A stretch of DNA of 64,000 nucleotides, taken from Oxalobacteraceae bacterium. Its GTDB lineage: Bacteria > Pseudomonadota > Gammaproteobacteria > Burkholderiales > Burkholderiaceae_D. Below the pieces are notes generated by a model. It was given only the letters and a program-made list of their open reading frames with translations, did no database searches and was not told where the DNA came from. The translations under genes and the position numbers were made by a program. Numbering within the stretch: the stretch's first letter is position 1; the number at the start of each line of letters is the position of its first letter. Of the stretch, positions 1-64,000 are shown piece after piece. The DNA lies in assembly GCA_900299005.1 (NCBI GenBank), contig OMID01000067.1:1-64000 (forward strand), read 5' to 3'.

Positions 1-44
1 CCAAGTCGACATTGCCATAGCACTGCCTGAATACGAATCCTGCC

Positions 45-1205
45 ATGCCAGACCTCTTCAGTCCATTCACGCTCAAGGGTGTGACTCTGCGTAACCGCAT
101 TGCGATGTCGCCCATGACACAGCACCGTGCAATCGACGGGCACATCAGTGATTTCCACATCATGCTGGCGGGCTCGCGAGCGGCTGGTGGCTTTGGCTTG
201 GTATTTCCCGAGCAGATTGCCATCACGCCCGACGGACGCACCAGCGTCAGTTGCGCGGGCATCTGGGACGATGCTCATGTCGCGGGACTCTCGCGCCTTA
301 CAAGGCTGGTCAAAGAAATGGGTGCAGTTCCGGCTATTCAGCTCGGACACACCGGACGAAAGGGGAGCGAGTGTCCGCCCTGGGAGGGACGTCGGCAGCT
401 GCCGCCGGATGATCCCAGAGGCTGGCCGGTGCGAGGGACCTCTGATGTGCCCTACGGTGGCGTGCGACCTTACCCGGTCCATGCACTCACCGTGGATGAA
501 ATCCGTGCCCTGCATCGCGCCTACACGGAGGCAGCGCTTCGCGCACTGGAGGCCGGTTTCGAATGGCTTGAGCTTCACTTTGCGCACGGCTATCTGGGGG
601 CGAGTTTCCTCTCACCGCTTGCCAACCGACGAACTGATGCCTATGGCGGATCGCTCGAAAACCGCCTGCGTTTTCATCTTGAGGCGATTGATGCCGTGCG
701 TGCCGTATGGCCCGAGCGATTACCGCTGACGATGCGGCTCGGCGCTGACGATCTGAATCCCGCCGGCTTGCAATTTGACGATTCGGTCGCTGCTGTTGCG
801 CTGATGAAGGAGCGGGGTCTTGATCTTGCCGATCTCAGCTGGGGCTTCAATACTGACGAGATGGAACCCAAGCCATTCGCCGAACTCGCGGCGATGGTGT
901 CACGCGCTGAACGGGTGCGACGTGAAGTCGGTATCCCTGTGGCCACTAGCTGGAATCTCGGGCTGCCGGCGGTCGCTGATCGCGTCGTCAGCGAGGGCGC
1001 TGTCGATCTTGTGATGCTGGGCCGTCCAGCGCTGTCCAACCCGCACTGGCCGCTTTGGGCCGCGCGCGAACTTGCCCATGCGGATCCATGGTCGTTATTG
1101 CCGCAAGATTGGGCTTGGTGGCTGCGCAATTTCCGCGCACACCCCGAATGCATCGGCTGGCCTCTGTCTACGCAGGACGTCCAGATCGAGCGTGAAGCTG
1201 GGTAA
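45..1205 (+). CDS. NADH:flavin oxidoreductase / Old Yellow Enzyme family (YqjM-like)
   Basis: 386-aa ORF; LFSPFTLKGVTLRNRIAMSPM start, QLGHTGRKG, HFAHGYLGASFLSPLANRRTDAYGGSLENRLRF motifs typical of OYE family. Confidence 0.93.
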   Translation: MPDLFSPFTLKGVTLRNRIAMSPMTQHRAIDGHISDFHIMLAGSRAAGGFGLVFPEQIAITPDGRTSVSCAGIWDDAHVAGLSRLTRLVKEMGAVPAIQLGHTGRKGSECPPWEGRRQLPPDDPRGWPVRGTSDVPYGGVRPYPVHALTVDEIRALHRAYTEAALRALEAGFEWLELHFAHGYLGASFLSPLANRRTDAYGGSLENRLRFHLEAIDAVRAVWPERLPLTMRLGADDLNPAGLQFDDSVAAVALMKERGLDLADLSWGFNTDEMEPKPFAELAAMVSRAERVRREVGIPVATSWNLGLPAVADRVVSEGAVDLVMLGRPALSNPHWPLWAARELAHADPWSLLPQDWAWWLRNFRAHPECIGWPLSTQDVQIEREAG

Positions 1206-1343
1206 ATAGCGGTTCACCGGGGTTGTCCCCGACCTTCGCCGCGCAGTGTGCCGCCTGCGCTACGGCGCCGGCACTCGACCTACTGAAAACTTTTCCGGAT
1301 TCTGAGATAATCCGCCGCGAATTCCTGACAAAAACCTGACAAA

Positions 1344-2672
1344 GTGCTTCGCCCGCCCTTAACTTACATTTTTTCAAAATTGAAACTCCGTCAATCTGCG
1401 CGTCTACCGGGCCTGATGAACCGTCCCCGAGGTGTTTTGCGTCCTTGCATGGCAGGCCTGTGTCTCTTGGTATCCATGAGTCTGGCAAGGGCAGAGGCCA
1501 CTGCCACTTTCACCATTGATCAGCTGGTGACATTTGTGCTGGCCAACAGCCCGGCGCTGGAAGCTGGAAGACGCACGGTGGAATTGGCCACCGCAGGCGT
1601 CACAACGGCCAGTGCCTTGCCGAATCCTCGCTTCGAGCTGGACGGCGGGCGCGCTAGCGCCGGCAGCACCAGCTCGGCTGGCACTCTGACCTCGATAGGG
1701 GTGAGTCAGCTGATTGAGAACCCGGCGCTCAGGAGCGCCCGCATCAACACGTCGCTCTATGACGAGCAGTCCAGCCTGCAGTCGCTCAGGCAGACGCGCA
1801 ATGATCTGGTCTCGCAGGTGCGGGTACGGGCCTATGAATACCTGCTGCGCAAGGAAGAAGCGCTGGCCGCCGCTGACGCACTGGAGCTTCTGGAGCAAAT
1901 ACGTGAGCGCGTGGAGCTGCGCGTCGAGACGGGTGAGGCGGGCAAATACGAGCTGATCAAAGCCGATGCCGAGATCGTGAATGCGCGACAGCGCGAACAG
2001 ACCGCGAGGCTTCAGATCTCTCAAGCCGCAATATCGATCAATCGCCTTGCCTCGGGTCGCTTGCCTGCTGGCTGGACGCTCGCCGCACAACTTTCCGAGA
2101 GTCTCATTGTGCCGCCTCTGGAAACGCTCAAAGAGACGGCCTTGCGCGAGAACCCCGAACTGCGCGTGCTCGAGGCCGAACTCGAGCGCCATCAGTCGCG
2201 CATCAGCGAGGCCGTTGCCAGTCGACTGCCGGGTGTGGAGTTTCGGGCGCGACAAGCCCGCGAGCCCGATGTTCGTCACGACATCGTTGGGTTCAGTGTG
2301 CAGATTCCGCTGCTGGATCAGAAGCGCGGACCTCGGGCGGAGGCCATCGCCGAACGCGAACGAACCCTCGCGCGGTTGGAGGGGCGGCGCGCAGAGTTGA
2401 TGCAGCAGCTTGAGCTGGCATCCAACTCTGTCGAGATTGCCCGCGTGCGTATCAAGGCCTTGTCCGAAGGCGCGATGCGCGATGCGGAAGCAGCGCTGCG
2501 AGTGGCCGAGGCAGCATATCGCTTTGGCGAACGCGGGATTCTTGAAGTGCTCGATGCACAGGGAGTATTACGTGCCGTGCGTCAGGATCTGCTGCTGGCG
2601 CGGTATCAGTTGCAGGCCTCGCTGACCGAGCTTGAGACACTCGCAGGTCGGTATGCCGATCTTCGCGAATGA
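1344..2672 (+). CDS. TolC/CzcC-family outer membrane efflux protein
   Basis: 442-aa ORF with OEP-type repeats, signal-like N-terminus (actual start may be ATG at 1416), directly upstream of RND adaptor and pump. Confidence 0.88.
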   Translation: MLRPPLTYIFSKLKLRQSARLPGLMNRPRGVLRPCMAGLCLLVSMSLARAEATATFTIDQLVTFVLANSPALEAGRRTVELATAGVTTASALPNPRFELDGGRASAGSTSSAGTLTSIGVSQLIENPALRSARINTSLYDEQSSLQSLRQTRNDLVSQVRVRAYEYLLRKEEALAAADALELLEQIRERVELRVETGEAGKYELIKADAEIVNARQREQTARLQISQAAISINRLASGRLPAGWTLAAQLSESLIVPPLETLKETALRENPELRVLEAELERHQSRISEAVASRLPGVEFRARQAREPDVRHDIVGFSVQIPLLDQKRGPRAEAIAERERTLARLEGRRAELMQQLELASNSVEIARVRIKALSEGAMRDAEAALRVAEAAYRFGERGILEVLDAQGVLRAVRQDLLLARYQLQASLTELETLAGRYADLRE

Positions 2673-2727
2673 TCAGATACTCATGAGCAGAGAACACAAA
2701 AGTCTATTGTCGATTGTCCGCACACCT

Positions 2728-3897
2728 ATGAAAAAAACCTCTTCTCGCCAAACCCTCGCTGTCATGCTGCTTGGCCTGACCTTTCTTGCCGTCGGCTGCG
2801 GAAAGACCGGCACTGAAGTGAAAAAGCCACCCGCGCAAAACGCGCAGCGGACCGACCCCATGGAGGTGCAACTGACGCCAGATATGGACAAGCATTTTCA
2901 TACCGAGCCTGCCGCCATGGCCGAGGTCTCGCTCATTCAGAAAGTCGCTGGCCGCATTGAAGCCAATGAGCAGCGAACCATGCGCATTGGCGCGTCGGTG
3001 ACGGGACGAATCACGCAAGTGCTGGCCGAGGTCGGCGACCGGGTAAAGGCTGGCCAAGCGCTGGCTCGTCTCTCCAGCCCTGAGCTTACGGCAGCTCAGT
3101 TGTCGTTCTTGCGCGCGCTGTCGGCGACCAAATTGGCTGAGCGATCGGTGGAGCGTGCTCAGCAGCTCGTGACCGCCGATGTCATCGGCAGCGCAGAATT
3201 GCATCGTCGCGAGGTCGAACTCTCCGTGGCGCGTGCTGAATTACGTGCGGCCACCGATCAGCTTCGCTTGATTGGCCTGGGCGATCAGATGATCGAACGT
3301 CTGCGTGAGACTGGTGCGCTCGCTTCTGAGGTGGCGATCACGGCCTCTCGCACCGGTGTCGTGGTGGAGCGAAAAGTCAGTCAAGGCCAGGTCGCGCAGC
3401 CTGGTGATCCGCTGTTCACCGTTGCTGATCTTTCCAATGTGTGGGTGGTGGGGGCCTTGCCGGAACAAGATGCCAACTCCGTCCAGCTCAATCAGCAGGT
3501 CGAGGTCGAAGTTCCCGCACTCGGCGCGCAGAAACTCAAAGGGCGCATTGTCTTCGTCAGCGACACGGTGCAGCAGGATACGCGCACGGTACCGATTCGC
3601 ACGGCGGTAGATAACCCTCGTTTCGAGCTCAAGCCACAAATGCTGGCAACCCTTCATCTGAATGGCACCTATGTGAAGCAGCTGGCTGTCCCTGCAGAGG
3701 CCGTAGTGCGTGAGAACGACAAAGACTATGTCTTTGTGCGAGTGGGCGAACATCGTTATCGCCTGACAGAAGTCCAGCTCGATCCCGCCGCAGGCGCGCT
3801 CAGACCCGTTCGCAAGGGAATTGACGTGGGTACACCGGTGGTGGTCGACGGCAGCTTTCATTTGAACAGCCAGCGCAAGCGCGCCGAGCTGGAGTAA
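2728..3897 (+). CDS. RND efflux periplasmic adaptor (CzcB-like, lipoprotein signal)
   Basis: MKKTSSRQTLAVMLLGLTFLAVGCG lipobox; GRITQVLAEVGDRVKAGQALARLSSPEL biotinyl-like domain; ORF track starts earlier at 2632. Confidence 0.9.
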   Translation: MKKTSSRQTLAVMLLGLTFLAVGCGKTGTEVKKPPAQNAQRTDPMEVQLTPDMDKHFHTEPAAMAEVSLIQKVAGRIEANEQRTMRIGASVTGRITQVLAEVGDRVKAGQALARLSSPELTAAQLSFLRALSATKLAERSVERAQQLVTADVIGSAELHRREVELSVARAELRAATDQLRLIGLGDQMIERLRETGALASEVAITASRTGVVVERKVSQGQVAQPGDPLFTVADLSNVWVVGALPEQDANSVQLNQQVEVEVPALGAQKLKGRIVFVSDTVQQDTRTVPIRTAVDNPRFELKPQMLATLHLNGTYVKQLAVPAEAVVRENDKDYVFVRVGEHRYRLTEVQLDPAAGALRPVRKGIDVGTPVVVDGSFHLNSQRKRAELE

Positions 3898-3901
3898 GGC
3901 C

Positions 3902-6900
3902 ATGCTCAACGGGTTGATTCGCGAGGCGCTGTCCCAGCGCCTGATTATGGTGATGATCGCGCTAGCGCTGGTCGGGTTCGGTTTGCGCGCGACGACCAAG
4001 CTCTCTGTCGATGCTTTTCCTGACGTCACCAACGTTCAAGTGCAGATAGCCACCGAGGCACCAGGACGCTCTCCAGAAGAAGTCGAGCGCTTTGTCACGG
4101 TACCGCTGGAGATCTCGATGACAGGCCTGCCAGGGCTGACCGAGATGCGCTCTCTCAATCGTAGCGCTTTGTCGATCATCACACTGGTCTTCACGGATCA
4201 GACCGATGTTTATTTTGCCCGTCAGCTAGTGATGGAGCGTCTGATGGAAGTTCGCTCCCGACTGCCCGAGGGCATTACGCCAGTGCTGGGTCCGGTATCC
4301 ACGGGTCTGGGCGAGGTCTATCAATACACGATCGAACATCCGGACGACGGCAAACGGGCGCTCTCCGAGGCAGAACTGATGGAGCGCCGCTCCGTGCAGG
4401 ACTGGGTGGTGCGACCGATGCTGCGCTCAATCACAGGCGTTGCAGAGATCAATTCATTTGGTGGTTTTGAGCGCCAGTATCAGGTGCTGGTGAACCCGGA
4501 CAGGCTGCGTCACTACCAGTTGTCCATGGAGGAGGTACGAACTGCCATCTCCGCGAACAACGCCAATTCCGGTGGCGGCATTTTGCCGCAAGGCGCTGAG
4601 CAGTATTTAATTCGCGGCGTCGGACTCACGCGCACGCTCGAAGATATTGGCGGCATCATCCTAAAAGAAGAGCGTGGCATCCCCGTGTACGTACGGGACG
4701 TCGCGCAAGTGAAAATCGGCTCGGCGGTCCGTCAGGGTGCGCTGGTCAAAAATGGCACGACCGAAGCGACCGGCGGCATCGTCATGATGCTTCGCGGTGG
4801 TAATGCCAAAGAAATTGTCACCCGTATCAAGCAGCGCGTCCACGAGATCAATGCTAAAGGCATGCTTCCGGGTGGTCTGCAGATCGTACCGTTCTACGAC
4901 CGCACGGAACTCGTGGATGCCTCCCTGTGGATGGTTGGCAAGGTACTCATCGAAGGCGTCATTCTGGTCGTGATTGTCTTGTTCATCTTCTTGGGTGACT
5001 TGCGCTCGAGTCTGGTGGTCATTGCCACACTGATTATCACGCCGCTGGTGACCTTCATGGTCATGAATCGGATTGGATTGTCAGCCAACCTCATGTCGCT
5101 CGGGGGGCTTGCGATAGCCATCGGCCTGATGGTCGACGGCACCGTGGTGGTGGTGGAAAACGTCTTCCACAAGCTCGGGTATGCAAAGCCTGAGGAGAGA
5201 AGCAAAGTCGTGCTTGAGGCAACGCTGGATGTAGCCAAGCCCACCATCTATGGCATTTCCATCATCATTCTGGTCTTCCTGCCGCTGATGACCCTGACCG
5301 GCATGGAGGGCAAGATGTTCTCACCGCTGGCGCTGACCATCGCCATTGCGCTGGCAGTATCACTCGCAGTGTCCTTGCTGCTTTCACCTGCGTTGTGCTC
5401 CTACATTTTGAGAGGGGGCGCCGACCATGACACTCGGCCAATTGCTTTAATGAAGTTTTACTACATGAAGCTGCTGGGCATGGCGATGGCATCGCAAAAG
5501 CGCACCGTGTTTCTAGCGGTACTGCTCTTGCTCGGTTCTTTCATGATCGTTCCCTTTCTGGGAAAAAGCTTCATCCCGATCATGAAGGAGGGGTCCATCA
5601 CGCCAACCATCGTTCGCATGCCCAGTATTTCCATTGATGAGGCCGCGAGGATCGATCTGGAAGCCATGAAACGCATCAGCCAGATACCCGGCGTGCGAAT
5701 GGCTGTCTCCAAGCTGGGTCGGGGCGAGTCGCCGGCGGATCCCTCCGGACCCAATGAATCTGATCCGGTCGTATCGATTGATCCGGCGGTGGAGCGATCC
5801 CAGACCGAAATCGAAGATGACATCCGTCATGCCCTGGCAGACATGCCGGGCGTTCAGATCGTGATGAATCAGCCGATCGCGCAACGTGTCGACGAGATGC
5901 TGACCGGTGTTCGCTCCCAGCTGGCGATCAAGATCTTCGGTGATGATCTCGCCGAACTCAAGCGCCTTGCCGAGCAGGTCGCCTTGATCGTCAAGCAGGT
6001 GCCCGGTGCCCGAGACATACGAGTTGACCGATTATCCGGGCAACAAACACTGACCATAGACATCGATCGTCGAGCAATCGCGCGTTACGGTATCAACGTA
6101 GCGGACATCCACAGCATTATCGAAACAGCGATTGGCGGAAGCGAAGTCAGTCAGCTTTACGAGGGCGAGCGTCGCTACGCGATCCTGCTACGCTATCCTG
6201 AAAATTATCGTAATTCGGTTGACGTCATTCGCGAGACCATGTTGCGAACGGCAGATCATGCGCTCATTCCCCTGGAAAGCGTCGCCAAGATCTCGCTGGT
6301 GGACAGCCCGCCCATGGTCAATCGCGAGACAGGAAAGCGACGCGTGGTGGTCGGCGCCAACGTGACTGGTCGTGATCTTGGTGGTTTCGTGGCCGAAGTG
6401 CAGCAGCGGGTTGATGAAAAAGTGAAGCTGCCTGAGGGTTATTATTTTTCGTGGGGCGGTCAGTTCGAAAACATGCAGCGCGCGATGAGCACACTGATGG
6501 TTATCGTGCCGCTGACGGTCGTCGCGATCTACTTCCTGCTGTTCCTGATGTTCAATTCAGTCAGACTGGCCGGATTGATCATCACCGTGCTGCCATTCGC
6601 ATCCATAGGCGGCGTGTTCGGGCTGGCGATTACGGGCGAATATTTGTCTGTGCCGGCATCCGTGGGCTTCATTGCACTGTGGGGTATTGCCGTGCTTAAT
6701 GGTGTCGTGCTGATCACCTACGTCAGGCGGCTGCGCGAGGAAGGGGTGGCGCTTGATGTGGCGCTGCTGGAGGGCTGCAAGCAGCGATTCAGGCCCGTGA
6801 TGATGACAGCGACAGTGGCCTTGCTGGGGCTGGTACCGTTTTTGTTTGCTTCCGGTCCCGGTTCTGAGGTTCAGCGTCCTCTGGCCGTCGTGGTCATCGG

Positions 6901-7003
6901 TGGTCTCATCACCTCGACACTGCTCACGCTGGTGGTGCTGCCGGTGTTGTATCGCTGGTTCGAACCCCCAGTGGTTCCGGTGCAGGAGCCTCTGCCACAC
7001 TAG
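3902..7003 (+). CDS. Heavy-metal efflux RND transporter, CzcA/CusA family
   Basis: 1033-aa ORF, ATKLSVDAFPDVTNVQVQIATEAPG N-terminus, TM4 region AIAIGLMVDGTVVVVENVFHK. Confidence 0.94.
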   Translation: MLNGLIREALSQRLIMVMIALALVGFGLRATTKLSVDAFPDVTNVQVQIATEAPGRSPEEVERFVTVPLEISMTGLPGLTEMRSLNRSALSIITLVFTDQTDVYFARQLVMERLMEVRSRLPEGITPVLGPVSTGLGEVYQYTIEHPDDGKRALSEAELMERRSVQDWVVRPMLRSITGVAEINSFGGFERQYQVLVNPDRLRHYQLSMEEVRTAISANNANSGGGILPQGAEQYLIRGVGLTRTLEDIGGIILKEERGIPVYVRDVAQVKIGSAVRQGALVKNGTTEATGGIVMMLRGGNAKEIVTRIKQRVHEINAKGMLPGGLQIVPFYDRTELVDASLWMVGKVLIEGVILVVIVLFIFLGDLRSSLVVIATLIITPLVTFMVMNRIGLSANLMSLGGLAIAIGLMVDGTVVVVENVFHKLGYAKPEERSKVVLEATLDVAKPTIYGISIIILVFLPLMTLTGMEGKMFSPLALTIAIALAVSLAVSLLLSPALCSYILRGGADHDTRPIALMKFYYMKLLGMAMASQKRTVFLAVLLLLGSFMIVPFLGKSFIPIMKEGSITPTIVRMPSISIDEAARIDLEAMKRISQIPGVRMAVSKLGRGESPADPSGPNESDPVVSIDPAVERSQTEIEDDIRHALADMPGVQIVMNQPIAQRVDEMLTGVRSQLAIKIFGDDLAELKRLAEQVALIVKQVPGARDIRVDRLSGQQTLTIDIDRRAIARYGINVADIHSIIETAIGGSEVSQLYEGERRYAILLRYPENYRNSVDVIRETMLRTADHALIPLESVAKISLVDSPPMVNRETGKRRVVVGANVTGRDLGGFVAEVQQRVDEKVKLPEGYYFSWGGQFENMQRAMSTLMVIVPLTVVAIYFLLFLMFNSVRLAGLIITVLPFASIGGVFGLAITGEYLSVPASVGFIALWGIAVLNGVVLITYVRRLREEGVALDVALLEGCKQRFRPVMMTATVALLGLVPFLFASGPGSEVQRPLAVVVIGGLITSTLLTLVVLPVLYRWFEPPVVPVQEPLPH

Positions 7004-7246
7004 CCCCGCCGCTGAGCGCAGGGGCACAACGGTCTTGTCTTGATGTGCTGTCCGGCTTACGCACCACGATCAGTGCATCGCTAAGCTGGGGGTGGCGGGT
7101 TGTGCGTGGTTGTGGGGTGCATGGCGGGTGGGCCGATTCACGCCAGTCGCCCACTCGTGAGCGGTCCGTCGCGATCCTATAATGCGCTTAAATTACGCCG
7201 CCATTAGCATCATGGGCGGATGATCACATCCCCCCGGAGACCCTCG

Positions 7247-8197
7247 ATGATGCTCGATCCGCAGTCCAAAGCGTTGCTGGACAAGGCTGCCGCCGCTCAT
7301 GTCCCCGGCCCGGAGCAGTGCGCTGCCCCGCAGGCGCGCGAACTGTACAAACGCAGTCGGCTGCCGCTTCAGCCCCCCAAACCCGAGATGGATGTCGTGC
7401 GCGAGTTCACGATACCCGGAGCGCGAGGGCCATTGACGCTGCGGGAATTTCGTCCGAAGGGGTTAGGCGAGCGACGCGATCTGCCGGCCCTGGTGTATTT
7501 TCATGGGGGTGGCTGGGTAATCGGTGACCTTGATACGCATGACACGCTGTGCCGGCAGTTGTCCCATGGCTCTGGCGCTGCGGTGTACTCGGTAAATTAC
7601 GCCAAGGCGCCCGAGCACCCATTTCCGGCAGCGGTCGACGATGCATTGCTGGCCACTCGGCACGTGATCGAGTCCTATGCCCAACTGGGCATCAACCCGG
7701 CACGCATTGGCACCGGGGGCGACAGCGCGGGCGGCAATCTCGCTACTGTCGTGGCGCAGTCACTGCGAGGGACGCTGGCGCATCCGCTGGCCCTTCAGTT
7801 GCTGATTTATCCGGTGACCGATTTGCGATTTTCTGCAGCCTCCTATCAGAACTATGCCCATGGCTATGGTTTGACTGCGGAGGCGATGCGGTATTTTCGA
7901 GATACCTATGTTCGCAATCCGGCAGATATCCAAGACACGCGTGCCTCGCCCTTGCTTGCGCTTGACCTGAGCGGCATGCCGCCTGCATTGGTGCTGACCG
8001 CCGGTTTTGATCCGCTGCGTGACGAAGGTGCTGCTTATGCCGATGCCTTGTCTGCTGCAGGAAATCCGACGCAGTATGTCTGTTTCGAGCGCCAGATACA
8101 TGGCTTCATCATCATGGGCGGCGCAGTGGACGAGGCAAACACTGCAGTGCATTTGTGTGCCGATTTTCTGCGGGCGCGTTTTGCTGATACCGCTTGA
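7247..8197 (+). CDS. alpha/beta hydrolase (HSL-type lipase/esterase)
   Basis: YFHGGGWVIGDLDTHD oxyanion hole motif, GGDSAGGNLA nucleophile elbow, HGFIIMGG His. Confidence 0.9.
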   Translation: MMLDPQSKALLDKAAAAHVPGPEQCAAPQARELYKRSRLPLQPPKPEMDVVREFTIPGARGPLTLREFRPKGLGERRDLPALVYFHGGGWVIGDLDTHDTLCRQLSHGSGAAVYSVNYAKAPEHPFPAAVDDALLATRHVIESYAQLGINPARIGTGGDSAGGNLATVVAQSLRGTLAHPLALQLLIYPVTDLRFSAASYQNYAHGYGLTAEAMRYFRDTYVRNPADIQDTRASPLLALDLSGMPPALVLTAGFDPLRDEGAAYADALSAAGNPTQYVCFERQIHGFIIMGGAVDEANTAVHLCADFLRARFADTA

Positions 8198-8211
8198 CTT
8201 GATTTTTCGTT

Positions 8212-11200
8212 TTGCTACCCGATCCTGACATCCCGGTTCGCACGTTCAGACGCTGGCGAGTGCTGGTAGCCTCGCTACTGTCCGTGCTGATGTTACTGGT
8301 GATCGTCGCGTCTGCTGGTGTGGAGTGGGATGGCGACCGATATCGTGGCGTTCTTTCCCGCTGGCTCTCCGATCAGCTGGGCCGTGAGGCACACATTGAT
8401 GGCCAGCTCGCCATCAAGCTCGGTCTGCGGCCCCGGCTGCTGGTGAGGCAGTTGCGTTTTGATCAGCCGCCCGCCTTTGGACAAGGTGATTTTCTCCGTG
8501 TCGGCGAGCTGAGCTTTCAGCTCGATTTGCTGCCGCTACTGCTGCGCGGACAACTGCGCGCAGAGCGCCTCTCGGCCACGGGCGTCAGGCTCAACCTCAG
8601 ACAAGCGGCTGATGGCTCGGCCAACTGGGTGATTGCTCCGGCTGCGCGCGCCCAGGCACAGGCGCCAGAGGCAGAGGAAGCCGGGAGCGCGGACGCCGCA
8701 GCGCTCGCGGCTCGCATCGATATCCGTGAGCTGGCGCTCAGTGACCTTCAGGTGAATTTTCAAGGCGCAGGAGAAAAGCCCCTGAGCTTCACGCTTGACA
8801 GCTTTGATGCGCAACTCCCCGTGGATGCCGGCCTTGTGGCCACTGGCAAGGGGCGCGTTCAACAGACGCTGGGCTATCAGCTCAACATCCGTGGGGGTTC
8901 CTTGCGCCAGCTAGCTCTGGCCGAGTCAGCGTGGCCTGTGCAGATGCAGCTGGAATTCGCCGGCAGCACTCTTAGCCTTGAGGGCCAGATTGGCGCCGCG
9001 AAAAGCCAGTTCCGCTTCGGTCTGGGGACAACAGACTTCGCGCGCTTTGGAAAGCTGCTTGATATTGATCTTCCCAACGCCGGCCTTGCCGGTGTCGCTG
9101 GCCGGCTGACATTAACACCGGGGGTCGCAAGGTTTGACGAGCTCTCCGCGCAGCTAGGGCGCTCAAGCGTGCACGGATCGCTGTCTGTCGATAGCCGACA
9201 ACAACGCCCGGTTCTGGGAGGCTCGCTTGAGCTCGCACGTCTCGATCTCAAGCCCTTCCTGGGTCAAGACGATGACGAGGACGAACCGGCTAATTTGGCT
9301 GCGTTGTACCAAAGCCTCTCCCGCGCAAAGCTCGATCTGTCAGTGCTCAGCCGGTTCGATGCACAACTGCGACTTTCGGTGGCGCAGTGGCTGAGCTTGC
9401 CCGGGGATATTCGGGGGGCATCGCTGTCGCTGTCGCTGGTCAATGGCCGGCTGCAGATCCCCATGAGCGCGCAGGTTGAAGGCGTCCCGTTGCGAGGGCA
9501 GTTTCAAGCAGATGCGCAGAGCTCATCCATTCGCATGGAACTGCAGAGCCAAAAATCGCCGGTGGGTGGTTTGGCACGCCTCTTCACCGGACTGCCGGGC
9601 ATTGAGGGACACATGGGCAGATTGACCCTCCGACTGAGCTCGCAGGGTAGCGATGGTGCCGCACTGATGCGCGCGCTGTCGGCGCAGCTTCGGCTGGACG
9701 AGAGTCGGCTTAGCTATGGCAATCTCGAGCAGGGCAAGCCGGTCAGTTTGTACGTGGCGCAGTTGATCATCGCACTGGACGCGGGCAAGCCGCTGGCAGG
9801 CAATTTTCGTGGACTTCTGCTTGGCAAACCTCTGGAGGCGACGCTAACAGGCATGGATCTGCGATCATCCATGATGAACCGCGAAAGTCGCTTCACGCTG
9901 ATCGCACAGTCGCGGGGATTTGCGGCCCAGTTGCAGAGCAGCGTGGACCTTACCCAGGGTACCGGCACGCTGAGCTTTAGTTTAGGTGCCGAGCGTGCGG
10001 GTGAGGTGGCTGCGTGGTTGGGTCTGCGCAAGGACGCGACCTTGCCGTTGGCGCTTGCGGGCCGCATCACCCGCACCACCGAGGCATGGCGGCTTAGCGA
10101 CCTGGTGCTACAAGCCGGACGTAGCAGTGCGCTGGTCAACGTCGAGCGCAAGCAAGTCGGAGGTAGGCCTTTCTATCAAGCGAGCATCGATCTGTCCGAC
10201 ATCGATCTCGCGCAGCTTGACAGTCTTTGGTTACCGTCGCCAAAGAAAACACCGACCCCCGTCGAACATCAGCAAGGCGCGACGCTGGACATTCCGGTCT
10301 TGCCTCGCACACTGGTGCTAGACGACGCCGATCTTCGGGTGCGGGTGCAGGGGGTGCAGGGCGCGCCAGTGCCCTTGGGAGAGATGGGCGCTGACATCCG
10401 TCTTCGTGACGGCTTCATGCAGAGCTCGCCGTTTTTTGCAGAGTTGGCGGGACAGCGCTTTGATGGTGCTCTGATGATCGACACGCGCAGCCACGAACCG
10501 CATGCGCAGCTCTGGGTGTTTGCGCGCCAGCTGGATACAGGGCAGCTGATGCGCGATCTCCGGCTCACTCACGGTATTGATCTCACCGCAGCGTCGGTGT
10601 CGCTGTATCTCGAGAGTCGTTCGAATCGCTTGTCCGGACTGATCGCTAACGCGCAGTTGCTAGGCGAGGTAGCGTCCGGTCAGTTGCGCTGGCGTGATGC
10701 CCAAGGCAAGCCGGCGGGGCGCATTCGAGTCGACAAAGGCAGTCTGGTGGCGGCACCAGGGCAAGCCGTATCGCTGACGCTTCTGGGTGATGTCGATGCG
10801 CTGCCAGTGAGCATCTCACTTAGAAGTGCCTCGGCTAAAGACTTGCTTGATCCCGCGCGGCGAGTGCCTTTTGAGATGACCCTCTCCGCCAGTAGCAGCC
10901 GCCTGAATCTGTCTGGCACCCTGAACCGAGATATCGAAGCGCGTGACATGGAATTGCAGTTGAAAGCCAGTGGCGAGCGCTTGGACGCACTCGATCGGCT
11001 CGCGCGAGTGGCACTACCGCCCTGGGGACCCTGGTCCCTGGAAGGGCGCTTGCGCGTGTCGCGTCAGGGCTATGCGGTGCAAGGCATGACGCTGACCCTG
11101 GGCAGTAGCGCGCTCCATGGCGAGGGCTCGCTGGACACCAGCGCCTCGCCGCCGACGATTGCTCTGCGATTGAAGTCACCACAGATTCAACTCGATGATT

Positions 11201-12141
11201 TCAGGCTGGCAGACTGGTCGGCAACGGAAGCACCGGCATCAGCGGCGAAAGACGGGCCACTGGATCAGGAAGCACTGCGCAACAAAGCGGTTCAGGCCAG
11301 TGACCGCGTGCAGGGCTTGCTCAGTCGCGACACCTTGCTGAAGTACGTTGCCACCCTGACGGTAGAGGTCGAGCGCGTGCTCTCTGGGCCGGATGTACTG
11401 GGCGGGGGCAAACTCAGCGCAAACCTTGCCGAGGGACGCGCCACCTTGGCACCCGTCAGCCTGCAGATGCCCGGTGGTTCGGCCAACCTGTCCTTGTCCT
11501 ACGAACCCGGCGAACGTGATGTGTTCGCCGATCTCAAGATCAATGTCGATCGCTTTGACTACGGTGTTCTGGGGCGCCGACTGAAGCCAGGCACTGATCT
11601 GGCAGGTCGGTTCAGCCTGAACGTGGACGTGCGTGCGCGGGCGCCAAAGTTATCCGACGTAATCAGACACGGTAGTGGAACCCTCGATTTTGCGATCTGG
11701 CCGCAGGAGATGAAGGCTGGCGTATTCGACCTCTGGGCAGTCAACCTGTTCCTCGCGCTCTTGCCCACGATTGATCCGAAAAACGAATCGCGCGTTAACT
11801 GTGCGGTGGGTCGTTTCACGATGAGCGATGGCAAACTGACTCAGAAAAAGCTGCTTATCGATACCAGTAAAGTTCGTGTTACGGGCAATACGGCCATCGA
11901 CCTGTCAAAAGAAACGCTGCACATTCGCCTGCAGCCTCAGGCAAAGACGGCGCAGTTTTTCAGTCTGGCGACACCATTGGAAATCAAGGGTCGTTTTTCT
12001 GACTACACCATCGGGGCAAATGCCGGCGATGTCGTCGAAACCCTGATCAGAATGGCGACGTCGGTCATCTGGGTGCCCATACAGCGCCTCTTGCACGACA
12101 AAGTCCCCGAAGATGGCAGCGATGTCTGTGAGCAGAAATAG
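8212..12141 (+). CDS. AsmA family protein
   Basis: 1309-aa ORF; N-terminal TM, AsmA-like N-terminus (DGQLAIKLGLRPRLLVRQLRF) and C-terminal NCAVGRFTMSDGKL...TPLEIKGRFSDYTIG. Confidence 0.85.
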   Translation: MLPDPDIPVRTFRRWRVLVASLLSVLMLLVIVASAGVEWDGDRYRGVLSRWLSDQLGREAHIDGQLAIKLGLRPRLLVRQLRFDQPPAFGQGDFLRVGELSFQLDLLPLLLRGQLRAERLSATGVRLNLRQAADGSANWVIAPAARAQAQAPEAEEAGSADAAALAARIDIRELALSDLQVNFQGAGEKPLSFTLDSFDAQLPVDAGLVATGKGRVQQTLGYQLNIRGGSLRQLALAESAWPVQMQLEFAGSTLSLEGQIGAAKSQFRFGLGTTDFARFGKLLDIDLPNAGLAGVAGRLTLTPGVARFDELSAQLGRSSVHGSLSVDSRQQRPVLGGSLELARLDLKPFLGQDDDEDEPANLAALYQSLSRAKLDLSVLSRFDAQLRLSVAQWLSLPGDIRGASLSLSLVNGRLQIPMSAQVEGVPLRGQFQADAQSSSIRMELQSQKSPVGGLARLFTGLPGIEGHMGRLTLRLSSQGSDGAALMRALSAQLRLDESRLSYGNLEQGKPVSLYVAQLIIALDAGKPLAGNFRGLLLGKPLEATLTGMDLRSSMMNRESRFTLIAQSRGFAAQLQSSVDLTQGTGTLSFSLGAERAGEVAAWLGLRKDATLPLALAGRITRTTEAWRLSDLVLQAGRSSALVNVERKQVGGRPFYQASIDLSDIDLAQLDSLWLPSPKKTPTPVEHQQGATLDIPVLPRTLVLDDADLRVRVQGVQGAPVPLGEMGADIRLRDGFMQSSPFFAELAGQRFDGALMIDTRSHEPHAQLWVFARQLDTGQLMRDLRLTHGIDLTAASVSLYLESRSNRLSGLIANAQLLGEVASGQLRWRDAQGKPAGRIRVDKGSLVAAPGQAVSLTLLGDVDALPVSISLRSASAKDLLDPARRVPFEMTLSASSSRLNLSGTLNRDIEARDMELQLKASGERLDALDRLARVALPPWGPWSLEGRLRVSRQGYAVQGMTLTLGSSALHGEGSLDTSASPPTIALRLKSPQIQLDDFRLADWSATEAPASAAKDGPLDQEALRNKAVQASDRVQGLLSRDTLLKYVATLTVEVERVLSGPDVLGGGKLSANLAEGRATLAPVSLQMPGGSANLSLSYEPGERDVFADLKINVDRFDYGVLGRRLKPGTDLAGRFSLNVDVRARAPKLSDVIRHGSGTLDFAIWPQEMKAGVFDLWAVNLFLALLPTIDPKNESRVNCAVGRFTMSDGKLTQKKLLIDTSKVRVTGNTAIDLSKETLHIRLQPQAKTAQFFSLATPLEIKGRFSDYTIGANAGDVVETLIRMATSVIWVPIQRLLHDKVPEDGSDVCEQK

Positions 12142-12186
12142 CCCGCAGCGGACCCATCATCGCTGGAGAGACGCTGAGCAACATCG

Positions 12187-12285
12187 TTTTATGGCGAGCC
12201 AGCACCGCTGTGCGACTCTGGCGTCTGCCAGACCAAAGGCTGGCAGCTATTTCCCAAAGGAGAAATCTTGCGATGTTTAATTAAT
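12187..12285 (+). repeat. Dispersed ~100-bp intergenic repeat, copy A
   Basis: gttttatggcgagccagcaccgctgtgcgactctggcgtctgccagaccaaaggctggcagctatttcccaaaggagaaatcttgcgatgtttaattaa; overlaps the stop codon end of the EAL gene. Confidence 0.85.
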
Positions 12286-14098
12286 CGCCTCTCCAGTCTT
12301 CGTTCAGGTGCTTTCGAAGCACTGCGGCAATACTGTTCGCGGTTTGCGGGGCGCTATGCATATAGCCTTGGATCTCATCGCAATTATGCCTGCGCAGGAT
12401 ATTCAGCTGCTCCTGATTTTCCACGCCTTCGGCAACGACGCGCAGCCTGAGGCTGTGCGCGAGTGTCACGAGCCTACCGAGAATGGCTTCGGCACTATCA
12501 TCATCAGGATCAGACAAGGCACGGACGATGTCTTTATCGATCTTCAGGCAATGCAGCGGCATACGCTGAAGATGCACCAAGCTCGAATAGCCAGTGCCAA
12601 AATCATCCATGGCGACTTGTACCCCCAAGCGGTCCAGTTCCTGCAGTAGCCTCTGCGTGCGCTTGACATCTGACATCATCAGGGTTTCCGTCAACTCCAG
12701 CTCCAGGCGTTGGGGAAGAAGATGGGCATCGTCGAGCGCTGTTTTGACCACATGGAGCAGCCCGGCCATGTCAATCTGCCTCGCAGACAGGTTCACGGCT
12801 ATTCTCAGCGCGCCAAGCCCCTCACGCTCCCAGCTTGCCGCTTGCTGCACTGCTTCGTTGACCACCCAAGCGCCGATCGTATTGATCAGCGCGGTCTTTT
12901 CGGCCAGTGGCAGAAACTGCTCCGGCATCAGCTCGCCTAGTCTGGGATTTGCCCATCGTAGCAGGGCCTCGACGCCTGAAATGCGCCCGGTTTTGAGCGA
13001 CACCTGGGGCTGATACACGAGATAAAACTCTCGCTTTTCCAGCGCATGCTGCAATTCAGTCTCGACGATCGCGCGCTGATAAAGTTGGACATCGATGGCC
13101 TCATTGTAGAACTGGTAGCGATTATGGCCAGACCCTTTGGCCAGGTACATGGCGGTATCGGCTTGCAGTATGAGCTCTTCGGCGTTGCGACCATCGACAG
13201 GATACGTGCTGATACCGACGCTGCAGGTGATTGTCAGTTCGAGCCCCTCGATGGCGATGGGTTCGGAAACACTGGCAACAAGGCGCTCGATGATTTGTGG
13301 AGTCAGATAATCGTCAGACCCGCCGCGCAGGATCAGCACGAATTCATCACCCCCATATCTGGCCAGCACATCATCCCTACGGAGTGAGTTCGACAGACGA
13401 CCAGCGACCACTTGTAGAAGCTGGTCGCCGTAAGCATGGCCAAATTGATCATTAATTTGCTTGAAACGATCGAGATCAATAAAGATAACCCAGACGCCAA
13501 ACCCATGACGATCCGCTTGGTGGATAGCATCCCTGAGTTTCAAGATCAGCGAGTCGCGGTTGGTCGCACCGGTAAGTGCATCATGCGTGGCTTGATAGGA
13601 GAGCTGATGTTCACGTTTTTTTCTTTCAGAGATGTCTCGTACCACGGTGTGCGTTGCCGCCTGCCCATCGTGTACTACTCTCACACGTCTGACTGACGCG
13701 TCGAAAGTGCTGCCATCAAGCCGTTGCAGCAGCTCGTCTGTGTGAAGTAAAGAGTTGCTCGCGCCAAGCTGGGCCAGCTGCCGTGCAAGGCTTTCTTGGT
13801 GTGCTACAGGCGTCAGATCAATCGCAAATCGGTCCACTAGCCGCGCCTGAGACGTTTCACGAAACAGCTTTTTGGCAGCGGTGTTGACGAAGACGATCTT
13901 GCCAAGAGACTCAATGAGTATCGCATCCGGTGTTAGCTCAACGATCTGGCGGTACCGTGCTTCACTCTCGCGCAGCGCCACCACCACGCCCTCGTGGTCT
14001 TGAGTACCGGAGAAAAGATCTAGATTTTTTTGCGCTGGCAACGGCTTTAAGCGCTTACGCGGCAAGCGGCTTGCCGCCGGTCTTCCGATCTTACTCAT
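12281..14098 (-). CDS. PAS-GGDEF-EAL diguanylate cyclase/phosphodiesterase
   Basis: PAS-like region, RYGGDEFVLIL, GVEALLRWANPRLGELMPEQFLPLAE, DDFGTGYSSL; start placed at MSKIGRPAASR, ORF could extend to 14239. Confidence 0.92.
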   Translation of the reverse strand: MSKIGRPAASRLPRKRLKPLPAQKNLDLFSGTQDHEGVVVALRESEARYRQIVELTPDAILIESLGKIVFVNTAAKKLFRETSQARLVDRFAIDLTPVAHQESLARQLAQLGASNSLLHTDELLQRLDGSTFDASVRRVRVVHDGQAATHTVVRDISERKKREHQLSYQATHDALTGATNRDSLILKLRDAIHQADRHGFGVWVIFIDLDRFKQINDQFGHAYGDQLLQVVAGRLSNSLRRDDVLARYGGDEFVLILRGGSDDYLTPQIIERLVASVSEPIAIEGLELTITCSVGISTYPVDGRNAEELILQADTAMYLAKGSGHNRYQFYNEAIDVQLYQRAIVETELQHALEKREFYLVYQPQVSLKTGRISGVEALLRWANPRLGELMPEQFLPLAEKTALINTIGAWVVNEAVQQAASWEREGLGALRIAVNLSARQIDMAGLLHVVKTALDDAHLLPQRLELELTETLMMSDVKRTQRLLQELDRLGVQVAMDDFGTGYSSLVHLQRMPLHCLKIDKDIVRALSDPDDDSAEAILGRLVTLAHSLRLRVVAEGVENQEQLNILRRHNCDEIQGYMHSAPQTANSIAAVLRKHLNEDWRGD

Positions 14099-14323
14099 GC
14101 GGGCACCATAGTTCGGATATGAGAGGACAGTTAACCAGAGGCGTGAACCTGCAAGGTGCTCTACATGAGTTATTCCAAGCAAACCGACAGCCTTAATTAT
14201 TGTTATTCTCTTATCGCGTTTGCCAAGAACGATTACCAAGAGGTATGGCGATTGTAACTAAAAGTCAAATTCCGTGCTGAGAGGAGAGGGCGTGCTTGAT
14301 GCGATGCCGATACGCTAATGGGA

Positions 14324-14854
14324 TTAATTGACTTGGCTCGCCAGCCGGTGGTTAACGCAATCGAGGGTACGTTGCCAGAATATTTCGCCGCTGCCGCCAT
14401 AGCGCGAGGGGAGTCGCAGCATTTTTTTGTGCGTCGATGCCAGCGCATCGATGCGGTCAGGGGTCAGCACGCCCAACTTGTCCAATTCGAGATAGGCCTC
14501 GCAATTGGCTTCGATTTCGTCGCGCTCGGCGTCCTGCGCGTGCGCGCATTCATGATAAAAAATGAAATCTGACATGTGCGGATCGCGAGACAGCATGGCG
14601 CGAAAGACAACCGCATCGAAAAAAATGACCGGCCATCCATCTGCACCCGGGCGAACAACCGCGGCCGCGCCACCCAGTGAAGGGTGTCGGTCGCCGATGT
14701 CGCCATGGCCGAGCCAGACCTCGTGAACCACGCGAGACTCGCCACCGAGCGTGACTTCACACTGCACAACTGACCCATCCGATCGCTCGAATGCGCCGCA
14801 GGCGACCGGCGCCGCCAGAGCGCACAGCAGTGCAATCAAGGCGGCGCCAGGCAT
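14324..14854 (-). CDS. Putative secreted zincin-like protein with HECAH (HExxH) motif
   Basis: Signal-like N-terminus MPGAALIALLCALAAPVACG; FIFYHECAHAQDAERDEIEANCEAYLELDKLG. Confidence 0.65.
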   Translation of the reverse strand: MPGAALIALLCALAAPVACGAFERSDGSVVQCEVTLGGESRVVHEVWLGHGDIGDRHPSLGGAAAVVRPGADGWPVIFFDAVVFRAMLSRDPHMSDFIFYHECAHAQDAERDEIEANCEAYLELDKLGVLTPDRIDALASTHKKMLRLPSRYGGSGEIFWQRTLDCVNHRLASQVN

Positions 14855-14864
14855 CGCGTCGGAC

Positions 14865-15935
14865 TCAGTTGTTGAATGAAGCCACCGGTAGTGGTGGCGC
14901 GTTCAGGAACTGTTTGGGAATATCGCCGGTCAAGCTCTGGAGGAAAGCAACGATGTGCTTGACGTCTTCGTCGGACAGTTTTTTGCCCAACTGCAGACGC
15001 GCCATGACCCGCACAGCGTCATCCAGTTTTTCTACGGACCCGTCATGGAAGTAGGGCGGTGTCACTGCCACATTGCGCAGCTGCGGCACTTTGAAGATGA
15101 ATTTATCTTCAGGCTTTTGAGTGTCGTGCGAACGACCCATGTCGCGGCCTTTCAATACCTCGATTTCCTTACTGCCCGTAGCCAGCCAATAGTCTTCAAG
15201 CAGACCGAATTTCTGGTACATCTGCCCGCCCACAGTCACTCCGTTGTGGCAGCCCGCACAGCCCACGCTCATGAATTTCTCAAGACCGATCTTGGCCTCT
15301 TTGCTTATGGCCTGCGGGTCGCCTTTGAGGTACCGATCGAAGGGGGCCGGAGTGAGCAAGGTACGCTCGAAAGCGCCAATGGCCTTGGCCCAGTTTTCTT
15401 CGTTGACTGGCTCAGCCTCGTTCGGGAAAGCCTTTTCGAACATGGGCTTGTAACCCAGCGCTTTCATCTTCGCCACGGCCTCGGCATAGTCTTTGTTGCC
15501 GTAGGCGAAGGGGCTGAGCAGTGCCTTCATGGCCTGCTCTTCAACGGTCGCGCGATTGCCGCCATAGTGCTGTGCAATCAGAAGAGGGGTATTTAAGACG
15601 GTGGACGCATTTCGCGGCAGCTTCTTGCCATGAACACCGACTGAGAAAGCCAAAGAATCAGCGCCGTAGTAGCTGGGGCTGTGGCACGCTGCGCAGCTCA
15701 TGCGGCCATCGGTCGATACCCGCGTCTCGAAAAAGAGGGCCTTGCCCAATTCGATGCGCGCCTCGGAGTGGGGGTAGTCATCTACCCGTGCCGTATCGGG
15801 CAAGGGTTTAAAAAGGACGCGTGCACGCTCGAGTAATTCTTTTTCTGTGTCGGCGGCGCCGACCACGCCAACGACGGTGGCAGCCCCCAGCGCGGATACG
15901 GCGATGATGGCTCGGATCAGGGTGTTGAACTTCAT
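14865..15935 (-). CDS. Cytochrome-c peroxidase / MauG-family di-haem protein
   Basis: Two CxxCH motifs (CAACH, CAGCH), YPHSEARIELGKALFFETRVSTDGRMSCAACH, VAFLQSLTGDIP. Confidence 0.92.
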   Translation of the reverse strand: MKFNTLIRAIIAVSALGAATVVGVVGAADTEKELLERARVLFKPLPDTARVDDYPHSEARIELGKALFFETRVSTDGRMSCAACHSPSYYGADSLAFSVGVHGKKLPRNASTVLNTPLLIAQHYGGNRATVEEQAMKALLSPFAYGNKDYAEAVAKMKALGYKPMFEKAFPNEAEPVNEENWAKAIGAFERTLLTPAPFDRYLKGDPQAISKEAKIGLEKFMSVGCAGCHNGVTVGGQMYQKFGLLEDYWLATGSKEIEVLKGRDMGRSHDTQKPEDKFIFKVPQLRNVAVTPPYFHDGSVEKLDDAVRVMARLQLGKKLSDEDVKHIVAFLQSLTGDIPKQFLNAPPLPVASFNN

Positions 15936-16515
15936 TGAAAGCTCCGAAAAATTTTATGATTGTTTTTATTCTTGTCGGGTTGGCGAATGCTGCGCTGCTC
16001 CCGCCCCAAATTGTGCTTCATTTCCTGTGATTGTGCTCAAGTAGCCGCCACGGCTTGTCAAAAAGCTCAGACCAGGAGTGATTCAAGCGTGGGACAGGGG
16101 TAAAAGGGCGCGTGACCCGCCAATTCCCTTGCAGCGCCAAGGTGGCCGGCGGTCCGACATCCAGGGTCGGTAAGTCGTTAAATCATGAAAACGCTGATTG
16201 CAGTGACTGCTCAGTCTCCTTACACTTGGCCGGCGTTAGTTTATTAAAAATCGCCAGCGCGCCTACGAAAAACGGCATCCAGCCTTCATGGTGACGGGTT
16301 GCCACTTTGCGCTGCGATGATGGCCCACGACCTGGCCGGTGGTATTCGATACCTCCCAGGTCAATAGCTTGATTATTAAATAATAAAGGCCGCATTGACG
16401 GCCACCCACTCGCCATTCATTTTCGATCCATTTCCATTCATTCTTCACCCCTCCTGCATTCCTCTCTATGACGTGTTCTTTTTCTTTTGTGTCAGGCAGT
16501 CGGTCGCTGTCACGC

Positions 16516-18351
16516 ATGTATGCAAACTTTGTGGATCAGCCAAGGCTGGTGAGCCGCTGCGTGCATAGTTTTTCAGCTCTCCTGACTTCGACTTTGTGTG
16601 CCGCGGCCCTGGCAGCGCCGGCCAGTTGGACGGGTGACCTGACACCGATCGCCGAGAGCGACTGGAACCGCGAGCGCGCAGCGCATCTGCTGGAGCGCAC
16701 CGGTTTTGGCGCGACGCCGGAGGAGATCGAGCGCTTTGCCCGCCTGACGCCACGGCAGGCCGTGCGCCAGCTGGTGCGCTACCAGCAGATTGCCAACCCC
16801 CTGCCGCCGTTCGAAGATTCGGGGGCTTTCGATCCGGGCCTGGAGCCCTTCGCGCCATCCCGACCGGCGGCTACCGAGCAGGCGCGTGATACCGGAGAAG
16901 CCCTCGGCGTGAAGGTCAAGCCGGAGGGGAACCGGCGCATCCAGCAGGTCGCTGACCGCTACTTGTACTGGCTACGGGCGACCAAATTGGAAAGCCAGCG
17001 CGTTGCCTATTGGTGGGCGAACCGCATGCTCACGACGCGTCGCCCGCTGGAAGAAAAAATGACACTCTTCTGGCACGGGCATTTCGCGACGGGCGATGAA
17101 AAAGTCCGCGACTACCGCAAGATGCTCAAGCAAAACGAGATGCTGCGCGCGAAAGCGACGGGTAATTTTCGTGATCTGCTGATCTCTGTTGCCAAGGACC
17201 CGGCGATGCTGGCCTATCTTGATGCGGCAGTCAATGTGAAAGGCGCACCCAACGAGAATTTCGCCCGTGAGATCATGGAATTATTCACCATGGGCGTGGG
17301 CAATTACACAGAAGAAGACATCCGTGAAGCGGCACGCGCTTTCACTGGCTGGAATTTCAATGGCTTGAAATTCGTCATGAACCCCGCACAGCATGATGCA
17401 GGCCTCAAGACCGTGCTCGGCCAGACGGGTCATTTCGATGGCGTTCAGGTCATTGACATCATCCTCTCCAAACCCGTCACTGCAGAATTTGTCGCTACCA
17501 AAATCTACCGATACTTTGTGCGAGAAGAAGTCTCTCCGGAGCTGCGCGTGAAACTCGGTAAGCTCTTGCGCGATTCGCGTTACGAGATCGCGCCCTTTCT
17601 CGAAACCGTTTTTGGCGCCAGAGACTTCTACAGCGACGCTGCTGTGGGCACGCATATCAAATCGCCGGTCGAGCTAGTCATTTCCACTTACCGCAAGATG
17701 GGTCTCAAGGAAGTGCCTGGCATCCCTGATTTCAATGACCTGACCGACTCCATGGGGCAGAAGTTGCTGTTCCCGCCGAACGTTGCGGGCTGGGCCAGCG
17801 GTCGTAGCTGGATCACGCCGGGCCTGCTGCTTTTGAGAGGTAATTTTGTGTATGACACCGTGTTCCCGGCGATCGACTTTGTGCCTCTGGATCGCGTGCC
17901 CGGGAGCCAGTACCAGATCATCTCGGTTGCCGAGCAGCTGGCGCTGGGCAGGGACGTCACCACGGCCACCAAGCCCGAGGGCAAGGAGATGAGTTCGATG
18001 TCGATGATGTCGGCTGATCGAGACGAAGATTTCAACACCCGCCTTGCCAGTTACCACGCGTGGCGTAAGGCGATAGAAAAGGTGAAGCCCATCCCGCGCG
18101 CACCAGCACGACTGGATTTGTCGGCGATGGTGCGCTCAGCGGGTTGCAAGACCGCACAAGATGCGATTGATCATCTGATGACGCGCTTCATCTCCACCCC
18201 AGTCGAATCAGGTGTTCGTGAAAAAATCGCCGAACTGCTCGCCTCAGATCTCGGCACGCACGACCTCAAGGCAGCCGACACCTACATGGAAGACGCGCTG
18301 CGCAATGCGCTGCATGTGATCCTGTCGCTACCGGCTTATCAACTCGGATAA
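16516..18351 (+). CDS. DUF1800 family protein
   Basis: AAHLLERTGFGATPEEIERFA..., MTLFWHGHFATG, NENFAREIMELFTMGVGNYTEEDIREAARAFTGW; ORF track starts at 16468. Confidence 0.9.
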   Translation: MYANFVDQPRLVSRCVHSFSALLTSTLCAAALAAPASWTGDLTPIAESDWNRERAAHLLERTGFGATPEEIERFARLTPRQAVRQLVRYQQIANPLPPFEDSGAFDPGLEPFAPSRPAATEQARDTGEALGVKVKPEGNRRIQQVADRYLYWLRATKLESQRVAYWWANRMLTTRRPLEEKMTLFWHGHFATGDEKVRDYRKMLKQNEMLRAKATGNFRDLLISVAKDPAMLAYLDAAVNVKGAPNENFAREIMELFTMGVGNYTEEDIREAARAFTGWNFNGLKFVMNPAQHDAGLKTVLGQTGHFDGVQVIDIILSKPVTAEFVATKIYRYFVREEVSPELRVKLGKLLRDSRYEIAPFLETVFGARDFYSDAAVGTHIKSPVELVISTYRKMGLKEVPGIPDFNDLTDSMGQKLLFPPNVAGWASGRSWITPGLLLLRGNFVYDTVFPAIDFVPLDRVPGSQYQIISVAEQLALGRDVTTATKPEGKEMSSMSMMSADRDEDFNTRLASYHAWRKAIEKVKPIPRAPARLDLSAMVRSAGCKTAQDAIDHLMTRFISTPVESGVREKIAELLASDLGTHDLKAADTYMEDALRNALHVILSLPAYQLG

Positions 18352-18369
18352 CCATAGAAAAGATCAGGC

Positions 18370-19581
18370 ATGACGCATACCTCACGACACCACACCAATT
18401 TCACTCGCAGACAGCTGCTGGGCGCACTTGCCGGGGCGGGGCTGACCGCCGGGCTGCCGTGGATGCCGGCGCATGCGGCTGCAGATAGCTCACGACGAAT
18501 TCTGGTGGTCATGGAGCTCTCTGGCGCGAACGACGGACTCAACACGCTGGTGCCCTACGCAGATGACGCGTACTACCGCCTGCGTCCTACCCTGGGCATC
18601 AAACCCGGCAAGGTGCGCAAGATCGACGAGCGTTTCGGGTTTTCGCCCGGCATGACCGGTTTCGAGCGTCTGTACAAAGAAGGGCGAATGGCAATCGTGC
18701 ACGGCTGCGGCTATGATCAGCCCTCGTTTTCGCACTTCACCTCGGCGGATTTCTGGCGCACCGGAGTACCGAATGGTGGTGAACCCTACGGCTGGCTGGG
18801 TCGGATTGCGGATGCGATCGACCCGCAGCTCACGCCGAATTTCGTGGTCAATATCGATGAACGGCAATCACTGGCAGTACGCTCGGCTCGTCATGTGCCC
18901 GTGGTGTTCGATGATCCCGAGCGGTTCATGCGCAAGGGCCTGATGAATAGCCGGCCATTACTCGACACGCCCGTTGCCGGCAATCAGGCCAATGCCTCCC
19001 AGCAGTTTCTGGATGAAGTCGCCAGCAGTGCGCGGCAGGCATCCACCCTGGTGCGCGCTGCCTGGGAATCTTACAAGACGCCCGTTGATTACGGCATTCA
19101 GTCGGTTGACCTGCCCAAAGTCGCTGCGATGATTCATGCGAATCTGCCAACACGGCTGTTTTACGTCAGCTATCGGCACAATGCATTCGACACGCATGTC
19201 CAGCAGGCAGAACCGCATCAGCGTCTGCTGACCTATGTGTCTGACGCCATCGCGGGCTTCATGAAAGATCTCGAGCGTATTGGTCGCGCAGATGATGTGA
19301 CCTTGCTCGCCTTCTCGGAATTCGGCCGTCGCGCGGCGGAGAACACCAGCCTGGGTACCGACCATGGCACCGCCAACCACATGTACGTCATCGGCAAGCA
19401 GGTGAAGGGCGGCCATTATGGCGCTTTCCCCTCGCTGACCGATCTGGATGAGGGCGGCAACCTTAAATACACTACGGATTTCCGCCGCGTGTACGCGACC
19501 CTGATCGAGGGCTGGCTAAAGCACCCCGACAGCAAGGGCCTGCTTTCTGGCGAGTTCAACACCTTCCCGATATTTGGATGA
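18370..19581 (+). CDS. DUF1501 family protein, Tat-like signal
   Basis: TRRQLLGALAGAGLTAGLPW signal; GANDGLNTLVPYADDAYYRLRPTLGI; directly follows DUF1800. Confidence 0.9.
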   Translation: MTHTSRHHTNFTRRQLLGALAGAGLTAGLPWMPAHAAADSSRRILVVMELSGANDGLNTLVPYADDAYYRLRPTLGIKPGKVRKIDERFGFSPGMTGFERLYKEGRMAIVHGCGYDQPSFSHFTSADFWRTGVPNGGEPYGWLGRIADAIDPQLTPNFVVNIDERQSLAVRSARHVPVVFDDPERFMRKGLMNSRPLLDTPVAGNQANASQQFLDEVASSARQASTLVRAAWESYKTPVDYGIQSVDLPKVAAMIHANLPTRLFYVSYRHNAFDTHVQQAEPHQRLLTYVSDAIAGFMKDLERIGRADDVTLLAFSEFGRRAAENTSLGTDHGTANHMYVIGKQVKGGHYGAFPSLTDLDEGGNLKYTTDFRRVYATLIEGWLKHPDSKGLLSGEFNTFPIFG

Positions 19582-19584
19582 ACC

Positions 19585-20511
19585 ATGGCTGCGCATTTCG
19601 ATCTTCCGGACATCAAGCTCTTTGTCAACATCGCTGAGGCCAACAGCCTCACGCGTGGTGCGGAACGATCGCATATGTCGTTACCGGCAGCGTCCATACG
19701 CATCAAAAATCTGGAAGAAGGTCTGGGGGTCAAGCTGCTGTATCGCACCAGCCAGGGCGTGACGTTGACGCCGCCGGGGCAGGCGTTCATTCACCATGCA
19801 CGTCTGGTGCTGCAACAGCTGGCCGATTTGCGTGGCGACCTGGGCGAGTATGTCAAGGGCACTCGTGGCCATGTGCGGATTTTTGCAAACACCACTGCCA
19901 TGGCCGAGTTCCTGCCAGCCTTGCTCCCGCGATTTCTCGCCTCGCATCCCGATGTGAACATCGATCTCAAGGAACGACTCTCGCATGACATCGTGCGTGC
20001 CGTCTCCGAGGGCAAGGTGGACGTCGGTATCCTGGCTGGCAATGTGCGTGCCGAGGGGCTGGAGACCCTACCGTTCCGCGAAGACCGACTGGTGTTGGTG
20101 ACATCGCCATCGCACCCCTTGGCTGATCGTGTCCGAATCGATTTCAGCGAAGCATTGAGTCATGATTTTGTCGGCATGATCGAGGCCAGCGCGATCCATG
20201 CTTTCCTGGCACAGGCGGCAAACAGTCTGAACCGCCCGATCAAGATCCGCATACAAGTCGGTAATTTCGAAACTGCCTGTCGGATGATTGAATCCAATGT
20301 GGGCATTGGTGTTGTCCCATACTCTGCTGCCAGCCGCCACGCGAAGTCGCTGGACATACGCATGGTGGAATTGAGCGATGAGTGGGCGGTGCGCAAGCTC
20401 CAGATCTGCGTGCGCAGTCTTCAATCGCTACCCATGTTTGCGCGCGAACTCGTCGAATTGCTGGTGGCCGAAAGCAGGACAGGGACAGGCTTGCTGGACA
20501 CCGTATCCTGA
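19585..20511 (+). CDS. LysR-family transcriptional regulator
   Basis: N-terminal wHTH (DLPDIKLFVNIAEANSLTRGAERSHMSLPAASIRIKNLEEGLGVKLLYRTSQGVTLTPPGQ) and substrate-binding domain. Confidence 0.93.
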   Translation: MAAHFDLPDIKLFVNIAEANSLTRGAERSHMSLPAASIRIKNLEEGLGVKLLYRTSQGVTLTPPGQAFIHHARLVLQQLADLRGDLGEYVKGTRGHVRIFANTTAMAEFLPALLPRFLASHPDVNIDLKERLSHDIVRAVSEGKVDVGILAGNVRAEGLETLPFREDRLVLVTSPSHPLADRVRIDFSEALSHDFVGMIEASAIHAFLAQAANSLNRPIKIRIQVGNFETACRMIESNVGIGVVPYSAASRHAKSLDIRMVELSDEWAVRKLQICVRSLQSLPMFARELVELLVAESRTGTGLLDTVS

Positions 20512-20617
20512 TCGTCCTCGGAGCTTGCTACGCCATCAACGGCGCTGATGTCTGCGCGCTGATTCCCGCGAGGTCTGTCTTGAAGTTCGGAGTGAATTCA
20601 GGGGCACGTCAGCGCTT

Positions 20618-20732
20618 CATTAAACAGCGCAAGATTTCTCCATTGGGAAATAGCGCCAAGCCTTTGAACTGACAGGCGCCCGCGTCGCATAGCGATGCTG
20701 GATCGCCATAACATGGGGTTTCCGTCGTCTCC
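20618..20732 (-). repeat. Dispersed ~100-bp intergenic repeat, copy D
   Basis: Minus-strand reading ggaaaccccatgttatggcgatccagcatcgctatgcgacgcgggcgcctgtcagttcaaaggcttggcgctatttcccaatggagaaatcttgcgctgtttaatg aligns to copies A, B, C in this window. Confidence 0.85.
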
Positions 20733-20790
20733 TTAATTCCCCTCGAAGTCCCGGTTACAAATATCTGAATTGTTCACCCTGTTGGTATAA

Positions 20791-20810
20791 GTCACACTTT
20801 GCGGTGTGAC
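20791..20810. promoter_or_regulatory. Perfect inverted repeat GTCACAC-N6-GTGTGAC, possible operator
   Basis: gtcacactttgcggtgtgac upstream of acyl-CoA dehydrogenase start. Confidence 0.4.
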
Positions 20811-20890
20811 TGTCTCTGCTGCATGGCAGCATGCGTTAGCGTGTTTCAGGTTGATATCCACGCGTGCCTCATCTTCCAACAGGACTCTCC

Positions 20891-22051
20891 ATGTCAGTCT
20901 CAAGTAGCGATCATCAGGACATTCGCGATGCGATACGCGATCTGTGCGCAGCGTTCCCTGCCGACTATTTTCGTCAGGTGGATGAAGAGCGTGCCTACCC
21001 CGAGGCCTTTGTCGATGCGCTGACTCAGGCCGGGTGGCTGGCCGCGCTGATACCCGTAGAGTATGGTGGTTCAGGCCTCGGCATGGTCGAAGCGTCGGTG
21101 ATCATGGAAGAGATCAACCGCAACGGAGGCAACTCCGGAGCCTGCCACGGCCAGATGTACAACATGGGTACGCTGCTGCGCCACGGCTCGAGTGCGCAAA
21201 AGAACTTTTATCTTCCCAAAATTGCCAGCGGCGAGTTGCGACTGCAGTCGATGGGGGTCACCGAGCCGACCACGGGAACCGACACGACCAAGATCAAGAC
21301 CACGGCGGTAAAAAAAGGGGATCGCTATGTGGTGAATGGTCAGAAAGTCTGGATCTCGCGCATTCAGCACTCTGATCTCATGATTCTGCTGGCACGCACG
21401 ACACCACTGGCAGAGGTTACGAAAAAATCCGAGGGTATGTCGATATTCATCGTTGACCTGCGCGACTCGATCGGCAACGGTATGGAAGTTCGACCGATCC
21501 GCAACATGGTCAATCACGAGACCAATGAACTCTTTTTCGAAAATCTGGAAATCCCCGCCGAGAACCTGATCGGTGAGGAGGGCAAAGGGTTCAAATACAT
21601 TCTTGACGGGCTCAACGCCGAACGAGCGTTGATTGCGGCCGAGTGCATTGGCGACGGTTACTGGTTCATCGACAAGGTGACCAAGTACGTCAATGAACGC
21701 GTAGTCTTTGGTCGCCCTATCGGTCAGAACCAGGGCGTGCAATTCCCGATCGCGAAAGCCTATGTGAATATCGAAGCGGCCAGCCTGATGCGCTACAAGG
21801 CCTGTGAGCTTTTTGATGCCGGCAAACCTTGCGGCGCCGAGGCCAACATGGCGAAGATGCTGGCGGCAGACGCCTCGTGGGAAGCCGCCAACGCCTGTCT
21901 GCAATATCACGGTGGCTTCGGTTTCGCGGCCGAGTATGACGTTGAGCGCAAATTCCGCGAGACGCGGCTGTATCAGGTCGCACCTATCTCAACCAATCTC
22001 ATCCTTTCTTACGTCGCTGAGCATATCCTGGGTATGCCGCGCTCTTTCTAG
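20891..22051 (+). CDS. acyl-CoA dehydrogenase
   Basis: MGVTEPTTGTDTTKIKTTA, VWISRIQHSDLM, QYHGGFGFAAEYDVERKFRETRLYQVAPISTNLI; start at ATG 20891 after ggactctcc. Confidence 0.92.
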   Translation: MSVSSSDHQDIRDAIRDLCAAFPADYFRQVDEERAYPEAFVDALTQAGWLAALIPVEYGGSGLGMVEASVIMEEINRNGGNSGACHGQMYNMGTLLRHGSSAQKNFYLPKIASGELRLQSMGVTEPTTGTDTTKIKTTAVKKGDRYVVNGQKVWISRIQHSDLMILLARTTPLAEVTKKSEGMSIFIVDLRDSIGNGMEVRPIRNMVNHETNELFFENLEIPAENLIGEEGKGFKYILDGLNAERALIAAECIGDGYWFIDKVTKYVNERVVFGRPIGQNQGVQFPIAKAYVNIEAASLMRYKACELFDAGKPCGAEANMAKMLAADASWEAANACLQYHGGFGFAAEYDVERKFRETRLYQVAPISTNLILSYVAEHILGMPRSF

Positions 22052-22067
22052 TCCACCGGAGGACGTC

Positions 22068-23447
22068 ATGAAGACCACTGTCACGCCCAGTGCACAGCTC
22101 GCTGATTTTGTCGCCGAACTGACCTACGACGATATTCCGGTCGAGGTGATGCGGCGGGCGGAGGATTTGTTCCTCGACTGGTTTGGCTCCGCACTGGCGG
22201 GCAAAGTTGGTCGTCCGGTACAGGCTATTGAGGCGTTTGCACGCGAGATGGGACCACCGCAGGGTCGCGCGGAGGTGCTGATCACTCGGCGCAAGACATC
22301 ACCCCTGTTTGCCGCAATGATCAACGGCGCATCGTCTCACTACATCGAGCAGGATGATGTGCACAATGGGTCGGTGTTTCATCCGGCGGCAGTGATTTTC
22401 CCTGCGGTGCTGGCAGTGGCGCAAGATCGTGGGTTGGGAGGCAAGGCGATGATGACCGCAGCGGTCGCCGGGTACGAGGCGGGGATACGCATCGGCGAAT
22501 TCATGGGCCGTTCGCATTACAAGGTTTTCCACACCACGGGTACGGTCGGCACGGTGGCCGCAGCGGTGGCGGTGGGTAACCTGATCAATCTCACCCCGGA
22601 AAAAATGCAGCATGCGATCGGCTCCGCGGGCACGCAAGCCGCGGGTCTGTGGGAATTTTTGAAGGATGCGGCGGACTCCAAGCAGCTCCACACGGCCAAG
22701 GCAGCGGCAGACGGCCTGATGGCTGCTGTACTGGCTGAGAAAGGCTTCACAGGTGCAAAACAGGTACTGGAAGGTGCCAAGGGAATGGCGGCCGGCATGT
22801 CGCAGGATGCCCATGTCGGGTGCCTGACCGATCGGCTGGGTGAGCGCTGGGCGACGATCGAGACCTCGTTCAAATTCCATGCCTCGTGTCGTCATACCCA
22901 CCCGGCCGCGGATGCCTTATTGCAGCTCATGCAGCAGCATGGCCTCAAGGCGGACCAGATTGCATCGGTGACGACGCATGTTCACCAGGGCGCGCTTGAT
23001 GTGTTGGGTCCGGTCGTAGATCCACGAACCGTGCATCAGGCAAAATTCTCCATGGGGACGGTGCTCGGGCTGATCGCCGAGTATGGCAAGGCAGGCGTGA
23101 CCGAATTTGAGCAATGCTTTCGCGAGACCCGCGTGCAGGATTTTCGCCAGCGCGTCAGCATGGCGCTCGATTCCGAGGTCGATGGGGCATATCCTGCGCG
23201 CTGGATCGGCAAGGTCACGGTGAAGACCGTGGATGGACGCGAACTCACTGGGCGGGTCGATGAACCCAAGGGTGATCCCGGCAACACCTTGTCACGCGCC
23301 GAGCTGGAGGCCAAGGCGATATCGCTGGCAGCGTTTGCTGGTGCGGCCACGGCAGCGGAGATGCGTTCGACCATGGATAGCATCTGGGCGATCGCAAACT
23401 GCAAGACGGTAACGGATCTGCTGCCGCCGTGGTCTCAGGATATCTGA
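22068..23447 (+). CDS. MmgE/PrpD family protein
   Basis: LADFVAELTYDDIPVEVMRRAEDLFLDWFGSALAG, HYIEQDDVHNGSVFHPAAVIFPAVLA, FKFHASCRHTHPAADAL. Confidence 0.92.
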   Translation: MKTTVTPSAQLADFVAELTYDDIPVEVMRRAEDLFLDWFGSALAGKVGRPVQAIEAFAREMGPPQGRAEVLITRRKTSPLFAAMINGASSHYIEQDDVHNGSVFHPAAVIFPAVLAVAQDRGLGGKAMMTAAVAGYEAGIRIGEFMGRSHYKVFHTTGTVGTVAAAVAVGNLINLTPEKMQHAIGSAGTQAAGLWEFLKDAADSKQLHTAKAAADGLMAAVLAEKGFTGAKQVLEGAKGMAAGMSQDAHVGCLTDRLGERWATIETSFKFHASCRHTHPAADALLQLMQQHGLKADQIASVTTHVHQGALDVLGPVVDPRTVHQAKFSMGTVLGLIAEYGKAGVTEFEQCFRETRVQDFRQRVSMALDSEVDGAYPARWIGKVTVKTVDGRELTGRVDEPKGDPGNTLSRAELEAKAISLAAFAGAATAAEMRSTMDSIWAIANCKTVTDLLPPWSQDI

Positions 23448-23472
23448 GGCGACTTCACGGCCTTGTTCGGGT

Positions 23473-24450
23473 TCAGGTTCCAACCAGCACGCGTTCGACA
23501 AACAGCGCCAGCCCGACGACCAGCACCACCGCAGACACACTGCGTACCACGCGGGACTCATGCGCTGTTTTCCGCAGTTGCATCAATAAGGGCACGGCAA
23601 TCAGGACGGCGACCAGTTGCCCTGCCTCGACACCCAGATTGAAATTGAGCAGCGACCAGATCAGGCTGTCTTTGGGCAGCCCGATCTCTTTGAGCACGGA
23701 AGAGAAGCCAAAACCGTGAACCAGACCGAACAGGAAGCTGACCTGCCATCGATGGGACACGGCCAAGCGCGGGAACAGATTTTCAAAGGCGACATACGCA
23801 ATGGATAGCGCGATCACCGCTTCCACCAGCGTCGACGGCAGGGTGATGATATCGAGGGCAGCAGCCCCCAGCGTGATGCTGTGTGCCACCGTGAAGGCGG
23901 TGATGATCTTGAGCAGCGAGACCAGATTGCCACCGCAGAGAATCAGCGCCAGCAGAAACAGCAGATGATCGTAGCCGGTGGCGATGTGCTCAATACCGAG
24001 CAAGAAAAAACTGGCCGCGCCCTGTGGGGGCTGCGCGCCTGCCAAAGAGAGGCGTGCTTCGCGCTCCGTGGCTGAAAAATTCAGTGAACTGCTCCCACCG
24101 TCCCAGGTCAGCACGGCGATGACATGATGCTTCTCGCCGAGAGAATCGGCCATGTCATCGCGGACAACGAGCTCCTTTGGCGAGGCAGGGCACTGGTAAT
24201 CCACCTGCATGCCCTGAGGTTCGGAGGCAAGGCAAGGCTGACCATCGGCGGTGACGCTGACTTTTTCTCGAATCAGACGAACAAGCGAGGCATCATCCGC
24301 CGAGCCGGTCGTCGGCGTGAAACGGTAGCTGACCTCGGCACCATCAATGCTGATTGCAGCAAAGCCGGTCGCATCGCCCGAGTGAGCGAGTGCTAGCGGC
24401 GAGGCCAGAATCGCCAGCAGCCCCAGCAAGACACCGAGCCCGTGTCTCAT
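23473..24450 (-). CDS. HupE/UreJ family membrane protein
   Basis: FFLLGIEHIATGYDHLLFLLALILCGG, FTVAHSITLGAAALD, SFLFGLVHGFGFSSVLKEIG. Confidence 0.9.
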   Translation of the reverse strand: MRHGLGVLLGLLAILASPLALAHSGDATGFAAISIDGAEVSYRFTPTTGSADDASLVRLIREKVSVTADGQPCLASEPQGMQVDYQCPASPKELVVRDDMADSLGEKHHVIAVLTWDGGSSSLNFSATEREARLSLAGAQPPQGAASFFLLGIEHIATGYDHLLFLLALILCGGNLVSLLKIITAFTVAHSITLGAAALDIITLPSTLVEAVIALSIAYVAFENLFPRLAVSHRWQVSFLFGLVHGFGFSSVLKEIGLPKDSLIWSLLNFNLGVEAGQLVAVLIAVPLLMQLRKTAHESRVVRSVSAVVLVVGLALFVERVLVGT

Positions 24451-25079
24451 TTTTTATGGACAGCGACACCTTCTGATGCGGACGAAGGCGGCATCATGGG
24501 TGCCGGATTTTTGCTCACCGCATCGATCATGGCCATCAGGCTCGTGATCTGGTACTCGGCGATGGTCACGGCCTCCTTCGCACCGACGGGAAGCACATAG
24601 CGGCTGTAGCCATCGGGGCTGACGATGCCGATTGCAAAGCGTGCGATCGGATCGGTTTTCCCGGGCTGATAGACCATCACAAGAATATCGGGCCGGCTGA
24701 CGCCATATTCATCGCTTCCCGGCTGCAGAGGAATTGGCTGCTCCTTCTGGGTACGGCTGAACATGGTAATGGCCTCTGCAATCGTGTTAGCCGAGAGAGG
24801 GTCAGCACGGTGCGCATGCGCTCGGGCATCACGCGCATCTTGCTGGCCGTGATAAAACCATGTGCCTTTATCATCGTGCTCAAAACGGTGTAACTGACCT
24901 TTGCGCAGGATCTCGATAGCGCCTATCTGGTCAAGCGGAACCGGTATCAAAAATTTGTCCGAGTGACCAGACGGCACCTCAATGGTGCTCGACAATTGGC
25001 GCTCTTTGAAGAAAATGATCGTTGCCAGCACGCCCACGGCAATCCAGAGCGCGACCAGCTTGTTTCTGCGGCTGCTCAT
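24447..25079 (-). CDS. DUF4340-like protein of Gld-like ABC operon
   Basis: Short membrane-anchored protein directly downstream of and overlapping a GldG-like gene; position and size typical of DUF4340. Confidence 0.7.
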   Translation of the reverse strand: MSSRRNKLVALWIAVGVLATIIFFKERQLSSTIEVPSGHSDKFLIPVPLDQIGAIEILRKGQLHRFEHDDKGTWFYHGQQDARDARAHAHRADPLSANTIAEAITMFSRTQKEQPIPLQPGSDEYGVSRPDILVMVYQPGKTDPIARFAIGIVSPDGYSRYVLPVGAKEAVTIAEYQITSLMAMIDAVSKNPAPMMPPSSASEGVAVHKK

Positions 25080-26698
25080 CGACGCCTCCACCATACCGCC
25101 ACGCCCAGAGCCGCCATCAGCAAGGGAACCAGAATCAGTGACATGATGAACGTGGCTTTCATCTGTGTGTTGGTCATATTGACCACCGGCAGGTCATAAG
25201 TGCGTGGCTCAAGTCCGATGAGGTTCTCACGCATCGCAAGATAATTGACGGAATTCAGAAACAAGGCACCATTGCCAAGGATATGGAAAAAGGAATTGGT
25301 CGCAAAATCCGAGTCACCCGCAACAATGATGCGGGATGGCTTGCGATCTGTGGCCACCGACTCATTTTTTATTTTTTCTCCACGCAGCTCCTTCATCACG
25401 AGGGTGGCTGAGTCTACCGTGTTGGCGTTGAAGCTGGCGGCCAGCACCATGGTCAGCGGCCCGGGCTTGCTGACACCTTGCACGAACCCCGCGCGAGAGC
25501 GATCGTTCGAGGTGAAACTCTTGTTGGAGGAATTCACCAAGGGACGAATGCGCACACCCGGAACCGGCTTTGCGGCAGGCATTAGCGCCCGCACACCGGG
25601 GAAGAAGGTCAGGGGTAATTTTGAGGTGACCTCATGGCGGTTGTAGTCGGTCACTGCCGGGGCAGAAACATCGGCCCAGAAGTGGCTGGCTTCGTCGATG
25701 ACCATGCCTTTGTCCATCACGATGCCGTACTTGGCCAGAATGGGATCCAGACCCACGTCGGTGAAAGGATCAAGGAGGAACAAGCCGTTGTGTCCCGTGT
25801 CGAGATACGTCTCGATGGCTTTGATCTCGTGGGGCATGTAAGGCAAGGTCGGGCCAATGACGATCACGAGCGAGCAGCGATCCAGATCTGCCGATTTGCT
25901 CGCCAGTGATATTTTTTCTACGACGTAGTTGAGTGTCTCCAGAGCACCTCGCGCTTTTGCCATGCCATGGTTCTCGTGTACTACGACCTTTTGCTCGAGT
26001 CCGTGCGAATGTCCGGCATTGCCTTCGGTGTGATCATGCGACTCCAGACTGAATGGATCGGGTTCACCGTGACCTTCGACAAAGCAGGCGAGTTGCTGCT
26101 TCCCCTGCGTGACGCGCAGTATGCCGTTGGCAATATCGGTTTCCGTAGGTCCGTTTACGGTGAGCTTACGGCCATCACTTTCCATCAGCGCCGTGCCAGA
26201 GAATTCAACGCCACGCATCTTGGCCTGCGAGGGGTTGAGCATGGGATCAAAGAACTCGATCGATATTTTGTCGTTCTGAGCGGCGATCTGCTCATAGAGC
26301 TCGACGGTTTCACGCATGCCTCTATCGTGGAAGAACGTGATATGCACAGGCTTGTCGATCGACTTGAGCATGTGGATCGTTTGCGGCGCCAGCGAGTGCT
26401 CGCGATTGGCGGTCATGTCGATGCGGGACGGGAATAGTGCTGCCACCCAGGCAATGCCAGCGAGGAGGGCGAGGAGGCCGAGCGTCATCAACACGAGCTC
26501 GCCACGCTGGCCTCGGACCAGCAGGGCCAGCTCCTCACGCAACTGCCACGACGACACGCCGGTGAGTGCTGTACCTGACAGCAGGAGCACGATCGCGAGC
26601 AGCGAAGAATTAACGATCAGGGCACTGGCAAATGCAGCACCGGCCAACAGCAACAAGCCGGCAATGAGCAACAGGCCGTAACGAAATGAGTTATCCAT
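25076..26698 (-). CDS. GldG-like ABC-type transport system protein
   Basis: LFPSRIDMTANREHSLAPQTIHMLKSIDKPVHITFF...; LACFVEGHGEPD; C-terminal TM. Confidence 0.85.
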   Translation of the reverse strand: MDNSFRYGLLLIAGLLLLAGAAFASALIVNSSLLAIVLLLSGTALTGVSSWQLREELALLVRGQRGELVLMTLGLLALLAGIAWVAALFPSRIDMTANREHSLAPQTIHMLKSIDKPVHITFFHDRGMRETVELYEQIAAQNDKISIEFFDPMLNPSQAKMRGVEFSGTALMESDGRKLTVNGPTETDIANGILRVTQGKQQLACFVEGHGEPDPFSLESHDHTEGNAGHSHGLEQKVVVHENHGMAKARGALETLNYVVEKISLASKSADLDRCSLVIVIGPTLPYMPHEIKAIETYLDTGHNGLFLLDPFTDVGLDPILAKYGIVMDKGMVIDEASHFWADVSAPAVTDYNRHEVTSKLPLTFFPGVRALMPAAKPVPGVRIRPLVNSSNKSFTSNDRSRAGFVQGVSKPGPLTMVLAASFNANTVDSATLVMKELRGEKIKNESVATDRKPSRIIVAGDSDFATNSFFHILGNGALFLNSVNYLAMRENLIGLEPRTYDLPVVNMTNTQMKATFIMSLILVPLLMAALGVAVWWRRR

Positions 26699-26723
26699 GG
26701 ATCAAAAGCCAAGTAAAGACGGT

Positions 26724-27440
26724 TCAGCGGCGCAATTGCAGGTAGGTGGTGTTGAGCGTCAGCGCAGCGCTGATCACGGCCAGGAAGTAGATCACGCCTT
26801 CCGAGCGAAGCAAGCCACGGATGAAGTCGGCAAAATGCAGGGCAAAGGACAAGTGAGCAACTAGATCACGCAATAGCGTTGATGATTGCAATTGCTGCAA
26901 ATGGCCCACGAACCAAAAACCGAGCAGCACCGGAATGGTGATCAGCGCCGCGACGATCTGGTTTTCGGTCAGTGCGGAGAAAAACTGACCTATGGCAATG
27001 CAGGTCATACCTAGCAGGATGAAACCGATATATCCCGAGACGATGTTAAGCGTTTGAGGCGTGCCGTAGAGGTACAGGGGCACGAGATTGATGCAGGTAG
27101 CCCCCGTCATCAGAAGAAAAATGCTGACTGCCCCAAGGTATTTTCCGACAACGACTTGCCAAGTATCGATGGGCAGCGTCATCAAGAGCTCCATCGTTCG
27201 GGCATTGTACTCAGCGGAGAAAATTCTCATCGTGAGAACGGGCATGATGATCAGTAGCAGAATACCCATGTTCTGCAGTGTCGAATCCATCGTGCCGACG
27301 CCGGTCAGAAAAATATTGTAGGTAAAAAAATAGCCTGTGCCGAGCAAAAAAACGGCAATCACGAAGTAGGCGATGGGGGAGCGAAAATAGCTCAGAATTT
27401 CTTTGACGTAGATGGCTCGAAGGCCGGTCAGTGCGTTCAT
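26724..27440 (-). CDS. ABC transporter permease (GldF/NosY-like)
   Basis: YVKEILSYFRSPIAYFVIAVFLLGTGYFF, NARTMELLMTLPIDTWQVVVGKYLGA. Confidence 0.88.
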   Translation of the reverse strand: MNALTGLRAIYVKEILSYFRSPIAYFVIAVFLLGTGYFFTYNIFLTGVGTMDSTLQNMGILLLIIMPVLTMRIFSAEYNARTMELLMTLPIDTWQVVVGKYLGAVSIFLLMTGATCINLVPLYLYGTPQTLNIVSGYIGFILLGMTCIAIGQFFSALTENQIVAALITIPVLLGFWFVGHLQQLQSSTLLRDLVAHLSFALHFADFIRGLLRSEGVIYFLAVISAALTLNTTYLQLRR

Positions 27441-28411
27441 GCGGCCTCCTTGTGAGTGTCCGCATTGATGGCGCCGCCTTCGTGCCCGATATAGCTAAGG
27501 AAGACGTTTTCTAATGTCGGCTGGCGTCGCTCGAGACGGAACAGCTCGCCAGCGCCAGTCACGGCACGGGCGATTCGGGCCTCGATGCCTTCTTCGTTGT
27601 GCACGAGGCAATCGATGCTGTGCACGCCAGAACGGACTGGGTGAGGGCGAATGAGAAGCCCCGTGACGCCATCCACAGCGCGCAGCGATTGCTCAAGCGC
27701 GTGGGTGTCTCCGCTGGCATCGACGATGACGCTATTGCTCTGGTCGGCTTTGCGCTGCAGGCCCTCCGGTGAATCCACCGCAAGCACGCGACCACCGTTG
27801 ATGATGGCCACCCGCTGACAAATCAGGGTGACCTCGGGAAGAATGTGGGTGGAGATCAGGACCGAGTTTTCTCGACCAAAATTGCGGATCACTTCGCGGG
27901 TTTCCTGAATCTGCCCCGGATCCAGACCTGCGGTCGGCTCATCAAGCAGCAGCACCGAGGGATCTCCCAGCAGCGCCTGGGCAAGTCCGACTCGCTGCTT
28001 GTATCCCTTGGAGAGTTTGTAACACTCCTTGGTGGTGACTGCCTCGAGGCGGCAAGCCGCAATGACGCGATCGAGTTCATGCGGGATTCGGGCGGCGGGA
28101 ACGCCTTTGGCGTGCGCGACGAACCTTAAGTAGGTCGTGACGTCGAGCACATCATAGAGGGGGGGTGATTCGGGCAGGTAGCCGAGCCGCGCGGCGGCCT
28201 CATTGCGCTGCGTGGCCATGTCGTAGCCCGCTACTGTCACTGTGCCGGAAGTCGCTTCGGTGAATCCGGCGATCATGCGCATGGTAGTTGTCTTGCCAGC
28301 CCCGTTGGGGCCCAGGAAACCGACAATCTCCCCTTTTTTCACATCGAACGAGATATTGTGGATGATGGTCTTGGAGCCGTAACGTTTTACGACGTTATCT
28401 AGTTCTATCAT
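27437..28411 (-). CDS. ABC transporter ATP-binding protein (GldA-like)
   Basis: Walker A GPNGAGKTTT, LSKGYKQRVGLAQALLGDPSVLLLDEPTAGLDP. Confidence 0.95.
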   Translation of the reverse strand: MIELDNVVKRYGSKTIIHNISFDVKKGEIVGFLGPNGAGKTTTMRMIAGFTEATSGTVTVAGYDMATQRNEAAARLGYLPESPPLYDVLDVTTYLRFVAHAKGVPAARIPHELDRVIAACRLEAVTTKECYKLSKGYKQRVGLAQALLGDPSVLLLDEPTAGLDPGQIQETREVIRNFGRENSVLISTHILPEVTLICQRVAIINGGRVLAVDSPEGLQRKADQSNSVIVDASGDTHALEQSLRAVDGVTGLLIRPHPVRSGVHSIDCLVHNEEGIEARIARAVTGAGELFRLERRQPTLENVFLSYIGHEGGAINADTHKEAA

Positions 28412-28436
28412 TGCTGCCTTGGACTACGTTGGTAAA

Positions 28437-28464
28437 AAAAAGCCCCCACGAGAGGGGGCTTTTT
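28437..28464 (-). terminator. Rho-independent terminator downstream of MBL gene
   Basis: aaaaagccccc acgaga gggggcttttt. Confidence 0.85.
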
Positions 28465-28483
28465 CACTGCATGAAGCAAGAAC

Positions 28484-29347
28484 TTAATTATGCCACTTGT
28501 TGCCGTTTTTCGAGAACTGATCACCGTCATGGGCCATGAACAGCTTGGCGCCCTCAAGGTCACGCATACGCTTGAGTTTGTTCAGTGAATCAGTGTAAGC
28601 CTGAATGCTGAAGTTGAGGCCAGCAGGATAGCCATCGAGGTTTTCCTGCATCCAGATCGCGTCCTGAGACATGATCACGGTTTGGCCGCTCTTGAGCTTG
28701 ACCTTCATCGACTGGTGACCAATCGTGTGGCCAGGCGTGGAGAGGATCTTCACGCTGCCATCGCCGAACAGATCATAGTCGCCGTCCAGTTCATAGAAGT
28801 CGTAGTCACGAGCGGACACCAGATCGTTCAGAACGAAGGTGCCATTCGTGGCGCGACCCTGGAACTTCTCGGGCCAGTAGCCTTGGTAGAGTTCCTTCTT
28901 CTGGAACACGTGAACGGCTTTGGGGAACAGGGCGATATTGCCGGTGTGGTCAAGGTGGCTGTGCGAAGTCACGACCACTTTGACGTCATCAGCTTTGATG
29001 CCGAGCTTGGCCAGCTGCTGATCGATCACGTCCGAACGCTTCTGGGTAGGCTTCAAGAAGTCGCAGCTGCCAGCAGCCCAGTACTTTTTGCAGTTGTCAG
29101 CGCCATCGGAGATCGCTACGTTGTTACCCGTGTCAAATACAACGACGCCCTTGGGATGTTTCAGGATCCACATGGAGACGGGAATCGTAATGTCCTTGGC
29201 TTTGGGGTAGGTCGGGATCAGGCCCTGAATGTTAAAGGGACCGAAGAAACCACTGGTCGCCCAGTAGAGTTCTTGCGATTGTGCTGACGGAGCCGTGCTG
29301 ATGCACAGTGCAGCCAGCATGGATGCCAACAAACCGGTTTTTTTCAT
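28484..29347 (-). CDS. MBL-fold hydrolase, N-acyl homoserine lactonase-like family, exported
   Basis: Signal peptide MKKTGLLASMLAALCISTAPSAQSQE; HSHLDHTGN motif; STPGHTIGHQSM; AHDGDQF. Confidence 0.88.
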   Translation of the reverse strand: MKKTGLLASMLAALCISTAPSAQSQELYWATSGFFGPFNIQGLIPTYPKAKDITIPVSMWILKHPKGVVVFDTGNNVAISDGADNCKKYWAAGSCDFLKPTQKRSDVIDQQLAKLGIKADDVKVVVTSHSHLDHTGNIALFPKAVHVFQKKELYQGYWPEKFQGRATNGTFVLNDLVSARDYDFYELDGDYDLFGDGSVKILSTPGHTIGHQSMKVKLKSGQTVIMSQDAIWMQENLDGYPAGLNFSIQAYTDSLNKLKRMRDLEGAKLFMAHDGDQFSKNGNKWHN

Positions 29348-29981
29348 GAGTCTTCCTCCGTGTGGTGATAAATCGCCTAATACGCGCGGTTTGGCCGATT
29401 CCCCGTTGCCGTTCTGTAGCGCAGGGCGCCCAGCCGATTATTTTTGTTTTACGACATGGGACAAGAGGCGTCTGGATGACCCAAACGCCTGTTGTCTTGG
29501 AAACATGTTGCATGGGTCTTTTTTTCCTGTCAACACCCATTTACGACCTGGCAGTCAACGACCACGGGACAAGGGGGCAAAGCGAGCCGCAATGTTGCGC
29601 TGCACTGTCATAGGTAAAACAGCGCAAAAGCAGGCTCCGACATCGGCAATGCAAGATGAACCATATTTGACTATTCCTGGTTTCGTATTTTCAAAATAAG
29701 CTCTTAAAAAATCTCTGCTTGCCGAATAAATCGTGCTCGGTCAGACTGCAGCGACTACTAAAAGAAGGCAAATAAAAGCATAGCCAATTAATTAATAAAC
29801 GGGGTCTGGTCGACACCTGATCCAAGCGCGATTGAGCCCCTCCGTGCTGGGGCAATCGGTCGCAGGCAGTTACGCAGAAGCGCGTTCTCCCCACCCGGAA
29901 TTCCTCCTGCCGCGCGCTGTCGCGCTAAAAATCCCCTGCAGATCAAAGAGTTGAAAAGATTTTTTCGTCGGAGACTTAAGT

Positions 29982-31277
29982 ATGAAAATTAAAGCACTTT
30001 CCCGCCTACTCGCAGGTATTGCGGCATCGCTTGCGATGTCTGGCGCACTGGCACAGGACAAGCCGGCTGAAATCAAACTGGGCATCTCGACGTTTTTGTC
30101 GGGGCCGGCCTCGGTGTTCGGCGTGCCCGCGAAATCGGCGGCGGAGTTGTACATCGAGCAGATGAACGCTGCGGGTGGCATCGGCGGCGTGAAATTGTCG
30201 CCAACTTTCATTGATGAAGGCTTGGGCGCGGACAAGCTGCTCTCGGAATACCGTCGCCTTGTGCAGGAGAGCGGTGCCAAGGTCATGATTTCGGCGAACG
30301 CCAGCGGTAACTGCAATATCATCGCGCCCGTTGCTGAAGATCTCAAGGTTCTGAATATTCTGTGGGATTGCGGCACCGAGAAGCTGCTCGAAGATCGCCG
30401 CTACAAGTATGTTTTCCGCACTCAGGCAAACGGCACCACCGAAATGGTGGCCACCGTGCTCTACCTCATCAAGACAAAGCCTGACCTGAAAACAATCGCG
30501 GTGATGAATCAGGATTACGCGTGGGGTCGTGACTCCTGGGAGCTTTTCCGCAATATGCTTCTCGCGATCAAGCCGGATGTGAAGATCGTCGCCGAGCTAT
30601 TCCCGAAGTTTGGTGCAACCGATTACTCTACTGAGATCAGTCGCTTGCAGGCACTTCGCCCTGACGTGATTCTGTCGACCTCGTGGGGAGGGGATCTCGA
30701 TACCTTTGTTCGTCAGGCCTCTCAGCGTGGACTGATGAAAAATTCACTGATGGTGCTGCCGCTGGCCGAGAGCTCGCTGGAGCGTCTGGGTTCTGCATTG
30801 CCGGATGGCGTGATTGTTGGCGCGCGCGGTGATCATTACTTCTTGCACCCACAGTTCAAGGATGACCCCAAGCACAAGGCTTTCGTGAAGAAGTTCAAGG
30901 ACAGCACTGGTGCGTATCCAATTTATCCCGTGTACCACATGGTGCAGGCGCTGGAGGCTCTCAAGGCAGGCTATGAAAAAGCCATCAAGGCCAACAAAGG
31001 TCAATGGCCGACAACGGAGCAGGTGGCCGATGTCATGCGTAGCCTCGAATTTCGCGGCCTCACAGGTACGGTGAAGATGCGTGAAGACGGTCAGGGTCTG
31101 GAAGATCAGATGCTGGGACTAACGCGCAAGACACCCGGCTACAACTTCCCGACGCTGGACAAGATTGTGATCTACCCGGCAGATCTGATTACGACCCCGG
31201 TTGGCCAGAAATCTCCGGAATGGGTGAAGACGCTCAAAATGGATCTGGTCAATAACCCCCGGTTCAAGCAGTACTGA
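29982..31277 (+). CDS. Branched-chain amino acid-type ABC transporter substrate-binding protein
   Basis: Signal peptide; IKLGISTFLSGPASVFGVPAKSAAELYIEQMNAAGGIGG; followed by LivHMGF-type genes. Confidence 0.92.
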   Translation: MKIKALSRLLAGIAASLAMSGALAQDKPAEIKLGISTFLSGPASVFGVPAKSAAELYIEQMNAAGGIGGVKLSPTFIDEGLGADKLLSEYRRLVQESGAKVMISANASGNCNIIAPVAEDLKVLNILWDCGTEKLLEDRRYKYVFRTQANGTTEMVATVLYLIKTKPDLKTIAVMNQDYAWGRDSWELFRNMLLAIKPDVKIVAELFPKFGATDYSTEISRLQALRPDVILSTSWGGDLDTFVRQASQRGLMKNSLMVLPLAESSLERLGSALPDGVIVGARGDHYFLHPQFKDDPKHKAFVKKFKDSTGAYPIYPVYHMVQALEALKAGYEKAIKANKGQWPTTEQVADVMRSLEFRGLTGTVKMREDGQGLEDQMLGLTRKTPGYNFPTLDKIVIYPADLITTPVGQKSPEWVKTLKMDLVNNPRFKQY

Positions 31278-31370
31278 TCAACCCACAGATCACAGGCGAG
31301 TGAAGCGCCAGCGCCGGCGCTTTGCCAGCGCTGAATCCAACTCAAGACAATAGCTTTCAGAAGGCAGCAC

Positions 31371-32276
31371 ATGGCGCAGGATATCTACATTCTGGCGGTG
31401 TTGGACGGTCTGTCCTACGCCGCTTTGCTTTTCCTGGTTGCGCTGGGCATGACGCTGGTGTTTGGCGTGATGAACATCGTGAACATGGCCCATGGCAGTT
31501 TCTATGCGCTGGGCGGCTACATGGCGGCGAGTATCGGCCTCTGGGCCACGGCGCATGGGGCGTCTCCCGCGTGGTCGCTGCTGATTCTTCCGCTGTCCGC
31601 GATCATCATCGGTACCGTGTTCGGCACGCTGATGGAGACGTCGCTCATGCAGCACATCTACAGTAAAGACCCGATTCTTCAGCTGCTGATCACGTTTTCT
31701 GCATTCATGATCTTTGAAGATCTGCAGCGCTTGGTCTGGGGTGCACAGCCTTACTTCGTCTCCGAGATTGTGAACTATCTGGGTACGACCGAGGTACTGG
31801 GCATCACCTACACGCTGTATCAGCTGCTTGTGCTGCCCGGCGTGGCTTTGGCGGTATTTATTGCGATGCGAAGCTTCCTGAAATTTTCCAGCATCGGTCG
31901 CCAGATCGTGGCCGTATCCCATAACCGTGAGGTCTCGACGGCCCTGGGAATAAATGTCAAGCGCATCTCGCTGATGACCTTTGTCGTCAGCTCGATCCTG
32001 GGTGCGCTGGCTGGTGCGCTGGCATCCCCCACGGTATCCTGGGTTCCAGGTATTGGTGCTGAAATGATCGTGCTCTCCTTTGCGGTGGTGGCAACCGCGG
32101 GTCTGGGTCAGATTGAAGGTGCGCTGGTCGCGGCTATCCTGATTGGCCTTGCTCGTTCATTCACGGTGTATCTCTTCCCCGAGATGGAAGTGCTGGTGCC
32201 CTTCCTGATCATGGTGCTGGTGCTGCTGTTCCGGCCGCAGGGGCTCTTCTCCGTGGCTCAAACGAGGAGAGTGTGA
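31371..32276 (+). CDS. LivH-type ABC permease
   Basis: LDGLSYAALLFLVALGMTLVFGVMNIVNMAHGSFYALGGY. Confidence 0.94.
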   Translation: MAQDIYILAVLDGLSYAALLFLVALGMTLVFGVMNIVNMAHGSFYALGGYMAASIGLWATAHGASPAWSLLILPLSAIIIGTVFGTLMETSLMQHIYSKDPILQLLITFSAFMIFEDLQRLVWGAQPYFVSEIVNYLGTTEVLGITYTLYQLLVLPGVALAVFIAMRSFLKFSSIGRQIVAVSHNREVSTALGINVKRISLMTFVVSSILGALAGALASPTVSWVPGIGAEMIVLSFAVVATAGLGQIEGALVAAILIGLARSFTVYLFPEMEVLVPFLIMVLVLLFRPQGLFSVAQTRRV

Positions 32277-33220
32277 TGGCGCGCGCAAAAATTGCAGTCA
32301 TCGCGCTTGCGGCACTGGCGCTGCTACTGCCGATTGCGATGCCATGGATTAAGACGCCTCTGATTTTGGGCACGGCATTCGGTATTGCTGCCTTGGGTAT
32401 CTCCATCCTGATCATCTCGGGACAGATTTCATTTGGTCATGCAATGTTCGTCTGCCTCGGTGGTTATGCAGTCGCCTTCATCGCCCGCAAGTGGGTCGAG
32501 ATCGATAGTGCGGTGCTGCTGGCGATAGGGGCCGGCACCGGCACCGTATTTGGCATCGTGGTCGGTTCTTTCGTCGTGCGCTATCGCGCTATTTTCTTTG
32601 GCATGCTGAATCTTGCATTGTCGATGGTGCTCTTCGCCGCGTTGGGTAAGTTTTTTAATGTCACGGGCGGCACCGATGGGTTGCGGCTGGAGCGCTCCCC
32701 CTTTTTCGGCATGCAGTTAGGGCGTGACGCCTTCGAAAGCCTGCTGCTGGTTGTGGTCGTGGTGCTGGCCTTGCTGGCGGGCTGGGCGGTTCAGCGATAT
32801 TTGCGCTCAGTCGCTGGGCAGGCGCTGGCTGCCATCAAGACCAACGAAACTCGCCTTGAGTACGTGGGCATCTCCGCGTATCAGACCCTCTGGATCGGCT
32901 ACATCATCTCGTCGACGCTATGCGGATTGTCCGGTGCGATTTTTGCGATTGCCCAGGGACTGGTGACTCCAGATATGGGCTATTGGGTGCGCTCCGGCGA
33001 GATCGTGTTTGTTGCGATCCTCGGCGGTGTCGGACATCCGGTGGGGGCCTTTATCGGTGCTGGCATCTTTGAATTCGTCAAGCTGTTTGCTGCCGCCTAT
33101 CTGACGGGCGCGTGGCAAATGATGCTGGGCTTTGTGCTGATCGGCATGGTGTTCCTCGCCCCGCGTGGTATTTCGGCCATGCTGGAAGAAAAGCCACACG
33201 CCAGGCAGGAGGACGCATGA
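32273..33220 (+). CDS. LivM-type ABC permease
   Basis: ISGQISFGHAMFVCLGGYAVAF, overlap ATGA with LivH gene. Confidence 0.93.
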   Translation: MMARAKIAVIALAALALLLPIAMPWIKTPLILGTAFGIAALGISILIISGQISFGHAMFVCLGGYAVAFIARKWVEIDSAVLLAIGAGTGTVFGIVVGSFVVRYRAIFFGMLNLALSMVLFAALGKFFNVTGGTDGLRLERSPFFGMQLGRDAFESLLLVVVVVLALLAGWAVQRYLRSVAGQALAAIKTNETRLEYVGISAYQTLWIGYIISSTLCGLSGAIFAIAQGLVTPDMGYWVRSGEIVFVAILGGVGHPVGAFIGAGIFEFVKLFAAAYLTGAWQMMLGFVLIGMVFLAPRGISAMLEEKPHARQEDA

Positions 33221-33960
33221 GCACACCGCTGCTTCAGACCAAAGACCTGCAACTGGCCTTCGGCGCGGTGGTCGTTGCCGACCACATTGATTTTTCGCTG
33301 AGCGAAGGTGAACGTCTGGCCGTGATTGGACAAAATGGCGCAGGAAAAACAACCTTCATTAATATCTGCACCGGATTGATTCGGCCACAGGCGGGGCAGG
33401 TTTTCTTCGAGGGCAGAGACGTCACTGGTATGTCTCCGCGGTCGATTGCGCTGCGCGGCATGGTGCGCTCATTTCAATTACCGCAGCTGTTCTCGGAGCA
33501 CACCGTGCGCGACTGCGTGAGAATCGCTGCAGCAGGCAAGCGAAAGCAACTCGGACTCTGGACGCCACTGTCTTTGGCTGTGGATGACGCCGAGATCTCG
33601 CATGTGCTCGAGATGGTGGGGCTGGCAGGCCGCGCTGACGAAATCTCCGGTGCGCTGCCCGAAGGCCAGCGCAAGCTGCTCGATGTGGCGATGGCGCTGG
33701 TGATGAAGCCACGTTTACTGATTTTGGATGAACCCACCTCTGGCGTGTCGACCGATGAAAAACACGGCCTGATGTCGACCATCATGAGCGCACTGGACGA
33801 ACAAAAAGTGACCGCGATCTTCGTCGAGCATGATGTCGATATCGTGTCGCAGTATTCGACCCGGGTGGCTGCGTGGATCGCTGGTCGCATTGCCGCCGAT
33901 GGCACTCCAGCGCAGGTGCTTGCCGATCCGGATATCCGCAAGAACGTGATCGGAGAATGA
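33217..33960 (+). CDS. LivG-type ABC ATPase
   Basis: MSTPLLQTKDLQLAFGAVVVADHIDF; GQNGAGKTTFINICTGLIRP; start at ATG 33217, ORF track starts upstream. Confidence 0.93.
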   Translation: MSTPLLQTKDLQLAFGAVVVADHIDFSLSEGERLAVIGQNGAGKTTFINICTGLIRPQAGQVFFEGRDVTGMSPRSIALRGMVRSFQLPQLFSEHTVRDCVRIAAAGKRKQLGLWTPLSLAVDDAEISHVLEMVGLAGRADEISGALPEGQRKLLDVAMALVMKPRLLILDEPTSGVSTDEKHGLMSTIMSALDEQKVTAIFVEHDVDIVSQYSTRVAAWIAGRIAADGTPAQVLADPDIRKNVIGE

Positions 33961-33961
33961 C

Positions 33962-34633
33962 ATGCTAAAGCTACACAACGTGAGCGCGCGTATCGCTGGC
34001 ATCACGGTCTTGCGCGGCATTGAGACGGCGTTTGGGCCAGGCCAGCTGCTGGCGGTCGTGGGTCGCAATGGCGCGGGAAAGACCACCCTGCTGCGAGCCA
34101 TCATGGGTCTGCTGCCACTGTCCGCCGGAAGCATCACCATTAACGGCACGGAGCTGACGACCTTGCCTGGGCATCGTCGTACCGAATTCGGCATTGGTTA
34201 TGCGCCCGAAGAACGGGTGATGTACCCCACCTTCACGGTTGAGGAGAATCTGCGCCTGCCTTGCGAAGTGCTGGGGCTTGCTGAAGCCGAAATCAAACGA
34301 AGACTGGAGCGTGTGTTGGAAGTCGTGCCTCAACTAGAACCGATGCTCGGACGTTCTGGTGCTGCCTTGTCCGGCGGGCAGGGAAAAATGGCCGCGCTGG
34401 GGCGCGCATTGATGGCGGGCACGCAGCTGGTGCTGCTGGACGAACCTTTCCAGGGGCTGGCGCCAGTGCTCGCCAATCAGTACGCAGAGTCGCTTCGCAA
34501 GCTGCATGAGCTTGATCCTTCATTGTGCATGGTCGTCACCGAATCCAATCGCAGCTTACTGCGTGATTTGCCAGATGCCACGCTCACGTTGGAGCGTGGC
34601 GAACTGGTCGAGGGCGATACGCTGACTCACTGA
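33962..34633 (+). CDS. LivF-type ABC ATPase
   Basis: GRNGAGKTTLLRAIMGLLP; LSGGQGKMAALGRALMAGTQLVLLDEPFQGLAP. Confidence 0.93.
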   Translation: MLKLHNVSARIAGITVLRGIETAFGPGQLLAVVGRNGAGKTTLLRAIMGLLPLSAGSITINGTELTTLPGHRRTEFGIGYAPEERVMYPTFTVEENLRLPCEVLGLAEAEIKRRLERVLEVVPQLEPMLGRSGAALSGGQGKMAALGRALMAGTQLVLLDEPFQGLAPVLANQYAESLRKLHELDPSLCMVVTESNRSLLRDLPDATLTLERGELVEGDTLTH

Positions 34634-34725
34634 GGCAGGGCTGATCATTCGAGGCTACTCAGCAATACCGATAACACCGATAACACAAGCAACAACGACA
34701 ATAAGACAACAGCGGAGAGACTACT

Positions 34726-36159
34726 ATGCCAACCCTGCTCATCGACGGCAAATGGGTGTCAGCCACCGGCGGACAATCGATCGACGTGATTAATCCCTGC
34801 GATGCCAAGGCTTATGCAAGCCTTGACCGCGGTACCGACGCTGACGTTGACCTGGCGGTCAAAGCGGCCCGCCGCGCCATGGACGGCGCGTGGGGCAGAC
34901 TGACGGCGACCGAGCGTGGTCGTATTCTGGTCAAGGCAGGAGAACTGATCCTCAAGCATGGCGATGCCATTGCAGAGATCGAAGCACGCGATACCGGTAA
35001 GCCGATGTCTGTTGCTCGGGCTGATGTGGTCGCGGTTGCGCGCTATTTCGAATTTTATGGCGGCGCAGCGGACAAACACCACGGCGAACAACTTCCCTAC
35101 CTGAGTGGCTATAACGTGCAAGTCGTGCGTGAACCCCATGGCGTGGCTGGTCTCATCATCCCCTGGAATTATCCGGCGCAAATGTTCGGCCGCACGGTGG
35201 CCCCAGCACTTGCCGCCGGTAATGCGTGCGTGCTCAAGCCCTCCGAAGATGCCTGCATGTCAGGTCTGAAGCTGGCCGAGCTGATGATGGAAGCCGGTTT
35301 GCCCGCAGGTGCGCTGAATCTGGTGACCGGCTATGGTTATGAAGCCGGCGCCGCGCTGACCTCGCACCCGGACATCAACTACATGAGCTTTACCGGGTCG
35401 CCGGAGGTCGGCACGATGGTGCAGGAGGCCACGGCGAAAAATGCGGTGCCCTGTGCGCTTGAACTGGGTGGCAAGTCTCCACAAATTGTGTTTGAGGACG
35501 CTGACCTCGATAAGGCCTTGCCTATCATCGTCAAGGCGATTACCCAAAATGCCGGTCAGACATGCTCTGCCGGTAGTCGTCTGCTGGTTCACGAAAGCAT
35601 CTACGACACCTTTGTCGGGCGAGTCGCCGAAGCCTTCAAAAAGGTCAAGGTTGGCACACCGGAGATGGATTTCGATTGCGGCCCTATCGTCAACAAAAAA
35701 CAATTTGACCGCGTCAATGGCTTCATTGACGAAGCCATCAAGACAGGGGTGCCGTTGCTGGCGCAGGCCACAATTGCCCAGGGCTGCTCGAAGGACGGCT
35801 ACTTTGTGGCACCCGCACTGTTTGGCGCCGTGCCTCGCGATCACCGGCTGGCATGCAAGGAGGTCTTTGGTCCGGTGCTGGCTGCGATGCCTTTCAAGGA
35901 TGAGGAAGATGCGGTCCACTTGGCCAATGCGACCGAATACGGTCTGGTGTCGGGCGTCTGGACCGAGAACGGCGGACGCCAGGCACGCATGGCCAAGCGC
36001 ATTCAGACCGGTCAGGTATTCATCAATTGCTACGGCGCCGGTGGCGGGGTCGAGCTGCCATTCGGTGGCATGAAGCGCAGCGGTCATGGCCGTGAAAAAG
36101 GCTTCATGGCGCTGGAAGAATTCAGCACCATCAAAACTATCGTTTTGCACCACGGATAA
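34726..36159 (+). CDS. Aldehyde dehydrogenase family protein
   Basis: IPWNYPAQMFGRTVAPALAAGNACVLKPSE, FTGSPEVG, ELGGKSPQIVFEDADLD, NAGQTCSAGSRLLV. Confidence 0.95.
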   Translation: MPTLLIDGKWVSATGGQSIDVINPCDAKAYASLDRGTDADVDLAVKAARRAMDGAWGRLTATERGRILVKAGELILKHGDAIAEIEARDTGKPMSVARADVVAVARYFEFYGGAADKHHGEQLPYLSGYNVQVVREPHGVAGLIIPWNYPAQMFGRTVAPALAAGNACVLKPSEDACMSGLKLAELMMEAGLPAGALNLVTGYGYEAGAALTSHPDINYMSFTGSPEVGTMVQEATAKNAVPCALELGGKSPQIVFEDADLDKALPIIVKAITQNAGQTCSAGSRLLVHESIYDTFVGRVAEAFKKVKVGTPEMDFDCGPIVNKKQFDRVNGFIDEAIKTGVPLLAQATIAQGCSKDGYFVAPALFGAVPRDHRLACKEVFGPVLAAMPFKDEEDAVHLANATEYGLVSGVWTENGGRQARMAKRIQTGQVFINCYGAGGGVELPFGGMKRSGHGREKGFMALEEFSTIKTIVLHHG

Positions 36160-36201
36160 ACACACTGGGTTGGTCAACGACTCAGCCTCATCGGAGAGAT
36201 C

Positions 36202-36957
36202 ATGGGACAGCTTCAGGGAAAAATAGCCATCATTACCGGCGCCGGCAGCGGCTTTGGCGAGGGCATGGCGCAAGCGTATGTGCACGAGGGAGCCAAGGTC
36301 ATTATTGCTGATCTGAATGCCGACGCTGGAGAGCGCGTGGCCAAGGCACTGGGCGCCAACGCCAAAGCGATAGCGACTGACGTGGCGAACGCTGATTCGG
36401 TCAATGCCATGGTCAACGCCTGTGTTGATGCCTTTGGTGTGCCGGATATCGTGATCAACAATGCCGGTACCACGCACAAGAACCAGCCCATGCTGCAAGT
36501 CGACGAAAAAACCTTCGACCGCATGTTCGCGGTGAATGTGAAGTCGATTTATTACATGGCACATGCCGTGATACCGCTCATGCGCGCGCGAGGCAAAGGC
36601 GGGGTGATCATCAATGTGGGCTCGACAGCAGGTATACGCCCGCGCCCGGGCCTGTCCTGGTACAACGGCTCCAAAGGTGCAGTCAATCTGCTCTCCAAAG
36701 CCATGGCCGTCGAGCTGGCTCCGGACAAGATCCGCGTAAATGCCTTGTGCCCGGTGATGGGGGCGACTGGTTTGCTGGGTGATTTCATGGGTGTGCCAGA
36801 CACGCCAGAAAACCGTGCGAAATTCGTCTCGACGATTCCGTTAGGCCGTTTCTGTGAGCCCCGCGACATGGCGGCGGCGGCCGTATTCCTGGGTACTGAC
36901 GCTGCTGAATTTTTGACCGGGCTGGAATTCCCGGTGGATGGTGGCCGCACCATTTGA
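36202..36957 (+). CDS. SDR family oxidoreductase (glucose 1-dehydrogenase-like)
   Basis: AIITGAGSGFGEGMAQ, NNAGTT, SWYNGSKGAVNLLSKAMAVELAPDKIRVNALCP. Confidence 0.93.
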   Translation: MGQLQGKIAIITGAGSGFGEGMAQAYVHEGAKVIIADLNADAGERVAKALGANAKAIATDVANADSVNAMVNACVDAFGVPDIVINNAGTTHKNQPMLQVDEKTFDRMFAVNVKSIYYMAHAVIPLMRARGKGGVIINVGSTAGIRPRPGLSWYNGSKGAVNLLSKAMAVELAPDKIRVNALCPVMGATGLLGDFMGVPDTPENRAKFVSTIPLGRFCEPRDMAAAAVFLGTDAAEFLTGLEFPVDGGRTI

Positions 36958-36982
36958 TGTCATCGATTTCTCGGAGAAGCTC

Positions 36983-38107
36983 ATGAAGACACGCGCCGCC
37001 GTTCTGCATGCACTGGACCTGCAAGCCCCTTTCGCTGAGAGCAAACCGCTGAAAATCGAGGAAATCGAACTCGATGATCCGGGCGTGGGAGAGGTCCTGG
37101 TCAAGATGACTGCCGCCGGCCTGTGTCACTCAGATTTATCCGTCATTACCGGCGTGCGTCCACGCCCGGTACCGATGGCGCTCGGCCACGAGGCATCGGC
37201 AACGGTGGTGAAGGTGGGTGAAGGCGTGAGCCACCTCAAGACGGGTGACCGGGTGGTGCTGGTTTTCGTGCCCAGCTGCGGCACTTGCATGCCTTGCCAG
37301 GAAGGTCGTCCCGCCCTGTGCGAACCCGGCGCCGAAGCGAACGGCAAGGGCACGCTACTCTCGGGTGCTCGTCGCTTGCATCTGGGTGAGCAGGCAGTGA
37401 ACCATCATGTGGGCGTGTCGGCGTTTGCCGAGCATGCGGTCGTGTCTTCCCGCTCGTGCGTGAAGATCGAGGCCGACATGGATCCCGTGGAATCAGCCCT
37501 GTTTGGTTGCGCGGTGCTCACGGGTGTGGGCGCGGTCGTCAATACCGCCCGGTTGCAGCCCGGCCAGACGGCGGCGGTGATCGGTCTGGGTGGTGTGGGT
37601 ATGTGTTCGCTGTTGGGGGTAGTCGCGTCTGGCGCTCGCGATGTCGTGGCAATCGATCTGAACGACAAAAAACTGGAGATAGCACGCGAATTGGGCGCGA
37701 CCTTCACCGTCAACGCACGCGATCCTGATGCAGCCGCCAAAGTGAAGGAGCACACCAAAGGTGGCGTGGATTTTTCATTCGAGATGGCCGGTGTTACGCC
37801 CGCCATGGAACTGGCGTATCGTGTGGCGCGCCGCGGAGGTACCACAGTAACGGCCAGCCTGTTTCACCCTCAGCATCTCTGGCCGGTGCAGCAAGTCAGT
37901 CTGGTGGCAGAGGAACGCACGATCAAGGGCAGCTACATTGGTTCGTGCGTGCCCTCGCGCGATGTTCCTCGGTACATTGGTCTTTACCAGCGCGGCAAGC
38001 TGCCCATTAACAGACTGCTGGGCGAACGTCTCAAGCTCGAGGAGATCAACCGGGGCTTCGACAAACTTGATGCCGGTGAAAGCATGCGCGATCTGGTGGT
38101 GTTCTGA
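36983..38107 (+). CDS. Zinc-type alcohol dehydrogenase
   Basis: AAGLCHSDLSVITG, LGHEASATVVKVGEGV, CGTCMPCQEGRPALC, AAVIGLGGVGMCSLLG. Confidence 0.94.
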   Translation: MKTRAAVLHALDLQAPFAESKPLKIEEIELDDPGVGEVLVKMTAAGLCHSDLSVITGVRPRPVPMALGHEASATVVKVGEGVSHLKTGDRVVLVFVPSCGTCMPCQEGRPALCEPGAEANGKGTLLSGARRLHLGEQAVNHHVGVSAFAEHAVVSSRSCVKIEADMDPVESALFGCAVLTGVGAVVNTARLQPGQTAAVIGLGGVGMCSLLGVVASGARDVVAIDLNDKKLEIARELGATFTVNARDPDAAAKVKEHTKGGVDFSFEMAGVTPAMELAYRVARRGGTTVTASLFHPQHLWPVQQVSLVAEERTIKGSYIGSCVPSRDVPRYIGLYQRGKLPINRLLGERLKLEEINRGFDKLDAGESMRDLVVF

Positions 38108-38150
38108 TCACTTGCCGAGCTTGTTGCTAAAGCGCTTTCCGAGGACTTTC

Positions 38151-38495
38151 CTAGCGCTTGCCCACAGACTGCGCGCCAACTGGCTTGGGTTTGCCCTGCG
38201 CGTCCGACAATCGGTATTTTGTCCTCCGGTCTCCCATCAGATCCCGCAAATCGCGAATGCTGATCTGTGTCACTTCATGCATGCGTATTAATAACGATGC
38301 GCCGACGGGCAGGGTGCGATGACGAATTTTGCTGATGACGGGCGGGGCTACTTCCAGGGCACGAGATAGGGCGGCATCGTTTTTGAGTTGCATACGTTCG
38401 CGTAACGTATCCAGCAGCAGATTTGGATCGTAGCTGGGCTGCGATGAGAGGGCATGCTGTGGCTGGCCTGCAGAGTGACGTTGCTGATGTTCCAT
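38151..38495 (-). CDS. Small Cro/CI-like helix-turn-helix protein
   Basis: LLLDTLRERMQLKNDAALSRALEVAPPVISKIRHRTLPVGASLLIRMHEVTQISIRDLRDLMGD; start at ATG complement 38495 with RBS gaggaaa. Confidence 0.75.
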   Translation of the reverse strand: MEHQQRHSAGQPQHALSSQPSYDPNLLLDTLRERMQLKNDAALSRALEVAPPVISKIRHRTLPVGASLLIRMHEVTQISIRDLRDLMGDRRTKYRLSDAQGKPKPVGAQSVGKR

Positions 38496-38584
38496 GGTTT
38501 TCCTCGCACATGAATTTGCCAGAACCGGCATGAACTGCCGGCTTGCATAAACGACATGACCACGCCAACAGGCAACAAGTTCCG

Positions 38585-38614
38585 CGCCGCCAGCGACCCA
38601 ACGAGATAGGTTCT
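38585..38614 (+). repeat. Dispersed element core (aacgagataggtt), single half-site
   Basis: cgccgccagcgacccaacgagataggttct resembles cgccaccagcgtcctaacgagataggtttt at 54297. Confidence 0.7.
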
Positions 38615-38671
38615 ACGTCGCTGCCCCCCAAAAGAGGAAGAACCGGGCATGCCCGGCCCTCCCAAAGAGGT

Positions 38672-40546
38672 TCACCATAGCCCCGTACCGTAAGTGCGCG
38701 GCCCCATCATCTGACGGAACGATGCATAGGGATCCATGCTGCCCAAGCCTCCCATGCCTCCGAAGGCCCCGAATGATTGCGGCATCATCCTTGGGGGTTC
38801 CCGATACAAGGTGCTCAGCACTTGCAGGACTTGCGGTGAGAGCGCCTGATTGCCGAGGACAGATCCGAGCGATGTGCTGGCCATTGGTGATGGGTGCGCG
38901 GGGGCGAGTCCCACCGCTCTGAGCACATCGGGCAAGCCGAACCCTGTGCGACGTGGGTCGCCCACCATCACGGGCCGACAGGACATTTTGATGATGTGAA
39001 ACAGCCGCTCGACCCGCTCGGCTGTGCGAGGGCTGGTGCCTTGGAAATCCGGATGATGGGCAAGGACCAGGGCTGCAAGACCCGTCACGTGGGGTGCCGC
39101 CATGGAAGTTCCATCCCAGGCCGCAAAGTTATTGTCGGGGACTGAAGAGGTGATCGCTACGCCCGGCGCACAAACATCGACCTCCGGTCCGAAGCAACTA
39201 AAGCGTGCCGAGAAAAATCCGTTCGAATCAATTTGCGGCGTAATGGTCTGGACGTGGTAGCTGTCTGAGGGGAATTCATTCAATTTGCCGATGGCTGCCA
39301 CCGCGAGTACCTGTGATGACGATGCCGGGTACTGCACTGGGCCACCCGAATTCCCGGCGGCGACGATACAAGCGACCCCAGCCTGCTTTGCGCGCAAGAT
39401 CTGCTGTTCCAGTGCCTCGGAGGGTTCTACACCACCCAGACTGAGATTAACGACGTCAACCTGCTTCTCGATGCAGTATTCAAGTGCATCAATGAGTTGA
39501 CTGATCTGGCCACCGGGGAAGAGTTTGCACGAATGAACCTCAGCCTCGGGTGCGAAGCCGCGTATGCCCCAGGAAGAATCGAGTCCGGAGATAATGCCCG
39601 CGCAATGAGAGCCATGGGAAATCGTGTCGATGTTCCAGCCACTGCTTTGCGTTTTGTTGAGTACATCATAGCCACGCGTGATTTTTGATAAATCCTGATG
39701 ACTATTGGCAGCGCCGGAATCGACGATGGCAATACGTATGCCCTGACCTCGATAATGGGACGGAATCTGATCCAGCCGCATTGCTTTCTGACCCCAAGTC
39801 AGTTGCTGCTGAGTAGGAAAGTTAGCGAGTGTGGGCCATGCAGACAGCGCTTGCAGACCGATAACATTCATCTCGGCGTTGCTGATGTCAGGTTGTTCCA
39901 CGCAGAAGCTCCAGTAGTCAGCACGGGGCTTGATATAGAGCTTGCGAAGGCTTTGCGCTGTCTCTCCGTAGAGCGTGAGCTTGACGCGGCCGCTGGCATC
40001 GGTCACGTCCATTGCCGGTAATAGCGAACCGAACAGATACACTTCGGCATCTTTGACGGGCATATTGTTTGCGCCGAGCACAAGGAATTCTGCGGTAAAC
40101 GCCGAACCGGACACCGGAAGATTGCAATTGACGAGGGAGGTCTGCGGATAATTCACCTCCAGCAGTTGCAAGGGCAGATCGCGCTCTACAATCAACTGGC
40201 CCTGCGACTGCAGCGACAAGGCGCTCGCCTTCTCATCACTCATGCGTGCCACCAGCACGGTGGCGCCATCCGGCACGCCTGCGGCCAGTGCGCCAACACC
40301 TGACCGCGGACCGACCTTGTCGATGATGTCAATATCCGGACTGTCGCGCAATGCCTGCTCGACTGCAGAGAACTGTAATGGCGAGAGTCCCATCATCTGC
40401 ATACCGGGTGAGCGGCGAGGTGCGATGACGAACTGTCCCTTGCGTGATTTGACCGATCGCCGCTTACCCTCTTGCGCAGTGGTGCTGGTGTCCGGTGCGC
40501 GGTCAGTCTGCGAGCCCGATGCTGCGGGCTCTGATTTCGGTGCCAT
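38672..40546 (-). CDS. S8 (subtilisin-like) serine peptidase, no evident signal peptide
   Basis: Catalytic triad segments IVDSGAANSHQDL, HGSHCAGIISG, WDGTSMAAPHVTGLAAL; start at ATG complement 40546 preceded by aaagga. Confidence 0.93.
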   Translation of the reverse strand: MAPKSEPAASGSQTDRAPDTSTTAQEGKRRSVKSRKGQFVIAPRRSPGMQMMGLSPLQFSAVEQALRDSPDIDIIDKVGPRSGVGALAAGVPDGATVLVARMSDEKASALSLQSQGQLIVERDLPLQLLEVNYPQTSLVNCNLPVSGSAFTAEFLVLGANNMPVKDAEVYLFGSLLPAMDVTDASGRVKLTLYGETAQSLRKLYIKPRADYWSFCVEQPDISNAEMNVIGLQALSAWPTLANFPTQQQLTWGQKAMRLDQIPSHYRGQGIRIAIVDSGAANSHQDLSKITRGYDVLNKTQSSGWNIDTISHGSHCAGIISGLDSSWGIRGFAPEAEVHSCKLFPGGQISQLIDALEYCIEKQVDVVNLSLGGVEPSEALEQQILRAKQAGVACIVAAGNSGGPVQYPASSSQVLAVAAIGKLNEFPSDSYHVQTITPQIDSNGFFSARFSCFGPEVDVCAPGVAITSSVPDNNFAAWDGTSMAAPHVTGLAALVLAHHPDFQGTSPRTAERVERLFHIIKMSCRPVMVGDPRRTGFGLPDVLRAVGLAPAHPSPMASTSLGSVLGNQALSPQVLQVLSTLYREPPRMMPQSFGAFGGMGGLGSMDPYASFRQMMGPRTYGTGLW

Positions 40547-40599
40547 GTTGATCCTTTCTGCGAAATGAATCACCAGTTACGCTGGCGTCGCTTGTGCTG

Positions 40600-40860
40600 T
40601 CACATGCCAAACATGGAAAGCGGTTGATCCGGTTCGATTTTCAGTCCACCGGAGTGCGTAAAGCGCTCTTGCAACTCCGCTGCCTTTGCATGCGCCATCT
40701 CATACACGGCCGTGTGTGGGGTATCGATGGGGCCCAGCGTGTCAATCAACTGCAAGCCGGGATCCTGATGGCTGGACTGAATGAATTGACTCAGTTTGCC
40801 GGGGTCGTTGCAGCTGATGAGGTACCGTCCCGAGTCAGGTCCGCCTTCGAATGCGTGCAT
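40600..40860 (-). CDS. 86-aa protein resembling a free-standing subtilase prodomain/I9-like inhibitor
   Basis: GRYLISCNDPGKLSQFIQSSHQDPGLQLIDTLGPIDTPHTAVYEMAHAKAAELQERF..GLKIEPDQPLSMF aligns by eye with GQFVIAP..LSPLQFSAVEQALRDSPDIDIIDKVGP..ATVLVARMSDEKASALSLQSQGQLIVERDLPLQLL of the adjacent subtilase. Confidence 0.65.
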   Translation of the reverse strand: MHAFEGGPDSGRYLISCNDPGKLSQFIQSSHQDPGLQLIDTLGPIDTPHTAVYEMAHAKAAELQERFTHSGGLKIEPDQPLSMFGM

Positions 40861-40928
40861 GAAAATTCCAGTGGAATGCCTGTCGCATGGCGACAGGCGT
40901 TTCTATTGAGCTGATCGGTGCGAGCTCG

Positions 40929-41801
40929 TCAGTGCAGCGTCTGCTGGCCGCCTGAATATCCCTGCTGACCACTCGCCTGATATCCTTGCTGTTGCTGCTG
41001 GGCGAGCTGCTGGAGCATCGCCTGCTGCAGCGGATCTGCCTGGAAGGGCAGCAGTCGACCCCACTGTCCTGCGCTGCCGCCGATTAAGCTGCCCATGCCC
41101 GACTGGCCAAAGAGGCCACCAATGGCACTACCGAGTGGCTGACCGATCTGTCCGAGCAGATTGCCGAAGAAGCCCTGGGGTGCCAGCCCTTGCGTCTGCT
41201 GTTGCTGCTGTTGCTGCTGTTGCTGCAGTTGCTGGGCATAGGCCTGTTGCAGCTGCTGAATCGGATCTATCGTGTAGGGCAACAGCTTTCCTGCGGGTCC
41301 AGCGATGTTGGCCATGACATGGCCGATGCCCGTGTATCCCGGCATGCTGCTGATGAGTGGCTGGCCAATCTGGCCGAGCAGATTGCCGTACAGGCTCTGG
41401 GGCGCGAGCTGCTGTGCATACGCCTGCTGCGCGTACGCCAACTGCACAGGATCGATCTGGAAAGGGAGAAGCCTCCCGAGCTGCCCCAAGGCACTACCTA
41501 TCGAGCCGCCTGATCCCGACTGGCCAAACATGCCGCCAATGGCGCTGCCCAGTGGCTGGCCGATCTGGCCGAGCAGATTGCCGAAGAATCCCTGCGGTGC
41601 GAGCTGCTGCATGGGCTGTTGCTGAAGTTGCTGTGCACAAGCTTGCTGCAGCCACTGGATGGGGTCTGCCTGAAAGGGCAGGAGGCCGCCAATGCCCTTG
41701 CCGATCAGACCACCCAGCGGTACTCCAGTCATGCCGCCAAATAGTCCTTGCGGCACCAATGCTTGCCCACCATAGCCGCCCCACTGCTGAATACCATTCA
41801 T
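40929..41801 (-). CDS. Gln/Gly-rich four-repeat protein with polyQ tract
   Basis: ATG complement 41801 with RBS aggag; four units of [L/V]xPQGxFGxxxGxxGxPLGxxIG...LLPFQxDP; ORF track starts upstream at 41927. Confidence 0.85.
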   Translation of the reverse strand: MNGIQQWGGYGGQALVPQGLFGGMTGVPLGGLIGKGIGGLLPFQADPIQWLQQACAQQLQQQPMQQLAPQGFFGNLLGQIGQPLGSAIGGMFGQSGSGGSIGSALGQLGRLLPFQIDPVQLAYAQQAYAQQLAPQSLYGNLLGQIGQPLISSMPGYTGIGHVMANIAGPAGKLLPYTIDPIQQLQQAYAQQLQQQQQQQQQQTQGLAPQGFFGNLLGQIGQPLGSAIGGLFGQSGMGSLIGGSAGQWGRLLPFQADPLQQAMLQQLAQQQQQGYQASGQQGYSGGQQTLH

Positions 41802-42030
41802 GTTTGCTCCTCTTGTCTCGAAATGAAAAAGATGAGCCCGGGACATTCGCTTGCCCCGAGCCCATGGCAATGCGAATTTCACGCATCGCGCGATATCTAT
41901 GTTTGTCGGGCGCGGCGAGGAATGCAAACCAATCGGGGCCTTGCTTGAGTACTCTCAATCGGTGGGTGAGACTGTCAATACGGATCAAATGCAGTGTTGA
42001 AATTTTTGGGATGCCGAAGGTGACATATAT

Positions 42031-42064
42031 AAAAAACCGTGCATGCCTTAAGGCGATGCACGGT
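42031..42064 (-). terminator. Rho-independent terminator downstream of lactate permease
   Basis: Minus strand accgtgcatcgccttaaggcatgcacggttttttat: stem followed by T-run. Confidence 0.8.
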
Positions 42065-42084
42065 CTGTGGGAGGTAGGGGAGGT

Positions 42085-43743
42085 TTACTTCACCAGCAGC
42101 GTAAACGGATGGACATACGCTTGAAGCGTGACTAGAAGGCCGACTAGAGTTGCCAGTGCGATCGAGTGGAAGAATACATAGCGCAGAATTTCTCCCTCGT
42201 GTCCGTACCACTTGGTCGCGGTGGACGCGACGACGATCGATTGCGCATCTACCATCTTGCCCATGACGCCACCCGAGGAATTTGCCGCTGCCATCAGCAC
42301 TGGGCTCAGGCCAAGCTGCTCTGCCGACGTGCGTTGCAGGCCGCCGAACAAAACGTTCGATGCCGTATCTGAACCAGTCAGTGCAACCCCGAGCCAACCA
42401 AGGAGTGTGCCGAAGAAGGGGTAGAGGACACCCGTGTTCGCAAAGGCGAGGCCAAGCGTGGAATCGACACCAGAGTAGCGGGTCGAGTAGCCTAGCGCGA
42501 GCATTGCGGCTATGGTCAGCAATGAATAACGCAGCAGTTTGATGGTGTCCCAGTAGACCGCCAGCATCTCGCGCACGCGATAACCCATCAGGAGAGCGGA
42601 CACGACGGATGCGATGAAGATGCCTGTGCCCGTGGCTGAGAGCCAGTTGAGTTTGAAGATGGCTTCCTCGATTTTGGGCGCGGCTGCTACCGGGGGCATT
42701 TTTTGCACCAGCAGGTGCAGGTTCGCCCATTCGACCTTGATCAGCGAGATGCTGTCGAGGTATTTTTTCCACTCGGGTATGCCCCAGAGCAGAACGATTA
42801 CCGACAGAATCAGCCAAGGTGTCCACGCGTTCATGACTTCTTTGCGACTGTAGCCGTGACCTCCACCATCCGAGGTAGGTGGTGCATCACTGGCATCGAA
42901 ACTCCCCGAGGCTGAGGTCCAGATTTCCTTGGGCTGCCACAAGCGAAGGAAGATGGTCAGGCAGACCATCGAACAGACAGCAGCCCCCACATCGACCAGC
43001 CAAGGGCCGTGGAAATTCGAGATCAGGAACTGGGGAATGGCGAAAGCCAGCCCGGCCACAAGGATGGCAGGCCAGATCGCGAGCATGCCACGCAGGCCAC
43101 AGAACGCCCAGATCAGCCAGAACGGAACGATTAGGGAGAACAATGGCAGCTGCCGACCTACCATGCCGGATAGTTCCAACATGTCCAGCCCCGTCACCGC
43201 CGCCAGAGCAATGATCGGTGTACCCAGCGCACCATAGGCCACCGGCGCCGTGTTGGCGATCAGGGAGAGTCCGGAGGCAGCCAGTGGCGCAAAGCCAAGT
43301 CCGATTAACATGGCACCGGTGACAGCAACAGGTGTGCCAAAGCCACCGGCACCCTCGAAAAATGCCCCGAACGAAAAGGCAATCAGTAAAAGCTGCAAGC
43401 GGCGATCGCTGCTGATGCCTGCGATGCTTTCGCGAAGGATGGTGAATTGGCCTTTGCGATCCGTCAGCTGGTAGAGGAAGATCACATTGAGAATGATCCA
43501 GCCAATCGGGAATAAGCCGTAAGCCGCCCCGTACAGGGCTGATGAGACTGCAATGTTGGCCGGCATCGTGAAGCCCCAGATCGCCACCACCAGAGCAGCC
43601 ACCAAGCCCATCAATGCTGCGATGTGCGCTTTGATATGAAAAAACGCCAGTGCAGCGAGCATGACGATCACAGGAATCGCCGCGGCCATCGTCGAGAGCC
43701 ACACGTTATTGAATGGGTCATAAATCTGTGACCACATAGACAT
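42085..43743 (-). CDS. L-lactate permease (LctP/LldP family)
   Basis: 552-aa multi-TM; FEGAGGFGTPVAVTGAMLIGLGF, SSGGVMGKMVDAQSIVVASTAT. Confidence 0.93.
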   Translation of the reverse strand: MSMWSQIYDPFNNVWLSTMAAAIPVIVMLAALAFFHIKAHIAALMGLVAALVVAIWGFTMPANIAVSSALYGAAYGLFPIGWIILNVIFLYQLTDRKGQFTILRESIAGISSDRRLQLLLIAFSFGAFFEGAGGFGTPVAVTGAMLIGLGFAPLAASGLSLIANTAPVAYGALGTPIIALAAVTGLDMLELSGMVGRQLPLFSLIVPFWLIWAFCGLRGMLAIWPAILVAGLAFAIPQFLISNFHGPWLVDVGAAVCSMVCLTIFLRLWQPKEIWTSASGSFDASDAPPTSDGGGHGYSRKEVMNAWTPWLILSVIVLLWGIPEWKKYLDSISLIKVEWANLHLLVQKMPPVAAAPKIEEAIFKLNWLSATGTGIFIASVVSALLMGYRVREMLAVYWDTIKLLRYSLLTIAAMLALGYSTRYSGVDSTLGLAFANTGVLYPFFGTLLGWLGVALTGSDTASNVLFGGLQRTSAEQLGLSPVLMAAANSSGGVMGKMVDAQSIVVASTATKWYGHEGEILRYVFFHSIALATLVGLLVTLQAYVHPFTLLVK

Positions 43744-44030
43744 CTCCCCCGGTCAGATACCGTTGTTTTGCAAGCCTCGCATCATATTGAACGCCAGAAA
43801 CCTTGTCCATGCGTTTAGGACAATCCCCAAGCGGAATTCCTACGTGAACGGTGAAAATTCTTTTCTGATTTTTGAAAAAATTTTGTTCACTGAAGGCCTG
43901 TGGGCGGTGGATTGCCGATTGCGACGCGAGACTAGAGCCTTTCTCATCTCGGCGCCTCGGAGAATTGCAATTTCGATATCATCTAGCCGACGCTCGGGCA
44001 ATTTGCTGTGTCTGATTATTCAGCGCTGAC

Positions 44031-45149
44031 TTAGCGTTGTGCGGTCTGCACATTGCCAAAGACTGCCGGGAAGCCGCTAGGGAGGCAACGGTAATACTGA
44101 GGCGAGCCGGACACTGTTCCGCCTAGCTCGGCAGCAGCGCGCCAGGGCCAACGAGGGTCGGCGATGATTGCGCGTGCCATGGCGATCAGGTCAGCCTTGC
44201 CGCTAGTGAGAATGTCTTCGGCCTGCTGTGCCTCGGTAATCAGACCTACGGTCATCACTGGAATGGTCACTTCTTTTCTGATCCGCTCGGCAAATGGCAC
44301 CTGATAGCCAGGACCGAGCGGGATTTTCTGCAAGGGCGAAACGCCAGCCGAAGACACATCAAGATAATCGGCGCCGAGCGACTGCAAGCGCTTGGACATT
44401 TCTATGCACTGTTCGATGTCCCAGCCTCCTTCCACCCAGTCGGTTGCGGATAAGCGGATACCGACGGCAAGATCCGGGCCTGCGGCGTCGCGAACGGCCT
44501 GAAACACTTCAAGCCCGAAGCGCATGCGGTTCTCCAGTGATCCCCCATAGGCATCGGTTCGGTGGTTCGCCAGAGGCGACAAGAACTGATGTACGAGATA
44601 ACCATGCGCGCCATGCACTTCGATCGCATCGAAACCAAGCTCACGCGCATGGCGCGCGCCCTCTGCGAATGCTGTCACCAGCGCTTTGATGCGCTCGGTG
44701 CTAAGCGAGAGGGGGGCCATTTCCTCGGGCTTGTGCGGAACCGCCGATGCCGACACCGTTTCCCATCCACCCTCGGCAGGCGTCATCAAGGCGCCGCCTT
44801 CCCACGGTCGGCGACTGGAGCCTTTTCTTCCGGCATGTCCGAGCTGTATTGCCAGCTTGATTGGCGAGATCGCACGGATGGCATCAATAACCGATTTCAT
44901 CGCATCGACATTTGATGGTTTGTAGAGACCTACGCAACCCGGTGTGATTCTTCCCTCGGCGCTGATGGCGGTTGCCTCCACGCAAAGCATCCCGGCACCC
45001 GACAGCGCCAGTGATCCCAGGTGGGCGCGATGCCAGTCAGTCATGTCACCATCGATGGCGGAGTACTGGCACATCGGCGAAATCATGAGGCGGTTGCTCA
45101 GAGAAATCGGGCCGAGTTGTATGGGCGAAAACAGCAGAGGTGCGGTCAT
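44031..45149 (-). CDS. NADH:flavin oxidoreductase / OYE family (YqjM-like)
   Basis: LFSPIQLGPISLSNRLMISPMCQYSAIDGDMTDWH, LGHAGRKGS, VHGAHGYLVHQFLSPLANHRTDAYGGSLENRMRF. Confidence 0.94.
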   Translation of the reverse strand: MTAPLLFSPIQLGPISLSNRLMISPMCQYSAIDGDMTDWHRAHLGSLALSGAGMLCVEATAISAEGRITPGCVGLYKPSNVDAMKSVIDAIRAISPIKLAIQLGHAGRKGSSRRPWEGGALMTPAEGGWETVSASAVPHKPEEMAPLSLSTERIKALVTAFAEGARHARELGFDAIEVHGAHGYLVHQFLSPLANHRTDAYGGSLENRMRFGLEVFQAVRDAAGPDLAVGIRLSATDWVEGGWDIEQCIEMSKRLQSLGADYLDVSSAGVSPLQKIPLGPGYQVPFAERIRKEVTIPVMTVGLITEAQQAEDILTSGKADLIAMARAIIADPRWPWRAAAELGGTVSGSPQYYRCLPSGFPAVFGNVQTAQR

Positions 45150-45276
45150 GGTGGTCTCGTGGAAGTGCCGCTGCCATGGTGCAGCACAGTATGGTGTGTT
45201 ATGGAGCAGCAACTTTATTCTTTATTTGAACCTTCTTCAAGCACATAGGGCATGCACCGCCCCGAGGGGCAAAAAA

Positions 45277-45297
45277 AACTCTCCCGTAGGGAGAGTT
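45277..45297 (-). terminator. Rho-independent terminator-like hairpin with T-tract on minus strand
   Basis: Minus strand aactctccctacgggagagttttttttgcc. Confidence 0.75.
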
Positions 45298-45409
45298 GAA
45301 ACCTAAAGGGGATTTAGGTTGGAGAGGAGACCGCATGAAGCCCCCGTGTCCAGCCTAACGAACATTGTTCTTCGGTATTTGATATCTCTCAAGAGGCATC
45401 AAAGCGCTG

Positions 45410-45528
45410 ATTAAATTAAACACCGCAGGATTTCTTCTTTAGGCAATAGCCGCAAGCCGTTGATCTGGCAGGCTCCCGCGTCGCACGGCGAGGCTGGCCT
45501 GCCATGAAGGGGTTTTTTTCGGCGTCTG
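45410..45528 (-). repeat. Dispersed ~100-bp intergenic repeat, copy C
   Basis: Minus strand cttcatggcaggccagcctcgccgtgcgacgcgggagcctgccagatcaacggcttgcggctattgcctaaagaagaaatcctgcggtgtttaattt. Confidence 0.85.
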
Positions 45529-45573
45529 CCCAAGCATCACGACCCGCGACAGGCCGCGCGGATCGAATGCCCT

Positions 45574-46215
45574 CTAAGGTTTGGACGAATGGGCCGGGGC
45601 TTGAGGCAGCAGATGTCCGAGCTTGCTTGCCTTGGTGGCGAGGTAGCGCGCATTGAATCGGGTGCTGCTGGCCACATGCTCGATGCGCTCGACGTTGATC
45701 GACAGTCGTTTAAGCGCGTCTATCTTGCGAGGGTTGTTCGTCATCAGTCGCACAGCACGGATGCCAAAATGCCGGAGCATGGGACCACAGATCGCGTAAT
45801 CTCGCAAATCGTCAGCAAAACCCAGCTGATGGTTGGCCTCAACGGTATCGGCACCGGATTCTTGCAGCCCGTAGGCGCGAACTTTGTTGACCAGACCAAT
45901 GCCTCGACCTTCCTGTCTGAGGTAGAACAGCACCCCCCGGCCCTCTGCGGCGATCTGACGCAAGGCTGATTCAAGCTGGGCACCACAATCACAGCGCAGG
46001 CTGAACAGAGTGTCACCCGTCAGACACTCGGAATGAAGGCGTGCGAGCACGGGCTGGCCATCGCTGATGTCGCCAAGGGCCAGTGCGAGATGTTCTTTGC
46101 CTGTTTCCTGTTCGAGAAAGACATGCAACTGGAAAGTGGCCCAAGGAGTAGGCAGCGCACAGCTGGCAACCTGGTCGATCGGCGTGGTGTACTGAGCGGT
46201 CTGAGGGGAAGACAT
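45574..46215 (-). CDS. ribA: GTP cyclohydrolase II
   Basis: HSECLTGDTLFSLRCDCGAQLESALRQIA, YLRQEGRGIGLVNKVRAYGLQ, LMTNNPRKI. Confidence 0.95.
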   Translation of the reverse strand: MSSPQTAQYTTPIDQVASCALPTPWATFQLHVFLEQETGKEHLALALGDISDGQPVLARLHSECLTGDTLFSLRCDCGAQLESALRQIAAEGRGVLFYLRQEGRGIGLVNKVRAYGLQESGADTVEANHQLGFADDLRDYAICGPMLRHFGIRAVRLMTNNPRKIDALKRLSINVERIEHVASSTRFNARYLATKASKLGHLLPQAPAHSSKP

Positions 46216-46476
46216 AGGGGATCCAGCAATATGGCATAAATGAAAACGCGGCGTCGCGCAGGCGGCCGCCGCATTGTCAACACACAGGTCGGATTATGCC
46301 GCAATCAGGGCCTGGATGGCACGAACGCTGGCGGCCCATGCAGCCGACACGTTTCTTCCCTGTCGATTGTCCTTCGGCACGGCTTTCGCGGATAAGGGTC
46401 ATGCCTGGAAAGCTCGTTTGCCTTGGCCGCTGGCCTTGCCTGCGCCTCGCCACCACGATGGCAAGCGAGTCAGGCG

Positions 46477-47328
46477 CTAATTCCAATATCCGTACGTCGC
46501 GACTTCTTGCCGCAGCTCGAAGTCAGGATATTCTGGATCCGGGGTATGTGCGTGTCTTAGCACATACCCCGCATTGTAGGTATTGGTGAGAATGTACTGG
46601 CAACGGCTCACGGCCTCGATTTTGAGGCGCAGCTGGAACATGGTCACGCGAATATTGCTGCCCTCGGTCGACCTGCCGGCGAGCTTGAACAGAAGATGAA
46701 TATCCTCAATGGGAATCACGGTGCCGAAATGGTGAATGAAAAGCTCAGCAACAGACACCTCAGATGTGGTCAGCTGAATTGAGTTACCCGTGCAGCAGAG
46801 CATTTTGGATTCCGGTAGCAGCGTCAGCATGCCCAGGCCAAGTTCTGAGCGCAACCGCTGCCTGCGTTTCATTCCAGTGAACATGCGACGCACCAAGTCA
46901 TTGATTGATATGGGATCAATCATCCAGTCCGAGATAATGTCCGGCATATCCGGCAAATCATTGGTGTGCATATCCTGTTTGAGAACGGCTATTAGCGGAG
47001 CAAGTTCATGATTGATGCTATAGACTGATCGCACGTTCAGGGATTCGCGCTGCTCCATGGTCCGCAGATTTTCAATGGTTGCCAGATCACCGATCTCCAT
47101 CACTACGAAGGAGACTTCGCCATCCTGGGTTTCAAGGCAAGAAGAGTCAAAGGGCGGCTGCAGCTCGATCAGTTGCCAGTGAATGAGCTTGCCCTGGGCG
47201 GAAGATCGCGGAAAGGGAGAATTTGCAGATGCCATCGCACGGGTGACGCGGTGATACAAGAACGCTCCCATGACTTTCAATAAAATCTTCAATGGCATGT
47301 CCTTCACGGTTGAACATGGTGCCGACAA
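46477..47328 (-). CDS. Putative winged-helix (OmpR-type C-terminal) protein with atypical N-terminal region
   Basis: C-terminal LTTSEVSVAELFIHHFGTVIPIEDIHLLF...NIRVTMFQLRLKIEAVSRCQYILTNTYNAGYVL resembles Trans_reg_C; start uncertain. Confidence 0.6.
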   Translation of the reverse strand: MSAPCSTVKDMPLKILLKVMGAFLYHRVTRAMASANSPFPRSSAQGKLIHWQLIELQPPFDSSCLETQDGEVSFVVMEIGDLATIENLRTMEQRESLNVRSVYSINHELAPLIAVLKQDMHTNDLPDMPDIISDWMIDPISINDLVRRMFTGMKRRQRLRSELGLGMLTLLPESKMLCCTGNSIQLTTSEVSVAELFIHHFGTVIPIEDIHLLFKLAGRSTEGSNIRVTMFQLRLKIEAVSRCQYILTNTYNAGYVLRHAHTPDPEYPDFELRQEVATYGYWN

Positions 47329-48246
47329 TCAATCGATTAATGCCTTATCCTGCCATTCCTTGATGTTTTCCCAAAGATTCAGCTCAAGCAGTCGGGCTCT
47401 TTCCGGCGATGCATAGAGGCGAATCTCTACGTCGGAACACCACTGATCGCCGTCGATTCGGACTAGCTGTTTGGCTCGACAGTCTTCGCGGATACAGCGC
47501 TCGGGCAGCCAAGCGACCCCTGCGCCATTGAGCGCAAGTGTGCGCAGTATTCTTGAATGAGGGCTTTGTGCCACAACACCAAAATGCGGGTGCGCTGGGC
47601 TAAAGCGAATGATCCTGTTCAACAATCGCCCAAAAAAAGTCTCCGGGGGATAGGAGAGCACGGGCACGCTGCCCGCCCTGATATCAGTGAGTGGATATTG
47701 CGGCTCTCCGTCTTCATTGGGCGCGCACACCGGAACCAGCCTGTCCTGACCGAGAATGACCGATGCACAGGATTTTTCATCGACAGTGATCGGTGCATTG
47801 GGGCTGTAGTACACCATCAGCAAATCGCAGCGACCTCCCGCTAAGGCCACCATCCCCTCATAAGTTTCGCCAGCCGTGATATCGAATTTTAGGCCGCTGA
47901 TGCGCCGGCTCAAGTGGGCAATCCATTCGGGAAGCACATGGTCGATGAGCGAGTGCGAGACAAAGAGTTTGATGCCGGAAAATGCGCGACTCCTGTGACC
48001 CAAGGCTATCCGGGTATCTTGAAGTTGTCTGACCATCTCGCGCGCCGCATCACGGAATAGATGACCGGCGACAGTCAGGCGCGGAGGTACCGTGTCACGA
48101 TCGATCAGCGGGATACCTATCCAGTCCTCCAGAGATCGTATACGGCGACTGAATGCTGATTGCGTGACATTTCGAGTCTGTGCGGCACGGGTAAAACTTG
48201 ATAGGTCGGAGAGCACCAGAAAATCCTCCAGCCACTCGATATCCAT
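47329..48246 (-). CDS. LysR-family transcriptional regulator
   Basis: MDIEWLEDFLVLSDLSSFTRAAQTRNVTQSAFSRRIRSLEDWIGIPLIDRDTVPPRLTVAG. Confidence 0.95.
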   Translation of the reverse strand: MDIEWLEDFLVLSDLSSFTRAAQTRNVTQSAFSRRIRSLEDWIGIPLIDRDTVPPRLTVAGHLFRDAAREMVRQLQDTRIALGHRSRAFSGIKLFVSHSLIDHVLPEWIAHLSRRISGLKFDITAGETYEGMVALAGGRCDLLMVYYSPNAPITVDEKSCASVILGQDRLVPVCAPNEDGEPQYPLTDIRAGSVPVLSYPPETFFGRLLNRIIRFSPAHPHFGVVAQSPHSRILRTLALNGAGVAWLPERCIREDCRAKQLVRIDGDQWCSDVEIRLYASPERARLLELNLWENIKEWQDKALID

Positions 48247-48719
48247 GATACCTCTCCCATGCCTCGATGTTGCACCACAATCCGGCGAGTTCAGCGGGAC
48301 TGGTGCAAACTAAAATTAATTTGCTAAAAAATGCGCTTCACCGACTGTAATCAAAAAAGTTCCCGGCAGGTAGAGGGTGCCTTTGCCCACCAACTTTGCG
48401 CTTTGTCACTTGTAGGGAAATTTGAAAGTAGATGTGATGTCCTCACAACAGATCAATCACTCAGTAAGTAGGGATGCTCAATGACGGTACCTACGGGATA
48501 CTAGTTTCAGCAGGCTATGGCTAATGCAACGTGTACGCACCCAAAGCATGACGCTGGCATTGCGGAATGGGCGAGGTGCGCCATCAATCTCGTCGTTTGC
48601 CAAGCCTCCATCGCTCCATGACACGCCAGCGCATCAAATGGATGATTCGTTGTTACCGCGCTCGTTCGCGCTTGCCCGTCTGCGGTATTGCCACCTTGCC
48701 CTCAAACGCACGAGATAAA

Positions 48720-48750
48720 AAAAACCGCCGGCTCATGGCCGGCGGTTTTT
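48720..48750 (-). terminator. Rho-independent terminator downstream of MFS transporter
   Basis: aaaaaccgccggc tcatg gccggcggttttt. Confidence 0.88.
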
Positions 48751-48767
48751 GTCAGGCAGACGTATCG

Positions 48768-50426
48768 TCAATGTTGATGAATGTCGTTGTCCTTGGTTTC
48801 TTGCACGAACATCGTACCAACGATTGCCGTGATTACGGCAATGACGATCGGGTACCACAGCCCATAGTAGATATCCCCTTTGAATGCGACCAGCGCGAAC
48901 GAAGTCGTTGGCAGCAAGCCACCGAACCATCCATTGCCGATGTGATACGGCAGCGACATGGAGGTATAGCGTATGCGCGTGGGGAACATTTCGACCAGCA
49001 TCGCTGCGATCGGGCCGTACACCATGGTCACATAGATCACCAGAATAAATAGCAGCAGCAGCACCATAGGCTTGTTGATCTGCGAAGGATCGGCCTTGGC
49101 CGGGTAACCTGCCTCCTTGATCAGCTCCTTGAGCTGGTCGGTGAACTCCTTATCCTTGGCAGTGGCGTCTTCCTTGGACATGCCCGCTGCGCTGTAGGAC
49201 TCGAGTGTTTTGTCGCCTACCTTGATGACGGCTAGTGTGCCCGCGGGCGCGGTCTCGTTCTTGTAGTTCACCGAGGCCGCAGCCAGTTTGGCCTTGGCTA
49301 TGTCACACGACGAAGTGAATTTTTTCGTGCCAGTCGGGTTGAACTGAAACTGACACTCGGCCGGGTCGGCAATGACCGTGACCGGCGCATTGGTTTGCGC
49401 AGACTCCAGTGCTGGGTTGGCGTAGTGCGTCAATGCCTTGAAGATCGGGAAGTAGGTGACCGCTGCAATGACGCAGCCGGCCATGATGATCTTCTTGCGG
49501 CCTATTTTGTCGGACAACGAACCGAACACAATGAAGAAAGGTGTCCCGATCAGCAGCGAGGCAGCGATCAGAATATTGGCCGTAGCGCCATCAACTTTAA
49601 GTGTCTGCGTAAGAAAGAAAAGGGCATAAAACTGACCGGTGTACCAGACCACTGCCTGACCGGCCGTAAGTCCGACCAGTGCGAGGATGACCAGCTTCAG
49701 GTTCTTCCACTGACCAAACGCTTCCGAGAGCGGTGCCTTGGAGACTTTGCCTTCGTCTTTCATCCGCTGGAATGCTGGAGACTCATTCATCGATAGGCGG
49801 ATCCACACCGAGATTGCCAGCAAAAACACCGATACGAGGAAAGGAATGCGCCAGCCCCAGTCTGCGAACGCTTCTTCTCCGATCGCGGTGCGCGTGGCGA
49901 GAATGACCATCAGCGACAGGAACAGGCCAAGCGTGGCGGTCGTTTGAATCCACGCGGTGAACGCACCCCGTTTATCGTCTGGTGCGTGCTCGGCCACGTA
50001 CGTCGCTGCGCCGCCGTATTCCCCACCAAGGGCCAGGCCTTGCAGTATGCGCAGCGTGATCAGAATGACCGGGGCGGCAATGCCAATGCTGGCATAGTTA
50101 GGCAGCAGACCAACGACGAAGGTCGATACACCCATGATGAGGATGGTCACCAGGAAGGTGTACTTACGGCCGACCATGTCCCCAAGACGGCCAAATACGA
50201 TAGCGCCGAAGGGACGAACCAGGAAGCCAGCCGCAAATGCCAGCAGCGCGAAAATGAAGGCCGTGTTGGGATCAGTGCCAGCGAAGAACTGCTTGGCGAT
50301 GATTGCAGCCAGCGAGCCGTACAGATAAAAATCGTACCATTCAAAAACAGTACCCAAGGAGGAGGCAAAGATAACCTTTCGCTCCTCGGCTGTAATGCCC
50401 TGTGCTTGCGCGTCGGCAGTAGCCAT
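48768..50426 (-). CDS. MFS transporter, metabolite:H+ symporter (MHS)-like
   Basis: SSLGTVFEWYDFYLYGSLAAIIAKQFF, GRLGDMVGRKYTFLVTI; start at MATADAQAQGITAEERK. Confidence 0.93.
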   Translation of the reverse strand: MATADAQAQGITAEERKVIFASSLGTVFEWYDFYLYGSLAAIIAKQFFAGTDPNTAFIFALLAFAAGFLVRPFGAIVFGRLGDMVGRKYTFLVTILIMGVSTFVVGLLPNYASIGIAAPVILITLRILQGLALGGEYGGAATYVAEHAPDDKRGAFTAWIQTTATLGLFLSLMVILATRTAIGEEAFADWGWRIPFLVSVFLLAISVWIRLSMNESPAFQRMKDEGKVSKAPLSEAFGQWKNLKLVILALVGLTAGQAVVWYTGQFYALFFLTQTLKVDGATANILIAASLLIGTPFFIVFGSLSDKIGRKKIIMAGCVIAAVTYFPIFKALTHYANPALESAQTNAPVTVIADPAECQFQFNPTGTKKFTSSCDIAKAKLAAASVNYKNETAPAGTLAVIKVGDKTLESYSAAGMSKEDATAKDKEFTDQLKELIKEAGYPAKADPSQINKPMVLLLLFILVIYVTMVYGPIAAMLVEMFPTRIRYTSMSLPYHIGNGWFGGLLPTTSFALVAFKGDIYYGLWYPIVIAVITAIVGTMFVQETKDNDIHQH

Positions 50427-50675
50427 TGCAATCTCCTTAATAATTTTGTAAAACTGATCATGCGCACACAAGCCCGCATGGTACCGCGCAGTGTAGGTAG
50501 GCAAACTTACGCGCAACTTGCTGCCAGCTTACAAAAACTTACGCAGCGCTCCGGCCGGATTGCCTGGTAAGCGAACGACCGTGCGGATACTTATGCTATT
50601 CTCGATCGATCCCCATGACCGGAATTGCAAGAGCTGACTGGCACGTCCGGGAATACTCACCTCACGGAGACCCAC

Positions 50676-51854
50676 ATGACTGACGCCGTCATTGTTTCGA
50701 CTGCCCGCACGCCGCTGACCAAGTCCTGGAAAGGCGCATTCAATATGACCCACGGCGCCACCTTGGGCGGACACGCCCTGCAGGCGGCCATCTCGCGGGC
50801 GGGCATCGACCCGGCACAAGTGGAAGACGTCATCATGGGCTGCGCAAACCCGGAGGGTGCGACTGGTTTCAATATCGCGCGCCAGATAGCGCTGCGTGCA
50901 GGCTGCCCTGTCAGCGTTCCCGGCATGACCATCAACCGCTTTTGCTCATCCGGTCTTCAAACGATTGCCACCGCAGCACAGCGGGTCATTGCGGGCGAGG
51001 GCGACATCTATGCCGCAGGTGGCGTGGAATCGATCTCCTGCGTTCAGAACGAGATGAACATGCACATGGTGCAAGAGAGCTGGCTTTGCGAGCATAAGCC
51101 CGCAATTTACTGGCCTATGCTGCAGACGGCAGAAACCGTCGCCAAGCGCTACAACATCAGCCGAGAACGCCAGGATCAGTATGGCGTGCAGAGCCAGCAG
51201 CGTGCCGCATCGGCGCGTGAAGCCGGTAAATTTGATGACGAAATTGTGCCGATGAAGACCGTGATGGCCGTTGCCGACAAAGACACCGGGCAGATTGTCA
51301 CACGCGAAGTCACCTCATCTGCAGATGAGGGTATTCGCAGCGACACCACTTATGAGGGTGTCTCTCAGATCCGAACAGCAATTCCTGGTGGCGTAATCGC
51401 AGCGGGCAACGCGAGTCAGTTTTCCGATGGCGCATCCGTGGCCATAGTCATGAGCGACAAGGCAGCAGCAGCGGCTGGGAAGAAACCACTGGGTCTTTTC
51501 CGAGGATTCGCCGTGGCCGGTTGCGAACCTGACGAGATGGGCATCGGTCCGGTGTTTGCCATTCCTAAACTTCTGAAGAAGGCTGGCTTGAAAGTCGAGG
51601 ACATCGGCCTGTGGGAGTTGAACGAAGCTTTTGCCGTGCAGGTGCTGTACTGCGCGGACAAGCTCGGCATTCCCATGGATCGCCTGAACGTGAACGGTGG
51701 CGCTATCGCGGTCGGCCATCCATATGGGACCTCAGGCGCGCGTCTGACCGGCCATGCGCTGATCGAGGGCAAGCGTCGCGGTGCAAAGTACGTGGTGGTC
51801 ACGATGTGCATCGGCGGTGGACAGGGCGCGGCAGGCTTATTTGAAGTGGTTTGA
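50676..51854 (+). CDS. Acetyl-CoA C-acyltransferase (thiolase)
   Basis: [68 protein letters not shown]. Confidence 0.95.
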
Positions 51855-51902
51855 TCAATGTGATCGATCTGATCAGTCTGATTGACGTCATCCTCGCTAA
51901 CG

Positions 51903-53714
51903 ATGTCTTCAAAGATATTGTCCAGGCGCGACCTGGACTTCCTGCTCTATGAGTGGCTGGACGCAGAATCACTGACTGCGAGGGCACGTTTTTCCGAGCA
52001 CAGCCGTCAAACTTTCGATGCCGTGCTCGATTTATGCGAGCAGCTGGCAACAGAAAAATTTGCGACACATAACAAAAAATCAGATCAACACGAGCCGCAT
52101 TTTGATGGCGAACGTGTCAGTGTGATACCGGAAGTTGCCGACGCCCTGAAAGCATTCTCCGAGGCCGGACTAGTGGCTGCGGGCATGGACCATGAACTGG
52201 GAGGCATGCAACTGCCCTGTCTGATTGAAAAGGCTGGTTTTGCATGGTTCAAGGGAGCCAATGTCGCCACTTCCGCCTATGCGATGCTCAGCATTGGCAA
52301 CGCCAATACCATCATCAAGTGCGGGTCACAGGAACAGATTGAGCGCTATGCGCTGCCGATTTTGTCGGGCCGTTTTTTTGGCACGATGTGTCTCTCGGAG
52401 CCGCAGGCAGGGTCCAGCCTGTCCGACATCATGACGCGCGCCGAGCCAGACAGCGATGGTAATTATCGGGTGCTCGGTAACAAGATGTGGATATCCGGCG
52501 GTGAGCATGACCTCTCGGAGAACATCATTCATCTGGTTCTGGCGAAAGTGCCAGGCCCTGATGGCAAGCTGATCCCGGGCGTGAAGGGTATTTCCTTGTT
52601 CATCGTCCCCAAGTTTCTGGTGAATCCCGATGGCAGTCTGGGCGAACGCAATGACGTGGTGCTAGCGGGTCTCAATCACAAGATGGGATATCGCGGCACC
52701 ACCAACACCTTGCTCAATTTCGGCGAGGGGAAGCACACCCCGGGCGGCAGGGCCGGCGCCGTCGCTTATCTGGTCGGGCAATTACACCTCGGTCTGGCTG
52801 CGATGTTCAACATGATGAACGAGGCACGTATTGCCGTGGGTCTGGGGGCGGTCATGCTGGGCTATGCGGGTTATTTGCATTCACTGGACTATGCGCGCAG
52901 CCGACTGCAAGGCAGGCATCCTCAGAACAAAGATCCCTCGAGGCCCCAACTGCCTATCGTCCAGCACACGGACGTCCGCCGGATGCTGCTCGCGCAGAAG
53001 GCCTACGCTGAAGGTGGCCTCGCCCTCATTTTGTATTGCTCGCGATTGGTCGACGAAGAAAAAACAGCAGAGAGCGAACAGGCGCGTCGGGAAGCGACAC
53101 TGCTGCTGGATCTGTTGACGCCTGTTGCAAAGTCCTGGCCATCGCAATGCTGCCTTGAGGGCAATAGCCTTGCCATTCAGGTGCATGGCGGCTATGGCTA
53201 CACGCGCGACTACGATGTCGAGCAGATGTACCGAGATAATCGTCTCAATCTTATCCACGAAGGCACGCAGGGCATACAGGCGCTCGATCTTCTGGGTCGC
53301 AAGGTGGTCATGCATGACAGCCTGGCGCTGGATCTGTTGAGCTCACGAGTTGACACAACCCTGACAACGGCACAGCAGAGCGTTCTCAAGGCGCACGCAG
53401 ATTCACTGCACAAGCGCTGGCAGCGCCTGCTTGAGGTGACGCGCCTGCTGCACAGTACCGGCGACCTGAACATCACACTGGCCAACGCGACGCTCTACCT
53501 TGAAGCCTTTGGGCACCTCATCATCAGTTGGGTGTGGCTGGAGCAGGCACTGACGGCCCTGAAAGCACGAATGCCAGACGATGATTTCTATGCAGGTAAA
53601 CTGCAGGCAGCGAAATGGTTTTTTCGTTACGAGCTGCCCCGTGTAGATGCGCAATTGGATCTCCTGGCCTCGCTCGACACCACAACCCTGGAAATGCGGG
53701 ATAGCTGGTTCTGA
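51903..53714 (+). CDS. acyl-CoA dehydrogenase (FadE-like, ~600 aa)
   Basis: CLSEPQAGSSLSDIMTRA, NKMWISGGEHDLSENIIHLVLAK, QVHGGYGYTRDYDVEQMYRDNRLNLIHEGTQGIQALDLLGRKV. Confidence 0.94.
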   Translation: MSSKILSRRDLDFLLYEWLDAESLTARARFSEHSRQTFDAVLDLCEQLATEKFATHNKKSDQHEPHFDGERVSVIPEVADALKAFSEAGLVAAGMDHELGGMQLPCLIEKAGFAWFKGANVATSAYAMLSIGNANTIIKCGSQEQIERYALPILSGRFFGTMCLSEPQAGSSLSDIMTRAEPDSDGNYRVLGNKMWISGGEHDLSENIIHLVLAKVPGPDGKLIPGVKGISLFIVPKFLVNPDGSLGERNDVVLAGLNHKMGYRGTTNTLLNFGEGKHTPGGRAGAVAYLVGQLHLGLAAMFNMMNEARIAVGLGAVMLGYAGYLHSLDYARSRLQGRHPQNKDPSRPQLPIVQHTDVRRMLLAQKAYAEGGLALILYCSRLVDEEKTAESEQARREATLLLDLLTPVAKSWPSQCCLEGNSLAIQVHGGYGYTRDYDVEQMYRDNRLNLIHEGTQGIQALDLLGRKVVMHDSLALDLLSSRVDTTLTTAQQSVLKAHADSLHKRWQRLLEVTRLLHSTGDLNITLANATLYLEAFGHLIISWVWLEQALTALKARMPDDDFYAGKLQAAKWFFRYELPRVDAQLDLLASLDTTTLEMRDSWF

Positions 53715-53749
53715 TTTGCCCTAAAAACCTGTTAGCCGATGAGATACGT

Positions 53750-54055
53750 ATGATCAAGCACATCGTGATGTGGCAACTGAAAGACTCTGCCGAAGGTGCC
53801 GATAAATCAGTCAATGTCGCCAAAATGAAAGCCTTGCTCGATGACTGTGCGAACCTTGTGCCTGGCATGTTGAAATTCGAGGTGGCGACGGCACAGTCGG
53901 GCCTGGAATGCACTTACGATATTCTGCTTTACTCGGAATTTGAGTCGACCGTGGCACTGAACGCTTACCAAAACCACCCCAAGCATGTCGCCCTCAAGCC
54001 CTTTGTGGCCGCTGTCCGTCAGGCACGGCAATGCATGGATTATGAAGTGCACTGA
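53750..54055 (+). CDS. Dabb family (stress-responsive alpha/beta barrel) protein
   Basis: MIKHIVMWQLKDSAEG..., DILLYSEFESTVALNAYQNHPKHVALKPFV. Confidence 0.9.
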   Translation: MIKHIVMWQLKDSAEGADKSVNVAKMKALLDDCANLVPGMLKFEVATAQSGLECTYDILLYSEFESTVALNAYQNHPKHVALKPFVAAVRQARQCMDYEVH

Positions 54056-54085
54056 GACTGGCGCTGGAACTGGAACTGGAAGCAA

Positions 54086-54180
54086 GGGAGACACCGAAAA
54101 ATGCCATTTTATGGCGAGCCTGCCGCATCAAAAGCTTGCCACTATTCCCGAAAGGAGAACTCTTGCGGTGGTTAATTCAT
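54086..54180 (+). repeat. Dispersed ~100-bp intergenic repeat, copy B (internally deleted)
   Basis: cattttatggcgagcctgccgcatcaaaagcttgccactattcccgaaaggagaactcttgcggtggttaatt aligns to copy A except for ~25 nt missing. Confidence 0.8.
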
Positions 54181-54212
54181 CAGCGATTTCCAAGGCGATA
54201 AAAAACATGAAG

Positions 54213-54324
54213 AACCTATCTCGTTAGGGTGATGGCAAGGCGACAATGCCGCAGACAGTCCCGACGTAAGGCAAGGTATTGGCAAGGCAGTGACAACGCC
54301 ACCAGCGTCCTAACGAGATAGGTT
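54213..54324. repeat. Inverted pair of dispersed element: aacctatctcgttagg ... cctaacgagataggtt
   Basis: Perfect 16-bp arms at 54213-54228 and 54309-54324 separated by 80 bp; arm core also at 38600-38612. Confidence 0.85.
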
Positions 54325-54346
54325 TTAAAAAGAAAGCAGGCGACTT

Positions 54347-55129
54347 ATGCACACCCTACAAGAATTATTCAATCTCGACGGCAAGACGGCACTCATCACG
54401 GGTGGCTCACGCGGACTGGGACTTCAAATGGCCGAAGCACTGGGAGAACAAGGTGCCCGGCTGGTGATCACATCCCGCAAACAAGCCGAGCTGGATCAGG
54501 CCGTTGCCCATCTGAAGCAGCGGGGCATTGAGGTGCTTGCTGTGGCGTCCGATCTCTCCAAAGAGAGTGCCGTAGCGCCACTAGTCGATGCCGCCTTGAA
54601 GCAGCTCGGCCACATCGACATTTTGATCAACAACGCCGGCGCGACCTGGGGCGCGCCGGCGGAGGATCATCCTCTGGAGGCCTGGGACAAAGTGATGAAC
54701 CTGAATGTCCGCAGTCTTTTCCTGCTCTCTCAGGCCGTGGGGAAACAATCGATGATTCCTCGACGATATGGTCGCATTGTGAATATCGCCTCCATCGCCG
54801 GGTTGTCGGGCAATGGCCCTGAAATGCAGACGCTGGCCTATAACACCTCGAAAGCAGCCGTCATCAATTTCACCCGAGCGTTGGCTGGGGAGTGGGGTAA
54901 GTACGGTATTACTGTCAATGCGCTCGCACCAGGATTTTTTCCCTCCAAGATGTCTCGCGGTCTGCTGGAGAAAATGGGCGACGCTGCTGCCCAGCGTGCG
55001 CCTCTGCGCCGGCTGGGTGACGATGAAGATCTGAAGGGCGCGGTACTGTTATTTGCCACCGACGCCGGTAAACACATTACAGGGCAAACGCTCGCGGTAG
55101 ACGGCGGCGTCTCGTCCGTCACCATCTGA
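54347..55129 (+). CDS. SDR family oxidoreductase
   Basis: ALITGGSRGLGLQMAEALGEQGARLVITSRK, NNAGATWG, YNTSKAAVINFTRALAGEW. Confidence 0.94.
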   Translation: MHTLQELFNLDGKTALITGGSRGLGLQMAEALGEQGARLVITSRKQAELDQAVAHLKQRGIEVLAVASDLSKESAVAPLVDAALKQLGHIDILINNAGATWGAPAEDHPLEAWDKVMNLNVRSLFLLSQAVGKQSMIPRRYGRIVNIASIAGLSGNGPEMQTLAYNTSKAAVINFTRALAGEWGKYGITVNALAPGFFPSKMSRGLLEKMGDAAAQRAPLRRLGDDEDLKGAVLLFATDAGKHITGQTLAVDGGVSSVTI

Positions 55130-55548
55130 TGAGCACGGCCAGCACGTTTCCCTTTGAGATTCCTTTTCCAGAGCATCTGGGGGTGGAATTCGTCCGTATG
55201 GAAGGCGGTCGCGCAGAAATTGCATTAACCCTTGAGCACCGCCATATGAACAGCTGGTATGTCACCCATGGTGGCATCAGCATGACGCTGCTTGATGTAG
55301 TGATGTCACTGGCCGGACGTTCGCTGGATCCCGAGGCGCGCGCTGCCGTCACGGTTGAAATGAAGACCAGCTTTTTGCAGCCTGGCGGTAAACCAGGGAG
55401 TCGAATTATCGCAAGCGGTCATGCATTTCACCGCTCGACGACCATGTGCTTTTGCGAAGGCGAGATTCGCGACGGCGACCGACTGGTGGCCAAGGCCATG
55501 GGTACGTTCAAGTACATCAAGCGGCTAGATATCGCCCGCAAGCTCTGA
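55129..55548 (+). CDS. PaaI-family (hotdog) thioesterase
   Basis: MNSWYVTHGGISMTLLDVVMSLAGRSL, TVEMKTSFLQPG. Confidence 0.88.
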   Translation: MSTASTFPFEIPFPEHLGVEFVRMEGGRAEIALTLEHRHMNSWYVTHGGISMTLLDVVMSLAGRSLDPEARAAVTVEMKTSFLQPGGKPGSRIIASGHAFHRSTTMCFCEGEIRDGDRLVAKAMGTFKYIKRLDIARKL

Positions 55549-55560
55549 AAAGGAGAAGAC

Positions 55561-56559
55561 ATGAGCACCTATCAGCAGATCGTACTGGCGTCACGACCCA
55601 AAGGCTCGGCAGTCACGCCAGACAATTTTCGTCTCGAGCGCAAGACCGTGCCGGCGATCTCGGAAGGCCAGCTGCTCGTGCGCAATCATTTTCTCTCACT
55701 CGACCCTTACATGCGGATGCGCATGGAGGACGTGAAGAGCTATGCAGCCCCCCAGGCGCTGGACGAGGTGATGATTGGTGGTACGGCTGGCGAAGTCATC
55801 GAGTCGAAGCATCCGAAGTTCAAGGTCGGCGATAAGGTGGTCGGCATGTTGGGCTGGAGTGAGATGGGGGTGTCAGATGGCACACTACTCAAACAGGTCG
55901 ATACCCGCGACATCCCGCTGTCTGCCTACCTCGGTGCCGTCGGCATGCCCGGCATGACGGCCTGGTATGGTCTGAACCAGATCATTCAACCCAAAGCGGG
56001 TCAGACAATTGCAGTCACTGCGGCCAGTGGCGCAGTGGGTAGCGTGCTGGGACAGCTTGCCAAGCACAAGGGTTGCCGCGTTTTGGGGATTGCTGGCGGC
56101 AAGGACAAATGCCGCTATGTCATCGATGAATTGGGTTTTGACGCCTGCATCGACTACAAGGGTGGCAATCTGTTCAAGGACATCAAAGCAGCGGCGCCTG
56201 AGGGCATTGACGGGCTCTTCGAGAACGTGGGCGGCGCTGTGATGGACGCCGTATTGGCGAGAATGAATCCCTACGGTCGTATTGCACTGTGTGGTCTGAT
56301 ATCAGGGTATGACGGGCAACCCATGCCAGTGCATAACCTGCACGTGGTGCTGTCGATGCGGCTGATGATGCAGGGATTTATCGTATCCGAACATATGGAT
56401 TTGTGGCCAACCGGGCTAGGCGAACTCGGTCATCTTGTCGCGAGTGGCAAGCTGAAGTTTCGGGAGTCCATCTCGGAAGGGCTCGCATCCGCACCGGAGG
56501 CATTCGTTGGTCTTTTGCACGGAAAAAATTTTGGGCAACAATTGGTCAGACTGATCTGA
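55561..56559 (+). CDS. NADP-dependent oxidoreductase, MDR family (YncB/leukotriene-B4-dehydrogenase-like)
   Basis: FLSLDPYMRMRM, VGMPGMTAWYGLNQIIQPKAGQTIAVTAASGAVGSVLGQLAKHKGCRVLGIAGG. Confidence 0.94.
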   Translation: MSTYQQIVLASRPKGSAVTPDNFRLERKTVPAISEGQLLVRNHFLSLDPYMRMRMEDVKSYAAPQALDEVMIGGTAGEVIESKHPKFKVGDKVVGMLGWSEMGVSDGTLLKQVDTRDIPLSAYLGAVGMPGMTAWYGLNQIIQPKAGQTIAVTAASGAVGSVLGQLAKHKGCRVLGIAGGKDKCRYVIDELGFDACIDYKGGNLFKDIKAAAPEGIDGLFENVGGAVMDAVLARMNPYGRIALCGLISGYDGQPMPVHNLHVVLSMRLMMQGFIVSEHMDLWPTGLGELGHLVASGKLKFRESISEGLASAPEAFVGLLHGKNFGQQLVRLI

Positions 56560-56566
56560 GGGGACC

Positions 56567-57478
56567 ATGAAGAATTTTAGTGGCCGCGTCGCGGTCATCA
56601 CCGGGGCTGCCAGCGGCTTCGGAAAAGAATTCGCGCAGGCAGGCGCACAACTGGGCATGAAGCTGGTTCTGGCCGATGTGCAGCAAGAAGCGCTCGAGGC
56701 CACCGCCAGTGCTCTGCGCAAGACGGGTGCGGAGGTAGTTGCACAGCTCTGCGACGTACGCAAGGCAGACCAGCTTGAGTCACTGGCAAAAACAACCCTG
56801 CTTGCGTACGGTGCGATTCACCTGGTGTTCAACAATGCGGGCGTTGGCGCAGGGGGGCTGGTCTGGGAAAATTCCGAGGCAGACTGGGAATGGGTGCTCG
56901 GCGTGAACCTGTGGGGCGTGATTCATGGCGTGCGTATTTTCACACCCATCATGCTCGACTGCGCAAAGAATAACCCCGACTACGAAGGACATATCGTCAA
57001 CACCGCTTCCATGGCGGGTCTTCTCAACCCGCCGACGATGGGGATTTATAACGTGTCCAAGCATGCAGTCGTATCGCTCTCCGAAAGTCTGTATCACGAT
57101 TTGTCGCTGGTGGAGGCACCAATTGGTGTTTCGGTCTTGTGCCCGTACTTCGTGCAAACAGGTATCAGCCAGTCGCACAAGCACCGGCCTGCTGATGTGC
57201 AGACCAGCGGTAAGCCCACCGTCAGCCAGCAAATCTCGCAAACGGTGCTGGAGAAGGCGGTCTCATCCGGCAAAGTCACCGCGAGCGAGGTTGCGCAACG
57301 AACCTTTGATGCGGTACGCAACGAGGTCTTCTATGTCTATTCGCATCCCGGTGCCCTGGGCAATGTGCAACGACGTATGGAAGATATTCTCGCCGGGCGC
57401 AATCCCGGAGATCCCTATGAGGCAGTGCCGCATGTACGCGAGAAACTGCAAGCCGGCCTCAAGGGTGAAGCCGGATGA
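56567..57478 (+). CDS. SDR family oxidoreductase
   Basis: AVITGAASGFGKEFAQAGAQLGMKLVLADVQ, NNAGVGAGG, YNVSKHAVVSLSESLYHDL. Confidence 0.94.
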   Translation: MKNFSGRVAVITGAASGFGKEFAQAGAQLGMKLVLADVQQEALEATASALRKTGAEVVAQLCDVRKADQLESLAKTTLLAYGAIHLVFNNAGVGAGGLVWENSEADWEWVLGVNLWGVIHGVRIFTPIMLDCAKNNPDYEGHIVNTASMAGLLNPPTMGIYNVSKHAVVSLSESLYHDLSLVEAPIGVSVLCPYFVQTGISQSHKHRPADVQTSGKPTVSQQISQTVLEKAVSSGKVTASEVAQRTFDAVRNEVFYVYSHPGALGNVQRRMEDILAGRNPGDPYEAVPHVREKLQAGLKGEAG

Positions 57479-58371
57479 GCGCCCTCGTACAGGATGGGCA
57501 ATATGCCTCACTGCCGAATGGTATTCGCCTTCACTACGCAAGTGCTGGGGAACGTGGTCAGCCGCTGCTGCTTTTCCTGCACGGATTTCCGGAATTCTGG
57601 TTTGCCTGGCATGAACAGCTCAAGGCATTCGGAGACCGTTACTTCGCGGTGGCGCCTGATCTGCGCGGATTCAATTTATCGGATATGCCCCATGAGGTCT
57701 CGGATTACCGCCCCAAGCTGATTACGCAGGATATTGAACAGCTGATTGCCCATCTGGGCTACCGCAGCTGTGTCATGGTCGCGCATGACTGGGGTGGAGC
57801 CATCGCCTGGAACATCGCCATCAACCAACCGGACTTGCTTAGCCGCCTGATCATCATCAACGCAACGCATCCCTATCTTTTTGCAAAGGCCTTGGCCAGT
57901 GACCCCCTGCAGCAGCAAGCCAGCGCCTACATGAACTGGCTGCGCGCAAGCGGATCGGAAAAAGCGCTGGCGAAAGACCAGTTTCGGGTCATGGAGCAGC
58001 TGATGCTCGGGATGGGCAGGCCATCAGATCACTGGTTCGATGAAGCCACCCGCCAGCGTTACCATGCCCATTGGGCACGTGGCTTAACCGGTGGCGTCAA
58101 TTACTACCGAGCGACACCTCTGTATCCACCGACGGCCGAGGATCCCGGCGCGGGCAAATTATCCTTGAACCCGGCAGATTTTCATTGTCACCTTCCGGTA
58201 CGCGTGATCTGGGGCATGCAAGACAAGGCTTTGCTGCCGCAACTGCTCAATGAACTCCCCGTACTGGTGGATGACCTGATCATTGAGCGATTACCCGAAG
58301 CGACGCACTGGGTGGTGCACGAAGAACCCGAGCGCGTCACCGAGCTGATTGAACGATTCCTTTACGAATAA
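57475..58371 (+). CDS. alpha/beta hydrolase (epoxide hydrolase-like)
   Basis: LLLFLHGFPEFWFAWHEQLKAFGDRYFAVAPDLRGFNLSDMP, VAHDWGGAIAWNIA. Confidence 0.93.
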   Translation: MSALVQDGQYASLPNGIRLHYASAGERGQPLLLFLHGFPEFWFAWHEQLKAFGDRYFAVAPDLRGFNLSDMPHEVSDYRPKLITQDIEQLIAHLGYRSCVMVAHDWGGAIAWNIAINQPDLLSRLIIINATHPYLFAKALASDPLQQQASAYMNWLRASGSEKALAKDQFRVMEQLMLGMGRPSDHWFDEATRQRYHAHWARGLTGGVNYYRATPLYPPTAEDPGAGKLSLNPADFHCHLPVRVIWGMQDKALLPQLLNELPVLVDDLIIERLPEATHWVVHEEPERVTELIERFLYE

Positions 58372-58399
58372 ACCTCCTGCTGAGGTGCCGAGACTACCG

Positions 58400-58837
58400 A
58401 TGGCCAAACAGGATTTTTCTTTTTTTCATTCGCTGCGTGTACGCTGGTCGGAGGTCGACATGCAGGCGATTGTCTTCAATGGTAATTACCTGAATTACTT
58501 CGATGTCGCCTTTACAGAGTACTGGCGCGAGACAGGGCTTCCTGACGTGCTTGCACAGTCTGAGGCAGGTCTGGAACTCTTCGCGCGCAAGGCTGGTATC
58601 GAATACCATGCGCCGGCTCGCTTTGACGACGTGCTTGACATTGGCGTGCGTTGCTCGGAGCTTGGCCGCAGCTCGATGCGATTTGTGTTGGAAATTTTCA
58701 AGGGCGATGAGTTACTGGTATCAGGCGACATGATGTATGTGCATGCTGACAGTCGGGTGCGAAAAAGCGTGCCAGTTCCGCAAGACTGGCGTGATGTGCT
58801 GAGTCGTTTTGAAAAAGCACAACCTATCCGCGCGTGA
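58400..58837 (+). CDS. 4HBT/YbgC-family acyl-CoA thioesterase
   Basis: MAKQDFSFFHSLRVRWSEVDMQAIVFNGNYLNYFDVAFTEYWRETG. Confidence 0.9.
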   Translation: MAKQDFSFFHSLRVRWSEVDMQAIVFNGNYLNYFDVAFTEYWRETGLPDVLAQSEAGLELFARKAGIEYHAPARFDDVLDIGVRCSELGRSSMRFVLEIFKGDELLVSGDMMYVHADSRVRKSVPVPQDWRDVLSRFEKAQPIRA

Positions 58838-58850
58838 ATAACCCCAAGTA

Positions 58851-59276
58851 ATGAAAACACGCATCGTCATTGGCGACTGGAACAGCCTGCGCGAGGATGC
58901 GCAGAAGGTGCGTATCGAAGTCTTTGTGATTGAGCAGAATGTCCCCATCGAACTGGAGTGGGATGAAGGCGATGAGGTCAGTACCCACGCCGTGGCTTAC
59001 GACGAGCAGGGGCACGCGGTGGCGACGGGACGCCTGCTGCCTGACGGCCATATCGGACGCATGGCAGTGAGCCAATCGCTGCGCGGGAAAGGCATAGGCA
59101 AGCAGGTGCTGCGAGCCCTGCTTGAGCATGCCAGGCGGGATGGCCACCAAGCCCTCGCCCTACATGCACAGACTCACGCCATCCCGTTTTATGAGCGTCA
59201 GGGTTTTATCGTCGAGGGCGAGGAATTCATCGAAGCAGACATGCCCCACCGCCTGATGCGAATGTGCTTTATCTGA
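58851..59276 (+). CDS. GNAT family N-acetyltransferase
   Basis: VRIEVFVIEQNVPIELEWDEGD, GRMAVSQSLRGKGIGKQVLRALLEHAR. Confidence 0.92.
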   Translation: MKTRIVIGDWNSLREDAQKVRIEVFVIEQNVPIELEWDEGDEVSTHAVAYDEQGHAVATGRLLPDGHIGRMAVSQSLRGKGIGKQVLRALLEHARRDGHQALALHAQTHAIPFYERQGFIVEGEEFIEADMPHRLMRMCFI

Positions 59277-59292
59277 GGGATCTGCCAACGCG

Positions 59293-60009
59293 TTAACGAA
59301 TCACGCGCTCTATCAGCTGGGCCTGCCCGCCGCTACCCACCCGTAGCAGCGTTGATGCGCGCGTGCCGTAGTCCGGAGACTCGATGCAAATCGGCGATAA
59401 CAAACGCTCCCAGTCGAGCGAGACGCCGGTGTCCGGAAGGCGTCCGTCCGCAGCGCGCGTCGTGTCAGCCAGCATCTCAAAATACGCATCATCAGGTGCG
59501 CCCTGACACAGCAGGCTGGAAAATTGCGCCTTGGAGCGCAGCACCTTCGGCCAGGGCGTATCTAGCGAGCCGTTGGACAACCCATAAATGCCGGGCTCCA
59601 GCTGCTGGGTGGAGGTCTCTCCTTCATTGCTGAACCAGAAGCTGCGCTGGTGGTCGCCAAGCAGAAGATTGAAGCCGTTGTATTCAGCAGCATGGTCCTT
59701 CACATTCACGAGGTAATCCTCAGCGCTGACATCCGATTGCAGAAACTTCGCAACCAGCTCGCCTCGAGAACGAGCGTCAAGGCGCTTGTCGCTGCCCTTG
59801 CGAATATTCGTCAGCGCCGCAAACCGACCTGAGCGATTCACACCCAGCCAGGTGCCGCCGGCTTCCAGATCGCGACCGGCATACACGAAGGGATGGTCAT
59901 CCCACCAATGCGCTGGTTGCGATGGGCGGTTGAAAAATTCATCCCGATTGGCGGCCAGCACCAGCGGGCATTCGGGCATCAGCTTCCACGCGAAGACAAT
60001 CAGGCACAT
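59293..60009 (-). CDS. NRDE (TANGO2) family protein
   Basis: MCLIVFAWKLMPECPLVLAANRDEFFNRPSQPAHWW. Confidence 0.93.
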   Translation of the reverse strand: MCLIVFAWKLMPECPLVLAANRDEFFNRPSQPAHWWDDHPFVYAGRDLEAGGTWLGVNRSGRFAALTNIRKGSDKRLDARSRGELVAKFLQSDVSAEDYLVNVKDHAAEYNGFNLLLGDHQRSFWFSNEGETSTQQLEPGIYGLSNGSLDTPWPKVLRSKAQFSSLLCQGAPDDAYFEMLADTTRAADGRLPDTGVSLDWERLLSPICIESPDYGTRASTLLRVGSGGQAQLIERVIR

Positions 60010-60287
60010 GTATCGACATCCACAAAAACTTCGACATGCCGCTCGCCGCGAATCAGTGCCATCAGACCATGGTCGTCAACAGCCTTGTGGAGTGCGGCGG
60101 CAAAATCTTCAGGCACTTGATGATAAACCTCCATCCAGGTCTGGCAACCTTCGCTCGGCTCCGGCCGACGCTTCAGGCTGTGCTGAATGGTGTATTCCTC
60201 GGCAAGCGACTGTTGCAGGGATTGAAGCCGCGGCCGAAGCATGAGCGTATTTGCCTCAGGAACACGGTAATAAACATAAATATCCAT
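60000..60287 (-). CDS. DUF4936-like small protein
   Basis: MDIYVYYRVPEANTLMLRPRLQSLQQSL...TWMEVYHQVPEDFAAAL, between TANGO2-like and ygfZ genes. Confidence 0.7.
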   Translation of the reverse strand: MDIYVYYRVPEANTLMLRPRLQSLQQSLAEEYTIQHSLKRRPEPSEGCQTWMEVYHQVPEDFAAALHKAVDDHGLMALIRGERHVEVFVDVDTCA

Positions 60288-60288
60288 C

Positions 60289-61254
60289 TCAGACGGTCAT
60301 CTCTAGCGAATAGGGCAGAACGCCGAATGTCAGCAGCGGGCCCTCAGCAGTGCCCACGTGAACGGATCCTTCAAGAGCATCGGTTTTTATCTCTACCAAG
60401 CAGTCGACATGACCGTCGGGTCCCGGTTCGGCATTGACGATCATTCCCGCAGGCTGAGCGGGATCTGCGGCAGAAAATACCTCGGTTCCTGGCGCAGCGA
60501 TGAGAGGATCCGGAACCTCGAGGCTGGCCAGCATCATCCGGCGTTTCAGTTTTCCGAGATACTGGCTGCGGGCCACGACTTCTTGTCCCGGATAGCAGCC
60601 CTTGCGAAAGTTCACACCGCCGACAAGCTCGAAATTCACCATTTGAGGGACGAATTGCTCGCGCGTGGCCTCAAGAATTTGCGGAACACCCGCCCGGATC
60701 TCAAGCCAGCGCCAGAAAGACTCTGGCCGCTCCGACACCCCGGCAGGCAAGGTCGCAAGCCATGCCTCGCGCTGCGCGACGGGTCCGACCCAGAGCGCCC
60801 GTCGCCATCCAGGACTGTCGCTCAGGCGAATCAGCCGTCCGCCGGCCACTGGCAGGGTGCGGTAGGGCAGCTCTGGCAGGGCGGTCAATTGCCGGGTGTC
60901 GGGTATCCCGATACCCACTGCGGCCAGCAAATGACTGACATCTTCGAGTCGCACCTGCGAGCGCATTATGAACATTTGCAGACGCTTCTGAAAACCGCTC
61001 AAGACACTCCGAGGCAAGATCATGAGGATCCCGTCATCCGTCGGCCATGTCAGCAAACTGGCCAGCAAGCGGCCTTTGGGCGAGCAGTAACCAGCCAGCC
61101 TGGCCTCGTCGGCCGTAAGATGGTCGATGTCATTGGTCAGCTGGTTGTGAAGAAAGTGACGGGCATCTTCGCCCGAAGCCCGGATTACGCCGAGATCCGA
61201 AAGTAAAGAGATAAAACCTTGTTGCTCAGTCATGAAATCGGGGGCGTCTGCCAT
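60289..61254 (-). CDS. ygfZ: tRNA-modifying/folate-binding protein YgfZ
   Basis: KGCYPGQEVVARSQYLGKLKRRM signature. Confidence 0.92.
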   Translation of the reverse strand: MADAPDFMTEQQGFISLLSDLGVIRASGEDARHFLHNQLTNDIDHLTADEARLAGYCSPKGRLLASLLTWPTDDGILMILPRSVLSGFQKRLQMFIMRSQVRLEDVSHLLAAVGIGIPDTRQLTALPELPYRTLPVAGGRLIRLSDSPGWRRALWVGPVAQREAWLATLPAGVSERPESFWRWLEIRAGVPQILEATREQFVPQMVNFELVGGVNFRKGCYPGQEVVARSQYLGKLKRRMMLASLEVPDPLIAAPGTEVFSAADPAQPAGMIVNAEPGPDGHVDCLVEIKTDALEGSVHVGTAEGPLLTFGVLPYSLEMTV

Positions 61255-61365
61255 TGGACGCTATCATTACTCACTTTTCTGATTATAGAGGCGCATGAAA
61301 AATTGCGTCGATGCTCAATAGTCAACAGGCCCGGCTGCCCGGACCTGCAATGAGGGGGAGCCGGG

Positions 61366-62358
61366 GTGTTCAAGAAGATTATCGCGCTGGGCGTGCTAGT
61401 GGTGATGACTGCCAGTGCATTCCTTGTTTACTGGACGCGCGACCCACTCATTGCGACCGGAGGCGTTCCGGTAGAGTTCAGCATCACATCCGGCAGCGGC
61501 TTGCGTTCTGCGATGAGGCAAGTGCAGGCGGCCGGCGTGCCAGCGCACCCCCTCTTGATGGAGTTTCTCGCGCGCGGACTGGGTAAAGGCAGTGTCATCA
61601 AGCCGGGAAGCTACCGGCTGATGCCGGGAACGACTCCGTTGGGACTCGTGGATATGCTGGTCAAGGGCACTACAATCAAGGAGTCGCTTACCATTGTCGA
61701 GGGCTGGACTTTTCAGCAAATGCGCGCCGAGCTGGCTCGGCAGCAGTGGTTGCGCCATGACAGCGCAGAGCTCAGCCTCGAACAGCTACTGGATAAAGTG
61801 GCGCCAGGCTTCCCGCATCCCGAGGGTATTTTTTATCCGGACACCTATGTGTTTGAGCGCGGCAGCAGCGACCTGCAGATTTATCTGCAAGCGCATCAGC
61901 AGTTGATGAAAAAACTCAGGCAAGCCTGGGACGGACGGGCTGCCGAGCTGCCCTACGATAACCCCTATGAAGCCTTGATCATGGCGTCTATCGTAGAAAA
62001 GGAAACCGGCAAGGCAGAGGAGCGCAAGCGTATAGCGTCAGTGTTCATCAATCGCCTGCGCCGTGGAATGCTCCTACAGACCGATCCCACCGTGATTTAC
62101 GGTATGGGTGAGCGCTTTGATGGCAACATACGCAAACAGGATTTGCTGACCGATACGCCCTATAACACGTATCTTCGCCCAGGTTTGCCACCGACACCGA
62201 TTGCCTTACCGGGGCGGGCCGCGATTGACGCTGCATTGAATCCGGTTCAGGGCAAGGATCTTTATTTCGTTGCCAGGGGTGACGGTAGCAGCGAATTCTC
62301 GGAAAATCTCGAGGATCATAACCGGGCAGTGAATCGCTATCAACGCAACTCGCAGTAA
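61366..62358 (+). CDS. mltG: Endolytic transglycosylase MltG (GTG start)
   Basis: LIMASIVEKETGKAEERKRIASVFINRLRRGMLLQTDPTVIYGMG, TPYNTYLRPGLPPTPIALPGRAAIDAALNP. Confidence 0.95.
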   Translation: MFKKIIALGVLVVMTASAFLVYWTRDPLIATGGVPVEFSITSGSGLRSAMRQVQAAGVPAHPLLMEFLARGLGKGSVIKPGSYRLMPGTTPLGLVDMLVKGTTIKESLTIVEGWTFQQMRAELARQQWLRHDSAELSLEQLLDKVAPGFPHPEGIFYPDTYVFERGSSDLQIYLQAHQQLMKKLRQAWDGRAAELPYDNPYEALIMASIVEKETGKAEERKRIASVFINRLRRGMLLQTDPTVIYGMGERFDGNIRKQDLLTDTPYNTYLRPGLPPTPIALPGRAAIDAALNPVQGKDLYFVARGDGSSEFSENLEDHNRAVNRYQRNSQ

Positions 62359-62389
62359 AACTCTGCGCTGACGCAAAACTATCCGTTAA

Positions 62390-63013
<624 letters not shown>

Positions 63014-63025
63014 TAAAACCTGGCC

Positions 63026-64000
63026 ATGACTGAATCTCTGTATCCCTGGCAGATCGCCGATTGGCAACGCTGGCAGCAGATGCGCGAGCGTCTGCCTCAT
63101 GCCATCCTTTTCCATGGTGCCGAAGGCATAGGCAAGGTGGCCTTTGCCGGCCATGCCGCGCAATCTCTGCTCTGCGAGAGCCCGGATGTCGAAGGCCACG
63201 CATGCGGCCAGTGCGCCTCGTGTGGCTGGGTTGTGCAGTACAGCCATCCTGACTTCCGCCGGGTTCGCCCCGAAGCGCTGGAGGCAGAAGACGAAGAAAA
63301 CAACCCAGAGCCTGAGGAAAGCAGCACAAAAAAATCTTCTGCCAGCAAGACTCCCTCGCGAGATATCCGGATAGAGCAAATCCGTTCCCTCGCCACCTTC
63401 ATGAATGTCTCCACGCATCGTGCGGGTCTGAGAGTGGTCATGCTTTATCCGGCCGAGGCGCTTAACGCCGCCTCGGCAAACGCGCTGTTAAAAACGCTTG
63501 AAGAGCCCCCTCCCGACACGGTTTTTTTGCTGGTCACTCATCGGATGGACCGCCTGTTGCCGACTATCCTGTCACGGTGCCGCCAGTTTCCCCTGCCATT
63601 GCCAGCCGCTGAAGCAGCACTCCGCTGGCTGGAATCACAACAGGTGAGCGATGCATCGCGCTGGCTCGCAGAGCAAGGAGGTGCGCCACTTGCTGCACTG
63701 GCGGCCTCTGAGGGAGAGTTCGCCAAGGCACAGGAAGAATGGCTCTCCCATCTGGCACGGCCGGACGCAGCCGCGGCGCTGATCGTGGCCGAGCGGCTAC
63801 AGAAAGTCGCTTTATCGCAGCTTGTCGCATGGCAGCAGCGCTGGCTCTATGACCTGCTGACCGTAAAGCTCGCGGGACGGGTACGCTACTACCCGCATCA
63901 TCGCAAGAACCTCGAGGCGCTTTCCGCACGGTTAAGCACAGAAAATCTTCAACAAGCGGTGCGTGAGGCTGGCTCACGTCGCGCAGTGGCAGATCATCCA
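63026..64000 (+). CDS. holB: DNA polymerase III subunit delta' (partial, runs off window)
   Basis: Own translation: MTESLYPWQIADWQRWQQMRERLPHAILFHGAEGIGKVAFAGHAAQSLLC...CGQCASC...NALLKTLEEPPPDTVFLLVTHRMDRLLPTILSRCRQF; absent from ORF track because no stop in window. Confidence 0.92.
   Translation, partial: MTESLYPWQIADWQRWQQMRERLPHAILFHGAEGIGKVAFAGHAAQSLLCESPDVEGHACGQCASCGWVVQYSHPDFRRVRPEALEAEDEENNPEPEESSTKKSSASKTPSRDIRIEQIRSLATFMNVSTHRAGLRVVMLYPAEALNAASANALLKTLEEPPPDTVFLLVTHRMDRLLPTILSRCRQFPLPLPAAEAALRWLESQQVSDASRWLAEQGGAPLAALAASEGEFAKAQEEWLSHLARPDAAAALIVAERLQKVALSQLVAWQQRWLYDLLTVKLAGRVRYYPHHRKNLEALSARLSTENLQQAVREAGSRRAVADHP

Follow-up and report, generated by a model that had tools for sequence, protein, structure and literature searches.

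A dispersed intergenic repeat of an Oxalobacteraceae bacterium is probably a genus-restricted, IS5-derived MITE

A described element to which the repeat reported here can be compared is MITEPsy1 of Pseudomonas syringae, a non-coding sequence of 100 nt with 18-nt terminal inverted repeats (TIRs) GGAAGGTCTGAAAAAGCC (PMC3189936). On insertion behind CTAG or YTAA MITEPsy1 duplicates 4 nt; it has been attributed to the IS5-family element ISPsy2, and its transposition has been shown (PMC3189936). For IS5 itself a duplication of YTAR is described (PMC10359306). We analysed a repeat that occurs several times in a 64,000-nt stretch of the genome of an Oxalobacteraceae bacterium (the window). An earlier note had taken the repeat either for a family of very small ORFs or for a mobile or structured element whose conservation only looks coding. 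Judged from its sequence, the repeat is very probably a genus-restricted MITE that derives from IS5 and was moved by an IS5-type transposase.

Copies, ends and target sites of the repeat

The repeat is an element of ~130 bp with imperfect TIRs (GGAGACGCTGA / GGAAGCGCTGA). A search with an nhmmer profile located five copies within the window. Copy A, with a degenerate right end, lies on the plus strand at 12167–12289 (112.0 bits). Copy B, the one given in the earlier note, occupies 20612–20731 on the minus strand (108.4 bits) and is neighboured by a LysR-type regulator gene on one side and an acyl-CoA dehydrogenase gene on the other. Copy C, again on the minus strand (45402–45529, 109.4 bits), has as neighbours ribA, the gene for GTP cyclohydrolase II, and an FMN-oxidoreductase gene. 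In copy D, at 54087–54190 on the plus strand (64.7 bits, profile ends 54086–54188), the alignment revealed an internal deletion of 25 bp that shifts the frame; its flanks read CAAG at 54083–54086 on the left and CAAG at 54191–54194 on the right as target-site duplication. The fifth copy, at 16233–16357 on the minus strand, is decayed (48.8 bits). All four similar segments that had been reported before were found in place and align with each other. Their boundaries required correction in that the TIRs had been cut off, as the element extends over ~131 bp between the TIR ends, plus the 4-bp target duplication. As a separate observation, a converging GGDEF/EAL gene (12281–14239, minus strand) takes its final codons and its TAA stop from the right end of copy A (12281–12292).

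Using copy B as query against its own genome we obtained 40 scored matches with E-values down to 2.6e-18, a similarity far above the chance level. A profile built from the copies detected 46 of them with scores of ≥40 bits over the 859 kb examined, while the reversed 859-kb DNA, which served as control, gave 0 profile matches. The 859 kb comprised 40 genome stretches together with the window. For the whole genome of 2.92 Mb the total may perhaps amount to ~100–160 copies, a number that is an estimate only because the contigs were picked partly for carrying matches. Within the own genome the identity of the copies to the consensus ranged from 94% down to badly decayed, a spread that fits repeated bursts of amplification followed by decay.

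The consensus of the element reads CTAG-GGAGACGCTGAAAAAACCCCATTTTATGGCGAGCCAGCATCGCTGTGCGACGCGGGAGCCTGCC...AATTAATCAGCGCTTCC-CTAG with the TIRs CTAGGGAGACGCTGA...TCAGCGCTTCCCTAG, and the length of ~131 bp was found in 31 of 51 copies from relatives. The 4-bp flanks of the copies in the own genome matched at 99 of 168 positions compared to an expectation of 74.9, a value that none of 5000 shuffles reached (p<0.0002). Perfect 4-bp duplications occurred 7 times vs 1.8 times expected from the shuffles, and at lengths of 2, 3, 5 and 6 bp the flanks in the own genome gave no signal. An independent replicate was provided by 51 copies that belong to congeners: here 133 positions matched vs 110.0 expected, with no shuffle reaching this value (p<0.0002), and 10 perfect duplications were counted vs 4.0 expected, with a signal at length 4 only. 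According to the flank composition the preferred target is CTAG or, more loosely, YTAR. Since CTAG and words close to the consensus make up about half of the perfect duplications, single copies prove little and the evidence is statistical.

With respect to genes, 40 of 44 copies did not fall within a predicted gene, in DNA of which 86% is coding; genes were predicted by a simple hexamer method, with which individual placements may be wrong. The orientation of the neighbouring genes was unbiased (12 and 12 tandem, 11 divergent and 9 convergent arrangements). Several copies adjoin a stop codon, which would fit the presence of TAG or TAA in the target.

A probable IS5-group partner and the distribution of the repeat

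The partner IS was located by a TIR pattern search with the right terminal sequence across the genus. In the congener G013 near-identical IS copies stand at contig edges (at least 16 left ends and ~19 right ends), where the edge sites are CTAG, CTAA, TTAG or TTAA. This IS has the ends GGAAGCGCTGATTTATTCC and GGAAGCGCTGAACAAATCC: the left end reads YTAR directly followed by GGAAGCGCTGATTTATTCC, and the GGAAGCGCTGAACAAATCC end is also found after YTAR. Its left end leads into an ORF beginning with MQTSFSELEYAAKKKITRRDRFLAEIDAV. The start of this ORF shares 86–90% identity with transposases that are annotated as IS5 family on plasmids of Hydrogenophilus, Aromatoleum and Aminobacter. The protein of the Hydrogenophilus plasmid is an NF033581 IS5 transposase with 341.8 bits. 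Compared by eye, the right end of the repeat agrees with the left end of the G013 IS at 16 of 20 bases, 13 of them consecutive, and the left end of the repeat with the right end of the IS at 16 of 20 bases. One of the IS copies is inserted in the CTAG that ends a related repeat (G013:C10).

The own genome (G000) contains a decayed IS5 transposase fragment with a stop (C59:250–456); a copy of the repeat lies ~370 bp away. Neither PF01609 nor PF05598, both IS4/IS5 transposase families, was matched in the own genome, and no intact partner transposase is assembled there; the G013 assembly contains the IS edges only. A hunt for unpaired TIRs in G000 returned chance-like matches only. Transposase traces were seen as a remnant in G000, as IS edges in G013 and as fragments in G019 and G011, with an intact gene in none of them; all four genomes belong to the 11 carriers of the repeat among the 21 genus members. 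Fragments of PF01609 in G001 come without the TIRs of the repeat. Just before the transposase remnant, two ~125-bp repeats (GCGCTGGGACGACGGAGGGTTGGG...CATCCTGACGAAAGTCAGGATCC) in a tandem-like arrangement were noticed at positions 1–245 of L160 (G000:C59).

Within the genus the distribution is patchy, with species-specific subfamilies. None of the 16 other genera of the order that were sampled carries the repeat, 0 copies were found in plasmids, phages and viral contigs, and two scans of named genomes yielded nothing. The assembly contained no 16S gene. An empty site at the level of strains could not be shown because the relatives are too diverged, the best one having ~61% protein identity for one gene.

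The repeat is accordingly short (<~500 bp), lacks a transposase gene, possesses TIRs and a target duplication of fixed length, and exists in multiple dispersed copies. Its ends are common to an autonomous transposon, the G013 IS5 element, of which the internal part is not assembled, and the YTAR target and the 4-bp duplication are those of an IS5-group derivative. We infer that mobilisation occurred in trans: the element would insert at CTAG/YTAR-like tetranucleotides and duplicate 4 bp, and its most likely mover would be a DDE transposase of the IS5 group (NCBIfam transpos_IS5_4 type) that a full-length IS with matching ends provided. Selection would have removed genic copies, such that the survivors would be intergenic and in any orientation. 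In its own genome the family appears to be inactive by now, or nearly so.

Folding, repeat class and the apparent reading frame

Copies that lie between genes, and a consensus that folds strongly (-51.7 and -62.5 kcal/mol for the two strands), would also be expected of a structured RNA or a cis-regulatory element, such as a riboswitch, an attenuator or a terminator, that is kept for its fold. The folding is, however, brought about largely by the TIRs, and a search of Rfam remained without match. Of the 6 pairs that RNAalifold kept for 32 copies from several species, 0 carried a compensatory double change. This lack of covariation speaks against the structured element that had been suggested before, and so do the missing orientation preference relative to the neighbouring genes and the 4-bp target duplications, which show insertion. 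The copies were also not seen to stand regularly upstream of any one class of genes. Conservation as an RNA or a cis-regulatory element is very unlikely.

A REP/REPIN-type element, for which a RAYT (Y1) transposase would be the mover, would resemble the repeat in its size, its palindromic ends, its many copies between genes and its vertical, species-specific subfamilies. For RAYT elements a fixed 4-bp target duplication is not expected. Since this duplication is present here and the ends of the element match those of an IS5 element, we regard a REP/REPIN origin as highly improbable.

The ORF family proposed earlier was based on peptides that indeed translate without stops from the copies at 20618, 45410 and 12187. 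The frame is open in these three copies; in the copy at 54086 the deletion shifts it. Across the genome 34 of 41 young copies were free of stops in the proposed frame, but the remaining frames were almost equally open (31/41 and 31/41 for the other forward frames, 30/41 for one reverse frame). The substitution rates in the 41 young copies were flat over the codon positions 1, 2 and 3 (0.106, 0.130 and 0.119). Synonymous changes made up 24.3% vs 26.6% expected without selection, which corresponds to a dN/dS-like ratio of 1.13 without sign of coding constraint. A conserved in-frame start codon was not seen, a Pfam search gave no match, and the frame contains stops in 5 of 6 congeneric consensuses (G006, G013, G008, G003 and G019). 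That the copies seem to share a reading frame is accidental, and very small genes of ~30–35 aa (YGEPASLCDAG...GEILRCL), alive or remnant and scattered through intergenic DNA, hardly come into question. What remains of the earlier proposals is the mobile element whose conservation only looks coding, in agreement with the TIRs, the multiplicity and the 4-bp target duplications. The case calls for caution, as short frames that seem conserved in repetitive DNA between genes may have arisen by chance.

The internal core and comparison with known elements

Inside the element we found a core of 33 bp, TTTTATGGCGAGCCAGCnnnGCTGTGCGACGC, at consensus positions ~27–59 (e.g. 12189–12220 of the window). 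Between species consensuses it is conserved at 30–31 of 33 positions, level with the TIRs; for the right arm beside it the likeness is only ~50–60%. The core is present in all 11 carrier genomes and in 0 of the remaining 10, and it is absent from the IS ends that were read. Its conservation exceeds what a plain MITE needs, and it is the sole part that goes beyond an ordinary MITE. Tentatively, the core could be a functional site, be it a second site that the transposase or a host factor requires for mobility or one that the host has exapted, although we consider such a role rather unlikely. The conserved core leads to the concrete question of which parts a bacterial MITE requires in addition to its two ends.

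A second dispersed repeat family was observed at 54212–54326 of the window, with a length of ~104–115 bp and the ends ACCTATCTCGTTAGG...CCTAACGAGATAGGT. It has ~20 copies in the 859 kb examined, and two relatives carry copies as well. Five of its copies overlap with one of the first element or lie at most ~25 bp away from it. This looks above chance, such that one repeat may insert into or beside the other.

A possible micro-ORF family is in this way settled, with the confidence given above, as a mobile element, and it represents one more case of a familiar type of genome parasite. It would add to the genus an abundant and well-defined IS5-type MITE as well as its partner IS, neither of which was matched in the libraries searched. 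Correia/NEMIS elements of Neisseria are, as the repeat here, abundant short elements with TIRs in intergenic DNA; their ends are unlike those of the repeat and their target is TA. IS5-group ISs (NF033581 transpos_IS5_4; ISPa41-like; plasmid copies of Aromatoleum, Hydrogenophilus and Aminobacter) have the terminal sequence GGAAGCGCTGA in common with the repeat, and both show the YTAR target and the 4-bp duplication. The Aromatoleum copy, for example, begins with CTAG followed by GGAAGCGCTGATTTATTC. In contrast to these ISs the repeat lacks a gene for a transposase, and its interior is unrelated to the IS ends read. MITEPsy1 is a counterpart with similar ends, a 4-nt duplication of CTAG/YTAA and a partner from the IS5 family. 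It differs from the repeat in sequence, in size (100 nt vs ~131 bp) and in host genus, and it is present in 6 copies in its genome vs 46 copies in 859 kb for the repeat. While transposition of MITEPsy1 has been shown, the mobility of the repeat is deduced from its sequence.

Follow-up and report, generated by a model that had tools for sequence, protein, structure and literature searches.

A free-standing homologue of the N-terminal domain of the adjoining subtilase in Oxalobacteraceae, with features of a propeptide-like inhibitor

Introduction

What does a free-standing protein of 86 residues do beside a subtilase gene, and where does it come from? The question is raised by an open reading frame in the window, the 64,000-nucleotide stretch of Oxalobacteraceae DNA analysed here, the product of which (D1) had been described in the original prediction as I9-like, as a free copy of the prodomain-like N-terminal region of the neighbouring subtilase and, by inference, as a paralogous inhibitor/chaperone. 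In known subtilisin propeptides a four-stranded sheet rests against two helices on the protease surface, these helices are capped by a Glu-x-Asp pair (Glu69/Asp71 in BPN') and the C-terminal tail fills the active-site groove (PMC6993865). Fungi, plants and apicomplexans are known to have stand-alone mimics of such propeptides, which have been discussed as convergent (PMC6993865). The importance of the tail is illustrated by POIA1 and YIB2, between which the exchange of six C-terminal residues alters inhibition (PMC10580911).

Results

A conserved gene between a repeat protein gene and a subtilase gene

D1 is encoded at positions 40600 to 40860 on the minus strand, in a reading frame that starts with ATG, is conserved across a family and gives an AF2 model. 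Differences between close relatives lie mostly at third codon positions (9, 7 and 43 at positions 1, 2 and 3 between the window and genome G019), and D1 is therefore coding; it is a genuine, conserved gene. The stop codon of a gene for a Gly/Gln-rich repeat protein of 290 residues (40929 to 41801, minus strand) precedes it by 68 bp, and the likely ATG of the subtilase gene follows after 53 bp, on the same strand throughout. Genes for lactate permease and dehydrogenase neighbour this cassette in the window.

The subtilase, an S8 serine protease (38672 to 40573, minus strand), has 633 residues when read from GTG 40573 and probably 624 residues from ATG 40546. The latter start (after AGAAAGGA) is preferred because orthologues begin with MA[TS]KSES. 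PF00082 matched residues 276 to 514 with an E-value of 2.7e-40, locating the catalytic domain at 39032 to 39748 (minus strand), and the catalytic Asp, His, Asn and Ser are kept in 52 of 52 full-length relatives; profile and catalytic residues together identify the partner gene as a member of Peptidase S8. The N-terminal domain of the protease, D2, occupies 40160 to 40441 (minus strand) and ends in VERD-LPLQLL. Between D2 and the protease domain, at 39950 to 40102 (minus strand), lies an Ig-like or carboxypeptidase-regulatory-like domain, recognised by a sub-threshold Big_1 match (E 0.027 in the window and 6.5e-4 in a Massilia relative). Inspection of the subtilase by eye revealed no visible signal peptide.

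D1 and the N-terminal domain of the adjoining subtilase are homologous

For the pair in the window, BLASTP aligned D1 with the subtilase N-terminus at an E-value of 2e-4, and the Smith-Waterman score of 49 was equalled by only 1 of 5000 shuffles. Comparison of profiles built from close relatives (15 D1 and 14 D2 sequences) gave P 8.4e-9, and hhalign of the family profiles, with 56 D1 and 53 D2 members, gave P 1.5e-13 at a probability of 98%. AF2 with the family alignments predicted the same b-a-b-b-a-b topology for both domains, with a mean pLDDT of 78 for D1 (strands at residues 10-17, 37-42, 50-56 and 73-77, helices at 20-31 and 57-70) and of 79 for D2. I9 propeptides are described with this topology as well (PMC6993865). 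Similar profiles and equal topology are what paralogous domains are expected to show and, judged from these comparisons, D1 is homologous to the N-terminal domain of its neighbour, with a likeness beyond chance. The description of D1 as a free-standing copy of that domain, with its elements in matching order, was thus borne out, and the structure prediction that had been proposed as a check agreed with it. D1 and D2 split cleanly in a tree that is based on few columns and has long branches. The D2 model contains an extra loop between strands 2 and 3, and D1 carries at its beta2-beta3 turn an invariant PHT segment that has no counterpart in D2.

D1 resembles I9 propeptides without a significant sequence match

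The relation to Inhibitor_I9 was less straightforward. At an E-value cut-off of 10, PF05922 matched none of the 56 D1 or 53 D2 sequences in a Pfam search. In hhalign against an alignment of 12 I9 members, D1 reached a probability of 7.6%, in an alignment that is colinear across the whole domain and not significant, and D2 reached 0.4%. Single-pair comparison of D1 with the BPN' propeptide or POIA1 stayed at chance level. In Foldseek searches of the PDB the top matches of both D1 and D2 were generic ferredoxin-like folds (AsnC-type, S6), and no I9 structure was among the best 50 matches listed for D1. Direct I9 membership of D1 was rejected on the Pfam, profile and single-sequence tests. The profile comparison suggested in the original prediction thus returned no significant similarity, and its designation of D1 as I9-like holds for the topology, the Glu-x-Asp pair and the length of the C-terminal tail, and fails at the level of sequence and of the generic Foldseek matches. 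As known stand-alone I9 proteins are likewise devoid of significant sequence similarity (PMC6993865), the failed match is weak evidence against the function. We conclude that D1 resembles an I9 propeptide in several separate features, of which the ferredoxin-like b-a-b-b-a-b fold is seen in the AF2 model by topology alone, with membership not established.

Two further candidates were discarded in the course of these searches. The N-domains of divergent subtilases from the same family (loci L124 and L126) and from another order (L132) were considered as a bridge to I9; they match D1 (P 4.9e-7) and not I9, and a phylum-wide search with a three-row profile of these N-domains, a weak query that shows little, found nothing. 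A PDB match of D1 to Pumilio homolog 1 (E 4.4e-4) disappeared with a deeper alignment and is attributed to chance.

An invariant Glu-x-Asp pair is followed by a conserved tail of six residues

Glu76-Pro77-Asp78 of D1 (40627 to 40635, minus strand) lies where the last strand ends, at the position equivalent to Glu69/Asp71 of BPN' (PMC6993865), and its Glu and Asp are invariant in 56 of 56 aligned members. By analogy, we propose that these two residues cap protease helices. The six residues that follow (D+1 to D+6, QPLSMF, 40609 to 40626, minus strand) are a candidate P6-P1 plug, as judged from column conservation and the spacing between Asp and the end. Their family consensus is RPLSLF; of the 56 members, 54 have Leu at D+3 and 55 have Phe at D+6. 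With a mean column entropy of 0.64 bits, compared to 1.70 bits for residues 12-72, the tail is better conserved than any other stretch outside the core, despite the low model confidence at the C-terminal end. The BPN' prosegment (HVAHAY) and POIA1 (GIVTTQ) both stop at D+6, the distance at which the D1 tail would reach P1; many D1 members continue for 3-11 residues past the proposed P1, and in those proteins the chain does not end with the tail. Subtilisin subsites accommodate Leu at P4 and Phe at P1. In D2, the Glu-x-Asp pair and Leu at D+3 are invariant in 53 of 53 members, and D+6 is mostly Leu, Met or His.

D1 is part of a three-gene cassette

D1 was present in 15 genomes of the first sample, which included 24 of the genus; among 395 genomes of the family, about 93 gave a D1 match with a strong E-value. 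A scan of genome_contigs returned 54 D1 loci, some of which belong to the same genomes as the first sample; nearly all are from Oxalobacteraceae (Massilia, Duganella, Rugamonas, Noviherbaspirillum and freshwater lineages). The subtilase is the next gene after D1 in 54 of these 54 loci, with a broken protease gene in three (L040, L063, L072), and the repeat protein gene lies directly upstream in 53; in L048 a frame scan recovered the same gene end. D1 thus forms the middle of a cassette of repeat protein, D1 and subtilase, beyond which the neighbouring genes vary between lineages. A search of PLSDB found no D1 on its plasmids, and spread by plasmids was rejected. A role in anti-phage defence was also set aside: the PADLOC matches were to generic subtilase and partial IetS models, with lactate permease and dehydrogenase encoded alongside.

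Of the 76 genomes with D2 in the sampled family, 70 possess D1 as well. The six genomes without a full D1 comprise real absences in G003, G004 and G012, two cases at contig edges (G001, where the protease is at the edge and the end of D1 is still visible, and G018) and the diverged G434. The three true absences retain the repeat gene and an in-frame protease, with catalytic residues present in the two genes that are whole. In the diverged cassette of G434 (L173), an 80-residue reading frame (5519-5896, minus strand) occupies the place of D1 between the repeat protein gene and a diverged subtilase; its location and pattern are plausible, and for lack of a significant profile match it is taken as no more than a lead. 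The reverse situation is found in G013 (L028, 2429-2698), where an intact D1 remains at the same genomic site, flanked by lactate permease and a small HTH-like gene, and the repeat gene and protease are gone. This D1 has accumulated 26 nonsynonymous and 19 synonymous changes, below the expectation for neutral drift, in a split that includes the time before the loss. In G463, D1 and the protease have been merged by a deletion, which leaves the start of the former joined to the end of the latter.

In two Noviherbaspirillum species (L054 and L060) the D1 stop codon is missing, and D1, D2, the Ig-like domain and S8 form a single frame of 801 and 784 residues. Fusion of neighbouring genes is a classic sign of two proteins acting together. 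The fusion looks derived, since the genes are separate in congeners. Its junction retains an in-frame ATG with a purine-rich leader, from which separate D1 and protease products would be possible.

The repeat protein and neighbouring subtilase modules

The repeat protein has no family in Pfam, NCBIfam, PHROGs or PADLOC. It ends in QQTLH in the window, and a C-terminus of hydrophobic residue and His (mostly TLH, TIH, TMH or TVH) is found in essentially all lineages, including the diverged G434, which ends in VTVH. Its repeats contain xLPF motifs (LLPF, MLPF, ILPF) that resemble the LIPY/F inhibitory motif of intracellular subtilisins (PMC6220982). From its sequence, the repeat protein is a possible substrate or decoy of the protease. 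A gene for a 126-residue HTH-like protein with a weak CI-repressor match (E 0.15), located at 38151-38531 (minus strand) of the window, trails the cassette throughout the genus, even where the protease was lost. Elsewhere, loci L124, L126 and L132/L174 encode subtilases with N-domain, Ig-like domain and S8 domain that adjoin low-complexity or charged small proteins and have no D1 gene, hinting at a broader set of subtilase modules with repeat-protein partners.

The motif around the catalytic serine, GTSMA[AT]PH, is intact in all 53 D1-bearing proteases in which it could be aligned, and reads GTSMAASH in the D1-less proteases of G003 (L119) and G012 (L121), which keep Asp, His, Asn and Ser. The altered Pro is Pro225 in subtilisin. 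Changes at that residue alter subtilisin activity, as in subtiligase. That an altered protease could dispense with a D1 brake is only suggestive, because the change in the two genomes is probably one evolutionary event.

Discussion

We propose, with a probability of about 0.6, that D1 acts in trans as a propeptide-like inhibitor of the adjoining subtilase and shares ancestry with its prodomain-like D2. We infer by analogy that D1 would bind and inhibit the protease in the following manner. Folded as b-a-b-b-a-b, D1 would dock onto the catalytic domain, Glu76 and Asp78 would cap the two surface helices at their ends, and the tail would block the active site by occupying the S6-S1 groove, its Leu placed at P4 and its Phe at P1. 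Since the protease has no visible signal peptide, the complex would be placed in the cytoplasm, where a partner from the same operon would hold the protease silent until D1 is removed. The Phe at D+6 of D1, set against mostly Leu, Met or His in D2, leads us to read D1 as a dedicated plug in trans, whereas D2 would be the prodomain-like region that belongs to the protease itself. In favour of the proposal are the homology and equal predicted topology of D1 and D2, the constant place of D1 next to the protease gene, the close co-occurrence of the two, their fusion in two species, and the invariant Glu-x-Asp pair with its conserved tail and the spacing shared with BPN' and POIA1. The inhibitor/chaperone role named in the original prediction is thus a reasonable mechanism, of which the inhibitor half has good indirect support. 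Counted against the inhibitor reading are the missing sequence link to I9, fold matches that are not I9-specific and the residues beyond P1 in many members, as well as the D1 of G013 that persists without a protease and the three species with a protease and no D1.

Alternatively, D1 may be a split-off folding chaperone, a second prodomain that the protease needs in trans for folding and for which inhibition is incidental. The homology to the cis N-domain, the order of D1 and protease with a short gap up to the likely ATG and the fusion in two species would all fit, and I9 prodomains commonly serve both jobs (PMC10580911). We nevertheless consider it unlikely: the cis N-domain could already fill such a role, a pure chaperone has no need of an invariant P1/P4 tail, and an in-frame protease, with its catalytic residues where the gene is whole, is kept in G003, G004 and G012.

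The same three species, which retain repeat gene and protease without D1, speak against D1 as an assembly or docking domain that ties the protease to the repeat protein as substrate or scaffold, with no plugging of the active site. The repeat gene is in the cassette at practically all loci and the PHT turn, absent from the cis domain, is specific to D1, in keeping with such a role; it would leave unexplained both the invariant Glu-x-Asp pair with its six-residue tail and the homology to the protease's own N-terminal domain, and we regard it as improbable. Finally, D1 could be a generic small ferredoxin-like protein that resembles D2 through a common fold and plays no part in protease control, as the AsnC-type and S6 Foldseek matches and the retention of D1 in G013 might suggest. 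The D1/D2 profile match with colinear motifs, the adjacency to the subtilase at every locus scanned and the D1-protease fusions make this a very remote explanation.

As a trans-acting inhibitor, D1 would have a close parallel in Plasmodium SUB1-ProM, a stand-alone propeptide-like protein that adjoins subtilase genes, shares the b-a-b-b-a-b fold, a capping pair (Glu-x-Asn/Asp) and a C-terminal tail aimed at the active site, the role that we propose for D1, and has no detectable sequence similarity to known propeptides (PMC6993865). SUB1-ProM is, however, eukaryotic, equipped with a signal peptide and confined to Plasmodium (PMC6993865), whereas D1 comes from bacteria, shows no visible signal peptide and has clear homology to a domain of the protease beside it. 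The stand-alone inhibitors of MEROPS I9 (Pleurotus POIA1, yeast proteinase B inhibitor YIB2/PBI2 and Arabidopsis SPI-1) are, like D1, small free-standing mimics of subtilisin propeptides, and POIA1 ends in IEED-GIVTTQ, with Glu-x-Asp and six residues as in D1; its sequence similarity to D1 is not significant, and these inhibitors are eukaryotic and not known as paralogues of any domain in an operon partner. The PF05922 propeptides of secreted bacterial subtilases have topology, Glu-x-Asp pair and six-residue tail to P1 in common with D1, but are fused directly before the catalytic domain of an exported zymogen, whereas D1 is encoded separately and does not match PF05922, and D2 is parted from its catalytic domain by the Ig-like domain. 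Intracellular subtilisins (ISPs) with their LIPY/F propeptide present the same need as proposed here, inactivation of a cytoplasmic subtilase (PMC6220982); they use an extension of 16-20 residues and no folded domain (PMC6220982), and a LIPY/F-like motif (xLPF) occurs here in the neighbouring repeat protein. In the open-access literature, which is limited evidence, we found no bacterial or Oxalobacteraceae operon version of a stand-alone propeptide-like inhibitor.

More tentatively, the cassette may be an operon that controls a cytoplasmic subtilase by a separately encoded copy of its prodomain, with the repeat protein perhaps as substrate or decoy: a self-contained protease-inhibitor-target module of Oxalobacteraceae, with the prodomain as a dissociable subunit. 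A free copy with visible homology to part of the neighbouring protease, together with a natural fusion of the two, makes the origin of an inhibitor by prodomain duplication directly testable, in an uncharacterised three-gene protease module that is widespread in Massilia, Duganella, Rugamonas, Noviherbaspirillum and freshwater Oxalobacteraceae.
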